This document shows, in pieces, positions 1 through 61,752 of a stretch of DNA of 61,752 nt. The notes beneath the pieces were generated by a model. That model was not told the DNA's origin. It worked only from the letters and a program-made list of their open reading frames with translations, and searched no databases. Where the stretch lies: the NCBI GenBank assembly GCA_029007645.1, contig JAQXIE010000095.1, positions 1 to 61,752 on the forward strand. Reading direction: 5' to 3'. This DNA is from Bacteroidales bacterium (lineage in GTDB: Bacteria; Bacteroidota; Bacteroidia; Bacteroidales; Muribaculaceae). Both the position numbers and the translations under genes were made by a program. Each line of letters opens with the position of its first letter. Position 1 is the stretch's first letter.

Positions 1-623
1 TAATGGAGCTCATGGATGCTGTCGACACTTGGATTCCGCTGCCTCCGCGCGACGTTGATAAGCCCTTCCTGATGCCTGTTGAGGACGTATTCTCGATCAC
101 TGGTCGTGGTACTGTTGCTACAGGTCGTATCGAGGCCGGTCGCGTCAAGGTTGGTGACGAAGTTCAGATCCTCGGCCTCGGCGCTGACAAGAAGTCGGTT
201 GTTACCGGTGTTGAGATGTTCCGCAAGATCCTCGACGAGGGTGAGGCCGGTGATAACGTAGGTCTGCTCCTCCGTGGTATCGACAAGGACGAGATCAAGC
301 GTGGTATGGTTATCTGCCATCCCGGACAGGTTAAGCCTCACGATCACTTCAAGGCTCAGGTTTATATCCTGAAGAAGGAAGAGGGAGGCCGTCACACTCC
401 GTTCCACAACAAGTACCGTCCCCAGTTCTACATCCGTACGCTCGACGTTACCGGTGAGATCAAGCTCCCCGAGGGTGTAGAGATGGTAATGCCCGGTGAT
501 AACGTTGAAATCGACGTTAAGCTCATCACTCCGGTTGCTATGGACAACGGTCTTCGCTTCGCTATCCGCGAGGGTGGTCGTACGGTAGGTTCCGGTCAGA
601 TCACCAGCGTAATCGACGATTAA
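1..623 (+). CDS. tuf: Elongation factor Tu, C-terminal half (5' end cut by window)
   Basis: This is the end of EF-Tu, the GTPase that brings aminoacyl-tRNA to the ribosome A site. The first in-window Met (base 3) is internal: the frame is open to the window edge and the GTPase domain lies outside. What remains is the end of the G domain ([19 protein letters not shown]) plus beta-barrel domains II and III, with conserved stretches such as [32 protein letters not shown] and the C-terminal [16 protein letters not shown]. No frameshift or missing region is seen. tRNA-Trp and secE follow on the same strand, the usual Bacteroidales order. Identity is certain; only the 5' boundary is unknown. Confidence 0.98.
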
Positions 624-646
624 TCTGAAGATTGACTATTAAAATG

Positions 647-670
647 GGGGTCTTCGGTCACGAAGACCCC
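647..670 (+). terminator. GC-rich hairpin between tuf and tRNA-Trp
   Basis: A perfect 10-bp stem (GGGGTCTTCG at 647-656, CGAAGACCCC at 661-670) with a 4-base loop ends six bases before the tRNA. No T-run follows, so it may be a weak terminator, or a processing or 3'-end protecting structure separating the tuf mRNA from the tRNA. Confidence 0.55.
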
Positions 671-676
671 TAATAC

Positions 677-752
677 ACGGGAATAGCTCAGTTGGTAGAG
701 CATTGGTCTCCAAAACCAAGGGTCGAGAGTTCGAGTCTTTCTTCCCGTGCCA
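677..752 (+). tRNA. trnW: tRNA-Trp (anticodon CCA)
   Basis: A 76-base cloverleaf. The acceptor arms ACGGGAA (677-683) and TTCCCGT (742-748) pair perfectly, the discriminator is G749, and the CCA end is encoded (750-752). The D arm contains GCTCAGTTGGTAGAGC. The anticodon loop reads CTCCAAA, giving anticodon CCA for tryptophan. The T arm contains GTTCGAGTC. It sits between tuf and secE, its standard place in Bacteroidales, and is probably co-transcribed with secE, whose ATG is 12 bases downstream. Confidence 0.95.
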
Positions 753-764
753 ATTAAAACGAAG

Positions 765-956
765 ATGAAATTATTTAAGGATATCAAGGAATCTTACGAC
801 GAGTTAGTCTATAAGGTTTCCTGGCCGACGCAGAAACAACTTATCAACAGCTCAGTGCTGGTCCTGATAGCTTCCATCATTCTGGCAGTGTTTATCTGGG
901 CCGTTGACAAGGTGTTCTCTCTGCTCATGGAGTTGATATATAGCATAAACTTTTAA
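765..956 (+). CDS. secE: Preprotein translocase subunit SecE
   Basis: A small single-span subunit of the SecYEG translocon in the inner membrane. The 63-residue protein has the SecE signature YDELVYKVSWPTQKQL near its N terminus, followed by one hydrophobic segment (about residues 28-50). I chose ATG 765 because the upstream in-frame GTG at 747 lies inside the tRNA 3' end. nusG starts 21 bases after the stop, so secE-nusG form an operon. Confidence 0.95.
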   Translation: MKLFKDIKESYDELVYKVSWPTQKQLINSSVLVLIASIILAVFIWAVDKVFSLLMELIYSINF

Positions 957-977
957 TCACTTTTAATCGGAATTTCA

Positions 978-1586
978 ATGACTGAAGTCAAGAAGGAGTG
1001 GTACGTATTGCGTGCTGTTTCCGGCAAGGAGGCTAAAGTCAAGGAAGTTCTTGATGCGTCTATCAAGAACACTGACCTTGGCAAGTCTGTGTCGCAGGTA
1101 TTGATTCCGACACAGAAAGTGTACACCACCCGCAATGGCAAAAAGGTGCTGAAGGAGCGTAACCTTTACCCGGGTTATGTATTCGTGGAGCTCATGCTTC
1201 ATCCCGTCCGCAAAGAGGACGAGAAGACGAAGACCGTGAAGATCGAGTACAGAATCTCGGGCGAAGCTATGTACGAACTCCGCAACACAACGAATGTCAT
1301 TGACTTTTTGCGTGGTCGTGCCAAGAACTCGGAGCCTATGGCCCTGAGGGATTCGGAGGTAAAGCGTATGCTTGGAAATGCCGACGAGATGGAGGAGACG
1401 GTAAGCGATACCGTCGAGACCTATATCGTGGGCGAAACCGTCAAGGTGACCTACGGTCCGTTCAACGGTTTCACCGGCACGGTGAAGGAAGTCAACAACG
1501 AGCGGAAGAAGATTGTGGTCGAAGTCAAGATTTTTGGCCGCGGCAACGATCTTACGTTGGAGGTATCCCAAGTGGAGAAGGTGTGA
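978..1586 (+). CDS. nusG: Transcription termination/antitermination factor NusG
   Basis: NusG binds the RNA polymerase clamp and couples transcription to Rho or to the ribosome. The 202-residue protein has an N-terminal NGN domain (WYVLRAVSGKEAKVKE at the start, YPGYVFVEL near residue 64) and a C-terminal KOW domain (GPFNGFTGTVKEVN). It is about 20 residues longer than the E. coli protein; the extra length is a charged stretch in the NGN domain after YVFVEL (about residues 72-95), as is usual in Bacteroidales. It lies between secE and the L11 operon. Confidence 0.97.
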   Translation: MTEVKKEWYVLRAVSGKEAKVKEVLDASIKNTDLGKSVSQVLIPTQKVYTTRNGKKVLKERNLYPGYVFVELMLHPVRKEDEKTKTVKIEYRISGEAMYELRNTTNVIDFLRGRAKNSEPMALRDSEVKRMLGNADEMEETVSDTVETYIVGETVKVTYGPFNGFTGTVKEVNNERKKIVVEVKIFGRGNDLTLEVSQVEKV

Positions 1587-1653
1587 CGGAAATGATGTTA
1601 CGCATTTGAAATTGCACCGGAGCTTCACATAACTACAATTAATTAATAGGACA

Positions 1654-2097
1654 ATGGCAAAAGAGATTGCTGGACAGATCAAATTGCAGATCAAAGGTGG
1701 CGCTGCAAACCCGTCACCGCCAGTCGGCCCCGCACTGGGTTCGAAGGGTATCAACATCATGGAATTTTGCAAGCAATTCAATGCCCGTACCCAGGACAAG
1801 GCAGGCAAGGTTCTTCCTGTAGTCATCACTTACTACACCGACAAGAGCTTTGACTTCGTTGTAAAGACTCCTCCGGTAGCCGTACAGCTCAAGGAGGTTG
1901 CCAAGCTGAAGAGCGGCTCGGCACAGCCTAACCGCAAGAAGGTGGCTGAGATCACCTGGGATCAGGTCAAGACGATTGCACAGGACAAGATGCCGGATTT
2001 GAACTGTTTCACCATAGAGTCCGCCATGCGCATGGTAGCGGGTACTGCCCGCAGCATGGGTATCACCGTTAAAGGGGCATTCCCTGAAAACAACTAA
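1654..2097 (+). CDS. rplK: 50S ribosomal protein L11
   Basis: L11 binds 23S rRNA in the GTPase-associated centre at the base of the L7/L12 stalk. The 147-residue protein has the normal length and carries the conserved N-terminal stretch ([16 protein letters not shown]) and the C-terminal rRNA-binding domain ending in [12 protein letters not shown]. It is separated from nusG by 67 bases and from rplA by 12, so rplK-rplA are co-transcribed. I see no clear L1-binding mimic in the short leader. Confidence 0.97.
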
Positions 2098-2109
2098 ATC
2101 TTCAAGAAA

Positions 2110-2805
2110 ATGGCAAAACTTACAAAGAATCAGAAGTTAGCTCTGTCGAAGATTGAGCCGGGGAAGGCATATAGCCTTGCGGAAGCAGCGGAGAAGGTGA
2201 AAGAGGTTGCGTTCGAGAAATTCGACGCATCGCTCGACATAGACGTTCGTCTGGGCGTTGACCCCCGTAAGGCCGACCAGATGGTGCGCGGCGTTGTTTC
2301 GCTGCCCCACGGTACCGGTAAGGAGGTTCGCGTGCTGGTAATGTGCGGTCCCGACGCCGAAGCCGCCGCCAAGGAGGCAGGTGCGGACTATGTAGGACTC
2401 GACGAGTACATCCAGAAGATCAAGGACGGATGGACAGACGTTGACGTAATCATCACTCAGCCGTCGGTGATGGGCAAGCTCGGCCCCTTGGGTCGTATCC
2501 TTGGTCCCCGCGGCCTGATGCCTAACCCCAAAAGCGGTACGGTGACTATGGACGTTGCCAAGGCCGTCAAGGAGGTAAAGCAGGGTAAGATTGATTTCAA
2601 GGTGGACAAGACCGGTATCGTTCACGCTTCGATCGGCAAGACTTCGTTCTCGGCCGAGGCAATGCGCGACAATGCCCGCGAGTTCATCAATACACTGATC
2701 AAACTGAAACCGGCCACATCGAAAGGCACCTATATCAAGAGCATTTATCTTTCAAGCACAATGGGCCCCGGCATCAAGATCGAGCCGAAGTCGGTTGCGG
2801 AATAA
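2110..2805 (+). CDS. rplA: 50S ribosomal protein L1
   Basis: L1 forms the mobile stalk near the ribosomal E site and in many bacteria represses its own operon. The 231-residue, normal-length protein carries the family motif [15 protein letters not shown] (about residues 131-145) and the [18 protein letters not shown] region. It overlaps no neighbour. rplJ follows after 20 bases, too short a gap for the long L10-binding leader known from enterobacteria. Confidence 0.97.
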
Positions 2806-2825
2806 TCTTTAAACACTGAAGAGCA

Positions 2826-3347
2826 ATGAAAAAGGAAGATAAAGCATTAATCATAGAGCATATCGGTGCCGAACTGGCTAATTACAGTTGCGTTTACCTG
2901 ACCACGACATCGGGTCTGAATGCCGAGAAGACCAGCGCCTTGCGCCGTGCCTGCTTCGGAGCAGACATCAAGATGCTGTGCGTCAAGAACACCCTCCTCA
3001 AGAAGGCGTTCGAGGCAAGCGAGACAGACTATTCAGAGTTGTATGACCTTCTCCACGGTGAGACTACCCTTATGCTCAGCAACGTGGGCAACGCGCCTGC
3101 CAAGCTGATCAAGAAGTTCCGCGACAAGAAGGACACTCTTCCCATCCTGAAGGGTGCCTATGTGGAGGAAACTGTGTACGTAGGCGAGGAGCAGTTGGAG
3201 GCTCTGAGCAACATTAAGAGCAAGAACGAACTTATCGCCGACGTTGTGGCTCTGCTGCAGTCGCCCGCGAAGAATGTCGTCAGCGCTCTCCAGAGCGGAG
3301 CTACGAAGCTTCACGGTATCCTGGAGACTCTCTCCAACAAAGAATAA
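2826..3347 (+). CDS. rplJ: 50S ribosomal protein L10
   Basis: L10 anchors the L7/L12 dimers to the ribosomal stalk. The protein has 173 residues, with an N-terminal rRNA/L11-binding domain (YSCVYLTTTSGLNAEKTSALRR) and the C-terminal helix that receives L7/L12 (SALQSGATKLHGILETL). It is 36 bases ahead of rplL, so the two are translated from one message. Identity rests on family motifs and on its place between rplA and rplL. Confidence 0.97.
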   Translation: MKKEDKALIIEHIGAELANYSCVYLTTTSGLNAEKTSALRRACFGADIKMLCVKNTLLKKAFEASETDYSELYDLLHGETTLMLSNVGNAPAKLIKKFRDKKDTLPILKGAYVEETVYVGEEQLEALSNIKSKNELIADVVALLQSPAKNVVSALQSGATKLHGILETLSNKE

Positions 3348-3383
3348 TCATCATCAGTAAAAAATTAAAAAAGAAATACGAAA

Positions 3384-3758
3384 ATGGCAGATTTGAAAGC
3401 ATTTGCAGAGCAGCTTGTTAACCTCACCGTAAAGGAAGTGAACGAACTGGCTGAGATCCTGAAGAACGAGTATGGCATCGAGCCCGCTGCTGCTGCAGTA
3501 GCAGTAGCTGCTGGTCCCGCAGCTGGCGCAGCAGCCGCTGAGGAAAAAAGTGAATTCGACGTTATCCTGAAAGCTGCCGGCGCTTCCAAGCTGGCTGTTG
3601 TTAAGCTCGTTAAGGAGCTCACAGGCCTGGGCCTCAAGGAGGCTAAGGAACTCGTCGACGGCGCTCCGAGCACCGTTAAGGAGGCTCTTCCCAAGGCTGA
3701 GGCCGAGGGCATGAAGAAGCAGCTCGAAGAGGCTGGCGCTGAAGTTGAACTCAAATAA
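3384..3758 (+). CDS. rplL: 50S ribosomal protein L7/L12
   Basis: The multi-copy stalk protein that recruits translation GTPases. The 124-residue protein shows the N-terminal dimerisation domain ([16 protein letters not shown]), a flexible Ala-rich hinge (about residues 35-52) and the globular C-terminal domain ([35 protein letters not shown]). A 275-base spacer containing two hairpins separates it from rpoB, so the relative output of ribosomal protein and polymerase is probably set there. Confidence 0.97.
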
Positions 3759-3780
3759 GAGAATACACACTGGCTAAAGA

Positions 3781-3814
3781 GGTTAGGAACGCCGTATTCG
3801 GAGCGTTCTTAACC
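3781..3814 (+). terminator. Candidate attenuator hairpin between rplL and rpoB
   Basis: A 12-bp stem with one G-T pair (GGTTAGGAACGC at 3781-3792 with GCGTTCTTAACC at 3803-3814), followed by the T-rich ATTTATTCTCT. Flanking sequence (AGAGAATA just after the rplL stop, TATTCTCT at 3819-3826) can extend the pairing. It stands where enterobacteria have a partial terminator or RNase III site reducing rpoBC relative to rplJL. Function here is inference. Confidence 0.55.
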
Positions 3815-3826
3815 TATTTATTCTCT

Positions 3827-3854
3827 ATCATCGATGCCCCCTGGTGTCGATGAT
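3827..3854 (+). terminator. Second hairpin upstream of rpoB
   Basis: The arms ATCATCGA (3827-3834) and TCGATGAT (3847-3854) pair and can be extended inward through two wobble and two GC pairs, to a CCCT loop. T-runs (TTTTTTTAG, CTTTTTTTAG) follow 20-40 bases later, not directly. It may be part of the same attenuation region. Confidence 0.35.
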
Positions 3855-3968
3855 TACGCATGATTATATGATTCTTGTGTTTTTTTAGCTTTTTTTAGCC
3901 TGACACGGCATCATATTAGTCATTCCTCTTTCCCATCCCATTATCCCCGGCTCCAGAAGCTTTTACAG

Positions 3969-3999
3969 TTTTTAGAAAACGATACCTACTTTACCTTCG
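3969..3999 (+). promoter_or_regulatory. Weak candidate rpoB promoter
   Basis: TTTT (3969-3972), 19 bases, then TACCTTCG (3992-3999), one mismatch from TAnnTTTG, 34 bases before the rpoB ATG. It would allow rpoBC transcription independent of the ribosomal genes. Box match is only partial. Confidence 0.35.
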
Positions 4000-4033
4000 C
4001 AGGTCGGGGTGATTATGTTTTAAATCCCATCAA

Positions 4034-7000
4034 ATGTCAGTAAATTTAACCGAAAAACCGCGTGTAAACTTCGCGTCGATTAAAAATCCACTGCCTTTTC
4101 CGGATTTCCTGGACATACAGCTCAAGTCGTTCCGCGACTTCCTGCAGCTGGACACTCCTCCGGAGCAGCGCAAGAACCAGGGATTATACAAGGTGTTCGC
4201 CGAAAATTTCCCCATCGCCGACACCCGCAACAATTTCGTTCTCGAATTTCTTGATTACTACATCGATCCGCCACGCTACTCCATCGATGAGTGCCTGCAC
4301 CGCGGTCTGACCTACAGTGTGCCTCTCAAGGCCAAGCTGAAGCTCTACTGCACCGATCCCGATCATGAGGATTTCGAGACCTCGTTCCAGGATGTATATC
4401 TTGGCACGATCCCGTATATGACCGAACAGGGTACGTTCATCATCAACGGCGCCGAGCGTGTCGTCGTTTCGCAGCTGCATCGTTCCCCTGGCGTGTTTTT
4501 CGGCAACAGCACTCATGCCAACGGCACGAAGCTGTATTCGGCCCGTATCATTCCCTTCCGCGGCAGCTGGATCGAGTTTGCCACGGACATCAACAACGTG
4601 ATGTACGCCTATATCGACCGTAAGAAGAAGCTCCCCGTCACCACGCTGCTGCGTGCCATCGGGTTCGAGTCCGACAAGGACATCGTCGAGATCTTCGATC
4701 TGGCCGAGGAAATTACTGTCAACAAGACCAACCTCTCGAAGGTGATAGGCCGCAAGCTGGCCGGTCGCGTCATGCGCAGCACGCACGAGGATTTCGTGGA
4801 CCCCGATACCGGCGAGGTATCCTCCATGGAACGTAACATCGTGATCGTGGAGCGCGGCAAGGAGATCACCGAAGAGAATATGGAAGCCATCCTGGAGAGC
4901 GGCGTCAAAACTATCCTGCTCGAAAAGGAGGGTGTCGCTTCCAACGACTACAGCATAATCTTCAACACTCTGCAGCGCGATATGTCCAACTCCGAAACGG
5001 AGGCGGTCACTTACATCTATCGACAGCTGCGCAACGCCGATCCACCGGATGCAGCTTCGGCGCGCGAGGTGATTCAGAGCCTCTTCTTCTCCGAGAAGCG
5101 TTATGACCTGGGCGAGGTAGGCCGCTACCGTATCAATAAGAAGCTCGGTCTCGACACTCCGATGGATGTGAAGGTGCTGACGCGCGAGGACATTATCGCC
5201 ATCATCAAATATCTGATCGGTCTGATCAACGCCAAGAGCGAGGTCGACGATATCGACCACCTCAGCAACCGCCGTGTCCGCACGGTCGGCGAGCAGCTCT
5301 ACAACCAGTTCGGCGTCGGCCTGGCCCGCATCGCACGTTCCATCCGCGAGAAGATGAACGTCCGCGACAACGAGGTGTTCAAGCCCATCGACCTGATCAA
5401 CGCCAAGACTATTTCGGCCGTTATCAACACGTTCTTCGGAACGAACGCGCTGTCGCAGTTCATGGACCAGACCAACCCTTTGGCCGAGATCACGCACAAG
5501 CGCCGTATGTCGGCCCTGGGTCCCGGCGGTCTGTCGCGTGACCGCGCCGGTTTCGAGGTGCGAGACGTGCACTACACCCACTACGGACGCCTTTGTCCTA
5601 TCGAGACCCCTGAAGGTCCCAACATCGGTCTGATCTCGTCGCTCTGTGTTTATGCCAAGATCAACAACCTCGGTTTCATCGAGACTCCCTACCGCAAGGT
5701 GGAGAACGGCAAGGTCGATCTCGACAACGACCACGTTGTCTACATGACCGCCGAGATCGAGGAGGGCAAGACCATCGCCCAGGGCAACGCGCCTGTCAAC
5801 GATGACGGTACGTTTATCGATAATAAGGTCAAGGCCCGTCTGGAGGCCGACTTCCCGATCGTGGCTCCCGAGGAGCTCGACCTGATGGATGTGTCGCCTC
5901 TGCAGATCGCTTCGATCGCCGCATCGCTGATTCCGTTCCTGGAGCACGACGATGCAAACCGCGCGCTGATGGGATCGAACATGATGCGTCAGGCTGTGCC
6001 TCTGCTGCGCAGCGAGGCGCCCATCGTCGGCACCGGTATCGAGGGCCAGTTGATCCGCGACTCCCGTACGCAGATCATGGCCGAGGGCCCGGGTGTCGTA
6101 GAGTTTGTCGACGCTACCGAGATCCGTATCAAGTACGACCGCACCGAGGACGAGGAGTTCGTACAGTTCGAACCCGCTACCAAGGTCTACAAAATAGCCA
6201 AATTCCGCCGTACCAACCAGGGTACCACCATCGACCTGCGTCCTATCTGCGACAAGGGTCAGCGTGTGGAGAAGGGCGACATTCTGACTGAGGGCTACAG
6301 CACCGAGAAAGGTGAGCTGGCTCTGGGTCGCAACCTGAAAGTGGCCTTCATGCCCTGGAAGGGTTACAACTACGAGGATGCCATCGTGCTCAACGAGCGC
6401 ATGGTCCGTGAGGATATCCTGACATCGGTCCATGTCGACGAGTACAGTCTGGAGGTCCGCGAGACCAAGCGCGGTATGGAGGAGCTTACTTCCGATATCC
6501 CCAATGTGAGCGAGGACGCCACCAAGGATCTCGACGAGCGCGGTATAATCCGTGTCGGCGCCTACGTGGTGCCCGGCGACATCATGATCGGTAAGATCAC
6601 GCCTAAGGGCGAGAGCGATCCGACCCCCGAGGAGAAACTGCTCCGCGCCATCTTCGGTGACAAGGCCGGCGACGTCAAGGACGCTTCGCTCAAGGCCACT
6701 CCGTCGCTCAAGGGCGTCGTGATCGGCACAAGCCTCTTCAGCAAGGCCACCAAGAAGAAGAGCGGCAAGAACAGCACCAACGCCCAGCTCCCCATCCTCG
6801 ACGAGGAATACGAGGAGAAGCAGGCCGAACTGCTCGACCTGATGGTCAGCAAGCTCCGCACCTTGCTCAAGGGACACGTGTCGCAGGGTGTCAAGGACTA
6901 TATCGGCGTCGACATCGTGCCTGCCGGAAGTTCCTTCGACAATATCGACTTCAAGTCGCCCGAGGTGATCGATTACGAGACTGTCCACATTTCCAACTGG

Positions 7001-7858
7001 ACCGAGGACGAGCGTGTCAACAAGATGGTCGGCGAGCTGATCACCAACTACATGCGTAAGTCGAAAGAGATCGATTCCGAGCTGCGCCGCAAGAAGTTCG
7101 ACATCACCATCGGCGACGAGTTGCCTTCGGGCATCATGCAGATGGCCAAGGTATACATCGCCAAGAAGCGTAAGATCGGTGTCGGTGACAAGATGGCCGG
7201 CCGCCACGGTAACAAGGGTATCGTGTCGCGCGTGGTACGTCAGGAGGACATGCCGTTCCTGGAGGACGGAACGCCTGTCGATATCTGTCTGAACCCGCTG
7301 GGTGTGCCTTCGCGAATGAACCTGGGACAGATCTTCGAGACCGTACTGGGATGGGCCGGCCGCGAGCTGGGCGAGAAATTCGCCACGCCTATCTTCGACG
7401 GCGCGAGTCTCGACGACCTGAACGAATGGACCGACAAGGCCGGTCTGCCGCGCTACGGCAAGACTTACCTTTACGATGGCGGCACGGGCGACCGTTTCGA
7501 CCAGCCCGCCACCGTGGGTGTGATCTACATGCTGAAGCTGGGCCACATGGTCGAGGACAAGATGCATGCACGTTCCATCGGTCCCTACTCGCTGATCACG
7601 CAGCAGCCTCTGGGTGGTAAAGCCCAGTTCGGCGGCCAGCGTTTCGGAGAGATGGAGGTATGGGCGCTCGAGGCATTCGGCGCCGCACATATCCTGCAGG
7701 AGATCCTGACCATCAAGTCCGACGACGTGGTGGGCCGCAGCAAGGCTTACGAGGCTATCGTCAAGGGCGATCCCATGCCCACTCCGGGTATTCCCGAGTC
7801 GCTCAACGTGCTTCTGCACGAGCTCCGCGGTCTCGGCCTGAGCATCACCCTCGATTAA
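4034..7858 (+). CDS. rpoB: DNA-directed RNA polymerase subunit beta
   Basis: The catalytic beta subunit. At 1,274 residues it has the usual Bacteroidota length and is complete. The rifampicin pocket (about residues 472-500) reads [10 protein letters not shown] then [16 protein letters not shown], with the residues that matter for drug binding in the sensitive-type state. Further conserved blocks are [16 protein letters not shown], the [17 protein letters not shown] region and the C-terminal [20 protein letters not shown]. rpoC starts 24 bases after the stop, so the two are co-transcribed. The very long open frame on the opposite strand is a composition shadow. Confidence 0.99.
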
Positions 7859-7882
7859 TAAGTTTGGAACAAGTTAGAAAAC

Positions 7883-12190
<4,308 letters not shown>

Positions 12191-12216
12191 TCCCCACGGA
12201 TTACTGATATGAATTA

Positions 12217-12248
12217 GAGGGGGCCGGCGCTACAGCGTCGGCCCCCTC
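12217..12248 (+). terminator. rpoBC terminator hairpin
   Basis: A very GC-rich 14-bp stem with one G-T pair (GAGGGGGCCGGCGC at 12217-12230, GCGTCGGCCCCCTC at 12235-12248), 26 bases after the rpoC stop. No T-run follows, as is common in Bacteroidota terminators. The remaining 200 bases to luxS hold only candidate promoters. Confidence 0.75.
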
Positions 12249-12456
12249 ACGATTCCACTATAAACTATATCTAACAAAACTTTCGACAGCGTTTTCTCAC
12301 GAAACCGATGCCGATTTCCATATTGCTTACCTTCATAACGTCGTGTTTTCCCTATGGTTGCCCGGTTTAATCTTAATTTGCAGATTTAACAGTATTCCCT
12401 TCGTTCGGGACCTTCAAATGTGAAAAAATTACATTTGCCGCCGGCATCGAATTGTT

Positions 12457-12488
12457 TTTGACGTTTTCAGCGGGATTTATTAACTTTG
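12457..12488 (+). promoter_or_regulatory. luxS promoter (near-leaderless)
   Basis: TTTG (12457-12460), 20 bases, TAACTTTG (12481-12488): an exact Bacteroidales-type match. The -7 box ends only 9 bases before the luxS ATG, so the leader would be about five bases. A second candidate lies upstream (TTCG at 12404-12407, 22 bases, TACATTTG at 12430-12437) and would give a normal leader of about 55 bases. Confidence 0.55.
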
Positions 12489-12497
12489 ACTTTTGAT

Positions 12498-12968
12498 ATG
12501 GAAAAGATAGCGAGTTTTACGATAAATCATCTGGTGCTCGAGCCGGGCATCTATGTGTCACGGCGAGACCGGACCCCCGCCGGAGATGTATTGACCACCT
12601 TCGACATCCGCATGACGCGCCCGAATCGCGAAGAGGCTCTGACGCCGCGTGCCCTTCATGCCATGGAACATTTGGCTGCCACATTTCTGCGCAACCATCC
12701 TCAGTGGAAGGAGCGTGTGGTATATTGGGGCCCCATGGGCTGTTGCACGGGCAATTATCTGATAATGCAGGGCGAGCTGGAGAGCGCCGACATATTGCAG
12801 CTGGTGCGCGAGACCATGAAATTCGTATCCGAATTCGAAGGCGATGTCCCCGGAGCGACGCCGCGCGACTGCGGAAACTATTCCTTCATGGATCTTCCCG
12901 CCGCCCGCCTGGCAGCCGCTCGCTACCTGGCCGAACTCCAAAATCCGGTCATGGTATATCCCGAATAA
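12498..12968 (+). CDS. luxS: S-ribosylhomocysteine lyase LuxS
   Basis: LuxS splits S-ribosylhomocysteine into homocysteine and DPD, the precursor of autoinducer AI-2, in the activated methyl cycle. The 156-residue protein shows the metal-binding HAMEH motif (HxxEH, about residues 53-57), the catalytic-cysteine segment GPMGCCTGNY and a conserved DCGNYSFMDL region. I prefer ATG 12498 over the in-frame TTG 12486 because the TTG lies inside the promoter -7 box. The gene is monocistronic, with a promoter ahead and a hairpin terminator behind. No other methyl-cycle gene is nearby. Confidence 0.95.
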   Translation: MEKIASFTINHLVLEPGIYVSRRDRTPAGDVLTTFDIRMTRPNREEALTPRALHAMEHLAATFLRNHPQWKERVVYWGPMGCCTGNYLIMQGELESADILQLVRETMKFVSEFEGDVPGATPRDCGNYSFMDLPAARLAAARYLAELQNPVMVYPE

Positions 12969-12989
12969 TCAATCTCTTTATGAGAAATA

Positions 12990-13015
12990 GACACCGGCAT
13001 CATAGGTGTCTTTTG
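12990..13015 (+). terminator. luxS terminator
   Basis: GACACC (12990-12995) pairs with GGTGTC (13005-13010) across a 9-base loop, followed by TTTTG. The T-run overlaps the -33 box of the next promoter. Confidence 0.6.
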
Positions 13016-13042
13016 TCATATTTGCAAAATTATGTAATTTTG
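13012..13042 (+). promoter_or_regulatory. Promoter of the cobalamin-riboswitch transcript
   Basis: TTTG (13012-13015), 19 bases, TAATTTTG (13035-13042). Box and spacing fit the Bacteroidales consensus. It overlaps the luxS terminator tail and the 5' edge of the riboswitch, so the RNA may start within the first bases of the P1 stem as drawn below. Confidence 0.55.
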
Positions 13043-13201
13043 CAGGTGCAGACAGTGTCGTTATCGACATAATTGGGAATGGGGTGAGAATCCCCAACAG
13101 TCCCGCTGCTGTGAGTTTCCGTAACAACCGGCGGTAACAGCCACTGGGCCGACAGGTCTGGGAAGGCACTCCGGTTTGGAAGCGAGTCAGAAGACCTGCT
13201 G
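13042..13201 (+). ncRNA. Cobalamin (B12) riboswitch
   Basis: The core consensus of the adenosylcobalamin class is present: GGGAATGGGGTGAGAATCCCC then ACAG-CCCGCTGCTGTGA (about 13076-13114), GCCACTGGG (13139-13147), GGTCTGGGAAGGC (13156-13168) and GAGTCAGAAGACCTGC (13184-13199). GCAGGT (13042-13047) can close with ACCTGC (13194-13199) as P1. It ends about 48 bases before the btuB ATG. Binding of B12 is expected to lower expression of the receptor gene that follows. Whether control acts on termination or translation is not evident: I see no T-run terminator before the ATG. Confidence 0.93.
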
Positions 13202-13248
13202 CTGCATATTTAGATGATATAGATCCTGCGAGGACGGGATATTAGATT

Positions 13249-15207
13249 ATGAAACACCTGCTTGAAGGAAGGACGGAACGTAAGTTCCTGTTGGCCGCTG
13301 TGCTCCTTTTTATGACCGGTATGTCGGCATTTGCCGAGGAACCGGACAGTATTCATAGTCTTGACAATGTAGTTATCACCGCGCGACGTGAGCCGCTGGC
13401 CACATCCCAGACGCTGTCGGGAAAAGAACTCGAGTCCCTCTCATCCACTTCAATCGCTGATGCCCTAAAGTATTTCGCCGGGGTCCAGATCAAGGATATG
13501 GGAGGCCTGGGTGGACTGAAAACAATCAACGTACGTTCGATGGGTTCGCAGCATGTCGGCGTATATATCGACGGCATTAGGATCACCAACGCCCAGAACG
13601 GCACCGTCGACCTCGGCAAGTACTCGCTCTCCACGCTCGAATCAGTCCAGCTTTACAATGCCAACAAGCTCGACCAATGCCAGTCGGCCTCGGAATATGC
13701 CTCGGGCGCTACCGTATATCTCAAAACGCGCCGCCCGCAACGGGATTCATTGACTTTGCTGGGCGGAATCGGTTCATTCCATACCTATCGCGGCCGTGTC
13801 AACGGGCAGATCTGCCGCAAGGGCTGGAGCGCGTTTGTCGATGCCGAATATCTCAATTCGAAGGGGGATTATCCGTTCCGTTACAAATCGCAGTACGAGG
13901 ACACGGTGGGCCGTCGCACCAATTCCGATATCGAATATTTCAGAGTGGAGGGAGCCGCTTTCCATCGCGGATTCAGCTCGCATGTCTACGCATACTTCTC
14001 CGAGCGCGGATGCCCGGGAGGCATCGTGCGTCGCCTTTCAGGCAGATACAACAACGTCGGCCGCGAATGGGACAGGGATATCTTTGCCCAGGCGTCCTAC
14101 AAGCATGACTTTCATGGCAAGCATCTGCTGCAGTTCAACATGAAGTATGCCTACGAATACCTGCGCTATAACACCGACTACCCCGAGAACCAGAACACGG
14201 TCCGCGCCGACAATCATTTTCATCAGCACGATGCATACGGCTCGGCGGCCTACGCCTGGCTTCCGTTCAACTGGCTGTCGGTCAATGTCGGTTATGATGC
14301 CAGAATGTCATGGCTTGCTGCCGATCTGAAACATTTCCAACCCGTAAGGCGATTCGACGAGAAAGCCGTTCTGGCGCTGCGTGCCCGTTACCTGGGCTTC
14401 AGCTTCGCCGGCAGCGTGTTATTTCAGCATCTTAAGGACTACACAAGCTGCCAGGTCGGTGCCGCGCGCCCGCTCTCCCGTTTCACCCCTTCGGTTTCGT
14501 TGGCCTATACTCGCTGGGGAGTCACGCTGCGGGCCTGGTACAAATGTATTTTCCGCGCCCCGACGCTCAACGACCTTTATTATACGCAGGTCGGCAACCG
14601 CAATCTCAAGCCTGAATATACGCGCCAGTGGAATCTCGGTGTCGAGTATCAGTATGCAGATCTACAGCCCTGGATGTTCGCAATTCAGGCCGACGGCTAC
14701 ATCAATCATATAGACAACCGTATAGTATGTCTGCCGCTCAAGGGCACCTATTCATGGTCGATGATGAACTACGGCAAGACTTATTGCCGCGGGCTTAATG
14801 CCACCGGTACCGTCCGATACACGCCCCGCAACTGGACCTTCTCGCTGCTGATGTCGCTTACCTGGCAGAAGGATCTGAACCGTACAAATCCCGAGGACAG
14901 CGACAATTACGATATACCGATATGCTATTCGCCGGCCCTCTCGTACGGCATTACGGCGGTTGCCGGGTGGAAATATGTCACCCTGACAGTCTCCGACCTG
15001 CATGTCTCGAAACGCATGTGGTCGTACGCCGACCCCGACGATATGCTCGGCGCATACGACAATATCGACGTCAAACTCACCGGCGCCTGGCGCTGGTTCA
15101 CAGCTTCGTTCGAGGTCAACGACCTCTTCGACGTGCAATATGAACATATCCCCAGGTATCCCATGCCTGGTCGCAATTTTAAATTCACACTTACATATTC
15201 GCTATGA
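13249..15207 (+). CDS. btuB: TonB-dependent cobalamin receptor (BtuB-type)
   Basis: An outer-membrane, TonB-energised receptor. The 652-residue protein has a signal peptide (cut near AFAEEP, about residue 30), a TonB-box-like segment (LDNVVITARRE), a plug domain (ALKYFAGVQIKDMGG, NVRSMGSQHVGVYIDGIR) and a barrel ending in the C-terminal aromatic motif FKFTLTYSL. Plug length and the overall size fit BtuB rather than the larger SusC type. The B12 riboswitch directly upstream makes cobalamin or a cobinamide the likely substrate. Its stop overlaps the start of the next gene (ATGA), so the two are translationally coupled. Confidence 0.9.
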   Translation: MKHLLEGRTERKFLLAAVLLFMTGMSAFAEEPDSIHSLDNVVITARREPLATSQTLSGKELESLSSTSIADALKYFAGVQIKDMGGLGGLKTINVRSMGSQHVGVYIDGIRITNAQNGTVDLGKYSLSTLESVQLYNANKLDQCQSASEYASGATVYLKTRRPQRDSLTLLGGIGSFHTYRGRVNGQICRKGWSAFVDAEYLNSKGDYPFRYKSQYEDTVGRRTNSDIEYFRVEGAAFHRGFSSHVYAYFSERGCPGGIVRRLSGRYNNVGREWDRDIFAQASYKHDFHGKHLLQFNMKYAYEYLRYNTDYPENQNTVRADNHFHQHDAYGSAAYAWLPFNWLSVNVGYDARMSWLAADLKHFQPVRRFDEKAVLALRARYLGFSFAGSVLFQHLKDYTSCQVGAARPLSRFTPSVSLAYTRWGVTLRAWYKCIFRAPTLNDLYYTQVGNRNLKPEYTRQWNLGVEYQYADLQPWMFAIQADGYINHIDNRIVCLPLKGTYSWSMMNYGKTYCRGLNATGTVRYTPRNWTFSLLMSLTWQKDLNRTNPEDSDNYDIPICYSPALSYGITAVAGWKYVTLTVSDLHVSKRMWSYADPDDMLGAYDNIDVKLTGAWRWFTASFEVNDLFDVQYEHIPRYPMPGRNFKFTLTYSL

Positions 15208-16475
15208 AATTTTACAAAAAGTTACTGTTGACACTTCTCGGCGTCGGTGCCGCGATGGGAGCATCCGCTATCGAGAAAATCATCGTCGTCAACGAAGGTC
15301 TGTGGCAGTCGGACAACGGCACTCTCTCTTATTTCGAGGATGGCCGTATTGTCAGCAACGAGTGGTTCCGTGAGGTGAACGGCGAGAAACTCGGCGATAC
15401 CCCCAATGACATAATCCTGGTTCACGACAACCTGGAGGCTGTTGCAATCGGTACGTCGGGCATCGTGCAGTTTATCGACGGTTCCGGCAAGGCGGTAGCT
15501 GCGACCGAAGATGTTCCCAATAACCGCAAGCTCGCATCCGACGGCAAGTATGTGTATGTCACCTCGTACGCGCACGAGTGTACCACCGTCGACGGCGTGA
15601 AAAACTTTACCAAAGGCTATGTGGCAAAAATCGATGTCGAGACTTTCAAAGTGGTTTCGGCCGTCGAGGTCGGTTATGAGCCGGAGGGTATCGCTCTTTA
15701 TAACGGGCATCTCTTTGTAGCCAACTCCGGGGGCTATTCGTATCAGGGCGACCATGAATACGAAAGCACGGTCAGCGTGATCGATGCCGGGACTATGACG
15801 GTGAAGCGCACAGTCGATACGGGCCAGATCAACCTGTCTGGCATAATGTCGCGAAGCGGCCAGTATCTCTGTATCAACTCGCCCGGCGACTATTACGAGG
15901 TACAGCCGGCTACCATCATCATGGACTGCAATGCCGTCCTGGCCGATAAGGCCGATGCCGAGTGCAGTGTCAAACTCAATTATGCCTCGACCTACAACAC
16001 CACGGCAGCCGACGGCTCCTTCTATGCCATCGGCTCAGTATATTCCTACGCCACGAGCGCATATCAGTACAACTACCTCACCATCGATCCCAAGCAGGCT
16101 ATGGAATCGGCCGGCAGCAAAGGCGTTACCGAGACCTTGCCTGGCAGCCTGGTCGAGGACATTAAGAAAATGACGACCCCCTACGGTATATATGTCAATC
16201 CCTACTCGGGTTATATTTACGGCACGGATGCCTGCGGATCGGCCGATGCCGGTATGTTGTATCAGTGGTCGCCCGCCGGCGAACTGCTGGGCACATACAA
16301 GGTGTATATCAATCCGGGTCATTTCCTGGCGCTCCCGACCGAACAAAGCGGCATCAAGAACATTGCCGACGGTATCGTAACCGACCAGGCATGGTACACG
16401 CTGCAGGGTATACGCGTGGCACAACCTGTCAAGGGCCACATCTACATCCATAATGGCAAGAAAATAGCATATTGA
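15204..16475 (+). CDS. Secreted YncE-like beta-propeller, BtuG-like partner of the B12 receptor
   Basis: A 423-residue exported protein with a signal peptide (MKFYKKLLLTLLGVGAAMGASA) followed by repeated beta-propeller blades of the YncE/DUF5074 type (VEVGYEPEGIALYNGHLFVANSGG, STVSVIDAGTMTVKRTV). In Bacteroides, BtuG is a surface propeller lipoprotein that captures B12 for its BtuB; the coupled position here suggests the same job. Unlike a surface lipoprotein, it has no lipobox cysteine. It ends instead in a short tail (WYTLQGIRVAQP, then GHIYIHNGKKIAY) resembling C-terminal tails found on secreted Bacteroidales proteins. BtuG function is inferred from fold and context; the anchoring difference is seen in the sequence. 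Confidence 0.75.
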   Translation: MKFYKKLLLTLLGVGAAMGASAIEKIIVVNEGLWQSDNGTLSYFEDGRIVSNEWFREVNGEKLGDTPNDIILVHDNLEAVAIGTSGIVQFIDGSGKAVAATEDVPNNRKLASDGKYVYVTSYAHECTTVDGVKNFTKGYVAKIDVETFKVVSAVEVGYEPEGIALYNGHLFVANSGGYSYQGDHEYESTVSVIDAGTMTVKRTVDTGQINLSGIMSRSGQYLCINSPGDYYEVQPATIIMDCNAVLADKADAECSVKLNYASTYNTTAADGSFYAIGSVYSYATSAYQYNYLTIDPKQAMESAGSKGVTETLPGSLVEDIKKMTTPYGIYVNPYSGYIYGTDACGSADAGMLYQWSPAGELLGTYKVYINPGHFLALPTEQSGIKNIADGIVTDQAWYTLQGIRVAQPVKGHIYIHNGKKIAY

Positions 16476-16505
16476 TATACGGAAATAACCATCAGTACAT
16501 AATAG

Positions 16506-16539
16506 AGTCAGGCTGCGGACTTGTTGCCGCAGCCTGACT
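16506..16539. terminator. Bidirectional terminator between convergent genes
   Basis: A perfect 13-bp stem (16506-16518 with 16527-16539) with an 8-base loop. It ends one base before the stop codon of the minus-strand gene and 31 bases after the plus-strand propeller gene, and so serves both. Confidence 0.8.
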
Positions 16540-17817
16540 TTATCGCCATATTCGGTGGCGTGTCAGGCGGAAGGTCAGTGCGTCGAGATAATCCCGGCGG
16601 CGCATGCTGCCCGTGATGCGGACCTTGAACCAGCGGAAACCGGCCATGGCAGTGCCGTCGCACCAGCCCCGTGATCCGTCGGCTATCAGATGCCAGTCCT
16701 CGCGATGCCGTGCCCCGTACAACTGCACGCGGAGAGCCGTCCGGTCGTAACAACCGCGCAAAATCATGGAACGGACCCATTTCCGTTCCTCAGGCATCCC
16801 CAGGTCCAGAGGCTCCGTTTCCTTGTCGATCCACGGTTCCCATGCCTGCGGCTCATCGCCGTCTCCCGGGTTGTCGCCACCGCCCGACGACGTACCGTTG
16901 TCGCTGTATTTCGGCAGCAGTTTCCAGTTGCCCAGTCCGCCGGCGGTCATCGGCACGGCCATAGTGTCGGTGCCGGTGATGTCGCCGACCGGAATAGACG
17001 CTATGATGCGGAAATCATTCTGTATCGAGGCTGTGTTGGCGATGATTTCGGACTTTAATCGCGGATATTGGTAGCAAAGGTAACGCTCACTTTCCTCCTC
17101 CTCCTCCTGGGTTCCGACGCCCGAGACGCGCAGCCCGGAAGGAATCAACGACGGCTGCGGCGCTGCGATTATGTCGATGTGCGTCACGTCGCCCCACTCG
17201 GAAACCGGTTGCGACGGCGTGATCATCAGCCGCATCGGGCGGTTCACGATAGCCACTGGCGTTGTGACCGATGTGCCCTCGAATGTGCGCGACAATATCG
17301 CCACCAATGGCGACTGTCGGCCGGTCAGCATCAGCTCGGCAGGGGAGGAGATCCGCCGGTTGCCGTCCTTCATCCTCAGAACCCATCCCACGCGGAACGG
17401 CGCGGTGAACAGATCCATGCCTGCGGCCGCGCCGAAGTATGCCTCAAGCGCACTTTTTACGGCGTGCGACACATTGCTGATCAGCGTCGTGCTCGCCGGT
17501 GCCGTCACACCCTTGTAATTGCCGCTGAACCATGCATGTACACGTGCCGCGTCTCCCTCGGGAAAGGTAAAGGTGACCGATGTGGCAGGGTAGTCGGACA
17601 TTCCGCCGGTCCAGCCGGGCAACTCGGCCGGCTGCATACTGAAAGCTATGGAAAATTGTTGTGCCGACGCGCGTGCCTGCGCATCACCCCCGGATGGATT
17701 GCCGGAGGAAAGTCCGGGAAGTGTGCCCGGGAAAGCAGGAGTGCCGATTTCAGCGACAATAACCGGTTTCTGCATCCGGATCCGGCTGAGCGGCAGATGG
17801 ATAATCTTGTCTTTCAT
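16540..17817 (-). CDS. Unrecognised 425-residue protein
   Basis: I do not recognise this protein. It has no signal peptide or membrane segment. Residues 1-60 include a Pro/Gly-rich stretch; about 70-235 alternate beta-type and helical segments; there is a run of five Glu (about 236-240) and a Gly/Asp linker (SSGGGDNPGDGDEPQAWEPW, about residue 312). The last 90 residues are rich in Trp and Arg (GARHREDWHLIADGSRGWCD, AGFRWFKVRITG) and read like a compact beta domain. It has its own promoter and a terminator, so it is a single-gene unit. Codon use matches the GC-rich neighbours. A phage-structural or surface-binding role is possible but unsupported. Confidence 0.75.
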   Translation of the reverse strand: MKDKIIHLPLSRIRMQKPVIVAEIGTPAFPGTLPGLSSGNPSGGDAQARASAQQFSIAFSMQPAELPGWTGGMSDYPATSVTFTFPEGDAARVHAWFSGNYKGVTAPASTTLISNVSHAVKSALEAYFGAAAGMDLFTAPFRVGWVLRMKDGNRRISSPAELMLTGRQSPLVAILSRTFEGTSVTTPVAIVNRPMRLMITPSQPVSEWGDVTHIDIIAAPQPSLIPSGLRVSGVGTQEEEEESERYLCYQYPRLKSEIIANTASIQNDFRIIASIPVGDITGTDTMAVPMTAGGLGNWKLLPKYSDNGTSSGGGDNPGDGDEPQAWEPWIDKETEPLDLGMPEERKWVRSMILRGCYDRTALRVQLYGARHREDWHLIADGSRGWCDGTAMAGFRWFKVRITGSMRRRDYLDALTFRLTRHRIWR

Positions 17818-17827
17818 TTTTTTGGAA

Positions 17828-17858
17828 CAAAAGTAAGGGATAAGGCTGCGGTGGCAAC
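17828..17858 (-). promoter_or_regulatory. Promoter of the 425-residue gene, nested in a terminator
   Basis: On the minus strand: GTTG (17858-17855), 19 bases, TACTTTTG (17835-17828). The -7 box ends 10 bases before the ATG at 17817, implying a leader of about five bases. The promoter spacer is the stem-loop that ends the upstream operon. Confidence 0.6.
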
Positions 17859-17866
17859 CTTATCCC
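17837..17866 (-). terminator. Terminator of the dxr operon
   Basis: A perfect 9-bp stem (GGGATAAGG at 17837-17845, CCTTATCCC at 17858-17866). Read on the minus strand it is followed by TTACTTTTG. It lies 30 bases after the stop of the AlkD-like gene. Confidence 0.7.
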
Positions 17867-17896
17867 TTTACTCAGTTCGAATATGTATCGGCTAAA

Positions 17897-18307
17897 TCAG
17901 CTCAGATGTTGCCGCAGGGCTGCGGCAGCCATGGCAAGCTGCGTGTCGGCGTTGAGATCCTCGAGGATCCCGGCGGCGTCTGCGCGACGTTTCAACACCC
18001 GGAAAGCAAGCATCTGCGCGTCTTCGCGGTCGCGGACTCCGGCTGCAAGTTCCAGGCATTCCTGCCGGGTCAGAGCCTCGGGGTCCATCAGCCAGTAGGA
18101 GAGAAGGCGCGATTCGCGCACCTCGCGGTCCTCCCACAGCGCCCCGGCCAACTCGGCATCGTAGCCTATGCTCCGCGCCAGCGTAGACAGCGGAGGCAGC
18201 TCCACGCCGAAGATGGTCCGGAACCCGGAGCCTCCCTTGCGCAGCGCATCGGCCGTGATGCCGTTGCGGTGCGCAAAAAAGTATTGTTTGATTTCCTTTA
18301 TTTCCAT
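17897..18307 (-). CDS. Small AlkD-like HEAT-repeat protein
   Basis: A 136-residue helical protein resembling proteins annotated as DNA alkylation repair (AlkD/HEAT-like) in Bacteroidales: an N-terminal YFFAHRNGITADALRKGG segment, a TIFGVELPPLSTLAR motif, then DREVRESRLLSYWL, the part of AlkD-type proteins with conserved Trp/Asp and Arg residues. It is much shorter than classic AlkD (about 230 residues), so it may be a reduced family member and its glycosylase activity is doubtful. It overlaps the end of the peptidase gene by 10 bases and is the last gene of the dxr operon. Confidence 0.7.
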   Translation of the reverse strand: MEIKEIKQYFFAHRNGITADALRKGGSGFRTIFGVELPPLSTLARSIGYDAELAGALWEDREVRESRLLSYWLMDPEALTRQECLELAAGVRDREDAQMLAFRVLKRRADAAGILEDLNADTQLAMAAAALRQHLS

Positions 18308-20352
18308 TGACGGGTCAGCGGTGAATAATCCTTGCTGAGTCGCAGCATCTGTTCCACATAAGTCTCCGGCCAGGAGATAGTCACGTCCGTAATCTCGCCG
18401 TCGGCGTCGGTCACTGCCGTATAAACGGGATTTATAAATCCGCGGTAGGGAGGAATGTCGAGTGTGGAGAAACGCTTGATCACCTCTTTGTGCAGCTTCG
18501 GATCGATCTTGACGGCATATTTCTGGATCAGATCGTTGCCTCCCTTGTAGTCGCCCTCGCTCTTGATGCGCTGGATCTCGCCGAGCAGCTGTCCGAACAG
18601 CTGGCGCATCTTGGGATAGTCGTTGATCTTAACGTAGGTCTTGCCACCTTTCTTTACGAGCTCGACGACATCCTTGCCCCCTTTGCCCTGCTTGCGGCCC
18701 TTCTCCAGAACCCACTTCGCGATGAGCTGACGGTTGCGCATGTGTGCCTCCTCTACGTCCTTGCCGAGTTCGATGCGGTTCAGCTGAGTTATCAGTCCGT
18801 TGAGCATATACTTGTAATATTCGGCCTGGTAGGCGTTGGGATTGTCAAGGATGCCAAGCTCCTGCAGCTTAGGATCCGCCAGATAGTAGAGGGCGAACAG
18901 GTCAGCGCGGGCCTCCTCGAGTGCCGAGCCGTTCTCCTTCAGGGCATCCTGGTCGACGCCGGGAAGCAGCTGGCCCGAGGCGTGGCCCAGACATTCGTGC
19001 AGGTCCGTATGAAGCATGTCGGTGATGTAGAGGTAGTCCTCCATAATCTTGGCTGTCGGTTTGTCAATCACGAACTCCTCGTTGAAGCCGTTGCCGTGCG
19101 AGGCCATCTCGTAGGCTTCGGTGATATTCTCGATGGTCACCGATTTCGAGCCGTGCTCGGCACGTATCCAGTTGGAGTTGGGCAGGTTGATGCCGATGGC
19201 CGTAGAGGGGAAGGCGTCGCCGGCAAGCATCGCGGCGTTGATCACCTTGGCCGATACACCCTTGACATGAGGCTTCTTGAAGCGTTTGTCAACGGGGGAA
19301 TTGTCCTCGAACCACTGAGCGTTGTCCGAGATGGTCTCCGTGCGTTTCGACGACGCCGCGTTGCGGAAGTTCACGTAGCTCTCCCAGCTGCCCGTCATGC
19401 CCAGCGGGTCGCCATAGCTCTCGATGAATCCGTTCACGAAATCGACGTCGCTCTTCGTGTCCTCGGCCCAGAGTATCGAATATTCGTCGAACAGTTTCAG
19501 GTCGCCCGTGATGTAATAGTCAATCAGCTTGGTGATATAGGCTTTCTGGGCATCGTTCTCGGCAACCTCCTTGGCCTTGTCGAGCCAGTAGATGATCTCG
19601 GCGATGGCCGGTCCGTAGAGGCCCGTCAGATGATAGGTCTCTTCGCGGAGCTTGCCGTCGGCATCCTTGACAACTTTGGCATTCAGGCCGTAGCTGATCG
19701 GACGGGGATCGGCAGGATCCTTCTTCTTGTTGTAGAACTCCTCTACCTCGGCCTGGGTCACTCCGTCGCCGTAAAGGTTGCAGGCCGATGTGGCCACGAC
19801 GTCGACCGTGCCATCCTGATTGACCCGCTTGGCCAGATAGGTGGGGTCGAATATCACTTTGGTCAGCTTGGCAAGCATCTGTTCGCGCGTCTCGCCCGTT
19901 TCCAGCGGAAGCTTGCCGGCCGGAAGTCCGTTGACCTGCGCCGTGAAGAACGCTTCAGAAAAACCGGGTGTGAATTTGTCCGTGCTGTAATGGTGATAGA
20001 TGCCGTTGCCGAACCATACCTGTTTCAGATACTGTTCGAAGGCCTTGAAATCCTTGCTGTTGCGGTCGCCCTGATAGTTGCTGTAGATATTCTCCAGCAG
20101 CTGGCGGATCTGCAGATTATAACGGCCGTTCTGATCCCAGATTATATCGCGGCCCATCTGGGCGGCCTGGCCCAGATAGTACAGCATCTTTTTCTGCTGC
20201 AGCGACAACCGGTCGAATTCCGGTACTTCGTAACGGAGCACCTCGATGTCGGCGAAGCGGTCCACATGATAATTGAAATTCTTGTCCACCACTGCGGCGG
20301 CAGGCAGTACGGAAAGTGTGCCAAGCATAATGGCAGGTATTATCTTGTTCAT
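18298..20352 (-). CDS. Dipeptidyl peptidase III, family M49
   Basis: A zinc metallopeptidase that removes N-terminal dipeptides. The 684-residue protein has a hydrophobic N-terminal signal (MNKIIPAIMLGTLSVLPAAA), the zinc motif HECLGH (about residues 446-451; the family has HExxxH with one extra residue) and the second zinc helix EEARAD (about 477-482). Length matches bacterial DPP III. No lipobox Cys is seen, so it should be periplasmic. I start it at ATG 20352; the TTG two codons upstream is less likely. Members of this family in Bacteroidota are often mislabelled dihydrofolate reductase. It is fourth in the dxr operon. Confidence 0.9.
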   Translation of the reverse strand: MNKIIPAIMLGTLSVLPAAAVVDKNFNYHVDRFADIEVLRYEVPEFDRLSLQQKKMLYYLGQAAQMGRDIIWDQNGRYNLQIRQLLENIYSNYQGDRNSKDFKAFEQYLKQVWFGNGIYHHYSTDKFTPGFSEAFFTAQVNGLPAGKLPLETGETREQMLAKLTKVIFDPTYLAKRVNQDGTVDVVATSACNLYGDGVTQAEVEEFYNKKKDPADPRPISYGLNAKVVKDADGKLREETYHLTGLYGPAIAEIIYWLDKAKEVAENDAQKAYITKLIDYYITGDLKLFDEYSILWAEDTKSDVDFVNGFIESYGDPLGMTGSWESYVNFRNAASSKRTETISDNAQWFEDNSPVDKRFKKPHVKGVSAKVINAAMLAGDAFPSTAIGINLPNSNWIRAEHGSKSVTIENITEAYEMASHGNGFNEEFVIDKPTAKIMEDYLYITDMLHTDLHECLGHASGQLLPGVDQDALKENGSALEEARADLFALYYLADPKLQELGILDNPNAYQAEYYKYMLNGLITQLNRIELGKDVEEAHMRNRQLIAKWVLEKGRKQGKGGKDVVELVKKGGKTYVKINDYPKMRQLFGQLLGEIQRIKSEGDYKGGNDLIQKYAVKIDPKLHKEVIKRFSTLDIPPYRGFINPVYTAVTDADGEITDVTISWPETYVEQMLRLSKDYSPLTRQWK

Positions 20353-20386
20353 AATCAATATTGATATTGTCGGATAGACTCTTGTT

Positions 20387-21565
20387 TCATTCCACTTGGA
20401 GCACCAGACCCTTCAGGTATTCGCCTTCGGGGTGGGCGATGTCGACCGGATGGTCGGCGGGTTGCGACAGCTGATGCAGTATGCGCACGCGGCGTCCGGC
20501 CTTGACCGAGGCTGTGAACACGGCCATGCGGAACATGTCGCGCGAGATGGCCTGCGAGCAGCTGAACGTGAACAGGATGCCCCCCGGCTTGATTTTCTCG
20601 AATGCGCGCGTATTGAGCCGGCGGTAGCCGATCAGTCCGTTTTTGATCGCGCCGCGGTGTTTGGCAAATGCCGGCGGATCCAGAATTATCAGGTCGTACT
20701 CGTCCTTTTTCATGTCGCTGAGAAACTTGAAGGCGTCCTCGGTGTATGCATGGTGGCGCGGATCGTCGGGGAAGTTCAGCTGGATGTTGGCCTCGGTCAG
20801 CGAGACGGCCTTGGCCGACGAGTCGACCGAGTCGACCTGCAGGGCGCCGCCGCGCATGGCGTAGACCGAGAACCCTCCGGTGTAGCAGAACATGTTCAGC
20901 ACGCGTTTCCCCCGGGCGAATTTCTCCAGCAGCGCGCGATTCTCGCGCTGGTCGACGAAGAAGCCTGTTTTCTGACCCTTAAGCCAGTCGATGTTGAACT
21001 GAAGCCCGTTTTCCGTCGCGATATTTCCGTCGTACTGGCCGATCAGATACCCGTTTTCGGCATCAAGTCCGGCCTTGAAGGGTAGGGTGGTGTCCGATTT
21101 GTAATAGACATTGCGGATGCGCGCGCCCGGCAGCATCGTCAGCGCGTCGGCCACTTCTCCGCGCGCCATGTGCATGCCCGGACTGTGAGCCTGCATCACG
21201 GCCGTGTCGCCATATATGTCGACAACCAGCCCCGGCAGAAAATCTCCCTCGCCGTGAACAAGCCGGTAGCAGTCGTTGTCGGGCCGGATCAGTCCCAGTG
21301 TCTCCCTGAGCCGGAACGCGCTCTCCAGGCGCTGCATGAAGAAGTCGTCGGGCAGCGCCGAGGAGTTGAATTCAAGCATGCGCACCGCGATGCTTCCTAT
21401 CTGGTAATGTCCGGTGCCCAATACCTCGCCGCGGCTGTCGGTCACCGTCACCAGGTCGCCCTCGTTGAGCCCCGCGGACAAGCTCGCGATCGCTCCCGAG
21501 AATATCCACGGATGGCGCCGGAGCACCGATTCCTCTTTGCCGGGTTTCAGCTTGATTGTCTTCAT
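20387..21565 (-). CDS. rlmI: 23S rRNA (cytosine-C5) methyltransferase RlmI
   Basis: A SAM-dependent methyltransferase for a 23S rRNA cytosine. The 392-residue protein has an N-terminal PUA RNA-binding domain (about residues 1-75, starting MKTIKLKPGKEESVLRRHPW), a central EEHEY-like domain, the SAM-binding loop VLNMFCYTGGFSVYAMRGG (about 220-238) and LIILDPPAFAKHRG followed by FTFSCSQAI, which contains the catalytic-type cysteine. Length is normal. It sits 9 bases after rseP and 34 bases before the peptidase gene. Confidence 0.9.
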   Translation of the reverse strand: MKTIKLKPGKEESVLRRHPWIFSGAIASLSAGLNEGDLVTVTDSRGEVLGTGHYQIGSIAVRMLEFNSSALPDDFFMQRLESAFRLRETLGLIRPDNDCYRLVHGEGDFLPGLVVDIYGDTAVMQAHSPGMHMARGEVADALTMLPGARIRNVYYKSDTTLPFKAGLDAENGYLIGQYDGNIATENGLQFNIDWLKGQKTGFFVDQRENRALLEKFARGKRVLNMFCYTGGFSVYAMRGGALQVDSVDSSAKAVSLTEANIQLNFPDDPRHHAYTEDAFKFLSDMKKDEYDLIILDPPAFAKHRGAIKNGLIGYRRLNTRAFEKIKPGGILFTFSCSQAISRDMFRMAVFTASVKAGRRVRILHQLSQPADHPVDIAHPEGEYLKGLVLQVE

Positions 21566-21574
21566 TGAATTTCT

Positions 21575-23032
21575 TTATTTAAAGAGTCTCACTATGTCCA
21601 TTCCGTTGGCATAGATCAGCAGCCCTATCAGCAGGATCATGCCGAAGATCTGGGCGCGTTCCATGAATTTCTCGCTCGGCTTGCGGCGGAAGATCACTTC
21701 ATACAGCAGGAACATCACATGTCCGCCGTCCAGGGCCGGTATCGGCAATATGTTCATGAACGCCAGCGCCACGCTCAGAAACGCCGTAATGTTCCAGAAC
21801 GCTATCCAGTCCCACGAGTCGGGGAAGATCGAGCCTATCGCACCGAAACCGCCGATCGACTTAGCTCCCTCCTTGGTGAAGACCAGTTTCATCGATTTGG
21901 CGTAGCTGGTCAGTTTCTCTGTACCCATCTCAATGCCACGGGGCACGGACTGGAACAGGTTGTATTTGATTTCACGGGTCTTGAAGAAGGCTGTGGGATT
22001 CACCTCCAGGCCGATGCCCATCTTGGAATTGTCGGAGAGCGCCACAGGCAGCGTCAGCGTGTCGGGATGCTGCATGTCGCCGCGCAGCAGGGTGATCGCC
22101 ACGGTCTGGTTGTCGTGACCTTCAAGAGTCTGCATGAACTCCATCACGTCGGGCGTCTGCCTGCCTCCGACGGCTATTATGCGGTCTCCTTCACGGATGC
22201 CTGCCTTGGCCGCTCCCTCGCCCGGCATCAGCTGTGTCACTTGCGCAGGCATGCGGTAGGTCATCAGACTCAACCTGGCCGTGTCGCTTTTGGCCTCTTC
22301 GTCAAGCCTGAACAGGAAGTCCGAAGGTATATGCACATTGGTCTCCTTGCCGTCGCGCAGCACGGTCACGGTCGTGGCCTGGGCTACCTCCGTGATCGCC
22401 TCATACGGATTCTCCAGCTTCTTGCCGTCGGCCTTGAGCAGTATGTCGCCGTTATGGAACCCGATCTTGCGGGCTTCGCCGCTGAAGTTCATTCCCATGC
22501 GGGCTTCCTGCAGCGGAACGTATTTCTCGCCTGTGGCATAGACAAGCCCCGCGTATATCAGTATCGCCAGCAGGAAGTTGAACAGCACTCCGGCCACCAT
22601 GATCAGAAGTCGCTGCCACGCCGGTTTGGAGCGGAATTCCCAATCCTGAGCCGGCTGCTTCATCTGCTCCGTGTCCATCGACTCGTCGATCATGCCCGAA
22701 ATCTTGCAATAACCCCCAAGCGGCAGCCACCCGATGCCGTACTCGGTGTCGCCCCAGAAGCCTTTTTTCTTTTTCCTGACCGGTTGCGGCGCTTGGTCGG
22801 TCGCTTCGTCCGCGTCATCGCAACCTTTCAGTTTGCGGGTCTTGCCCAGACCGCCGACGTATTTGCCCGGTCTCCATTTGAACAGCTCGGTCCAGGGATC
22901 GAAGAATATGTAGAACTTATCGACGCGCACGCCGAACAGGCGGGCGAACAGGAAGTGTCCGAACTCATGTATTATTACCAGAAAGGCGAATGCCAGAATC
23001 AGCTGTACCGCCTTGATTATAAATGTATCCAA
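21575..23032 (-). CDS. rseP: Site-2 protease RseP (M50 intramembrane metalloprotease)
   Basis: An inner-membrane zinc protease that releases membrane-held anti-sigma factors or signal-peptide remnants. The 485-residue protein has the active-site HEFGH within its first membrane span (about residues 22-26), an approximately 70-residue cytosolic insert, PDZ domains in the middle (MPGEGAAKAGIREGDRIIAVGG) and the C-terminal active-site partner NILPIPALDGGHV. It lies between dxr and rlmI; dxr-rseP adjacency is common in bacteria. Confidence 0.93.
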   Translation of the reverse strand: MDTFIIKAVQLILAFAFLVIIHEFGHFLFARLFGVRVDKFYIFFDPWTELFKWRPGKYVGGLGKTRKLKGCDDADEATDQAPQPVRKKKKGFWGDTEYGIGWLPLGGYCKISGMIDESMDTEQMKQPAQDWEFRSKPAWQRLLIMVAGVLFNFLLAILIYAGLVYATGEKYVPLQEARMGMNFSGEARKIGFHNGDILLKADGKKLENPYEAITEVAQATTVTVLRDGKETNVHIPSDFLFRLDEEAKSDTARLSLMTYRMPAQVTQLMPGEGAAKAGIREGDRIIAVGGRQTPDVMEFMQTLEGHDNQTVAITLLRGDMQHPDTLTLPVALSDNSKMGIGLEVNPTAFFKTREIKYNLFQSVPRGIEMGTEKLTSYAKSMKLVFTKEGAKSIGGFGAIGSIFPDSWDWIAFWNITAFLSVALAFMNILPIPALDGGHVMFLLYEVIFRRKPSEKFMERAQIFGMILLIGLLIYANGMDIVRLFK

Positions 23033-23068
23033 CGTCTAAAAGAATATTTGAGGGTAATTGAGTATATG

Positions 23069-24232
23069 TCAAAGAGTTATCAGTTCTGAAGCGGCGCGGG
23101 TGGCCAGTTCATGGGCCGTCCGGATATCGGAGGCCGAGTCGGCCGTGAGATGGCTCAGTTTATCCATAGTCTCACGGACTACGCGCGGCATGTCGGTGAA
23201 TCGGATCTGTCGGTTCAGGAAGGCGCGGACGGCCACCTCGTTGGCGGCGTTCATCACTGTCGGGGCTGCGGCTCCGGTGGCGATTGCCTGATAGGCGATG
23301 CCTAAAAGCGGGAACTTATTGAAATCGGGTTCTTCAAATGTCAGTGTCCCGTACGCGGTCAGCGACAAGCGCTCGGCGCGCGAGGGGAGACGCTCGGGGT
23401 ATCCTAAGGCATAACGGATCGGCATGCGCATGTCGGGGAGCCCGAGCTGGGCCTTGACCGAGCCGTCGATGTATTCCACCATGCTGTGCACCACCGACTG
23501 AGGATGCACCAGGATCTCGATGTCTTCGGGTGCCACGTCGAATAGCCAGCGGGCTTCGATCATTTCCAGACCTTTATTCATCATCGACGCCGAGTCGATG
23601 GTCACCTTGGCGCCCATGTCCCAGTTGGGGTGTTTCAGTGCCTGTTCCGGGGTGATGGAGTCCATCATATCGGCCTGGGTGGTGCGGAAGGGTCCGCCGC
23701 TGGCTGTCAGTATGATCTTGCGGATCTTGTCGTGGCTTTCACCCTGCAGACACTGGAATATGGCTGAATGTTCGGAATCCACAGGCAGCAGCCGGGCGCC
23801 TGTGCGCCGGCAGGTGTCGGTCACGATGCGCCCTGCGGCCACCAGCGTCTCTTTGTTGGCCAGAGCCACGGTCTTGCCCATTTCCAGGGCGCGCAGGGTC
23901 GGCTCCAGTCCGCTGTAGCCCACCATGGCGCCCACCACGATGTCATCGCTGAGCAGCCCTGCGGCGTCGGCTATCGCTTCCGGACCCGAGGCCGTCTCGA
24001 TGCCGCTGCCCGCCAAGGCATCCTTCAACTGCGGATAGACGCTGTTGTCGGCTATTACCACAAGACGTGGACGGTGGCGAAGTGCCTGCCGGGCAAGCAA
24101 TTCCCAGTTTCTGCCTGCCGTCAGAACGGCGGCGTGAAACCGATCGGGATGCGATTCGATCACATCCAGAGTCTGGGTGCCGATGCTCCCCGTACTGCCT
24201 AATATCGTTATTTCTGTCTCGGAGTTGCTCAT
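23069..24232 (-). CDS. dxr: 1-deoxy-D-xylulose-5-phosphate reductoisomerase
   Basis: The second enzyme of the MEP isoprenoid pathway; it converts DXP to MEP with NADPH. The 387-residue, normal-length protein has an N-terminal dinucleotide loop (ILGSTGSIGTQTLDVIE), the catalytic segment LPVDSEHSAIFQCL with the metal-binding Asp and Glu, the flexible-loop region LTASGGPFR and NWDMGAKVTIDSASMMNKGL. It is the first gene of the operon dxr-rseP-rlmI-DPP III-AlkD-like. Confidence 0.97.
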   Translation of the reverse strand: MSNSETEITILGSTGSIGTQTLDVIESHPDRFHAAVLTAGRNWELLARQALRHRPRLVVIADNSVYPQLKDALAGSGIETASGPEAIADAAGLLSDDIVVGAMVGYSGLEPTLRALEMGKTVALANKETLVAAGRIVTDTCRRTGARLLPVDSEHSAIFQCLQGESHDKIRKIILTASGGPFRTTQADMMDSITPEQALKHPNWDMGAKVTIDSASMMNKGLEMIEARWLFDVAPEDIEILVHPQSVVHSMVEYIDGSVKAQLGLPDMRMPIRYALGYPERLPSRAERLSLTAYGTLTFEEPDFNKFPLLGIAYQAIATGAAAPTVMNAANEVAVRAFLNRQIRFTDMPRVVRETMDKLSHLTADSASDIRTAHELATRAASELITL

Positions 24233-24243
24233 GTATCAATCAA

Positions 24244-24274
24244 CAAAGTTACAAAATTTCTATGAAATAGCAAT
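24244..24274 (-). promoter_or_regulatory. dxr operon promoter (near-leaderless)
   Basis: On the minus strand: ATTG (24274-24271), 19 bases, TAACTTTG (24251-24244). The -7 box ends 11 bases before the dxr ATG, and the -33 box lies just after the stop of the LytM-like gene. Confidence 0.6.
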
Positions 24275-24275
24275 A

Positions 24276-25085
24276 TCAGGGGATTATGTCGTAGGGTATC
24301 AGAGAGGTCCCGTTATGCCATATGCGCAGTGTCACCCAACGGGCCTTCCGGGCGTCGGGAGCGGGGGCGAAGGCCAGGGGCTGGCCCACGTTCACGGCAT
24401 CGCCCACATTGACCAGCGGCTGGCCCGCATGCGATATCGACGACACGAATCCACGACCGTGCTGCACCAGGAGCGTGTTGCCGTGTCCGGGCACGCTGTA
24501 GACTGCCAATACCGTACCGTCGGCGATGGCCTGCACGGGCGATTCGGAGAAGAGGAGCACCACAGCCTGGTTCTCGCGTCGGGTTTCGGAGGAGATGACC
24601 TGCTGCGCAGCCACGGGCGAGAAGGTCATGCCGTCGGCGTCAAGGGGCGCAAGAACCGAAATGTTGAAGCGTTCGCGCTCGGCGGCGTCCGAGATAAAGC
24701 GCTTTTCGGCTTCCGAAGCGTCGGGCAGTGAATCGGGATTGTAGGCGCCGGCTATGGCCGTGTGCCGCACCGAGTCGGCCGGTGTGCGGCTTATGTCGGT
24801 GATGTTCAGGAAGTTGTTTATCCACGCCTGATTAGTGCTCAGCACCCGGTTGATCGAATCGATGCGCATCGCAGTCCGCTCGCTCGCTATGCGGTTGGCT
24901 TCCGACATCGTTCCGTACCGGCTGTTACGGTAGGTCACGACACCCAGCCATACCACCGACCCGAGCAGAACCGCCGCCATGCAGGCGAACGCCCATATAT
25001 ATATATAAGATATATTTTTCTCCCAGACGGTGTGCAGATGCGACTCGTCCTCGATTGTTATTTTATAGCGCCGTTTCAGGTTCAT
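24276..25085 (-). CDS. Membrane-anchored LytM/M23-like protein, degenerate active site
   Basis: A 269-residue protein with a short cytosolic start, one membrane span (about residues 28-52), a periplasmic helical region and a C-terminal LytM-like domain (about 165-269; GTVLAVYSVPGHGNTLLVQH, then SHAGQPLVNVGDAVNVGQPL). Active M23 peptidases need an HxxxD and an HxH motif; here I find no HxxxD, and the HxH position reads ISHA. It is therefore probably not a peptidase but an activator, as EnvC and NlpD are for cell-wall amidases. It is upstream of dxr, with its own promoter. Family assignment is good; the activator role is inference. Confidence 0.8.
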   Translation of the reverse strand: MNLKRRYKITIEDESHLHTVWEKNISYIYIWAFACMAAVLLGSVVWLGVVTYRNSRYGTMSEANRIASERTAMRIDSINRVLSTNQAWINNFLNITDISRTPADSVRHTAIAGAYNPDSLPDASEAEKRFISDAAERERFNISVLAPLDADGMTFSPVAAQQVISSETRRENQAVVLLFSESPVQAIADGTVLAVYSVPGHGNTLLVQHGRGFVSSISHAGQPLVNVGDAVNVGQPLAFAPAPDARKARWVTLRIWHNGTSLIPYDIIP

Positions 25086-25089
25086 GCCG

Positions 25090-25120
25090 TAAAATTAGTC
25101 AAAATTGAACAATAGGCCAA
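25090..25120 (-). promoter_or_regulatory. Promoter of the LytM-like gene (apparently leaderless)
   Basis: On the minus strand: TTGG (25120-25117), 19 bases, TAATTTTA (25097-25090), one mismatch from TAnnTTTG. The box ends four bases before the ATG at 25085, so transcription would start about at the start codon. Confidence 0.45.
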
Positions 25121-25156
25121 AAATGTGCGAAATGTTAAAAAATTTACGATGTATTA

Positions 25157-25186
25157 TTTGTTTTTTAAAAAATATGTGTAATTTTG
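25157..25186 (+). promoter_or_regulatory. Promoter of the OmpA-family gene
   Basis: TTTG (25157-25160), 18 bases, TAATTTTG (25179-25186), divergent from the LytM-like promoter. It leaves a leader of roughly 110 bases to the ATG at 25303. Confidence 0.65.
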
Positions 25187-25302
25187 CAAAATGTTAAGAA
25201 AAAACTAGGCTGTCCATGCGTTAAAATGCCAAATGAATAAAACTATTTAGGTGTTTTAATGTTAATCAGATAAAGGAAAATTAACAATCTAAATCACAAG
25301 TA

Positions 25303-26568
25303 ATGAAAGCTAAGAATCTTTACTACGCAATTGCACTTGCAGCTGCTGCTTTTGTAGGCACGCCGGCCAGTGCACAGGACGTATTCGTGGACGACGCTGT
25401 TTCAGTAAATGAGTTTACATGTGACAACAAGGACCACTATTTCTCCAATTGGCGTGACAACTGGTTCATCGAAATCAGCGCCGGTGGTAACCAGCCTCTC
25501 GTAGAGCGCGGCATCACTGAGGACACTCAGAACTCCGTAGAGGGCAAGAAGTGGACGGCAGTCTACAGTGTTGGTGTTGGCCGTTGGGTATCTCCCTACA
25601 TCGGCTTCCGCTTCAAAGCACTGGGTGGCGCATACCACTTTGACGCTCCTACACGCTTCACAGAGCCCACCAAAGATGCTTGGGTTCGCTTTAAGTCAGT
25701 TAACCTGCAGCTGGAAATGATGTGGGATATGTTGAACTCGTTCAACGTTAACCCCAACCGCGTATTCAGCATCATCCCGTTCTTCGGTTTCGGTGGTGCA
25801 GCCAGCTGGGATTTCTACAACGCAGACAAGAAGTGGCCTGAGTTCACAAGCAACAACGACGCTGCCGCTTACCGCAAGTCGCACAGCAAACGCGTACAGT
25901 GGACACTGCCTGTTTCCGCAGGTATCCAGTTCCGTCTGCGTCTCTGCAAGTATGTTGACTTCTTCGCTGAGGCTCGCGCTCAGTTCTACGGAGACAACTG
26001 GAACAACTACTCGACCGGTAACTCGATCGACGCTGTAGTTCAGGCTATGGGTGGTTTCAACTTCAACATCGGTGGCCGCGGCTGGAACAAGTTCAACGAG
26101 TGCGAATATGTTTCGCAGATCGCTGCTCTCAACGGCCAGGTTAACGACCTCCGCGCTCAGCTCCTCGCTTGCGGTCAGGAAGTTGCCGCTCTCCAGGCTC
26201 AGCTCCCCTGCCCCCCGCAGAAGGAATGCAAGAACGCTCCTCTTATGGCTACCGTTCGCTTCACCATCAACAGCGACGCTATCCTTCCTACCGAACAGGT
26301 CAACATCTACAACATGGCCGAGTGGCTCAAGGCTAACCCCGAGGAAAAGATCGCTATCGTAGGTTATGCTGACCGCAACACCGGTAGCGCCGCGTACAAC
26401 ATGGGTCTGTCCGAGCGTCGTGCCAACGCCGTTGCTAAGGTCCTGACCGACGAGTACGGAATCGATCCTTCTCGCCTCACTGTTAAGTGGGATGGCTCCG
26501 AGGTTCAGCCTTACAACAACGAGGCTCAGAACGACTGGAACCGTATCGTAATCTTCACTCAGAACTAA
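25303..26568 (+). CDS. OmpA-family outer membrane protein
   Basis: A major outer-membrane protein linking membrane and peptidoglycan. The 421-residue protein has a signal peptide (cut near ASAQDV, residue 24), a beta-barrel of about 240 residues, a short coiled-coil linker (QVNDLRAQLLACGQEVAALQ) and a C-terminal OmpA domain (about 310-421) with the peptidoglycan-binding motif VGYADRNTGSAAYNMGLSER. Codon use is strongly biased, as in highly expressed genes, and the long AT-rich leader plus a perfect T-run terminator suggest a very abundant single-gene message. Confidence 0.93.
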   Translation: MKAKNLYYAIALAAAAFVGTPASAQDVFVDDAVSVNEFTCDNKDHYFSNWRDNWFIEISAGGNQPLVERGITEDTQNSVEGKKWTAVYSVGVGRWVSPYIGFRFKALGGAYHFDAPTRFTEPTKDAWVRFKSVNLQLEMMWDMLNSFNVNPNRVFSIIPFFGFGGAASWDFYNADKKWPEFTSNNDAAAYRKSHSKRVQWTLPVSAGIQFRLRLCKYVDFFAEARAQFYGDNWNNYSTGNSIDAVVQAMGGFNFNIGGRGWNKFNECEYVSQIAALNGQVNDLRAQLLACGQEVAALQAQLPCPPQKECKNAPLMATVRFTINSDAILPTEQVNIYNMAEWLKANPEEKIAIVGYADRNTGSAAYNMGLSERRANAVAKVLTDEYGIDPSRLTVKWDGSEVQPYNNEAQNDWNRIVIFTQN

Positions 26569-26593
26569 TTAGAGTCTGAAATAAGCTAAAAGG

Positions 26594-26622
26594 TCTCCCG
26601 CCGCAAGGCGGGAGATTTTTTT
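26594..26622 (+). terminator. Intrinsic terminator of the OmpA-family gene
   Basis: A perfect 9-bp stem TCTCCCGCC/GGCGGGAGA with a GCAA tetraloop, followed by seven T and, after GCA, seven more T. Confidence 0.92.
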
Positions 26623-26646
26623 GCATTTTTTTATCGCTGTTTTTTC

Positions 26647-26677
26647 TTGGTATTTCCATTTTTAATTTGTAAGTTTG
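26647..26677 (+). promoter_or_regulatory. gdhA promoter
   Basis: TTGG (26647-26650), 19 bases, TAAGTTTG (26670-26677). This gives a leader of about 115 bases before the ATG at 26796. Confidence 0.6.
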
Positions 26678-26795
26678 TAAACGGATTCAGGGTTCGGACG
26701 CTGTTGGACTGAAACTTTCACAGCAATATGTCAGCGGGGGGCCCTTAAATCCCGAATACCTTGAAAAACTACCTTAAAAACTAAAATCTTTTGTC

Positions 26796-28133
<1,338 letters not shown>

Positions 28134-28161
28134 TACTGACACTACAATTCCTTAGATAACG

Positions 28162-28189
28162 ATGGCCGTCCGGATCTCCGGGCGGCCAT
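28162..28189 (+). terminator. gdhA terminator
   Basis: A 12-bp stem with one G-T pair (28162-28173 with 28178-28189), ATCT loop, followed by TTCATTG, 28 bases after the stop. Confidence 0.75.
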
Positions 28190-28548
28190 TTCATTGTCCG
28201 TCCGACACGGCCATAATCATCGCATATGTCGCACCTATAATATGTTGGTACCGACCTGATTGCCTCGAAGAGGCTGTTTCTCATCAACCCCACGATGGAC
28301 GGGACAGTATCAGCTGGCACCGACCTTCGTGGGGACGGACAGGAGCGATACGACTTGGTCGGAGACCATGTTTCTGTACTGTCTGATGTGACGTTGTCTC
28401 CGATCTTACGTGGTATCTCGACATGGTGGAGGATTTCATTGTCATCCTGTGCAATGATAATCTAATAAAACCAATTTGTGAAACTTGGGTTCCGGATAAA
28501 ATCCAAAGGAATAATTCTCTAAAATCGGATAAAAAGGGAATCCACAAC

Positions 28549-28857
28549 TTTCGCATGTTGGAATTTTAAAGATATCAAGGCACGGAACTGAACGGCAAAA
28601 GCGGAGCTTTCAGCCTACACTGAACTTGCAGATTTACACAGACTTTTATCTTTAACATTGACAGTAGGTGCTTCGCGATCATAGGTTGACGACGTGGACG
28701 TCATCGCTCCAGTGGGCTACTGGAATGGCGACGTCCACGTCGCCGATATGGAACGGAGGTTTTCAACCTCTACCGAAATAGAGCAGCCCTGTTGTTGACT
28801 GCGAGAATGCCTCAGCCAACTGTAATTATCGACTTATTCAAATTCCAACATGCGGAA
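28549..28857. mobile_element. MITE-like element 1 with 18-bp terminal inverted repeats
   Basis: The ends 28549-28566 (TTTCGCATGTTGGAATTT) and 28840-28857 are inverted repeats with one mismatch in 18. Inside the left end follows a module, AAGATATCAAGGCACGGAAC then TGAACGGCA, that recurs three more times in this spacer. The centre holds 57-bp palindrome A. There is no transposase gene, so if mobile it would move in trans. No target duplication was evident by eye. Confidence 0.6.
28688..28744. repeat. 57-bp REP-like palindrome, copy A
   Basis: Built of three palindromic blocks: GACGACGTGGACGTCATC, CCAGTGGGCTACTGG and GGCGACGTCCACGTCGCC. Blocks 1 and 3 are also complementary to each other, so the whole unit can fold as one long stem-loop. 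It sits near the centre of element 1. Confidence 0.85.
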
Positions 28858-28955
28858 GCTGAATTAAACCCTTAACAACCTCCAAGTAGATGACAAAAAT
28901 ATATGCTGTTAAAACTCCAAATTCGATGTTTTCATAATTTATCATGCGCTTAAGC

Positions 28956-29120
28956 TGCAAAGTTACAATCAGGAAAGTTTTCAATCAAGGATAAAAGTTT
29001 GACGGCGCCAAAATGCAATGTGTTAAACTGTAGATAATTACATATAGGCAATATTCGGATTTCCGCGCAAGGGTATCAAAAGTTTGACATAAGGGCAATT
29101 CTTCCTAAGGATCCATGACT
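28956..29120. repeat. 165-bp repeat, copy 1 (matches 54905-55069)
   Basis: The first 114 bases are identical, as far as I can read, to 54905-55018; the rest is closely similar with scattered changes (for example around 29070 and 29093-29116). On the minus strand it begins just after a CTA trinucleotide and ends with a promoter-like TAACTTTG (28965-28958). Confidence 0.85.
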
Positions 29121-29193
29121 AAATTCTTATTTTTACGGCTGGAAATGTATCAAAACTAAGAGATATTAAGAATGTGCTGTGCGATCAAAGGTT

Positions 29194-29250
29194 GACGACG
29201 TGGACGTCGTCGCTCCAGTGGGCTACTGGAATGGCGGTGTCCACACCGCC
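29194..29250. repeat. 57-bp REP-like palindrome, copy B
   Basis: Same length and order of blocks as copy A: GACGACGTGGACGTCGTC, CCAGTGGGCTACTGG, GGCGGTGTCCACACCGCC. The third block has changed on both arms in step and remains a palindrome, which points to selection on, or copying of, the folded form. Confidence 0.85.
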
Positions 29251-29296
29251 TGCATGTGATAAATTTTTCATATTCATATGTGTGTTTTGATTGATT

Positions 29297-29430
29297 TGAT
29301 GTTGCAAAATTACAATGGGAAACTTTCATCCCCAAAATAAAACTTTCACATTTGGGGAATTTTTATTTTTATAAATGGCAGAAAATCAGCGTAATGCAAT
29401 TTGGGTAGAAATTTATTTCTGCGCAACGTC
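29297..29430. repeat. Diverged third copy of the promoter-bearing repeat
   Basis: Starts TTGATGTTGCAAAATTACAA, like the flank and start of the copy at 54.9 kb, and shares GCAAT and TTCTGCGCAAC blocks with it at similar distances. It also has a minus-strand promoter: TTGG (29335-29332), 19 bases, TAATTTTG (29312-29305). Homology is by eye and weaker than for the other two copies. Confidence 0.45.
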
Positions 29431-29791
29431 CTTCAGACTTTCATATAACGCGCAATTCCCGCGAAGGCTGTCTGAGACAGGAGCAGCTATCAAATTTCAC
29501 GGTCGCGAGGCTCCCTTGGGGGTTCAGACAGGGGAACAGGAGTGACAGGAGTAGTAGGAGCTGTGACAACGGCAAAAGAAAGTCATTCAACTTTCGGATG
29601 TTGGGATTTAAAGATTATCAAGGCACGGAACTTAACGGCATCCGCGGTGCTTATTGCCGACACTGAACGAACTTGCAGAAGCTCACAGAATTAACTATAT
29701 GACAAGTTTGCGCTTCTTTTTGCCGTTGCCACAGACCTGCTGACGCAGGTATCGGAACTTGCTCAGAATGCTTCTATACTCGCTTTTGCCT

Positions 29792-29809
29792 GGCGGTATC
29801 CCCACCGCT
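29792..29809. repeat. Diverged half unit of the 57-bp palindrome
   Basis: GGCGGTATCCCCACCGCT resembles block 3 of copies B and C (GGCGGTGTCCACACCGCC). It lies just left of copy C. Confidence 0.5.
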
Positions 29810-29834
29810 TGCATGAGCTCTGTGTCTACATGTT

Positions 29835-29891
29835 GACGACGTGGACGTCGTCATTCCAGTCAGCTACTGGAGCGGCGGTGTCCACACCGCC
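29835..29891. repeat. 57-bp REP-like palindrome, copy C
   Basis: Blocks GACGACGTGGACGTCGTC, CCAGTCAGCTACTGG and GGCGGTGTCCACACCGCC. It occupies the middle of the large inverted repeat, as copy A occupies the middle of element 1. Confidence 0.85.
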
Positions 29892-30068
29892 TGAGCTCGG
29901 CTCTTTCTGAGCAAGTTCCCTCTCACCTGCGTCAGCAGGTCTGTGGCAAACGGCAAAATTACAAACATTTGATATAATTCTGTGAGTTTCTGTAAGTTCA
30001 GAGTAGGCTAAAAGCGTTGCTTTTGCCGTTAAGTTCCGTGCCGTGATATCTTTATATTTCCAATAGAT

Positions 30069-30113
30069 AGAGCTTTTGCCGTTCGGTTCCGTGCCTTGAT
30101 ATCTTAAAATTCT
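30069..30113. repeat. Terminal repeat module overlapping the 3' end of the TPR gene
   Basis: Read on the minus strand: GAATTTTAAGATATCAAGG then CACGGAACCGAACGGCA, the same module as inside element 1. Its TTTTAA supplies the stop codon of the gene at 30104-31822. Confidence 0.75.
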
Positions 30114-31822
30114 TTCAGGAGTTTGCGCACGTAAATGCCGATGTTTGTCTCGTGCTTGTCTATGCCGAGTTTTTTGCGTATGGCACTGCTGATATTCACA
30201 TGGCTGCGCATCTTCATGTAGCTCCCGACTTCCTTACCTTTCAAGCCGATGGCGTAAAGACATACATAATTGATTTCGCTTACTGTCAAGCCATGATCCT
30301 CGAAATACTGAATAAACCGGGGATGTGAAGCTTGAAATGCAAGTCGATTACTGTTCATGAACTCTTCGGTATTGTCGGTAAGCTCCTTAATCCACGTATC
30401 ATAGGGTTTCTCATACCGGTCATTGTTGGTGATATAACCGGCCATTAAAGCATTTAACATCTCAATGCGTACTTTTATGGCTTCCTGAACTTCTGACGGT
30501 AATTCTTCCTGCGAGTCCATTAATTCCTTCAGACTAGCACTCTCATTCTCCAATATTTCAACCCGGTGAGCCAGATTCTCCGCCTCTAAAGCTTTTTTGT
30601 CTCTTTCCGCTTTAAGGTTTTCGTTTTCAAGCTCCGTATTTTTCGCTTTCTCAAGGGCTAAATCTTTCTGCGTTTTATTACTGCGGAACAGCAGGGATAG
30701 AATAACTACAATGAAAATAAGAAATATAATCCCTGTGACGCAACTCCAGATGATTTTGGTTTTCTCTCTTGCCTCCTGTTGGGCTTGGAGTTCTATTTGA
30801 TGTTTTTCCTCAATGGATTTTGACTTTTGATCAAATCTCAGCATGGTTATAGAATCCATTTTATGGCTATAATTTTTATAGGCTGCAAGAGCATCCTTGT
30901 AATTGCCCATATCCTCAAAAATTGGAACTGAGATTGCCAAGTACTTGAGTGTATCATACACTTGCTCAGTATTAATAGAACTAAGTAGATGTATAGCCTC
31001 TTTATTTTTGCCAACCTTGTTATATGCTAATGCAAGGTTGAGTTGGCCATCGGTGTCAAGGTTGGAATTTTCTGCTTGATTTTTTATTAGATTTTCAATA
31101 TCATGGATATTCCCCAATCTATTGGCATATGATAGTTTGTATTCGTTTAGAGTAAGGTTCTGAATACTGTCTAAATCCTTGAATTCAACACATAATGCTA
31201 ATATGCTGTCTCCTTTTGTCTTGTTATCCAACGCAATATATCCATTAAGGGCATTAAGCAAGCAGTCAAACTCATGCCACTTATAAGATAAGTGTTTATA
31301 GATTTTAGCAGCTTTTAAGTGGCAGTTAATATAACTATCTAAGTCGTAGAATTCGTCGTATAATCCTCCTTGTGCAACAAGAGTCCTTGCTATGCACAAG
31401 GAATCATTACTCTCTGTAGATACATCGATTCCTTTGATAAAAGAATTCAGGGCCTTATCCCGGTCTCCCCGGTTCTGAAATATGCGTCCCTGATAGTAGT
31501 ACGTGCGAAGTTTCTCTGTAGGATTCCCTTTTTCGAGGTAGTAGTCAATCGCCGGTTGCAATACATCAAATGATGTTGTATCGATAAAATTCTTATCGAG
31601 TGCCATCGACATCAGGAGACCATATCGAGCCAGTTCTTCTTTTGAACTAAGACTCGATTTTTCGATCCCTTTAAGAATAGTCAAAGCAGAATCCGGGTGA
31701 TCTTCCATCAGAGATTCCGCACGGTTTAGTACTTCTTGATTCTTGAGATCAGTGCAAGCGGTTATGCAACATGCCAGCAATAGCAGCATGAGCATAGAGA
31801 GATGATATAAATGTCTCATCAT
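30104..31822 (-). CDS. Lipidated TPR protein with membrane span, coiled coil and C-terminal HTH (copy 1)
   Basis: A 572-residue predicted membrane-bound regulator. From ATG 31822: a lipoprotein signal (LLACCITAC, lipid Cys about residue 22), TPR-like helices to about 345, one membrane span (about 357-380, IIWSCVTGIIFLIFIVVIL), a charged coiled coil (about 385-460) and a C-terminal LuxR-like helix-turn-helix (HGLTVSEINYVCLYAIGLKG, then MRSHVNISSAIRKKLGID). The order implies periplasmic sensing and cytosolic DNA binding. Upstream in-frame codons to 31957 overlap gph and are not used. It is the last gene of the cell-wall operon, 11 bases after gph. A paralogue lies at 52422-54230. Function is inferred from architecture. 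Confidence 0.85.
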   Translation of the reverse strand: MMRHLYHLSMLMLLLLACCITACTDLKNQEVLNRAESLMEDHPDSALTILKGIEKSSLSSKEELARYGLLMSMALDKNFIDTTSFDVLQPAIDYYLEKGNPTEKLRTYYYQGRIFQNRGDRDKALNSFIKGIDVSTESNDSLCIARTLVAQGGLYDEFYDLDSYINCHLKAAKIYKHLSYKWHEFDCLLNALNGYIALDNKTKGDSILALCVEFKDLDSIQNLTLNEYKLSYANRLGNIHDIENLIKNQAENSNLDTDGQLNLALAYNKVGKNKEAIHLLSSINTEQVYDTLKYLAISVPIFEDMGNYKDALAAYKNYSHKMDSITMLRFDQKSKSIEEKHQIELQAQQEAREKTKIIWSCVTGIIFLIFIVVILSLLFRSNKTQKDLALEKAKNTELENENLKAERDKKALEAENLAHRVEILENESASLKELMDSQEELPSEVQEAIKVRIEMLNALMAGYITNNDRYEKPYDTWIKELTDNTEEFMNSNRLAFQASHPRFIQYFEDHGLTVSEINYVCLYAIGLKGKEVGSYMKMRSHVNISSAIRKKLGIDKHETNIGIYVRKLLKEF

Positions 31823-31833
31823 AATAGGTCCGA

Positions 31834-32487
31834 TCAGATTTCGCGGAGGGCGATGCGCAGTATTTCCTCGGGCGACGACACGATATGGTCGGCATAGGCG
31901 GAACGCAGTTCCGACACCGGCCGGAATCCCCACGTCACGCCTACGGACTCCAGACATGCCCGGCGTGCCGTCTCCATATCCACTCCCGAGTCGCCCACAT
32001 ACAGCACGTCGCGCTTAGGGCACGGCGATTCGTTGAGCACCTCGAACACGATCGACGGATCCGGTTTCTTGGGCCGGTTGCCCGATTCGCCCAGGACAGC
32101 AGCGAACTTTATCTCCGGGAAGTAATGGCTGATGATCTTGGTCACAGCCGACTGATACTTGTTGGAAGTTACGGCCAGGGCTATTCCGCGGTCCGACAGA
32201 TCATACAGCAGCTCGGTGATGCCCGGATACGGCTTGGTCTGGTCCGTGCAGTGCCGGTCGTAGTAGGCCCGGAAACTTGTCAGCAGTTTGTCGATCATTT
32301 CAGAATCGGCGTCAGGCTCGGCGCGCTCCAGTAGTTTGCGGACACCGTTGCCGACCATATAATTGTAGGCCGAGAGGGGATGGGTCGAGTAGCCCCATTC
32401 CTCGAGTGCATGGTTGCATGCGTTGCCCAGATCGGCGATGGTATTGAGCAGTGTGCCGTCAAGATCAAAGATTACTAAATGCTTCAT
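31834..32487 (-). CDS. gph: HAD-family phosphatase, phosphoglycolate phosphatase-like
   Basis: A 217-residue haloacid-dehalogenase hydrolase. Motif I is FDLDGTLLNT (nucleophile Asp, residues about 7-16), a four-helix cap follows (about 18-85), motif II is AVTSNK, motif III includes KPDPSIV and motif IV is VGDSGVDMETARRA. The cap type and sequence fit Gph, which removes phosphate from 2-phosphoglycolate, but HAD substrates are hard to predict. In this operon a sugar phosphate from cell-wall salvage is an alternative. It lies 52 bases after the TamL-type gene. Confidence 0.85.
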   Translation of the reverse strand: MKHLVIFDLDGTLLNTIADLGNACNHALEEWGYSTHPLSAYNYMVGNGVRKLLERAEPDADSEMIDKLLTSFRAYYDRHCTDQTKPYPGITELLYDLSDRGIALAVTSNKYQSAVTKIISHYFPEIKFAAVLGESGNRPKKPDPSIVFEVLNESPCPKRDVLYVGDSGVDMETARRACLESVGVTWGFRPVSELRSAYADHIVSSPEEILRIALREI

Positions 32488-32539
32488 ATCGTGATGTGTG
32501 TGATTTCGGTGTAATTTGAATTATCTGTTTCGCGGCCCG

Positions 32540-34900
32540 TCAGAACGGATAGCCGATCGAGAAGTGGAAGGCGTGGTCGCGGTGCCAGTTGGGATGAATC
32601 AGCGGCCACGGCTCCTCGCCGATGGCGGGATTGTGCGCTTTCATGCCCAGATCGAAACGAATCAGGAAATAGTTGAAGTCCAGACGTATGCCGAGGCCAT
32701 AGGCCGCCGCCAGTTCCTTGTAGAAACTGTTGAAACGGAACGTGCCGTGCGGCTGGGTCTCGTAATCGCGTATTGTCCAGATGTTTCCGATATCGATGAA
32801 AAGGCCGGCCTCGACCACCCAGAACAGTTTTGCGCGGTATTCCACATTCAGGTTGATGTGAATGTCGCCGCATTGGCGCATGAAGTCCGACTGGGAATTG
32901 GAGGAGGGGAACCGTCCCGGACCGAGCGTACGCACCGCCCAGCCGCGCACTCCATTGGCACCGCCGCCGTAAAAGCGTTTCTCGAACGGCATCACCGAGG
33001 AGTTGCCGTAGGGCACGCCGACGCCGAGTCCGGCATGGCACGCCAGCGCGTTGCGGTGGTCGAAGCTGTGCAGGTAGGTGAAGTCGCCGTCAAATCGGAA
33101 ATACTGCGAGTAGCGGATACCGAAGCATTTGTAGGGGTCCTCATGGAAATTGTGGCGTTTGCTGAATATCGACGACAGCCCTAACAGCAGGTTGCCGGCT
33201 ATCTCGGTATTGGCCCGGAACGTCACGATGTCGCGTTGCAGAGGCTGGTACACCCCCGGTCCGCCCTGTCGTTTGTTGGTATGGTAGAACTGGAATCCCA
33301 TGCGCATTATGAAGTGGTCCTCGTAGCTATAACGCAGCAGGGGATTGTCGGGTGCGATCTGATCGATGAAATCGTTGGTGCTGGCCGGCAGATACACATA
33401 GTTGATGTCGATGGGTGTCAGCACGAACCGCGTGCGGTTGTTGCGCCGCATCCATTTGTAGTTCCATCCCACGGTGGAAATGATGCGCGTGTACTCGGGC
33501 CGTTCCTGATAGCTGATCGAAAGGTTCAGCTCGGTCGAGGCGTGGATGCGGCGCTTGAAACTGTCGCGCAGGAAAGGCGCCTTGAATTTTGGGAAAGTCA
33601 GCGCCGTTTCCACGCCGTACTCCATCATGCGGTTGTGCAGGAATCCCTCGAGATTGCCGTTCAGAGCCTGATATGAGCCCCGGAAGCGGACGTTCAGGGC
33701 CTCCGATCCGCGCGCTATGTTGCGGTGCGCATAGGCCAGCGCAAGCGCCACGCCCAGGTCGCCCTCGGAATTGGTGCCTTCCACTTCAAGCGAGAAAGAC
33801 TGGCTCAGCCCCGGCGTAAGCAGGATATAGACGTCCACCAGGCCCGTGTCGCCGAGCGATCCCGCCGGGAACGTGCGGATGTTGATGAATTTCAATATCG
33901 GAAGCCGCCCGAATGCCGCGTAACTGTTCTCAAGATCCCGGATACGGTACTCTTCTCCCTGGCGGAAAAAGCAGTTCTCGCGGAGCACGCCCGGACGCAG
34001 GTAGGCATTCTTGCCGTAGAGTATGGTCATCCCTTTGTATTGCACGGTATCCTTGGCCTGATAATCGTGGGGATCGGGCGTGGTGGAGCCGTCGTAATCG
34101 GGGATGCAGACTATGTTGCGCACCAGATAGCGGCGGTGCCTCTGCGGCGCGTCCTCCATGCCGGCCATCCGGCGCGGAGGCAGTATACGCATTGTCAGAT
34201 CCACCATGCGCGAGCCTTCGGTGGTGTCGGCGTTGAAGGTCACATACTCTTTGCCGAATTCCCAATAGCCGTTGTTCTGAAGCCGCCGTGTCACCAAGTC
34301 GCGCTGCACTTCCAGCTGATTGCGGTCGAGCGGATCCCCCACGCGCACTGGAAACCGCAACGAATCGCGCATCACGATTTGGCGGATCGTGTCGTTGGGG
34401 AACTCATATTCAATCGAACCTAAAATATGCGGAAGTCCCGTATTGACCGTGAACCGCAGGCGGGTCTTCCGTTTATGGTGGTCGGGAAACGAGTCTGTAG
34501 TCACCGTAGCCTTCAGAAATCCCGCGTTGTTGACGGCACGCAGCAGCTGCATGGCGTCGTTCTCGGCGGCAGCCGCGCTGAACACCACGGGCGGCTCACC
34601 GAGCCGGCGCACCCATTTGTTGTACCACCGTGTGGAATCCTTGCCCGACAGATTGTAGACCCCGAGGCGCAGCCGGGCCAGATTCAGGAACCGGTTGTTA
34701 GGCTTCTGCCGCACATATCCCAGCAATTCCCGGCTCGTGAACGTTTCGGTCGAATCATTGACATCCACCTCCACCCGGTCGAGCAGGAGGCTTCCGTCGG
34801 GCACGAATTTCGTCGTGGAGCATCCGCACAGTCCCGTCAGCGCAATCCATAGGATTATGCCGACTGACGCTTTCACTATGACTGACGTTGCAGCTTTCAC
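32540..34900 (-). CDS. TamL-type outer membrane assembly lipoprotein (BamA/TamA family)
   Basis: A 786-residue Omp85-family protein. The signal ends in a lipobox (LCGC, lipid Cys about residue 27), which marks the Bacteroidota TamL variant of TamA. POTRA-type domains follow (about 35-400, with TKFVPDGSLLLDRVEVDV at the start), then a 16-strand-type barrel with the conserved FYGGGANGVRGW motif (about 650) and a C-terminal HFSIGYPF. TamA inserts outer-membrane proteins together with TamB; no tamB gene is present next to it here. It lies 9 bases after the AmpG-like gene. Confidence 0.88.
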   Translation of the reverse strand: MKAATSVIVKASVGIILWIALTGLCGCSTTKFVPDGSLLLDRVEVDVNDSTETFTSRELLGYVRQKPNNRFLNLARLRLGVYNLSGKDSTRWYNKWVRRLGEPPVVFSAAAAENDAMQLLRAVNNAGFLKATVTTDSFPDHHKRKTRLRFTVNTGLPHILGSIEYEFPNDTIRQIVMRDSLRFPVRVGDPLDRNQLEVQRDLVTRRLQNNGYWEFGKEYVTFNADTTEGSRMVDLTMRILPPRRMAGMEDAPQRHRRYLVRNIVCIPDYDGSTTPDPHDYQAKDTVQYKGMTILYGKNAYLRPGVLRENCFFRQGEEYRIRDLENSYAAFGRLPILKFINIRTFPAGSLGDTGLVDVYILLTPGLSQSFSLEVEGTNSEGDLGVALALAYAHRNIARGSEALNVRFRGSYQALNGNLEGFLHNRMMEYGVETALTFPKFKAPFLRDSFKRRIHASTELNLSISYQERPEYTRIISTVGWNYKWMRRNNRTRFVLTPIDINYVYLPASTNDFIDQIAPDNPLLRYSYEDHFIMRMGFQFYHTNKRQGGPGVYQPLQRDIVTFRANTEIAGNLLLGLSSIFSKRHNFHEDPYKCFGIRYSQYFRFDGDFTYLHSFDHRNALACHAGLGVGVPYGNSSVMPFEKRFYGGGANGVRGWAVRTLGPGRFPSSNSQSDFMRQCGDIHINLNVEYRAKLFWVVEAGLFIDIGNIWTIRDYETQPHGTFRFNSFYKELAAAYGLGIRLDFNYFLIRFDLGMKAHNPAIGEEPWPLIHPNWHRDHAFHFSIGYPF

Positions 34901-34909
34901 GATGCCCGG

Positions 34910-36235
34910 TTATTCCTTAATCTCCTTATTGCTTTTACGGCCGAAGGCCGGATCGATGTGCAGGCGCAGACACACCGCGAAGGTGGCCACGCAGCACAGC
35001 ATCACCCACCAGAAGAAGTTGACGTAGCCCTGCGCTCCCGACAGTCCCGTGATGTTGTATTGCTCCAGCACGTCGTGGATCCAGCCGGCAAACATGCCGG
35101 GAACCATCATGCCCAGCGCCATGAACGCCGTGCAGAACGCGTAGTGCGACGTGCTGCTCGGTCCCTGACTGAAGTAGATCAGGTAGAGCATGAAGGCCGT
35201 GAATCCGAACCCGTAGCCGAACTGCTCGATGCCCACAGCCGCGCATATCAGCGCGTAGTTGTCGGGTTGGAACATGGCAAGTCCGCAGTAGAACAGGCAA
35301 GGCAATGTCAGTGCCAGTGCCATGGGCCAGAGCCAGCGTTTCAATCCGTCGCGCGCTATGGCCAGACCTCCCAATATTCCGCCCGCTAACAGCGCGATTA
35401 CACCGACCGTGCCGTTGGCAAAGCCCACCTGTGCCGTGCTCAGTCCGAGGCCCCCTTTGTCAAGCGGTGCCAGCATAAAGGGCTGCGTCAGCTTCAGGCA
35501 CATCGCCTCGGGCAACCGGTAGAGAAGCATGAACAGAAGCGCCGACACTATGTGCGGTTTGCGGAAAAAGGTGACGAACGTCATGCAGAAATCGCGCACT
35601 ATGGTCCGCGCTGTGACGTCCGGCACAGGATGGTCGCGGTCGCTGCGGGGCAGAAATATGCTGTGATACAGCGTGATGAGCAGGAAGAATGCCGACAGCG
35701 TGTAGAATACCACGCTCCATGCCGCCGGAATCGAATTCATGCACTTCTCCAGATATCCGGCCAGCATAACCAGGCCTCCCTGACCGATTACGGACGCTAT
35801 CCGGTAGAATGTGGAGCGCACACCCACGAAGGCGGCCTGCTGATGCGGGTCGAGCGCCAGCATATAGTAGCCGTCGGCCGCTATGTCATGGGTCGCAGAG
35901 CAGAAGGCCATCAGCCAGAATACTGCGAGAGTCGCCGTAAAGAAGAAGGGGGCCGGAAGCAGCAGTCCCACCGCCGCCATCGAGATTCCCAACAGTAGCT
36001 GCATCGTGACGATCCAGCCACGCTTGGTGCCGAACAGGTCGACGAAAGGACTCCAGAACGGTTTGATTACCCATGGCAGATAGAGCCAGGCCGTGTAGAA
36101 TGTCATCTCGGCCAGACTAACCGACATGTTGGTGTACATCAGCACCGTCAGCGTGTTGACCGCAAAGTAGGGTAGACCTTCGGCCACATACAGCGTGGGG
36201 ATCCACGCCCAGGGTGATTTGGCTGTCTTAATCAT
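34910..36235 (-). CDS. AmpG-like MFS transporter
   Basis: A 441-residue integral inner-membrane protein with about 12 hydrophobic spans. The N-terminal stretch (LYVAEGLPYFAVNTLTVLMY), the loop DLFGTKRGW and the segment FCSATHDIAADGYY match the AmpG group, which imports GlcNAc-anhydroMurNAc muropeptides for recycling. Its start overlaps the end of the SpoIID/LytB gene by 8 bases, so the two are coupled. Substrate is inferred from family and operon context. Confidence 0.85.
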   Translation of the reverse strand: MIKTAKSPWAWIPTLYVAEGLPYFAVNTLTVLMYTNMSVSLAEMTFYTAWLYLPWVIKPFWSPFVDLFGTKRGWIVTMQLLLGISMAAVGLLLPAPFFFTATLAVFWLMAFCSATHDIAADGYYMLALDPHQQAAFVGVRSTFYRIASVIGQGGLVMLAGYLEKCMNSIPAAWSVVFYTLSAFFLLITLYHSIFLPRSDRDHPVPDVTARTIVRDFCMTFVTFFRKPHIVSALLFMLLYRLPEAMCLKLTQPFMLAPLDKGGLGLSTAQVGFANGTVGVIALLAGGILGGLAIARDGLKRWLWPMALALTLPCLFYCGLAMFQPDNYALICAAVGIEQFGYGFGFTAFMLYLIYFSQGPSSTSHYAFCTAFMALGMMVPGMFAGWIHDVLEQYNITGLSGAQGYVNFFWWVMLCCVATFAVCLRLHIDPAFGRKSNKEIKE

Positions 36236-37445
36236 ATAGTTGTGTCAGGGATGTGCCCGGATAGTAAAAGTTAAGAATGTCGGCGAACGAGTATCCTTGC
36301 TGCGCCATGCGTGCGGCTCCGATCTGACACAGTCCCACGCCGTGTCCCCAGCCCCGGCCGTGAAGCCGGAAGGAATCGGCGTCGCACTCGATGTGGAATG
36401 CCGAGCTGTAGAGGCAGCGCGGATGCAGCAACCGCCGGATTGCAAGCTCTTTGCCTATGACTATGTCTCGCAGCGAGCCTTGGATGCGCAGTTCGCGGAT
36501 ACGCCCCGAGGGTCCGCGGCTCACGGCCTCGAGTCCCCTGATTTTCCCGGGGTCAACGCCATACACGGCCATAAGCCGCTCGCGGATTTCCCCACCCGAT
36601 ACGGTGACCTGCCAGTCCTGAGGCACATACTTCTCGCGGTCGTAGTCCTTGAGTATCAGTTGCAAGAAAGCCTCGCGTCCGGACGCCGACATGTCCGAAA
36701 GGTCGCACCACGGGTCCGGTTGCGCCGGCAGATACTCCTTGTCGGCGTCCTGCCAGCAGGTGGAGAAGAGTTCCGTGTGGCCGCCGCAGCATTTGGAGAA
36801 CCGTGTGTCGGCTATGTTGCCGTCGGCGTCGGTCAGCACCAGCCCGCGCGTGGCCCGTGTGGCCGCGACTGAATTGGGAACCTCCCTGCCGTTGTCGTCG
36901 AGCACACTGCGCGGGATCCCCTGATAGCGCTGGCAATGATCGTCGCTGCACACATCGAAATCCGTGTGGTCGCCCCCGTCTTCCCATTTGATGATACGGT
37001 CCTTGTCATTGGCCTGAGTGTTTTCAGAAGCATTCTCCGAGCCCTTGCCAAGAATACGCGACAGAGCCCAGCCGCGCGAAATCACCGCGTGCGCCTTCAG
37101 AAATTCAATCGGAGCCGCGGGATTCATCTCGCTGCCGGTCACGGCCTCCAGGTATCGTTCCACGGGCAATATGTTGAGCGTCCGCCATCCTGAACCGGGG
37201 CGGCTCACCTCGATTCGGCCGAAAAAGAGTCCTGGCACGGTGTGCTGCCAATGGAATCCGACGCCGATCAACTGATTCTCGAGCAGGATCGCCGACCGTT
37301 CGTTAAGCGGCGTGTATATCACGCTCTCGCCGTCGGGCGTCAGGTCATATTCGCCAAGGGGCACCAACAGCGGTGCCCCGTCGGTATGCAGGCCGACGCG
37401 TATCTCGGGCTCCTTGTCGAACAGTGGCTTGGAATCTGCGGTCAT
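36228..37445 (-). CDS. SpoIID/LytB-domain protein without signal peptide
   Basis: A 405-residue protein of the SpoIID/LytB family, lytic transglycosylases or amidase enhancers acting on peptidoglycan. Visible: LPVERYLEAVTGSEMNP with the presumed catalytic Glu, then EFLKAHAVISRGWAL (about residues 93-125), the Cys/His pair segment CSDDHCQRYQG, SKCCGGHTE and the C-terminal GRGWGHGVGLCQIGAARMA. It begins MTADSKPLFDKEPEIRVGL, with no signal peptide or membrane span, unlike classical members, so it is predicted cytosolic. It is coupled to both neighbours (4-base overlap upstream, 8 bases downstream). Confidence 0.88.
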   Translation of the reverse strand: MTADSKPLFDKEPEIRVGLHTDGAPLLVPLGEYDLTPDGESVIYTPLNERSAILLENQLIGVGFHWQHTVPGLFFGRIEVSRPGSGWRTLNILPVERYLEAVTGSEMNPAAPIEFLKAHAVISRGWALSRILGKGSENASENTQANDKDRIIKWEDGGDHTDFDVCSDDHCQRYQGIPRSVLDDNGREVPNSVAATRATRGLVLTDADGNIADTRFSKCCGGHTELFSTCWQDADKEYLPAQPDPWCDLSDMSASGREAFLQLILKDYDREKYVPQDWQVTVSGGEIRERLMAVYGVDPGKIRGLEAVSRGPSGRIRELRIQGSLRDIVIGKELAIRRLLHPRCLYSSAFHIECDADSFRLHGRGWGHGVGLCQIGAARMAQQGYSFADILNFYYPGTSLTQLYD

Positions 37446-38392
37446 AGGCCGAAATGCGTTTTGATGGCTTCCGGAAGCTCTGCGGCGAATGCCACTTCGG
37501 AATAGATTTCCCGTAAGGTCGCGGCATCAAGTTTCTCGAAGTCCTCGGGTCGCGGGGTGATCATCAGTCCGGTCATGTCGATGGCTCCCGGCGCGACGAC
37601 AATGCGGTCCGTGCCCTCCAGGAAATAATGGTGCGGACGGTGCGCCCTCCTGGGAACCACCGCGGCGCGGAGCAGCCCGTCGGCCCCCATCCAGTAAAAT
37701 ACGTTGATCAGTCCCTGGTCAATCTTGCCATCGGAGTCGATGCCGAATGCCGAAGCAATCCTCATAAGCATGCGGGCCCCCTCACGGTCGGGTGTCACCA
37801 CGGCACTGATGAAGTGGAACGGCAGGTCAAGACCGAATTCCTCGGAACTCATGAACCCCGTCCGCTGCGAAGGATGGTTCATTTCCTCCACGGCAAGCAG
37901 TGGCAGTTCCGACTTCAGGACGGCCTGCATGTGCAGATGGTCGGGAGCCGACGCACCGCCGTGCGCGCCGTTGAAGAAGATTGCCAGGTCGGGAGCGGTC
38001 TCGGCCATGGCGGCCATCTCGAACGGCGGCTCGGCCTGCGGCCTGTGCTCGCGTGCGATGATTGTAAAATGTATCGGCAGGATGGGGAAGGGGTTCACGC
38101 AGAGATCCCAGCCCGGCATCCATTCGGCGCTGAGCTGTTCCTGCGGCCGGTTGGCCGCGCACAGGAAGCAGGGCCTCGCCGAGATTCCCTCCCGGCTCGT
38201 GTCGGCCGCTGTCGACACTATGCGCGCCGGATTAAGCTGTAAGGCAAACGGCAGGTCACCCATAGGCAGCGGCTTCCGCCGGGTCTTGCCTAAATCGGCA
38301 TAGCGCCGGTTGACATCGGGCCACAGCGTCAGCTGGTGCTCCACAAGCAGGTTGACTGTCTCGAGATTCAGTCGCATCGGCGCTCCCGACAT
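37442..38392 (-). CDS. DUF4922 protein, HIT-like nucleotidyltransferase/phosphorylase fold
   Basis: About 316 residues from ATG 38392. Its central motif APDHLHMQAV (HxHxQ, within FNGAHGGASAPDHLHMQ) is the active-site signature of the GalT/Ap4A-phosphorylase branch of the HIT superfamily, and NPFPILPIHFTIIAREHRPQ matches the first strand-loop of that fold. I therefore predict nucleotidyl transfer or phosphorolysis on a nucleotide sugar or similar; the substrate is unknown. The frame extends to 38443, but that start would overlap the glycosyltransferase end by 35 bases inside its acidic tail, so 38392 or 38377 is preferred. Confidence 0.75.
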   Translation of the reverse strand: MSGAPMRLNLETVNLLVEHQLTLWPDVNRRYADLGKTRRKPLPMGDLPFALQLNPARIVSTAADTSREGISARPCFLCAANRPQEQLSAEWMPGWDLCVNPFPILPIHFTIIAREHRPQAEPPFEMAAMAETAPDLAIFFNGAHGGASAPDHLHMQAVLKSELPLLAVEEMNHPSQRTGFMSSEEFGLDLPFHFISAVVTPDREGARMLMRIASAFGIDSDGKIDQGLINVFYWMGADGLLRAAVVPRRAHRPHHYFLEGTDRIVVAPGAIDMTGLMITPRPEDFEKLDAATLREIYSEVAFAAELPEAIKTHFGL

Positions 38393-38408
38393 GCGGGCAG
38401 CCCCCGAT

Positions 38409-39872
38409 TCAGAACGGGAGTTCGTCGTCGTCATCGTCATCATCGTTGTCCGGATAGTCGGGGCCTTCCAGGTCGTCCCATATGTCGGGATCGGGACCGA
38501 GTCCGGAGATGGTTCCGAACAGCTGCCAGCCGGCGTGGCTGCCCGGTGTCTGGTTATTTTCGCGGACGCGGGCCATCAGCTCCACCGACCGTAGGAAATC
38601 CTTGTATTCGTTATTGGCGTTGGACTTCTCAACCGACAGCGCCGCATCGGAATTTCCTTCCCACCGACGGCAATTGTAGAGGGAATGGAAAATCCGGCCG
38701 ATGGCGTAATTGCGGCTGATGCGGAGCACCATGGCATAATCTTCGCCGTACGACACGTTGGGGAAGGGGAACTTGCGCGCCAACGGCGTGAATATTGCAC
38801 GTGGAGCACCGAACCCGTTGATGCGCAGTCCGTTGTTCGGCCCGTTGGAGTCCGACCACTCGTTGTGGCTGATCAGGCCCGGCTCCAGCACACGGCCTTC
38901 GAAATCAACCAGAGTGTAGCTGCCGATCACCATGCCGTAGTTGCCCGAACGGAATTTGCCGACGATAGTCGCCAGCGTGTCGGGCCCTGAGTAGAGGTCG
39001 TCGGAATCGAGCTGCACGGCGAAGCGGCCGCAGTGCATGTCGTTGATGGCGCGGTTCCAGCACCCTCCGATGCCGAGCTGTTCGCTTTCGGCGACGTCGA
39101 TCACTATCAGACGCGGATCCTCGACACCGGCCAGCAGTTCGCGCGTGCCGTCGGTCGACGCGTTGTCGACCACGATCACATTGAACGCGAAGTCAGCCTC
39201 CTGATCCAGCGCCGACCTTACGGCGTCAAGTATGGTGCGCCGGCGGTTGCGCACCGGTATCACCACCGACGCCTCCACCGGGAAGGGATACATGTCGTAG
39301 TCCACCGGCTCATGGTTGGGATCAACGGTGCCGCCGATGTCATGCAGATATTCGGTCAGCACCTGTTCCATCTCTATCTGGTAGGCGCGGTTGCGGGGAT
39401 TGACGTAATCGTGCTGTTTCTCTCCGCTGGCCCTGAAGTCGGTCTTGCGGACCGTATAGAGGCATTCCGGTATCATCACCACCATCTTGCCCATCGTGAC
39501 GCGCAGGCGCAGGGCGTACCAGCCTCCGTCGAGGTAGTTCGACTCCTTCTCGCCGAAATCTTCGGTGGCTGCCAATACATCGGCGGCGTTGAGGAGCACC
39601 AGCGAACCGAAATCGAAATCGTCGCGTACCGAGCCGGGCTGGTAGTCGATGACGGGATGGTTCTCGAACCCTCCGCCGGGCAGTTCTTCGCGGTATCCGC
39701 AGTAGGTCAGTGTCGAGTCGGTGTCCGATGCCAGCTCCTGAAGCCGGCGCACGGATTCAGGGCTGATCGTTACCTCCTTGTCGTCAATCTGCAGCAGGAT
39801 GTGCTGCTCCAGCGGCGAGCGGAATATGTGCTCCCGAAGGTCATTGACGTTTGTGAATCGCAATATTTCCAT
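38409..39872 (-). CDS. Family 2 glycosyltransferase with N-terminal extension
   Basis: A 487-residue protein. An N-terminal region of about 160 residues with no family I know is followed by a GT-A domain (about 170-420): [36 protein letters not shown], the DxD site [10 protein letters not shown] and the acceptor-side ED in [12 protein letters not shown]. No membrane span, so it is cytosolic. The C terminus ends in an acidic run before ELPF. It lies 18 bases after the amidase gene. The acceptor may be a cell-wall precursor or glycan; that is inference from the operon. Confidence 0.82.
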
Positions 39873-39890
39873 TGTCTGATGAGTAGTCGC

Positions 39891-42800
39891 TTAGCGGTTT
39901 TTCGTGTCGAGGAACCGGTTCATGATCTTGTCGCGGGCCGCCTGGTCGGTAATGGCCTCGAACGGCACCGACATGACGGTTACGTTTCCTTTGCCCCTGC
40001 GCAGGGTCTGTCCGGCGCTCTCGCCGTCCTCGAATGTCAGGATGGTCGTGATGTCGGCGTCCTGGTCGGGCACGAGTATGTCGGGACTTTCCACGATATA
40101 CATCTTGTCGTTCAGGGTCGAGCTGTAGGACAGCGTGCGTCCGTCGGCATCGCGGAGGCGTCCGGTGCGGCGGGTCATCGTCGTGCCGGGCTGCAGGCCG
40201 AGTACCTCGCGGGCAAAGTCGCGGTCGGCCCGCGATGACCGCTGGTCCTGAAGGTCGCTGCTCACATACTCGCCGCTGATCAGCAGATTGCCTCCCTTCT
40301 CGGTGAAGTGGCGCAACTTCTTCTGCATCTCCTCCGACAGCACGCGGAAGCGGACGCCGTTTTTAGCACGGCCTGTTACTGTGCCCTTCTGTTTGCCCAG
40401 GATGTAGTCCACGACACGGTAATCGGTCAGTTTGACCTGACCTTCCTCCACGGCGCGGGCCGATGCCGAGACAAAGCCCCTGCCGGCGTCGCTGATGCTG
40501 TGGCCGTGCAGCGCGGGATAGTCGAACGTGTTGCCCGCAATCACCTTGGTGACGTAGTCCGAGCCGCTCCGGCCGAAACTCTCGCCGGCGTTGCGGCGGT
40601 ACTCTTGCTGATAGCCCGTGAAGGATATGTCGCGGATATAGGGCACTCCGAAATCGGCCTCGCTGTCGAAGCCCGCGCGGCCGTCGGCCGAAAAATGCCC
40701 CGGTGCCGAGACGCGGTCGAATCCGTTGACCACCAGCACAGGCTGCGAATTGTCGGGTGCCTCACGCAGGGCAAGCGTCTCCGAGGCGAAGGATGATCCG
40801 CCGGCATTCGTGGCGATAATTCGGAACGAGTGAATCTCGTGGTCGGCTACCTTCAGGTCGAAATGAGTGCTCTTGGTGCTGCCGATCTTATGGAATCCGA
40901 GTTCGTCGCCCGATCGTTCCATTATGACATAGCCCGTGGGCATAGCTGTCGGTTCCAGGGGGTCGGGCGTCGGTTCCCAGCTGAGGCGATAATGATCCTT
41001 CTTGACACGCTTGATGCGGAATTCGCGCACCGGCAGCGGCTGGATCACCAGATCGCGGTCCTTGCGCTGCGCCAGGAATCGGGCCAGGCCCTTGTAGATG
41101 GCGCGGCCCACGGTGAACCGGAATTCCGGATCGAGACCATATTGCATGTCGGCGAAATTCTGATGGCTCATCAGTTCGATCAGCGTGGTCGGAACTTCCG
41201 GAACGCGCGCCTCCACGTATGATTTGTCCCACATCGAACGACGGTTCCACGACGGTTCCCACTCGCGGCGGATGTCCTTGGTGATCTGCTGCATCACGAT
41301 GTCGGTCAGCATTCGGGAGTTGATGCGCGGAGTGCCGTCCTTATAGCTTGCTCCATTCTGGGTGAAATATATGCCCAGTGTACCGACGAACGAGTCGTCG
41401 CTGCGCTTGCCGGCGTCGGAATGCAATGCGAATGTCACGTCGACGGGCAGATTCAGACCGTCCCGGCCGGGCAGCACGCGCGATCCCCCGGCCAGATAAT
41501 TCACCCAATGGCCTCGGCTGGTGTAATCGTCTTTGTAATCGTCCGATCCATGGTAGGGGGAGTAGACATATTCCGGGAAACCGGCCCACTGCAGCCAGTA
41601 ACGGGCTCCTTCCAGGAAGCGGGGCATGCCGGAAGTGCGGAACACCGGAGCCGCGCCCTTGGGCTGCGCCGGCTGGGCGCTCTGCGGCTGCTCCTTGTCG
41701 GGCGAGTCGGACTCGTCGTCGGTGGTGGCGCCGGTCTCGTCATCCTCATCGTCCTCTTCGTCGTCACTCTCGTCGTCGCTTTCCTCATCTTCATCGTCGC
41801 CCTCGTCGTCGGGCTGAACAGTCGACTTCTCGGGGGTCGATGGATCGTAGAATACGTCCGAACGGCGCGGCGAACGTTCTATGTTACCCATTCCGCCACC
41901 GATTTTTACGGCATCGGCCGTAACGACGGTGCCGGCCGTTCCGTTAGTGACATTGGTCAGCGTCACCACCGGCTCCGTGTCGCTGTAACCGGCTTCCAGG
42001 GGCACTGTGCACAGGTAGATCCACGTGCCGCCTCCCATGGTCTGGTTGACGGTGAATTCCTTCGAACCGCCCGAATAATTGACCGTGTAATGCGCGTCGG
42101 TCGTGGAGTTCGGCAGGCTCTTGTAGCTCACATATATGGCGTATTCGCCCTGCTCGGGGATGTCGGCGTACCATGCGGCGATCGACGGTCGGCCGTTCTT
42201 GCCGACGGTCGTGGCTTGCCGGTAGGTGCCGTTTTCGAACGGATTTTCCGTGTCGCGGAAGTTGCGCAGGTCATAGATGAAACCTTCCCCCTCGCCGGTT
42301 GTCCATTTCTGCTGGCCGTTGTTCTCGCTGTAGGTGGTCTGCGAATAGATCTCGCCGCCGGGATTGACATCGTTGTCCACGATCACCTCATGGGTGTTGG
42401 TGTCGCGCTCGCGCGGCAGGAACACGTAGGCTCCGGCGTTCTCGAGCATCGGCACCACGTAGGGCAGGATGTAGCTCATGGTATAGGTGTCCTCGACGGT
42501 CTGGAACAACAGCGGACGCTGCCACTGCCATGCACCGTTCTTGAAGTAACGGCCATGGCTGTGCCACATGGCCACGATATCGTTGTCCATGCCCTTGGAG
42601 ATCTTCGCCATCGGATTCACCTCCTTGACGAACGCCGGATTGCGGCGGTACTGCTCCGGAAGCTTGTCGACCCTGGTGATATAGTAGGTCAGCGGTTTGC
42701 CGTTTACACTCAGACTCACTTTGTAGTCCGACAGGGAGTCGGGCAGGGCCTGGCGCACGTTGCGCTGCAGGGTGTCGATCAGCCCGCGGGTCACCGGCAG

Positions 42801-43292
42801 ATAGGTGAAGTTCTCGTTGAGCGACACGGCTGCGGTGCGTGAACCCTTGGTGGTGCGCACGCTGTTCACACGCAGTCCGCCGGGATTGAGATGTTCCGGA
42901 ATCTCGCGAATCAGAGCGTCGTTCACGGCCAAGGTCAGCGAGTCGTTCTGCGCCACTTCCTTGGGGGGTGCCACGTATCGTGTGGATACGGCGTTGCGCC
43001 CGCGCTTACGGCCGGTGCCTTTCCTGTTTTTCGATTTGCTCCGCGAGCTCTTTTGGCGCGTGCTTCTCTTCTTTTTGCTCGATTTCCTGGAGGAGGATTT
43101 TCGGGATGATGATTTCCTACCTGAAGATTTTCTCGATTTCTTGGAACGGGATTTCTTGCTTGATGATTTGTTGGCGCTTGATTGTGATGCGGCGGCCGTC
43201 CGGGCCGCGTTGGCGTCAGGTATGGCCATGTCGCCGGCTCCGAAACAGAGTATGCCGCATATCAGTATGTATATAAGTTGCTTGAATTGCAT
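39891..43292 (-). CDS. Large secreted amidase-like protein with inserted golvesin domain
   Basis: An 1,133-residue exported protein. Order: signal peptide (about 1-29); a 70-residue Lys/Ser/Arg-rich low-complexity stretch; first half of an Amidase_3-like fold (AMWHSHGRYF about residue 238, YVFLPRERDTNTHE about 292); a golvesin/xanthan-lyase-type beta domain (about 355-470); an extremely acidic linker (about 490-545); second half of the amidase fold (TFALHSDAGKRSDDSFVG about 620, catalytic-type Glu in TLIELMSHQNFAD about 695); an FN3-like domain (about 760-840); a C-terminal alpha/beta domain (about 850-1130). I infer N-acetylmuramoyl-L-alanine amidase activity on peptidoglycan. It is first in an eight-gene operon. 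Confidence 0.8.
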   Translation of the reverse strand: MQFKQLIYILICGILCFGAGDMAIPDANAARTAAASQSSANKSSSKKSRSKKSRKSSGRKSSSRKSSSRKSSKKKRSTRQKSSRSKSKNRKGTGRKRGRNAVSTRYVAPPKEVAQNDSLTLAVNDALIREIPEHLNPGGLRVNSVRTTKGSRTAAVSLNENFTYLPVTRGLIDTLQRNVRQALPDSLSDYKVSLSVNGKPLTYYITRVDKLPEQYRRNPAFVKEVNPMAKISKGMDNDIVAMWHSHGRYFKNGAWQWQRPLLFQTVEDTYTMSYILPYVVPMLENAGAYVFLPRERDTNTHEVIVDNDVNPGGEIYSQTTYSENNGQQKWTTGEGEGFIYDLRNFRDTENPFENGTYRQATTVGKNGRPSIAAWYADIPEQGEYAIYVSYKSLPNSTTDAHYTVNYSGGSKEFTVNQTMGGGTWIYLCTVPLEAGYSDTEPVVTLTNVTNGTAGTVVTADAVKIGGGMGNIERSPRRSDVFYDPSTPEKSTVQPDDEGDDEDEESDDESDDEEDDEDDETGATTDDESDSPDKEQPQSAQPAQPKGAAPVFRTSGMPRFLEGARYWLQWAGFPEYVYSPYHGSDDYKDDYTSRGHWVNYLAGGSRVLPGRDGLNLPVDVTFALHSDAGKRSDDSFVGTLGIYFTQNGASYKDGTPRINSRMLTDIVMQQITKDIRREWEPSWNRRSMWDKSYVEARVPEVPTTLIELMSHQNFADMQYGLDPEFRFTVGRAIYKGLARFLAQRKDRDLVIQPLPVREFRIKRVKKDHYRLSWEPTPDPLEPTAMPTGYVIMERSGDELGFHKIGSTKSTHFDLKVADHEIHSFRIIATNAGGSSFASETLALREAPDNSQPVLVVNGFDRVSAPGHFSADGRAGFDSEADFGVPYIRDISFTGYQQEYRRNAGESFGRSGSDYVTKVIAGNTFDYPALHGHSISDAGRGFVSASARAVEEGQVKLTDYRVVDYILGKQKGTVTGRAKNGVRFRVLSEEMQKKLRHFTEKGGNLLISGEYVSSDLQDQRSSRADRDFAREVLGLQPGTTMTRRTGRLRDADGRTLSYSSTLNDKMYIVESPDILVPDQDADITTILTFEDGESAGQTLRRGKGNVTVMSVPFEAITDQAARDKIMNRFLDTKNR

Positions 43293-43324
43293 AGATGTAT
43301 ATTTTAACAGGCTCTAAGATGTCG

Positions 43325-43344
43325 GGAGAAGCGCACGCTTCTCC
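43325..43344 (-). other. Leader hairpin of the amidase operon
   Basis: A perfect 8-bp stem (GGAGAAGC at 43325-43332, GCTTCTCC at 43337-43344) between the amidase promoter and its ATG at 43292. On the minus strand no T-run follows, so a stabilising 5' structure fits better than a terminator. Confidence 0.45.
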
Positions 43345-43353
43345 ACAGAGTAA

Positions 43354-43384
43354 CAAAATTACAAAAAAATCGGATGCTATCCAA
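43354..43384 (-). promoter_or_regulatory. Promoter of the amidase/peptidoglycan operon
   Basis: On the minus strand: TTGG (43384-43381), 19 bases, TAATTTTG (43361-43354). The -33 box abuts the stop codon of the Wzy-like gene. It gives a leader of about 55 bases containing a hairpin. Confidence 0.65.
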
Positions 43385-44638
43385 TTAGGAGCGGCGTAAA
43401 ATGTCGGCCTGATGCAACGGTTTCAGCAGGGGTGATGCAGGATTTACGCTCACGCGGTATTGCATCATGAATATAAGTATCATCCAGATTGCCGAGCAAT
43501 TGTTGTATGCGATATAGATGAAAGCTGCGGCGGATACGATCCAGGTTATCGGTTTGCGTATGATCAGACATACGTTGAAAATCAGCCACAGCAGTCCGAG
43601 TTCGGCCAGGAATCCGTAGTTGTACCATACGTTGAAGATGTAGGGACTGGTCTCGGTCTCGAGCGGTGTGGGCTTGACATCCTTCATCGCTTTGTCCGAG
43701 CCGTGTCCGAGCCAGAAATCGGCGTCGCTGACATGCAGTTTCTTCATGATCGTCATGGCGGGAATGATCCGTTCCGACGCGCTGAGATCGGCTTCGACGA
43801 TCTTGGCGGAGTCCAGTGTGACCAGTGCCGCCACCGTGCGCTGCGTCCTCGAGAACTGACGCGAAGGAATGAAATTGTTGATGATCAAGCATGCCGTGAT
43901 CACCGCTACCAGAATTCCTATCGAGCGGACCAGATTGCGCCGGTCGATCCAGGGGATCAGCGACAGCGGCAGTGCCACATAGGCCGACGCCGTGTAGCAT
44001 GTGAACAGGCACCACAGATAGCAGATCCATGTCCATGGATTTTTCCGGATATTGTACAGCAGGTTCTGGTCGGGATGCCCGGCCTTGCTGATCAGGCTGA
44101 AGAAGAAGATCAGGATGCTGAGTATGGTCACCATGTAAGACGGCTCGCGGGCCAGCGAGTCAAGCTTCCATGGCTCCCCATAGACTGTTGTCTGGTTGAA
44201 CACCGGAAGCCCGGTCAGCACACAGAACTGCTGGATCAGCAGCACTATGGTAAAAGCGTAGATTATGATCCGCAAAAGTTTCAGGAACTCGTCGACCGTG
44301 AATCTGGCCACGCGCAGCATGCGGGCCATCATCGCGAAATAGACGCAGAAGCCCACCGAGAACAGATAGGTGCCGAGCCGGAAATGTTCCGGATGCCACA
44401 CGGCGCCTGAAATCCCCGCGAAAACGGAGAACACCAGCATCGGCACATCGATGCGCGGCAGGATCACCCGGCACTCGCGTATCAGCAGAATCAGCGGTGA
44501 CAGACAGATATAGGCCACAAGCAGCATGTTCTTGTGCCGGTCATCCAGAGCCACGTCAAGCACCGTTGCCAGGAGAATCACTCCCAGCGCGAACGCGTAT
44601 CGGCAGATCTTCTTGCTGTCCAGTCGCTGCATGCCCAC
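43385..44638 (-). CDS. O-antigen/exopolysaccharide polymerase-like membrane protein
   Basis: A 417-residue inner-membrane protein with about ten hydrophobic spans and a larger periplasmic loop near residues 260-340 (RTQRTVAALVTLDSAKIVEA, WLGHGSDKAMKDVKP). This is the layout of Wzy polymerases and O-antigen ligases, whose sequences are poorly conserved, so the call rests on topology, the loop Arg/His residues and the operon (Wza, Wzc, RmlA, RmlC upstream). It is the last gene of the exopolysaccharide operon, 29 bases after rfbC. Confidence 0.75.
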   Translation of the reverse strand: MGMQRLDSKKICRYAFALGVILLATVLDVALDDRHKNMLLVAYICLSPLILLIRECRVILPRIDVPMLVFSVFAGISGAVWHPEHFRLGTYLFSVGFCVYFAMMARMLRVARFTVDEFLKLLRIIIYAFTIVLLIQQFCVLTGLPVFNQTTVYGEPWKLDSLAREPSYMVTILSILIFFFSLISKAGHPDQNLLYNIRKNPWTWICYLWCLFTCYTASAYVALPLSLIPWIDRRNLVRSIGILVAVITACLIINNFIPSRQFSRTQRTVAALVTLDSAKIVEADLSASERIIPAMTIMKKLHVSDADFWLGHGSDKAMKDVKPTPLETETSPYIFNVWYNYGFLAELGLLWLIFNVCLIIRKPITWIVSAAAFIYIAYNNCSAIWMILIFMMQYRVSVNPASPLLKPLHQADILRRS

Positions 44639-44667
44639 TTTTTATCGATTGATTCTCAATGTCCCGT

Positions 44668-45222
44668 TCAGTTCCGGAAGGGGCTTTCAAAGTCTTTGAA
44701 CAGCGGATGGCGTGTGTCCTTATCCGACAGAATTGCCCGCGTGGGGTCAATGCGCCAGTCGATGCCGAGCGAACCATCGGTAATGGCGATGCCTCCGTCG
44801 GCCTCCGGGCAGTAATAGTTATCGCATTTATACTGGAACACGGCCACGTCGCTCAATACGGCGAAGCCATGGGCAAATCCGCGAGGAATGAAAAACTGGC
44901 GGTGGTTCTCCTCCGACAGCTCTACGGCCACATGCTGTCCGTAGGTCGGCGAACCGACACGAATATCTACGGCCACGTCAAGCACGCGGCCACGCACACA
45001 GCGCACCAGCTTGGCCTGGGCATGCGGCGGACGCTGGAAATGCAAGCCCCGCATCACTCCGTAGACCGACCGCGATTCGTTGTCCTGTACGAAATCGACA
45101 TGTCCGACGGCCTCGTCGAACGCATGTCGGTTGTAGCTCTCGAAAAAATACCCTCGTGTGTCCTCGAAAATCCTGGGCTCGATTATCACGACGCCCTCTA
45201 TGACGGTTGATATAATGTTCAT
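44668..45222 (-). CDS. rfbC: dTDP-4-dehydrorhamnose 3,5-epimerase
   Basis: The third step of dTDP-L-rhamnose synthesis. The 184-residue cupin protein carries FEDTRGYFFESYN, the substrate-binding FVQDNESRS, catalytic His in MRGLHFQRPPHAQAKLVRC, the DVAVDIRVGSPTYGQ strand and FIPRGFAHGFAVLSD. Length is normal. It follows rfbA by 33 bases. rfbB and rfbD are not in the window, so the pathway must be completed from elsewhere. Confidence 0.95.
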   Translation of the reverse strand: MNIISTVIEGVVIIEPRIFEDTRGYFFESYNRHAFDEAVGHVDFVQDNESRSVYGVMRGLHFQRPPHAQAKLVRCVRGRVLDVAVDIRVGSPTYGQHVAVELSEENHRQFFIPRGFAHGFAVLSDVAVFQYKCDNYYCPEADGGIAITDGSLGIDWRIDPTRAILSDKDTRHPLFKDFESPFRN

Positions 45223-45255
45223 CTTGTCAATTTTTCCCCGACCAAACCCTTGGTG

Positions 45256-46149
45256 TCAGTCATTGCGTTGGTCCAGTTCCTCGATCACCTGCAGCAGATA
45301 GCGGCCATATTGATTCTTGATCATGGGCTGTGCAAGCTCCTTCATCTTTTCGCGCGAGATCCATCCCTTGCGGTAGGCGATTCCCTCGAGACATGCGATT
45401 TTCAGACCCTGGCGCTTCTCGAGCACTTCCACGTAGATCGACGCGTCGGCCAGCGAATCGTGCGTGCCGGTGTCGAGCCAGGCGAAGCCGCGCGGCAATG
45501 TCGATACCCGCAGCTCCCCGTCGTTCAGAAATACCTGGTTCACCGACGTGATCTCCAGTTCGCCGCGTGCCGACGGCTTGATGTTCGAGGCAACTTCCAC
45601 AACTCTGTTGGGGTAGAAGTAAAGGCCCACAACCGCATAGTTCGATTTGGGGTGCGCAGGCTTTTCCTCAATGGATATGCAATTACCCTTGCTGTCGAAC
45701 TCGGCCACTCCGTAGCGTTCCGGGTCATCGACCCAATAGCCGAACACCACGGCTTTCTTATCGTTCTCGACCGTCTTTACGGCATCCAGAAGCTGTCCGG
45801 TGAATCCGGCGCCATGGAAGATATTGTCGCCCAGCACGAGGCATACGTCGTCGTTGCCTATGAAATCCTTGCCGATTATGAAGGCTTGCGCCAATCCGTC
45901 GGGGCTCGGCTGCTCGGCGTATTCCAGTCGCACTCCGAAGTCCGATCCGTCGCCCAGCAGGCGGCGGAACGAAGGCAAGTCGGCAGGCGTCGATATTATC
46001 AATATGTCGCGTATGCCCGCAAGCATCAGCGTCGACAGCGGATAATATATCATCGGCTTGTCGTAGATGGGCAGCAACTGTTTGCTCACTCCCTTGGTGA
46101 TCGGGTACAAACGTGTGCCGGAACCGCCGGCCAGGACTATGCCTTTCAT
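45256..46149 (-). CDS. rfbA: Glucose-1-phosphate thymidylyltransferase
   Basis: The first step of dTDP-sugar synthesis: glucose-1-phosphate plus dTTP gives dTDP-glucose. I start at ATG 46149 so the protein begins [20 protein letters not shown], the nucleotide-binding signature; the upstream in-frame Met would overlap the Wzc gene. The 297-residue product shows [18 protein letters not shown], the metal-binding VLGDNIFHG and [13 protein letters not shown]. It starts 7 bases after the Wzc gene. Confidence 0.95.
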
Positions 46150-46156
46150 GGTGCGT

Positions 46157-48625
46157 TTATTTTGAGTTGGATGTTTTGGAGCTTCCGTATTCGTAACCGT
46201 AGCCATATCCGTAGCCGTAGGCGTACGTTCCGTAGCGGCGTGCGTAACGCGACGTCGGGTCCTTCGTGCCGTTCAGTATCACGGACATGCGCGGATACTT
46301 GCCCGATTTGTAGAATTCGTCGATAACCGGAAGCATATCCAGACGGTACAGTCCGGCGCGAACCACGAATATCGTGTAGTCGGCAAGATTGCCGATGATC
46401 GACGAGTCGGCGACGATCTCTACCGGCGGACAGTCGATGAAGACGTAATCGTAATGCTTGCGCAGTTCATCAACCAGTTGCTTGAGACGTTCGCTGTAGA
46501 GCAATTCGGTGGGGTTCGGGGGCATCGTGCCTACCGTAATCACCGACAGGTTGGGAGCGTCGTCGGTCCTGTGGATTATCTGGTTGATGTCGCTCACACG
46601 ACCTGCCAGATAGTCGGAGACGCCGTAGCCTTTGTCCTTGATATACTGGCTCAGCGAGGCCTTGCGCAAGTCGAGGTCGATACAGATCACGCGCTTGCCC
46701 TTCAGCGAGAAGCTCTTGCCCAGGTTGTAGGTCACAAATGTCTTACCCGATCCCGGGTTGGCCGAGGTCAGCATTATGACACGGCAGTCCGTGCTGTTGC
46801 CGTACATGAACTCGACATTGGAACGCACCACGCGGAACGCCTCGTTGATGGAGTTGCGCGAGTTTTCCTGAACAGCCACCAGCGGTTTCGGTTTGGACTT
46901 CTTGAACGATAAGGCTTTCTTTTTCGGGCCCTGGTTGCTCTCGGGCAATTCGCCGGCAAACGGAGTCACAATGCCCTTGAGGTCCTTGCGGCCGCGCACC
47001 ACGCTGACGGCGAGTTCCTTCAGGAACAAGATTATGGCGGGCGCGAACAGGCCGACCGCGATTGCTATCAGATAGGTGCCGGCTCGGTTAGGCGAAATGG
47101 GTACGCCCGCCCCGTCGGCTTCACGGATGATACGGGTATTGTAAGAGGAAATTGCCTGGTTGATTTCGTTTTCCTCACGCTTCTGCAACAGATACAGGTA
47201 GAGGCTTTCCTTCACCTTCTGCTGACGCTCCACCGAGAGCAGATATTTGGCCTGTTGCGGATTGGAGGCAACCTGCGATGTGGCCTGACCCGATACGCCT
47301 TCCATGCTGCGTATCTGCGACTGGATGCCCACCAGCTCGTTGTCGATAGTGGTGAGAAGCACCTGGCGCAACGCCGCAAGTGTCTCATCGATGTCATTGA
47401 CCAGCGGGTTGGTGGCCGAACTCTTGTCGACCAGCGAGTTGCGCTCCAGGATCTTGGTGTTGTACTGCGTGATCAGGCTGGTGATATTGGTGCTCATCGA
47501 GCCCGAGTTGGTGGGTAGGAGCTTGTTATGGTTCTCCGAGCTGCCCAGGTATGTGCGGATATATTTGGCCATATACTCCTGGTTGCGGAGTTCGCGCAGC
47601 GACTGCGACGACTGCTGCATCTGGTTCATGTAGATTGAAGCGGCGGCGTCGACATCGGGCATCAGATGCGTACTCTTGAACGACGAAATACTGTTGTCCA
47701 CACTACCCAACTCCTGCTGCAGCAGGTTCAGACGCTCATCGATAAAATGGCTGGAATTGTTGGCGAACTCGCGTTTGTCGCGCATCCAGCGGTCGTTGTA
47801 GGCCACGATCAGCGTGTTGACAACATCCTTGGCTTTTTCGGGTGTTCCGCAGGTGAAACGGATGTTGATGATGTTGTCCGATTCCTTGTCGATATTGATG
47901 GCCAGACCGCCCAACAGTCCATTGGCCATGGAGCGCACCGGTGCGCGTCTTACGTTGATCGCCAGATTTTCCGGTCCGCGGTAGCCGGGATTGGCATTGA
48001 CCGACAGCGTGCCGATCGGTGACTTGATCAGCTGGCCGATGTGACCGCGGACCGAGCGGTTCTGTGGCACTCCATCCTTGACGATGTCCGAAATGGTGTA
48101 CATGCTGTCGGGCTGCAGCGTCAGCTTGAAGCTGACGTTGGAGTTTTCGTCCAGTTCCGGCATCATGACGGTCACCGGCAGTGTGGAGCCGTACAGCTCC
48201 TGCTCGCGGAATCTTTCGGGCACCGAATATACCGTATTTAGATTGAGGCGGCGTACGATGTCGCGCATCATGTCGGGACTCTTCATCAGTACGAGCTCGT
48301 CCCAGATGTGGTTGTTGCCCGTGGATATGCCCAGGCCTGTCAGCAACGACTCGTCCGATGAAATGGCGCGGTCCTGATCATCGAGCTTAAGCATTATCGA
48401 GGCGTCGCTAACATAAAGCGGCGTGGTCTTCTCAAGATGATAATAGGCTGCAAGAAGGCAGATTACCAGGGAAATGACAAACCAGTACCAATTGCTGATA
48501 CAGGTGTAAAGGAGTTCCTGCAATTTTATTCCGCCGCGGCTTATCTGCTGCTGCGGCTGCTGAACCGGTCCGGCTGTATTCAGCTCGGAATTATTATTGT
48601 TGGGGTTTGAGATGATTGTTGCCAT
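46157..48625 (-). CDS. Wzc-type polysaccharide co-polymerase and tyrosine autokinase
   Basis: An inner-membrane protein controlling chain length and export. From ATG 48625 it has 822 residues: an N-terminal span (about 35-55), a periplasmic Wzz domain with long coiled coils (about 60-500), a second span (about 510-530), then a cytosolic BY-kinase with Walker [17 protein letters not shown] (about residue 617), Walker A' [11 protein letters not shown] and Walker [13 protein letters not shown]. The C-terminal tail is a Tyr/Gly cluster ([14 protein letters not shown]), the usual autophosphorylation tail. It sits between the Wza-like gene and rfbA. Confidence 0.93.
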
Positions 48626-48672
48626 AGAAGTCAAGAAGATCGGGGAGTCCCGATTAGTCCGCTAATGGTTGT

Positions 48673-49500
48673 TTATTTTTTAGTGAGCACGATTACCATT
48701 GACGCCAGCGACAGGAGACTGCTGATGGTCGAAATCCAGAATCCGGGCGTCGACCATGTATTGCCGTTAGGCGTTGAATTCATTTTCTTGGTATCATTCG
48801 GCTCGACATAAATCACATCGTTCTGCTTCAGGTAATATACCGGGCTCTGCACCAGATTCTTGCCCTCGTTCAGGTTAACCTGGTACATGTGCTGTTTGCC
48901 GTTTTCCTGACGCCAGACCTTGATGTTGTTGCGCTGACCATAGATCGACAGGTCGCCGGCGGCACTGATGGCATCGAGTATCGAGAAGTCCTCGCGCGAG
49001 ATATTGACACGGCCCGGGTGACCGACCTCGCCCAATACTGTTACCGAAAGGTTCTGATATTCAACTGTTACTATAGGATTCTTGGCCAAATCGCGGCTCA
49101 TAAGCTCACGACGGATATATTCCGCCACTTCTTCGCGGGTCATCCCTGCGATATGCAGTTTGCCCAGCACGGGAAATGTGATATCGCCGGCTTTGTCGAT
49201 GGTGTAGGGCTGCACATAACCGGTACCTGATGCTGATGAGGATGAGCTGCCGGTAGTGTTGGTCCCGATACGGTTCTGGGCTACCGGCAGGTTGAACAAT
49301 GCATCCAGCCGGGCGTCCGATGTGCTGACTATTATGGAGATAATGTCATGTGGCGCCAGACGTATGGGTACCTGGGCCGTAAGCAAAACTTCGTCACCGG
49401 GATTGACATCTTGAAAATAGGCTATCTGTCGTGGTGATTTGCATGATGTCAGGAGTGTCGCCACTGCTGCTATCATGAATATAGTATGTCTGATTTTCAT
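48673..49500 (-). CDS. Wza-type polysaccharide export lipoprotein
   Basis: A 275-residue outer-membrane lipoprotein with lipobox LLTSC (Cys about residue 20), a Poly_export domain (IRLAPHDIISIIVSTSDARL, ITFPVLGKLHIAGMTREEVA), an SLBB domain (VTVLGEVGHPGRVNISRE) and a C-terminal hydrophobic segment (about 250-272) that could form the outer-membrane helix, as in Wza. It is first in the operon Wza-Wzc-RmlA-RmlC-Wzy-like. The 192 bases upstream contain a minus-strand TATTTTTG (49553-49546) with TTTG 16 bases further up, a poor-spacing promoter candidate. Confidence 0.92.
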   Translation of the reverse strand: MKIRHTIFMIAAVATLLTSCKSPRQIAYFQDVNPGDEVLLTAQVPIRLAPHDIISIIVSTSDARLDALFNLPVAQNRIGTNTTGSSSSSASGTGYVQPYTIDKAGDITFPVLGKLHIAGMTREEVAEYIRRELMSRDLAKNPIVTVEYQNLSVTVLGEVGHPGRVNISREDFSILDAISAAGDLSIYGQRNNIKVWRQENGKQHMYQVNLNEGKNLVQSPVYYLKQNDVIYVEPNDTKKMNSTPNGNTWSTPGFWISTISSLLSLASMVIVLTKK

Positions 49501-49692
49501 ATCGTGCTTGACCGTTGTTTTAATGGATCCTGTTTAATATATGTACAAAAATATAGTGCAAATTGCTTACAAAGGTAGAACTTTTTCCCCAATAATGCAA
49601 ATAGCGGAATTTTGCGACGCACAACAAGATACAGCCCCCGTTTTACAGGGAGCCATTTTGACCTGAAACTGTCTTTTTATTGGTGATGACTG

Positions 49693-50169
49693 TTATGCCG
49701 GATTCGGATCGTACCGGTCGTCGAGAAGCGCAAACAGTTGCTCGGCGGCTTCGCGGGTCTTGACTTTGTCGATTATGTCGGTCACCGTGCCGTCATGGTT
49801 GGCGACAAACGTGGTCCGCTTGATGCCCATATAGGCGCGGCCGGCCATAACCTTCGGTATCCATACGCCAGCCAGATTGCACAGCGTCAGCTCCGTGTCG
49901 GCTACCAACGGGAAGGGCAGGTCGTGCTTGCCGACAAACTTCAGATGGCTCGCGGCGCTGTCTTTGCTGACTCCGATCACCTGATACCCCATATCGAGAA
50001 ACGTCTGGTAATTGTTGCGCAGACTCTCGGCCTCGAGCGTGCAGCCCGACGTGTTGTCCTTGGGGTAGAAGTAGATGATGAAGCGCTTGCCCGGATAGTC
50101 CGACAGCCTTACTTCCTGCCCGTTGCCGTCCTTCCCCAGCAAATCCGGAAATTTATCTCCTATTGTCAT
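49693..50169 (-). CDS. bcp: Thiol peroxidase Bcp (peroxiredoxin)
   Basis: Reduces hydrogen and organic peroxides using thioredoxin. The 158-residue, single-domain protein has GDKFPDLLGKDGNGQEVRLSD at the N terminus and the peroxidatic cysteine in YPKDNTSGCTLEAESLR (about residue 43). The CxxxxC resolving Cys of many Bcp proteins is absent at its usual place (GCTLEAES), so the resolving Cys may be the later one in LTLCNLAG, or the enzyme is of the 1-Cys type. A TAAGTTTG box lies upstream (50212-50205, minus strand) but without a good -33 box. Confidence 0.92.
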   Translation of the reverse strand: MTIGDKFPDLLGKDGNGQEVRLSDYPGKRFIIYFYPKDNTSGCTLEAESLRNNYQTFLDMGYQVIGVSKDSAASHLKFVGKHDLPFPLVADTELTLCNLAGVWIPKVMAGRAYMGIKRTTFVANHDGTVTDIIDKVKTREAAEQLFALLDDRYDPNPA

Positions 50170-50262
50170 GTGCGTAATTTGTTTAGTTGATACTGATTGG
50201 TAATCAAACTTAAAACTGAATTATACCCCTGATTGTTCGCTACTGCATAACGCTCCGGTGTC

Positions 50263-52050
50263 TTAATCGAGTTTCAGAACGGCCAGGAAGGCTTTCTGGG
50301 GGACCTCGACCGAGCCGATCTTCTTCATGCGTTTCTTGCCGGCTTTCTGTTTCTCAAGGAGTTTGCGCTTACGTGAGATATCGCCGCCGTAGCATTTGGC
50401 GGTAACGTCCTTGCGGACGGCCTTGACCGTTTCGCGGGCTATGATCTTGGCGCCGATTGCGGCCTGGATGGCGATGTCGAACTGTTGGCGCGGGATTAGC
50501 TCCTTGAGCTTTTCGCACATGCGCCGTCCGAATTTCACCGAGTTGGTCTCGTGGGTCAGCGTCGACAACGCGTCGACACTCTCGCCGTTGAGCAGGATGT
50601 CCAGTTTCACAAGCCGCGATTCGCGGAAGCCGTTCAGATGATAGTCGAAGCTGGCGTAGCCTTTGGAGATAGATTTAAGTTTATCGTAGAAATCGATCAC
50701 GATCTCGCCCAGCGGCATGTCGAACGTCAGCTCCATGCGGTTGCCCGAGATGTATTCCTGTTTCACCAGTTCGCCGCGCTTGCCCAGACACAGGGTCATG
50801 ATCGGGCCGATGAAGTCGGCCTGCGTGATGATCGTGGCGCGGATGTAAGGCTCCTCTATGTAGTCGATCGACGTCGCTTCGGGCAGTCCGGAGGGATTGT
50901 GCACCTCGGTGACGTTGCCCTTCTTGTCATGCACCAGGTAGGACACGTTGGGCACCGTTGTGATGACGTCCATATTGAACTCGCGGCCCAGGCGCTCCTG
51001 GACGATTTCCATATGCAGCAGTCCGAGGAAACCACAGCGGAATCCGAAACCGAGCGCGGCCGACGACTCGGGAGTGAACGTCAGCGATGCGTCGTTAAGC
51101 TGCAGTTTCTCGAGCGAAGCCCGCAGGTTCTCGAAGTCTTCGGTGTCGATGGGGTAGACGCCGGCGAAGACCATCGGCTTCACCTCCTCGAAGCCCTCGA
51201 TGGCCTGCTCGCAGGGTTGCGCGACATGGGTGATCGTGTCGCCCACGCGTACCTCACGACTGGTCTTGATACCCGAGATGATATATCCCACATTGCCGGC
51301 CGACAGTTCCTTGCGCGGCGACATGTCGAGCTTCAGCACGCAGATCTCGTCGGCATGGTATTCCTTGCCAGTGGAGACGAACTTCACGAAGTCATCGGTG
51401 CGTATCCGGCCGTTGACAATCTTGAAATATGCGATGATGCCGCGGAAGGGATTGAACACGGAGTCGAAAATCAGGGCTTGCAGCGGCGCTTCGGGGTCAC
51501 CCTTGGGCGCGGGAACACGCTCCACGATGGCGCGCAGGATCTCGTCGACGCCCATGCCGGTCTTGCCGCTCGCGCGGATTATCTCCGAGCGGTCGCATCC
51601 CAACAGATCCACTATCTGGTCCTCGACCTCGTCGGGCTTGGCGCTCTCCAGATCGCACTTGTTGATCACCGGAATGATCTCCAGGTCATTGTCTATGGCC
51701 ATGTACAGATTGGAGATGGTCTGCGCCTGGATGCCCTGCGACGCGTCCACAATCAGCAGCGCACCCTCGCAGGCCGCGATACTGCGCGACACCTCGTAGG
51801 AAAAGTCCACATGCCCCGGAGTGTCGATCAGATTCAGATAGTAATGCTCTCCGTCCTGATCGTAGTCCATCTGTATGGCGTGGCTCTTGATCGTGATGCC
51901 CCGTTCGCGCTCAAGATCCATGTCGTCGAGCACCTGAGCCTCCATGTCCTTGGAGTCTACCGTGCGCGTGCGCTCCAGCAATCTGTCGGCAAGCGTGCTC
52001 TTGCCATGGTCGATATGTGCGATGATGCAGAAATTGCGTATATTCTTCAT
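50263..52050 (-). CDS. lepA: Elongation factor 4 (LepA)
   Basis: A ribosome-associated translational GTPase, active in back-translocation or initiation. The 595-residue, full-length protein shows the G1 loop [17 protein letters not shown]2 [12 protein letters not shown]3 [15 protein letters not shown]4 NKCDLESA, and the LepA-specific C-terminal domain ([22 protein letters not shown]). A 102-bp palindromic element lies 22 bases upstream of its start codon and has probably replaced or moved its promoter. Confidence 0.97.
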
Positions 52051-52072
52051 TGTCTGTTCTCGTGTATCAATA

Positions 52073-52174
52073 GAAGTTGTCTAAACTAATTTACGTTATT
52101 AAAATTTATGAAGAAGTATAAACTTTATGGCAATCTTCATTAATCTTACCATAAAAATTAGTTTAGACAACTTC
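52073..52174. mobile_element. 102-bp MITE-like palindrome upstream of lepA
   Basis: Two perfect 20-bp inverted repeats (52073-52092 and 52155-52174; outermost bases GAAGTTGTCTAAAC) flank 62 bases. The inside holds only a tiny frame (MKKYKLYGNLH, 52119-52154). Size and ends are those of a non-autonomous transposon or the shell of an internally deleted IS. I see no obvious target duplication. It lies in the leader or promoter zone of lepA. Confidence 0.7.
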
Positions 52175-52227
52175 AAGATGCAAAATTAACGAATTATTTC
52201 CAAATCAGAAAAACCACTCCCAATCCC

Positions 52228-52258
52228 GGACTACTGGAGGGGCGGTGTCCACACCGCC
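52228..52258. repeat. Partial 57-bp REP-like palindrome, copy D
   Basis: Contains the end of block 2 (CTACTGGA) and a complete block 3 (GGCGGTGTCCACACCGCC at 52241-52258), 22 kb from copies A-C. The left half is missing. Confidence 0.7.
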
Positions 52259-52328
52259 ATAAGAGAACTGATAATACTCTCAATAAGTAAAAATTATATT
52301 GCCGGATGGATAATTTTTATTTATTTTG

Positions 52329-52415
52329 TTGAAGATTGCCGACTTACTCGGATTGGAAGTTACCGATCTTTATACTGATGATGTTATCAGACAATATTCT
52401 GTTTTTATCGAATAA
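52329..52415 (+). pseudogene. C-terminal remnant of an XRE-type HTH regulator
   Basis: Reading from 52329 gives LKIADLLGLEVTDLYTDDV then IRQYSVFIE and a TAA stop at 52413. This resembles the last helix of XRE/Cro-type repressors (the pattern KIADxLGVxxxDLF). No start codon or upstream HTH helices are present; the frame runs into AT-rich sequence. It ends six bases before the TPR regulator gene. The family call is from a short motif only. Confidence 0.4.
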
Positions 52416-52421
52416 GTATTT

Positions 52422-54230
52422 ATGAACAACCTTTACAAAAAGCTAACAATTTGCATATTACTATCATCATTTGTGTTGGTAGTATCCAGTTGTGGAGGAT
52501 CCGGAAAAGTGTGGAAAAAACTGGATCAGGCAGAGCATCTAATGGAGGCGAAACCGGATTCCGCACTTGCCATTTTGGACAATATCAAACTTTCGACTCT
52601 TAAAAACGGAGAAGAATCGGCTCGATATGCACTGCTAAAGTCAATAGCATTGGATAAAAATTGCATTGATACAACGACATTTGATATTATAAATCCGGCA
52701 ATTGGTTATTACTTGCAGCATGGTTCTGCGCATGAAAAATTCCTGACTTATTATTATTGTGGGAGAATCTATCAAAATCAAGGTAATGAGGATTCTGCGA
52801 TGGAACAATTTATGAATGCTGCCGACTTGAAAAATGAGATAAAGGATTCTACCTTGCTTGCTCATAATTTAGTAGCCATGGGATCTTTATATTTTAAACA
52901 ATACAAAATCAGTAAGTTCATAGAGACAAATATGGACGCAGCAGAAATATATGGCAGGATCGGCAAGAGAATACTGGAAATTAAGAGTTATACAAATGCC
53001 ATTGATGGCTATATAATGATGCATGACAAAGCTGCCGCAGACAGTGTCTTATCCGTATGTATGCCTTTGGTACATGATTATCCTGAAAGTGAGGGGTTTG
53101 TATTCTCTTCATTACTTTCATATATAATAGAGTTTGGAACATCAGAAGAAATTGCCAACTTTCTGAATGAATATCAAAATTTAGAATTAGAACAAGATGA
53201 TGCTTTAAACTTCGCACAAGGATATTCCAAAATAGGAAAATTTGAAAAGGCAATAAATATCATATCAGATATAAAAATAGAGGGAACTGTATTAGATTCT
53301 CTTAAATATATTTCTGTTAAGACAGGAATATACGAGAAACAGGGTGATTACCAACGAGCCTTGTCCTTATTTAGAGAATATTCTGCTATGTTGGAGCGTT
53401 ATCAGAAGCATCTTCTTTCTCAAGATTTACTTTTTGCAGATGAGAGACATCAACTTGAAATGACTAATCTAATTGAACTTCAAAACAGAGATCGTATTAT
53501 TTGGGGTATTCTTTGTGGTTCATTTGCGTTGTTTTTGCTTGTTGGCTGGTTCTATTACAGATATCGTCTTTTGCGTTCAAAAAGACTGATTGCAGAAAAA
53601 GATAATGACAATTTGCGGCTTGAACAGGAAAATCTTCGTAGAGAAAAGGAAAATGCCGAACTGGAAAGAGACAAAAAAACGCTTGAGGCTCAAAACCTTG
53701 AGAAAGAAAGGAAACGTCTTGTTGCAGAGCAACATCTGCGTGAACTTGAAGCGGCTAATCTTATTCTCGAAAAAAAGCAATTAGAAGGAGAACGAGACAA
53801 CCTAAGGGATTTGCTTAAAGAGCAAACGGAATTATCCAAGCCAATACAGGAGATTATAAAAATGAGGCTTGACATGCTAAATAGTTTATTAGCTAAAGAA
53901 ATAACGAATAATGAAAGTTATGCAAAGCCCTATAACAAATGGATTGAGTCTATACGTAATGACAAAAGCGAGTTCATGAATTCGACGAGGCTTGCATTTA
54001 CTGCGTCACATCCTCGATTTATTGAATATCTGGAACAACATGGCCTTAGCATTGATGAGATCAACTACATATGTCTATATGCAATAGGCTTACGTGGCAA
54101 AGAGGTTGGAGAATATATCCAGCTTAAACGCCATTACAATATCAGCAGTGATATTCGAAAAAAACTTGGTATAGATGAACACGAGACAAACATAGGTCTG
54201 TACATCCGTAAGAGAATGAATGAGCTATAA
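52422..54230 (+). CDS. Lipidated TPR protein with membrane span, coiled coil and C-terminal HTH (copy 2)
   Basis: A 602-residue paralogue of the protein at 30104-31822. It has a lipoprotein signal (VLVVSSC, lipid Cys about residue 24), TPR-like helices to about 350 (IALDKNCIDTTTFDIINPAI matches the paralogue closely), one membrane span (about 360-382), a Lys/Glu-rich coiled coil about 30 residues longer than in copy 1, and a C-terminal LuxR-like HTH (HGLSIDEINYICLYAIGLRG, NISSDIRKKLGIDEHETNIG). The gene is AT-rich, unlike its GC-rich paralogue. It lies next to the peptide operon and could regulate it, but that is inference from position. Confidence 0.85.
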   Translation: MNNLYKKLTICILLSSFVLVVSSCGGSGKVWKKLDQAEHLMEAKPDSALAILDNIKLSTLKNGEESARYALLKSIALDKNCIDTTTFDIINPAIGYYLQHGSAHEKFLTYYYCGRIYQNQGNEDSAMEQFMNAADLKNEIKDSTLLAHNLVAMGSLYFKQYKISKFIETNMDAAEIYGRIGKRILEIKSYTNAIDGYIMMHDKAAADSVLSVCMPLVHDYPESEGFVFSSLLSYIIEFGTSEEIANFLNEYQNLELEQDDALNFAQGYSKIGKFEKAINIISDIKIEGTVLDSLKYISVKTGIYEKQGDYQRALSLFREYSAMLERYQKHLLSQDLLFADERHQLEMTNLIELQNRDRIIWGILCGSFALFLLVGWFYYRYRLLRSKRLIAEKDNDNLRLEQENLRREKENAELERDKKTLEAQNLEKERKRLVAEQHLRELEAANLILEKKQLEGERDNLRDLLKEQTELSKPIQEIIKMRLDMLNSLLAKEITNNESYAKPYNKWIESIRNDKSEFMNSTRLAFTASHPRFIEYLEQHGLSIDEINYICLYAIGLRGKEVGEYIQLKRHYNISSDIRKKLGIDEHETNIGLYIRKRMNEL

Positions 54231-54411
54231 GAAATTGTACTCCGATTCCATAGTTTGTGAATAAGGAAAACAATTAAGACTTATATATTAAATGCTGTAA
54301 GAGACTTTCTCTATTTGACATATATCCATCAATTGAAATATAAAACATTAATTGAAATCTTCTTAGGGGTAATATTTGAATGATTGATCTTTAAGTCTTA
54401 TTTTTATGGCT

Positions 54412-54466
54412 ATCTGTTGTCGAATATAGAAGGATTACCGTAATCCCTTTATATTCGACAACAGAT
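54412..54466. terminator. Long perfect hairpin between convergent genes
   Basis: A 17-bp perfect stem (54412-54428 with 54450-54466; ATCTGTTGTCGAATATA and its complement) with an inner GGATTAC/GTAATCC stem. It lies in the 258-base gap between the convergent TPR and PH-domain genes. No T-run follows either side. A bidirectional terminator or a small palindromic insertion are both possible. Confidence 0.55.
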
Positions 54467-54488
54467 ATATGAATAGATAGCATGCTGT

Positions 54489-54872
54489 CTATTTATAGGA
54501 ATTTATAACGTTCTCCAATTCTTGAGCATCTTCGGGATATAATTTATACATTCTGCCCTCTTTGGTGATTATAGTCAGAGTGTTATAAAATTTATAACTG
54601 CGCTCCACTTGAGATATGGCTGCTAAGTTAACTTCGGTTCTTTCAAAAGAATTTCTTTTTACAAAACTAATTCTTCCATCTTTGATTAAGATGTTTCTGG
54701 GATAAAAAAGGGCAAAGAATATTGTAATACCAGCAACCAGACTTGAGCCAACAAATTCCAATGGAGTTCTTAAATCTAAACATTTCAAGACTATGCAAAC
54801 TCCAAGCATATAGCCAACAATCGCTAAAAGCGATTGTATGGCTATATATCGTTTGTCAATTTTAAACTTCAT
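54489..54872 (-). CDS. Small two-span membrane protein with PH-like domain
   Basis: A 127-residue protein: two hydrophobic spans (about 9-30 and 40-58), then a soluble C-terminal domain with alternating beta strands ending in a helix (IKDGRISFVKRNSFERTEVN, SYKFYNTLTIITKEGRMYKL, EDAQELENVI). This looks like a bacterial PH-domain membrane protein. AT-rich. Its promoter lies inside the 165-bp repeat. Function unknown; an immunity role for the adjacent peptide system is conceivable but not supported by homology. Confidence 0.7.
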   Translation of the reverse strand: MKFKIDKRYIAIQSLLAIVGYMLGVCIVLKCLDLRTPLEFVGSSLVAGITIFFALFYPRNILIKDGRISFVKRNSFERTEVNLAAISQVERSYKFYNTLTIITKEGRMYKLYPEDAQELENVINSYK

Positions 54873-54904
54873 GTTAATTATACTTCTTTTGATAGTTTTG
54901 ATGT

Positions 54905-55069
54905 TGCAAAGTTACAATCAGGAAAGTTTTCAATCAAGGATAAAAGTTTGACGGCGCCAAAATGCAATGTGTTAAACTGTAGATAATTACATATAGGCAA
55001 TATTCGGATTTCCGCGCAACTGTATCAAAAGTTTGACATCAAGGCAGTTTCCCTAAGGAACCATGACCT
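54905..55069. repeat. 165-bp repeat, copy 2 (matches 28956-29120)
   Basis: Fills nearly the whole gap between the PH-domain gene and the lipoprotein gene. The first 114 bases are identical to copy 1 as far as I can read. At its right edge it includes two bases of the lipoprotein stop codon (CTA at 55068-55070), and at its left edge it provides the PH-domain gene promoter. Confidence 0.85.
54907..54938 (-). promoter_or_regulatory. Promoter of the PH-domain gene, carried by the repeat
   Basis: On the minus strand: CTTG (54938-54935), 20 bases, TAACTTTG (54914-54907). It lies 34 bases upstream of the ATG at 54872. Confidence 0.55.
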
Positions 55070-55535
55070 ATACATACCGATACCAAACGGTGAAAGTTCC
55101 ATCATCGCCATACTCGACATGTATTTCGAAGTCGCGATTCTTTTCCAGCTTAAAGGCGAGCTTAAAAGCGAGCGTTGAGGCATCGCCTTTTCCTTTGCCG
55201 CTGCCACCTTTAATCCAGCCGTTGCCTTTAGGCGCTCTCGTTTTCGGGTGATCTTCATGGACGATGACATCAGCAATAGCATTTACGAGAGCATAGTCTT
55301 CTGCTGACATAGCGGTGTATTCACCAGTGGATGCGTCATATAAAATATATGAGTCTCCATTTGTCCCGTTGTCGTGAGATTCAACAACCTTAACGAGAAT
55401 TTCTGTAAGAGGATTCATATCAGTAGAATACTCTTCTTGTGTTTGAACCTGTGGCTCATCATCGTTCTGACAGGAGGCAAGCCCTACCAGGGCAATTCCT
55501 GAAAGCGCGATAGGAATAAAAATTTTTAATTTCAT
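55068..55535 (-). CDS. Small lipoprotein of the peptide operon
   Basis: A 155-residue predicted lipoprotein of no family I recognise. From ATG 55535 it begins MKLKIFIPIALSGIALVGLA with lipobox LASC (Cys about residue 22), followed by acidic residues (QNDDEPQ). A region rich in Asp/Tyr follows, then a Gly/Lys linker (APKGNGWIKGGSGKGKGDAS) and a C-terminal beta-like end (FEIHVEYGDDGTFTVWYRYV). The acidic residues after Cys resemble Bacteroidota surface-export signals. It is the last gene of the peptide operon, 55 bases after the exporter; a candidate immunity or surface protein (inference). An upstream in-frame Met at 55589 is less likely. Confidence 0.75.
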   Translation of the reverse strand: MKLKIFIPIALSGIALVGLASCQNDDEPQVQTQEEYSTDMNPLTEILVKVVESHDNGTNGDSYILYDASTGEYTAMSAEDYALVNAIADVIVHEDHPKTRAPKGNGWIKGGSGKGKGDASTLAFKLAFKLEKNRDFEIHVEYGDDGTFTVWYRYV

Positions 55536-55590
55536 GTGTTTAGTAGATGACTTAATGTTCATCCAATGAAGTGCCAAAGGATTGATCATG

Positions 55591-57759
55591 TTATACTGAC
55601 AGTTGCAGCTGATTTTTTACCAATTTCCAGTATTCGCCCTTTAAGGCAATCAATTCAGAATGAGTCCCTGTTTCTTGTATCTCCCCATTTTTAATAAATA
55701 CAATCTTATCGGCATTTTGCACTGTGCTGAGTCTGTGAGCGGCAATCACAATCGTTTTACCCTTACCATATAAATTGATATTAGATACGATGCTTCTTTC
55801 ATTATTTGCGTCCAATGATGAAGTTGCTTCATCAAGGAATAAAATATCAGGATTTTTATATAAAGCGCGTGCTATCATCAGACGTTGCTTTTGTCCTCCG
55901 CTCATTTCTATACCAGCAACACCTATTTTTGTAAAAATTCCCATCGGGAGTGAATCTACGAATGTTTTAAGTCCAACAGTGGTTAATAAAGATTCGGATT
56001 TCTCTACATCAGGTTTGTCCATTGATAGTGAAATGTTTTCAATTATTGTTCCGGAAAACACCTTTGCTTCCTGCATAACGACACCGCAGTGTTTCAGCCA
56101 GTCTTGGTTATCCAAAGACCTGACATTATGATTGCTTAACGAGAGCTCTCCCTTTTGAGGAATATAAAATCCGAGCATAAGTTTTATAAGAGTGGATTTC
56201 CCACATCCGCTTTCTCCGACAAGAGCCGTGACTTTCCCTTTTTCGACAGTTAAGGAAAAATCTTTAATGACAAATGGCGAACCAGCTCCAGCATATTTAA
56301 AGAATACATTCTTAAATGATATTGTTGGTTCCGTAAATTTTTCATTACCTCTTAATTCAGTATTATCATGAATAACGTCATCAATGCGTTGATATGAGAG
56401 GAGTGCTTCTTGAAATGAAGTAATGGAAGATCCCAAGGTCGTAAAGGGCTGAGACAAACGTCCTGTTATATAGCTCAATGTCATTAAAGTACCGAATGTA
56501 ATATCACCGGATACAACTAATGCAGCACCTACTCCTGTAACAGTCAAATCCTTAATGCGGGTCAATAAAGTGTGCCCACCTCCTTGAGCAATATTAACCA
56601 ATGTAGATTTTAATGATATTTTATTTAAAGTTGCTTGTGTGTCCTTCCATTTCCCGATTCGGGCCGCCTCTGCATTATTGACTTTTAAATCAGCCATTCC
56701 ATTTGTCAACTCATAGGCATGATTATGATTCTCGGCAGAATTAGTAAAGAGAGCGTAATCTAAAGTTTTTCTCTTATTCAGAAACATTGTATTCCAAAGT
56801 ATCTCAAATATTGAAATCACAAAAAAAATCATAAAAATTAAGACACTATAATGGAATAATAGAACGGAGAATACAATAATGGTTAAAACCGTTACTATGG
56901 AGGTATTAGGGAATGACAACAGAAAATCTTTTATTCGGGTTTGGTCGCTGATTTTCTGCACAAAATCCGAACTGACTTTTTTGTCAAAGAATGACAATGG
57001 GAATCTTGCCAGCTTTTCCAAAAAAGTATTTACCATATCCATATGGATATTTAATCCAGTTTTAGTAAGGATTAAGTCCATTCCATTGGATGCAACCAAT
57101 CCTCCAAAAGTAATGGCAAATTGAGATAAAAGCAAGGTAATAATGAGATTCATATTCCTTAACCCAATTCCTTCATCTACAGTTCTTTTTAGTAATAGTG
57201 GAATAGCAAAGTCGGCAGCCATGATAAGTATTGTTATCAAGAGTGCTATTAAGAAATTTCTTTTATGAATTTTAAAAAAATCGTATAGATATGTGAGAAA
57301 CTTAGTCAGATTTTTTTCTTTGGGATAGTGGAAATTATAGAATGAATCGGAGGGCTCTGCTAAAATTGCAACGCCCTTATTGTTATCGTCCGATAGCCAG
57401 TATTTTAAGAAATCATCTTCATTATAAGCCAGTTTGCCCTGAGCAGGATCTGCAATATAATATTTTTTCTTTGAGGCACAATACTTATATAATACTACAA
57501 AATGTCTTTGTTGCCAATATAGTATGGCAGGCAGAGGCATTTTTGATATATATTCCTTAGACAATCTTACGGCGGAGGAATTCATTCCGATTGAATTGAA
57601 GCACGTAGTAATGTCCTTAATAGACATTCCTAATCGATTAAGATCAGAAATGCTATGGAGGTAACTTAATGGAATAGACATGCCATAATGCCGTGCAATC
57701 ATTTTGATGCATGTCAATCCGCAGTCAGAATGTTCTATTTGTCGATAGCATTTAAACAT
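55591..57759 (-). CDS. C39-peptidase ABC exporter (PCAT)
   Basis: A 722-residue peptidase-containing ABC transporter, which cuts double-glycine leaders and exports the core peptide. The N-terminal C39 domain has oxyanion Gln7, catalytic Cys13 (HSDCGLTC), His86 (QQRHFVVLYKY) and Asp104 (IADPAQGK), all in place. Then come six membrane spans (about 165-440), and an ABC domain with Walker A GESGCGKST, signature MSGGQKQR and Walker B ILFLDEATSSLD followed by the H-loop AAHRLS. It starts 8 bases after the outer-membrane protein gene. No HlyD-type adaptor or TolC gene is in the window. Confidence 0.95.
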   Translation of the reverse strand: MFKCYRQIEHSDCGLTCIKMIARHYGMSIPLSYLHSISDLNRLGMSIKDITTCFNSIGMNSSAVRLSKEYISKMPLPAILYWQQRHFVVLYKYCASKKKYYIADPAQGKLAYNEDDFLKYWLSDDNNKGVAILAEPSDSFYNFHYPKEKNLTKFLTYLYDFFKIHKRNFLIALLITILIMAADFAIPLLLKRTVDEGIGLRNMNLIITLLLSQFAITFGGLVASNGMDLILTKTGLNIHMDMVNTFLEKLARFPLSFFDKKVSSDFVQKISDQTRIKDFLLSFPNTSIVTVLTIIVFSVLLFHYSVLIFMIFFVISIFEILWNTMFLNKRKTLDYALFTNSAENHNHAYELTNGMADLKVNNAEAARIGKWKDTQATLNKISLKSTLVNIAQGGGHTLLTRIKDLTVTGVGAALVVSGDITFGTLMTLSYITGRLSQPFTTLGSSITSFQEALLSYQRIDDVIHDNTELRGNEKFTEPTISFKNVFFKYAGAGSPFVIKDFSLTVEKGKVTALVGESGCGKSTLIKLMLGFYIPQKGELSLSNHNVRSLDNQDWLKHCGVVMQEAKVFSGTIIENISLSMDKPDVEKSESLLTTVGLKTFVDSLPMGIFTKIGVAGIEMSGGQKQRLMIARALYKNPDILFLDEATSSLDANNERSIVSNINLYGKGKTIVIAAHRLSTVQNADKIVFIKNGEIQETGTHSELIALKGEYWKLVKNQLQLSV

Positions 57760-57767
57760 AAGTTTTT

Positions 57768-59849
57768 CTACCGTTCGATCTTGTATACTGTGGATGATGT
57801 ATTGTCCGGCCCTGATACGTCAATGTCCCGGTCGATCTTCTTGCCGTATCCGAAGGTGTATGTCAGCTTGACCCATACGGACCTTCCAGTTTCCAGTGTG
57901 TTGAGTATCGAACTGTAATGGGGAGATGTGTATTTTGTCCAGCTCTTGCTTTTGTTATTGAAAATGTTATCTACTCCAAGTGCTAAATACCAGTTGCCGT
58001 TACCATAAGTAAATGAGAAATTCCAGTAGTCCTGCTGCCATGACATCTCCATACCTTCTGAATCCAGATCCTTGTACGGACCTTCGTAAGAAAGTTCAAA
58101 GTTACAATTGCCAAGGGTATAGCCGATTTCCCCGGATAAACCGAAATGATTGAAATGCCTGTTGTTCTTGTTCCCGGTATTTACATAATGCCATTGGGGT
58201 GAGACGCTAACAGTAAGATTGTCGTCAAAGAACGATCCTTCTATATCTAAACTGGTTCTGATTCTGTCGGATGCCTTGGCATTGATGGTATGTTTAATAA
58301 GTCCTCCTTGTTCAATTGGAGCCGCGGTATAATATGATATCAGATCGTCCTGAGTCCTGACATAACCCACTGCAAGGGAAAGCGACAGCCATGATTTAGG
58401 CAGGTATGTTGTATAAACATAGGTGTCCCAGGACTTAAGACCTTTCAGATGGGGATTGCCTTGAACCCACAACAGATCCGAGTATTTCAGCAACACTGTA
58501 TTTGACTCTGTAGTGGATGGCGGCTGCATGAAGAATCGAAGCGAACCGTTCAGACTGAACACGGAAGATGGATTCCAATGTACCGAAGCGTCCGCAACTG
58601 GGCTGATGCTGGAATAACGTTGGCCGTCAATCTGCCAGAAAGAGCCGATAACTCCCGGTGCCAAGGAAAGGGAGACCGCATCCGTAGGTTGCCAGGACAC
58701 TTTAAGTGATGCCGAAATATCCTGCCTTGTCTGTTTTTGCCGTATCTGAGTTGATCCGGTATAATGAGTGGAGAACCAACTCATCCCGGTCCTGACAGGC
58801 AATTGGAATCTCCATTTGTCCGACAGCGAGAATGAAGGCAGCAGCCCCACCTTCAGGGTGTTGACATCCTCCTTGACATAGTTGTCAACAGGGGAGTCGG
58901 TTCCAAAGGCTGTCGATGTGAAGGAGTTGTTATGAGCGTATGAATAATTCGCAGCGGCGGATAAGAACCATTTATCCGTCAACAGGAAATAATAATTGCC
59001 CTGAATCTGCGGAGATATGTTCCTTGAGGTATTGAACGCGCTTGAATAGTTTGAAGCGAAAATATTCTCGCTCCATTGGTCAATGGATTTAGATCCGCTG
59101 CCCGGATTCTCCGTCCAGCCAAAGGATATGTTATGTGAGATTCGCATCCTTGATGTGGAATATCGGGCGTTAAACGCGCAATTTACTCCCTGGTATCTCG
59201 AAAAAGAGGATGTTTCCTCCATTCGGGATATGACGTCATAATGCTTGTTGTCATAATATATGTCGGAATAATCGGTTTCTCCATTTATTGAGGTTCGATG
59301 GTCCCGAGAATAATTGCCCGACACCATGGCGCCATACGTCATCTTTTTGTAGCTTAATTTGGAAGAAGCGGTATAATAACCATTGTTGGGGAATCGTTGA
59401 AAAGCATTAATTCTGGAGACTCCTCCCGATTCATACACCGACATCTTGAAGTTCACTACTTTTTTGGCTCCTTCGTAAACCGGATCCTGAGGGTTGTCGA
59501 TATATTGCACCAACTTTACATCGCTTGGCCAAAAAGTTGCAAGGTCTATGTTGTCGACCTTCTCGCCGTTAATAAAAAGGTCCACCGGTTCACCGGACAT
59601 GGAGACAATAATCCCGTCCTTAACTTTAAGAAACGGGATATGCATATTTTCAATCAGGGAAGCGGGACTGTCGGACAGCCGTTTATCTCTTTTCGTAGGC
59701 CTGATATTGACAATACCATCTGAAATCCAGGCTTTCTTCCCTGTAACGACAATTTCCTCCAATTCATTCACCGGTATGGAGTCATCAGCCATCGCAGGCA
59801 AGCACGACATAGCCAATAATGTCAATAAAAAGTTATGGACAATTTTCAT
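57768..59849 (-). CDS. TonB-type outer-membrane beta-barrel protein of the peptide operon
   Basis: A 693-residue outer-membrane protein. Signal peptide (cut near PAMADD, residue 22), TonB-box-like segment (LEEIVVTGKKAW), a compact plug-like domain (about 40-140, SPASLIENMHIPFLKVKDGI, GEPVDLFINGEKV) and a long barrel rich in alternating aromatic strands ending WVKLTYTFGYGKK. There is no carboxypeptidase-like N-terminal domain and no SusD partner, so it is not a glycan receptor. Between maturase (2-base gap) and exporter (8 bases) it is an integral part of the operon; it may release, take up or sense the peptide (inference). Confidence 0.82.
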   Translation of the reverse strand: MKIVHNFLLTLLAMSCLPAMADDSIPVNELEEIVVTGKKAWISDGIVNIRPTKRDKRLSDSPASLIENMHIPFLKVKDGIIVSMSGEPVDLFINGEKVDNIDLATFWPSDVKLVQYIDNPQDPVYEGAKKVVNFKMSVYESGGVSRINAFQRFPNNGYYTASSKLSYKKMTYGAMVSGNYSRDHRTSINGETDYSDIYYDNKHYDVISRMEETSSFSRYQGVNCAFNARYSTSRMRISHNISFGWTENPGSGSKSIDQWSENIFASNYSSAFNTSRNISPQIQGNYYFLLTDKWFLSAAANYSYAHNNSFTSTAFGTDSPVDNYVKEDVNTLKVGLLPSFSLSDKWRFQLPVRTGMSWFSTHYTGSTQIRQKQTRQDISASLKVSWQPTDAVSLSLAPGVIGSFWQIDGQRYSSISPVADASVHWNPSSVFSLNGSLRFFMQPPSTTESNTVLLKYSDLLWVQGNPHLKGLKSWDTYVYTTYLPKSWLSLSLAVGYVRTQDDLISYYTAAPIEQGGLIKHTINAKASDRIRTSLDIEGSFFDDNLTVSVSPQWHYVNTGNKNNRHFNHFGLSGEIGYTLGNCNFELSYEGPYKDLDSEGMEMSWQQDYWNFSFTYGNGNWYLALGVDNIFNNKSKSWTKYTSPHYSSILNTLETGRSVWVKLTYTFGYGKKIDRDIDVSGPDNTSSTVYKIER

Positions 59850-59851
59850 TA

Positions 59852-61150
59852 TTAAGAGTCTTTAAGATTGAACGAATGTTTGAATATGTCTAATATAATT
59901 CTATCCATATCAGATTCAGAATACTCCATAGTACACCTGTCATCATAATTATCTTCGATTGCGCGCTGTTTGCATCCTCCTCCACATAGAGGTGCAATCC
60001 GACAATTTTGGCATACGGATTTGGAAAGTTTTAAATTATTCCGTTTGTCGACGAGTTCATTATTGAAATGTATGACACCTTTTGAATCAAGTTGTCCAAT
60101 ACGGTTCTCAATAGTGAAATCTCTCGCCGTGCAGCCAAAAACATCTCCATTATAATTAATCAGAATATGGTTAATCTTATCACCATAGCAGGAATCGGTT
60201 ACATCATGGGGAATATAATTCGCCAATACTATGTATCCTGCACGCTGAAATTTTTGACGGATATCCCTTATTTTATGTTCCGTTTCGTCATTCGAATAGC
60301 TCCGATCCTGCCATACACGTTGAAAATCGAACTTAATATATTTTCTATTAATGGAAGGGATGTCGCTGAACGAGTCAAGAATAGACCATACACTATCGAT
60401 ATTTGTACTCGTGTAATTTACTCTGACAATTGTATCAATCTTTGCCAAGGATAGCTTGATGATATTATTTACAATAATGTCATAACTTCCATTACCTGAT
60501 TTATTATAACGGGTTCTGTCATGCTCATCTTTCCCTCCGTCTAACGTAATCTGAAAACCACAATTAAATTGAGAGAGGAACGCAATAATTTCATCGGTCA
60601 ATAACGCCCCATTAGACGTAAAATGCACATGCAAATACACTTGATTCTTCGTACATATATCAGCAACATGGGATATTACTGTTTTCGCAATCCGATTGAA
60701 ATGAAATAAAGGCTCTCCGCCGAAGAATCCTAATTCAAAAGTTTTAATTTCAGGATTTTGGAGAACAGAGTCGATATACCGAAGGGTGCCGTTCAACACT
60801 TTTGTATCCATACGGGAATGGGGTATATGATTCTCATAGCAATACCAGCAATTAAAATTACAATCCAAGGTGGGATTGATGTGAAGTATATATTCACTTG
60901 CATTATTATCCGAGTCTTCAATCAATTTGCGGAGACGAAGAACCTCATCCAATGACTCATCCACTATAATTTCTGCATCTGTCAATTGTTGGTATAGATC
61001 CGGGAACTCTGCAGATAATGACAAGATGTTATTATTCGACAAGTCAATTACTTTATTACGGACTATGACGAACTTTTGTGTAAAGGCATTAAATAGCAGC
61101 GTATGCCTATTGCTTATATGTAATATTGATGTATAGATACTAACTTTCAT
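59852..61150 (-). CDS. Radical SAM/SPASM peptide maturase
   Basis: A 432-residue predicted enzyme that modifies the precursor peptide by radical chemistry. From ATG 61150: about 85 N-terminal residues, possibly a peptide-recognition region; the SAM-cluster motif CNFNCWYC (Cys 97, 101, 104); GFFGGEPLF and the barrel; and a full SPASM set near the C terminus (CX13GX4C from CYGDK to VFGC, then CQNCRIAPLCGGGC, i.e. CX2CX5CX3C, then a final Cys in DDRC). Two auxiliary clusters are thus expected. Such enzymes form thioether or C-C crosslinks. It follows the precursor by 102 bases with a hairpin in between. Confidence 0.9.
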   Translation of the reverse strand: MKVSIYTSILHISNRHTLLFNAFTQKFVIVRNKVIDLSNNNILSLSAEFPDLYQQLTDAEIIVDESLDEVLRLRKLIEDSDNNASEYILHINPTLDCNFNCWYCYENHIPHSRMDTKVLNGTLRYIDSVLQNPEIKTFELGFFGGEPLFHFNRIAKTVISHVADICTKNQVYLHVHFTSNGALLTDEIIAFLSQFNCGFQITLDGGKDEHDRTRYNKSGNGSYDIIVNNIIKLSLAKIDTIVRVNYTSTNIDSVWSILDSFSDIPSINRKYIKFDFQRVWQDRSYSNDETEHKIRDIRQKFQRAGYIVLANYIPHDVTDSCYGDKINHILINYNGDVFGCTARDFTIENRIGQLDSKGVIHFNNELVDKRNNLKLSKSVCQNCRIAPLCGGGCKQRAIEDNYDDRCTMEYSESDMDRIILDIFKHSFNLKDS

Positions 61151-61165
61151 ATGCAAAAGCTTTAA

Positions 61166-61198
61166 TCGCAGGGGTATCAGGATTCTGATCCCCTGCGA
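61166..61198 (-). terminator. Hairpin between precursor and maturase genes
   Basis: A 14-bp stem with a single bulged T (61166-61180 with 61185-61198; outer arm TCGCAGGGG). On the minus strand it is followed by TTAAAGCTTTTG, a weak T-run. It probably terminates part of the transcripts, so that precursor is made in excess over maturase. Confidence 0.65.
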
Positions 61199-61252
61199 CA
61201 TTAAGGGACATGAATATCCTGGGCATTTCCTAATAGGATGCTACGCAATATA

Positions 61253-61543
61253 TTAGCCCAAGCCTGACAAAGTTTCGGGTTTTTGGGGTCTTTCTTTTGT
61301 TGTCGTCATACAACTGCCACGATTCCTTGATTTATCACATGCACTGTTGTAGTTCAGGCAGTCGCCGCCGTTGGTAGCATTGTGGCACTTCTTATACAGT
61401 TCGTTGATGCAATTGCCCCCATTTCCACCCATGAACTCCATGTTCGTTGAGAGAAGGACTGACTCACAGTTGCCCATGCCGGCCTCCATTGGAAGACTTT
61501 CAATGAAGGTCGCAATCGAGTTTTGTTTTCGATTTGTTTTCAT
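61253..61543 (-). CDS. Candidate RiPP precursor peptide with double-glycine leader
   Basis: 96 residues. The leader (1-40) ends LLSTNMEFMGG, a double-glycine site suited to the C39 exporter at G39-G40. The core (41-96) is rich in Cys, Asn and Gly and contains a degenerate repeat: NGGNCINELYKKC (41-53), NGGDCLNYNSAC (58-69), NRGSC (74-78). Five Cys are in the core, plus one in the leader (C26). Three Cys are followed by x-N (C45-I-N, C53-H-N, C62-L-N). The C-terminal 18 residues are Cys-free and polar. It is the first gene of the operon. No known family was recognised; the RiPP role rests on the maturase, exporter and GG site. A weak TACATTCG box lies upstream (61579-61572, minus strand). Confidence 0.82.
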   Translation of the reverse strand: MKTNRKQNSIATFIESLPMEAGMGNCESVLLSTNMEFMGGNGGNCINELYKKCHNATNGGDCLNYNSACDKSRNRGSCMTTTKERPQKPETLSGLG

Positions 61544-61550
61544 ATTGTTA

Positions 61551-61751
61551 TTATTTATAGTGATGCAAGGTCGAATGTATATAGTCAGCCCTTAAAAAGA
61601 AGCATTGGCAAACTTCCTGATTGACGACTGTTCCAGGGCTTTGTGCCCTTGCGCTCGCAAAAGCCAACGACTGGCGATATTTTGCATAAGACATCGCGTG
61701 GAGGGCTGTTATTGCCTCCGACAATAGTCGGAACGTTGTAAAAATGGTCAC
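61551..61751 (-). CDS. Partial open frame at the right edge, unrecognised
   Basis: The frame is open to the window edge and ends eight bases before the precursor start. It reads ALHAMSYAKYRQSLAFASAR, then NQEVCQCFFLRADYIHS. No signal, span or family is recognised. Even amino-acid composition without stops suggests it could be real coding sequence or a degenerate remnant, but it also overlaps the place where the precursor promoter should be. Low confidence. Confidence 0.3.
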   Translation of the reverse strand: MTIFTTFRLLSEAITALHAMSYAKYRQSLAFASARAQSPGTVVNQEVCQCFFLRADYIHSTLHHYK

Positions 61752-61752
61752 A

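Follow-up and report, generated by a model that had tools for sequence, protein, structure and literature searches.

A radical SAM RiPP cassette of Bacteroidales with a TonB-type barrel that may serve in peptide uptake

Described RiPP systems and the layout of the locus

Methanobactin operons are, to our knowledge, the nearest known RiPP operons in which an exporter is accompanied by a TonB-dependent transporter of proposed re-uptake function. The operon described here resembles them in pairing an exporter with a TonB-type barrel, the role proposed for the methanobactin transporter being re-uptake (PMC3621798); however, no MbnB (DUF692), MbnC or MATE domain was detected by Pfam in its five genes and two neighbours. 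Within the Bacteroidales, Fernandez-Cantos et al. (2023; PMC10352776) have described RiPP clusters (BGC6-BGC9) that contain a C39 peptidase-ABC exporter (PCAT) and an outer-membrane protein (OMP) gene without a membrane-fusion protein, and have asked whether transport in these clusters uses a distinct mechanism. Our cassette shares with them this combination of genes, the GG motif found in most of their precursors and, with BGC6-8, a radical SAM enzyme, whereas BGC6-8 also carry a YcaO and BGC9 a LanM, by which the published description sets them apart. The term TonB has 0 occurrences in the main text of that article, the persistence of the barrel is not discussed in its sections 3.2 and 4, and in the chiefly open-access literature no TonB-type receptor in a radical SAM/PCAT operon was found beyond these OMPs. 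The bacteroidetocins of the Bacteroidetes are likewise GG peptides with a peptidase-ABC exporter, but their leaders are described as 15-16 residues long, with a thiol oxidoreductase gene usually present (PMC6671954), in contrast to the 40-residue leader, five core Cys and radical SAM maturase found here; no thioredoxin-type domain was detected in the scanned genes of the window. In the present work, we have completed a comparative analysis of this cassette, which suggests that the peptide is re-imported, and not only expelled, as some relatives keep the barrel after losing the peptide genes. It thereby offers a testable answer to the question posed for the OMPs of PCAT-based Bacteroidales clusters that lack a fusion protein (PMC10352776).

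The window, i.e., the whole stretch of 61,752 bases that was analysed, is the complete contig C95 of a 2.0 Mb assembly (112 contigs, 90% complete), and the named relatives are mostly Muribaculaceae or other Bacteroidales. Five open frames lie on its minus strand at 61253-61543, 59852-61201, 57768-59849, 55591-57759 and 55068-55589, and 209 bases of contig remain upstream of the first of these, so that genes on that side are beyond the data. The gaps of 102, 2, 8 and 55 bases given by the initial annotation are reproduced when later starts are taken for the maturase (61150) and the lipoprotein (55535). Its description of a five-gene RiPP operon holds as regards the five co-directional frames and the RiPP anatomy, but the lipoprotein is not conserved as part of the cassette. 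The locus is a real RiPP cassette with a precursor family for which the libraries searched contain no curated model, and at the level of its genes the anatomy agrees with that of a putatively modified, leader-cleaved and exported peptide.

The precursor, the maturase and the exporter

The precursor (61253..61543, minus strand) is a peptide of 96 aa identified from its open frame, homologue searches and alignment. Its leader (residues 1-40; 61424..61543, minus strand) follows the pattern RIxxFIxSL...LLS...GG and ends in the double glycine noticed previously, located at residues 39-40, after which cleavage probably occurs; this site fits the C39 peptidase of the linked exporter. The core of 56 residues has Cys at positions 45, 53, 62, 69 and 78, i.e., at spacings of 8, 9, 7 and 9 residues, and in an alignment of 20 diverse precursors C45, N47, C53, C62, N64, C69 and C78 are invariant while N58 and N74 are kept at at least 90%. 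The resulting pattern is one of Cys-x-Asn alternating with Cys-x4-Asn: whereas 35 precursors contain CxN 102 times and Cxx[STA]xN 45 times, 500 shuffles gave 31.7 (sd 5.1) and 7.1 (sd 2.5), respectively, counts that are descriptive and not a test, since the sequences are related and the automatic core cut chose another GG in a few of them. Five conserved Cys, being an odd number, are ill suited to all pairing as disulfides.

The initial annotation had not recognised the precursor family, and no match was found in Pfam, NCBIfam or PHROGs, the last also giving none for the lipoprotein, a 127-aa neighbour and two small secreted proteins. A search with the single sequence recovered 12 proteins, including its own cluster, and a 20-row profile 41, all of them devoid of any precomputed Pfam domain. 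At the family level, 11 of 297 genomes, its own included, have a match at E<=0.01, the weakest of which are likely due to chance (that of G233 lies inside another frame and that of G296 runs across stops). Of 384 order-level genomes, 4 matched the profile of 20 precursors at E<=1e-4, again including its own, and 2 of these lie outside the family. No paper on this precursor family was found in the literature, chiefly open-access, that was searched.

The radical SAM-SPASM maturase (59852..61150, minus strand; open frame to 61201) was assigned by Pfam, NCBIfam and alignment, the last favouring the conserved start MKVS at 61150. It scores 56.5 bits against Radical_SAM (Pfam cut-off 29.5), and its N-terminal domain aligns with the N-terminal part of CteB. 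Both motifs reported earlier as complete were located in the sequence, viz. CxxxCxxC at residues 114-121 and a seven-Cys SPASM arrangement (C338...G-x4-C357, C397-x2-C-x5-C-x3-C410, then C423); across 30 aligned maturases, 8 of these ten Cys are invariant and C357 and C423 are kept at at least 90%. This combination of motifs is shared with the enzymes of ranthipeptide maturation (CteB/SCIFF, PapB). The patterns of ranthipeptides are SCIFF or Cx3D, in contrast to the alternating CxN/Cx4N array of the present core. In addition, the maturase scores below the cut-offs of the PapB (NF047865, 119.6 of 340 bits), CefB (NF038107, 166.8 of 600) and SCIFF (TIGR03974, 86.3 of 425) models and hence is assigned to none of these families. 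CefB, a Cys-every-fifth maturase, is its best NCBIfam match (residues 18-417), but the core Cys of the precursor are spaced otherwise than at every fifth residue. We infer that the core is crosslinked via its Cys by the maturase, forming Cys-to-Asn or similar thioethers at -2.016 Da each; for an unmodified core with a calculated [M+H]+ of 6048.77, five such links would amount to -10.08 Da. The Cys/Asn array may represent a pattern of crosslinking new to SPASM enzymes.

To examine relatives, the maturase, barrel and PCAT N-domain served as queries against 397 genomes, after which the stretches found were fetched and mapped. A precursor of the same family is present at 22 of the 25 best maturase matches; two others are cut by contig ends and one has a different Cys-rich GG peptide. 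Absence of such conservation had been named beforehand as grounds against the RiPP assignment, which the observed pairing therefore favours; precursor homologues adjoin maturases in many genomes and the cassette is thus not a product of chance. Action of the maturase on another substrate, the small gene encoding a Cys-rich peptide unrelated to it, is very improbable in view of this pairing, the invariant core Cys and the GG leader encoded with a C39 exporter. A sulfatase-type maturase, the other outcome that would have counted against the assignment, was rejected, as TIGR03942 gives 78.7 bits against a cut-off of 349.45 and the neighbouring gene encodes a conserved peptide.

The PCAT (55591..57759, minus strand) was identified from its Pfam domains, Peptidase_C39 (105.6 bits, cut-off 22), ABC_membrane and ABC_tran all scoring above cut-off, and from Q7, C13, H86 and D104, which we take to be the C39 catalytic residues and which agree with the intact Cys/His/Asp/Gln set noted earlier. 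The Q/C and H motifs of C39 are present in all 35 of the PCATs aligned, two of which come from the same contig. Unlike in colicin V type export, no membrane-fusion protein domain was detected by Pfam in the five genes and the next two, the far side of the precursor lying beyond the contig; TolC-type proteins are encoded in this genome.

The barrel and its persistence without the peptide genes

The third gene (57768..59849, minus strand) encodes a TonB-dependent-transporter-like outer-membrane protein, as judged from its predicted fold, alignment and a signal peptide recognised by eye. In the predicted fold, a plug (about residues 40-136) sits inside a large barrel (139-671), as in TonB-dependent transporters. 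Ahead of the plug, a LEEIVV stretch resembles, and is presumably, a TonB box, with L30, E32 and V35 at at least 90% of 36 sequences, and the genome has three TonB_C matches above cut-off. The slot of the cassette is filled by two types of barrel, of about 700 aa (the kind in the window) or about 770-1000 aa. Each of the 14 longer barrels sent to Pfam matches OMP_b-brl_3 above cut-off, and most also have a carboxypeptidase-regulatory match at some level; that of the groundwater genome GWF2_38_335 (L021) additionally matches Plug, and that of L101 a TonB receptor barrel model.

The barrel had been regarded as built into the operon, and a barrel gene is indeed present at 22 of the 25 best maturase matches, being absent in two (G396 and G260) and cut off in one. 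Gene order may differ (rSAM-PCAT, then barrel-precursor-rSAM, in L155 of G610), and L154 (G637) has overlapping maturase and PCAT frames, with no barrel found within the 10.7 kb stretch. Among the 31 closest PCATs, a barrel belongs to the cassette of 27, is absent for 2 and is obscured by contig breaks for 2. This close association would suit a dedicated outer-membrane exit, in which TonB-powered secretion replaces the membrane-fusion protein and TolC and solitary copies are leftovers or repurposed, a role that appears possible but rather unlikely. The want of a fusion-protein gene among the genes of the window there points in the same direction, as do the PCAT and OMP without fusion protein in the published clusters (PMC10352776) and the precedent of Oar, a TonB-dependent transporter described as needed for secretion (PMC6434023). 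Against an exit stand the TolC-type proteins of this genome and also G260, which has precursor, maturase and PCAT but no barrel between them and none at E<=1e-10 genome-wide, although its contig stops close to the precursor and the search could miss a distant type of barrel.

At E<=5.5e-62, 31 barrel matches were obtained in 26 genomes; the search scored two candidates per genome for most genomes, so that copies may be missing. Six stand with a maturase and a PCAT, and 9 of the 31 with a PCAT where no intact maturase was seen (one copy, in G384, having an internal stop), which is behaviour expected of an export pair and speaks against a receptor. In these assignments, the PCAT of G378 begins another contig and is only presumed to adjoin the barrel, the contig of G159:C77 ends just past two precursors and its maturase may lie outside, and a partial frame before the PCAT of G346 has no Pfam match. 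Four barrels, all intact, adjoin PCAT fragments (G139:C32, G162, G394 and G009), six have no cassette gene on the PCAT side, five are cut by contig ends and one is truncated. Broken barrels thus exist, viz. the truncated copy of G218 and a second copy, with an internal stop, in G384. A broken barrel in the slot directly upstream of the PCAT was seen for 0 of the 31 closest PCATs, and the comparison with the 4 of 31 barrels beside PCAT fragments involves too few cases to be decisive. At L088, large deletions accompanied by changes of frame have disrupted both the maturase and the PCAT, whereas the barrel lying between the two is still open over its 706 codons.

Loci with the barrel alone were found via the barrel search and their excess is partly due to ascertainment; hence, the stronger point comes from genomes without any PCAT found. 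In five genomes (G201, G185, G142, G086 and G137; 87-99% complete), a barrel is present although the searches for the PCAT N-domain (E<=1e-6) and the maturase (E<=1e-40) gave no match; in some MAGs, however, the PCAT may have been left out of the assembly, and exporters of a more distant kind would go undetected. Amino-acid-changing differences in the solitary barrels are far fewer than silent ones, as judged from pN and pS only, because 11 of 12 pairs (9 barrel, 3 PCAT) had a saturated dS, and these barrels are scattered over several places of a quick tree (9 of 30 inner branches below 80% support). Such intact barrels, in genomes where no PCAT or maturase of this type was found, argue against an exit pore, which would be useless there, whereas a receptor for the product of a neighbour, or immunity, fits.

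Immunity is the basis of a further reading, to our mind quite improbable, in which the operon makes a bacteriocin, the barrel gives self-protection or decoy binding and solitary barrels are orphan immunity genes; such genes, like these barrels, would be retained by non-producers. Possession of a TonB-type receptor for a toxin as a rule renders a cell sensitive and not immune, which weighs against this reading, although PCAT-linked GG peptides of Bacteroidales include toxins, as described for the bacteroidetocins (PMC6671954), and bacteriocins target TonB receptors, two of which, Cir (microcin V) and FhuA (microcin J25), are among the matches of the barrel.

Of the two options first offered for the barrel, viz. 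an outer-membrane route or a receptor, we thus lean to the receptor, since the barrel persists without the exporter, and favour an exit route less. A RiPP pathway with its own receptor, its product being imported by the TonB-dependent barrel, is tentatively preferred at somewhat under an even chance, and uptake is the most likely single role of the barrel, a judgement that is nearly balanced. The maturase would bind the leader and crosslink the core through its Cys; the PCAT, given its C39 residues and the GG leader, would cut after GG and carry the product over the inner membrane; the product would leave the cell by a general TolC-type route or another; and the barrel would bring the product, or the product with a cargo, back in. 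The product might then be a public good or a signal, e.g., a pheromone or a peptide that binds metal. Should the barrel prove to be a receptor, the peptides would be shared ones, with possible cheaters in the gut. The wider proposal, which we consider doubtful, is of a new RiPP class of gut Bacteroidales with a ladder of alternating Cys-x-Asn/Cys-x4-Asn crosslinks, released as a public good that carries metal or acts as a pheromone, regained via a dedicated TonB-dependent receptor and exploited by neighbours that lack the pathway and keep the receptor.

Gene neighbourhoods of the barrel and the cassette

No shared gene context hinting at a ligand of the solitary barrels was seen among 19 nearby genes scanned. 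The barrel of G342 follows an ABC-3 permease gene, and others lie near MFS, HlyD/MacB-like or housekeeping genes. At the operon itself, no regulatory RNA reached Rfam gathering scores, the only matches being a tRNA and a distant cobalamin riboswitch.

The lipoprotein (55068..55535, minus strand; open frame to 55589), with a lipobox LASC recognised by eye and a later start, MKLK, at 55535 ahead of it, is an open frame co-directional with the cassette. The initial annotation counted it as the fifth gene; it was rejected as a cassette member, for besides its own genome only 4 of 110 genus genomes have homologues at E<=0.001, and the only close one (G334, 45% identity) lies on a 9.5 kb contig in which no cassette gene was found.

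On the plus strand, a TPR protein (52422..54230; Pfam, NCBIfam and homologue search) has, as judged by eye, a lipobox-like N-terminus, a transmembrane stretch and an HTH-like C-terminal end. Homologues accompany 9 of the 30 maturase-bearing loci and 0 of the 14 others (Fisher p 0.04), the loci being hand-chosen and covering 475 kb and 209 kb, respectively. Speculatively, this protein, which stands beside a minority of cassettes, could be a sensor. Its only relative in this genome at E<=1e-4 sits in the same window. Several other cassettes have a small secreted protein in or beside them, mostly between a TPR-type gene and the precursor or maturase.

Barrel loci and precursor types among the relatives

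In three of the fetched genome stretches (L017, 10342-17846; L120, 5576-11968; and L122, 3960-10592), a C39 peptidase-ABC exporter (PCAT) gene has two copies of the TonB-type barrel gene next to it or on either side of it, and the L017 locus has an additional partial PCAT frame, the second in that stretch. A solitary barrel is present in L106 (7959-11001), where it begins 58 bases past an ABC-3 permease gene. The ABC-3 permease family includes metal importers, and the upstream position of this gene, in a single case, gives a hint of a connection of the solitary barrel with metal. The precursor encoded in L132 (8157-8504) is of a different type: it has a GG site and carries NNCxC repeats, and its gene adjoins those for a related maturase, barrel and PCAT.

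Small, putatively secreted proteins, fused frames and a decayed cassette

Our analyses have also identified small proteins of about 117-159 aa with signal-like starts, which lie within or adjoining cassettes at seven loci (viz. L017, 8133-8543; L089, 7814-8176; L109, 11465-11818; L096, 8703-9182; L099, 9771-10142; L107, 8261-8662; and L130, 10253-10636) and form a few related groups. Pfam searches with three of these proteins (L017, L089 and L107) gave no match over the cut-off.

Frames joining the start of the precursor to part of the maturase were found in three cases (the sequences P0041 and P0040, and L088, 9777-10169); they have the form that a deletion running from the precursor gene into the maturase gene would leave. 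In L088, near-identical small secreted proteins (5993-6382 and 10233-10622) stand on either side of the decayed cassette, in which the barrel is intact.

Second TPR-HTH protein, repeats and other elements in the window

The TPR-HTH protein beside the operon shares 44% identity with a second copy on the minus strand (30104-31957), and no other copy was found in the genome at E<=1e-4. Adjoining this second gene is a region of about 1.5 kb (28.5-30.1 kb) without sizeable ORFs, which contains many inverted and direct repeats; sites resembling GACGTGGACGTCGTC occur seven times in the window, compared with an expectation of 0.11. Other elements in the window include a plus-strand cobalamin riboswitch (13035-13217; Rfam, 102.1 bits) and, after the lipoprotein gene, a minus-strand gene for a membrane-like protein of 127 aa (54489-54872), for which a family search gave no match over the cut-off. 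Two minus-strand intergenic stretches with short reading frames (28950-29051 and 54878-55000), one of them near the operon, probably represent a dispersed repeat, because their short frames have near-identical words in common.
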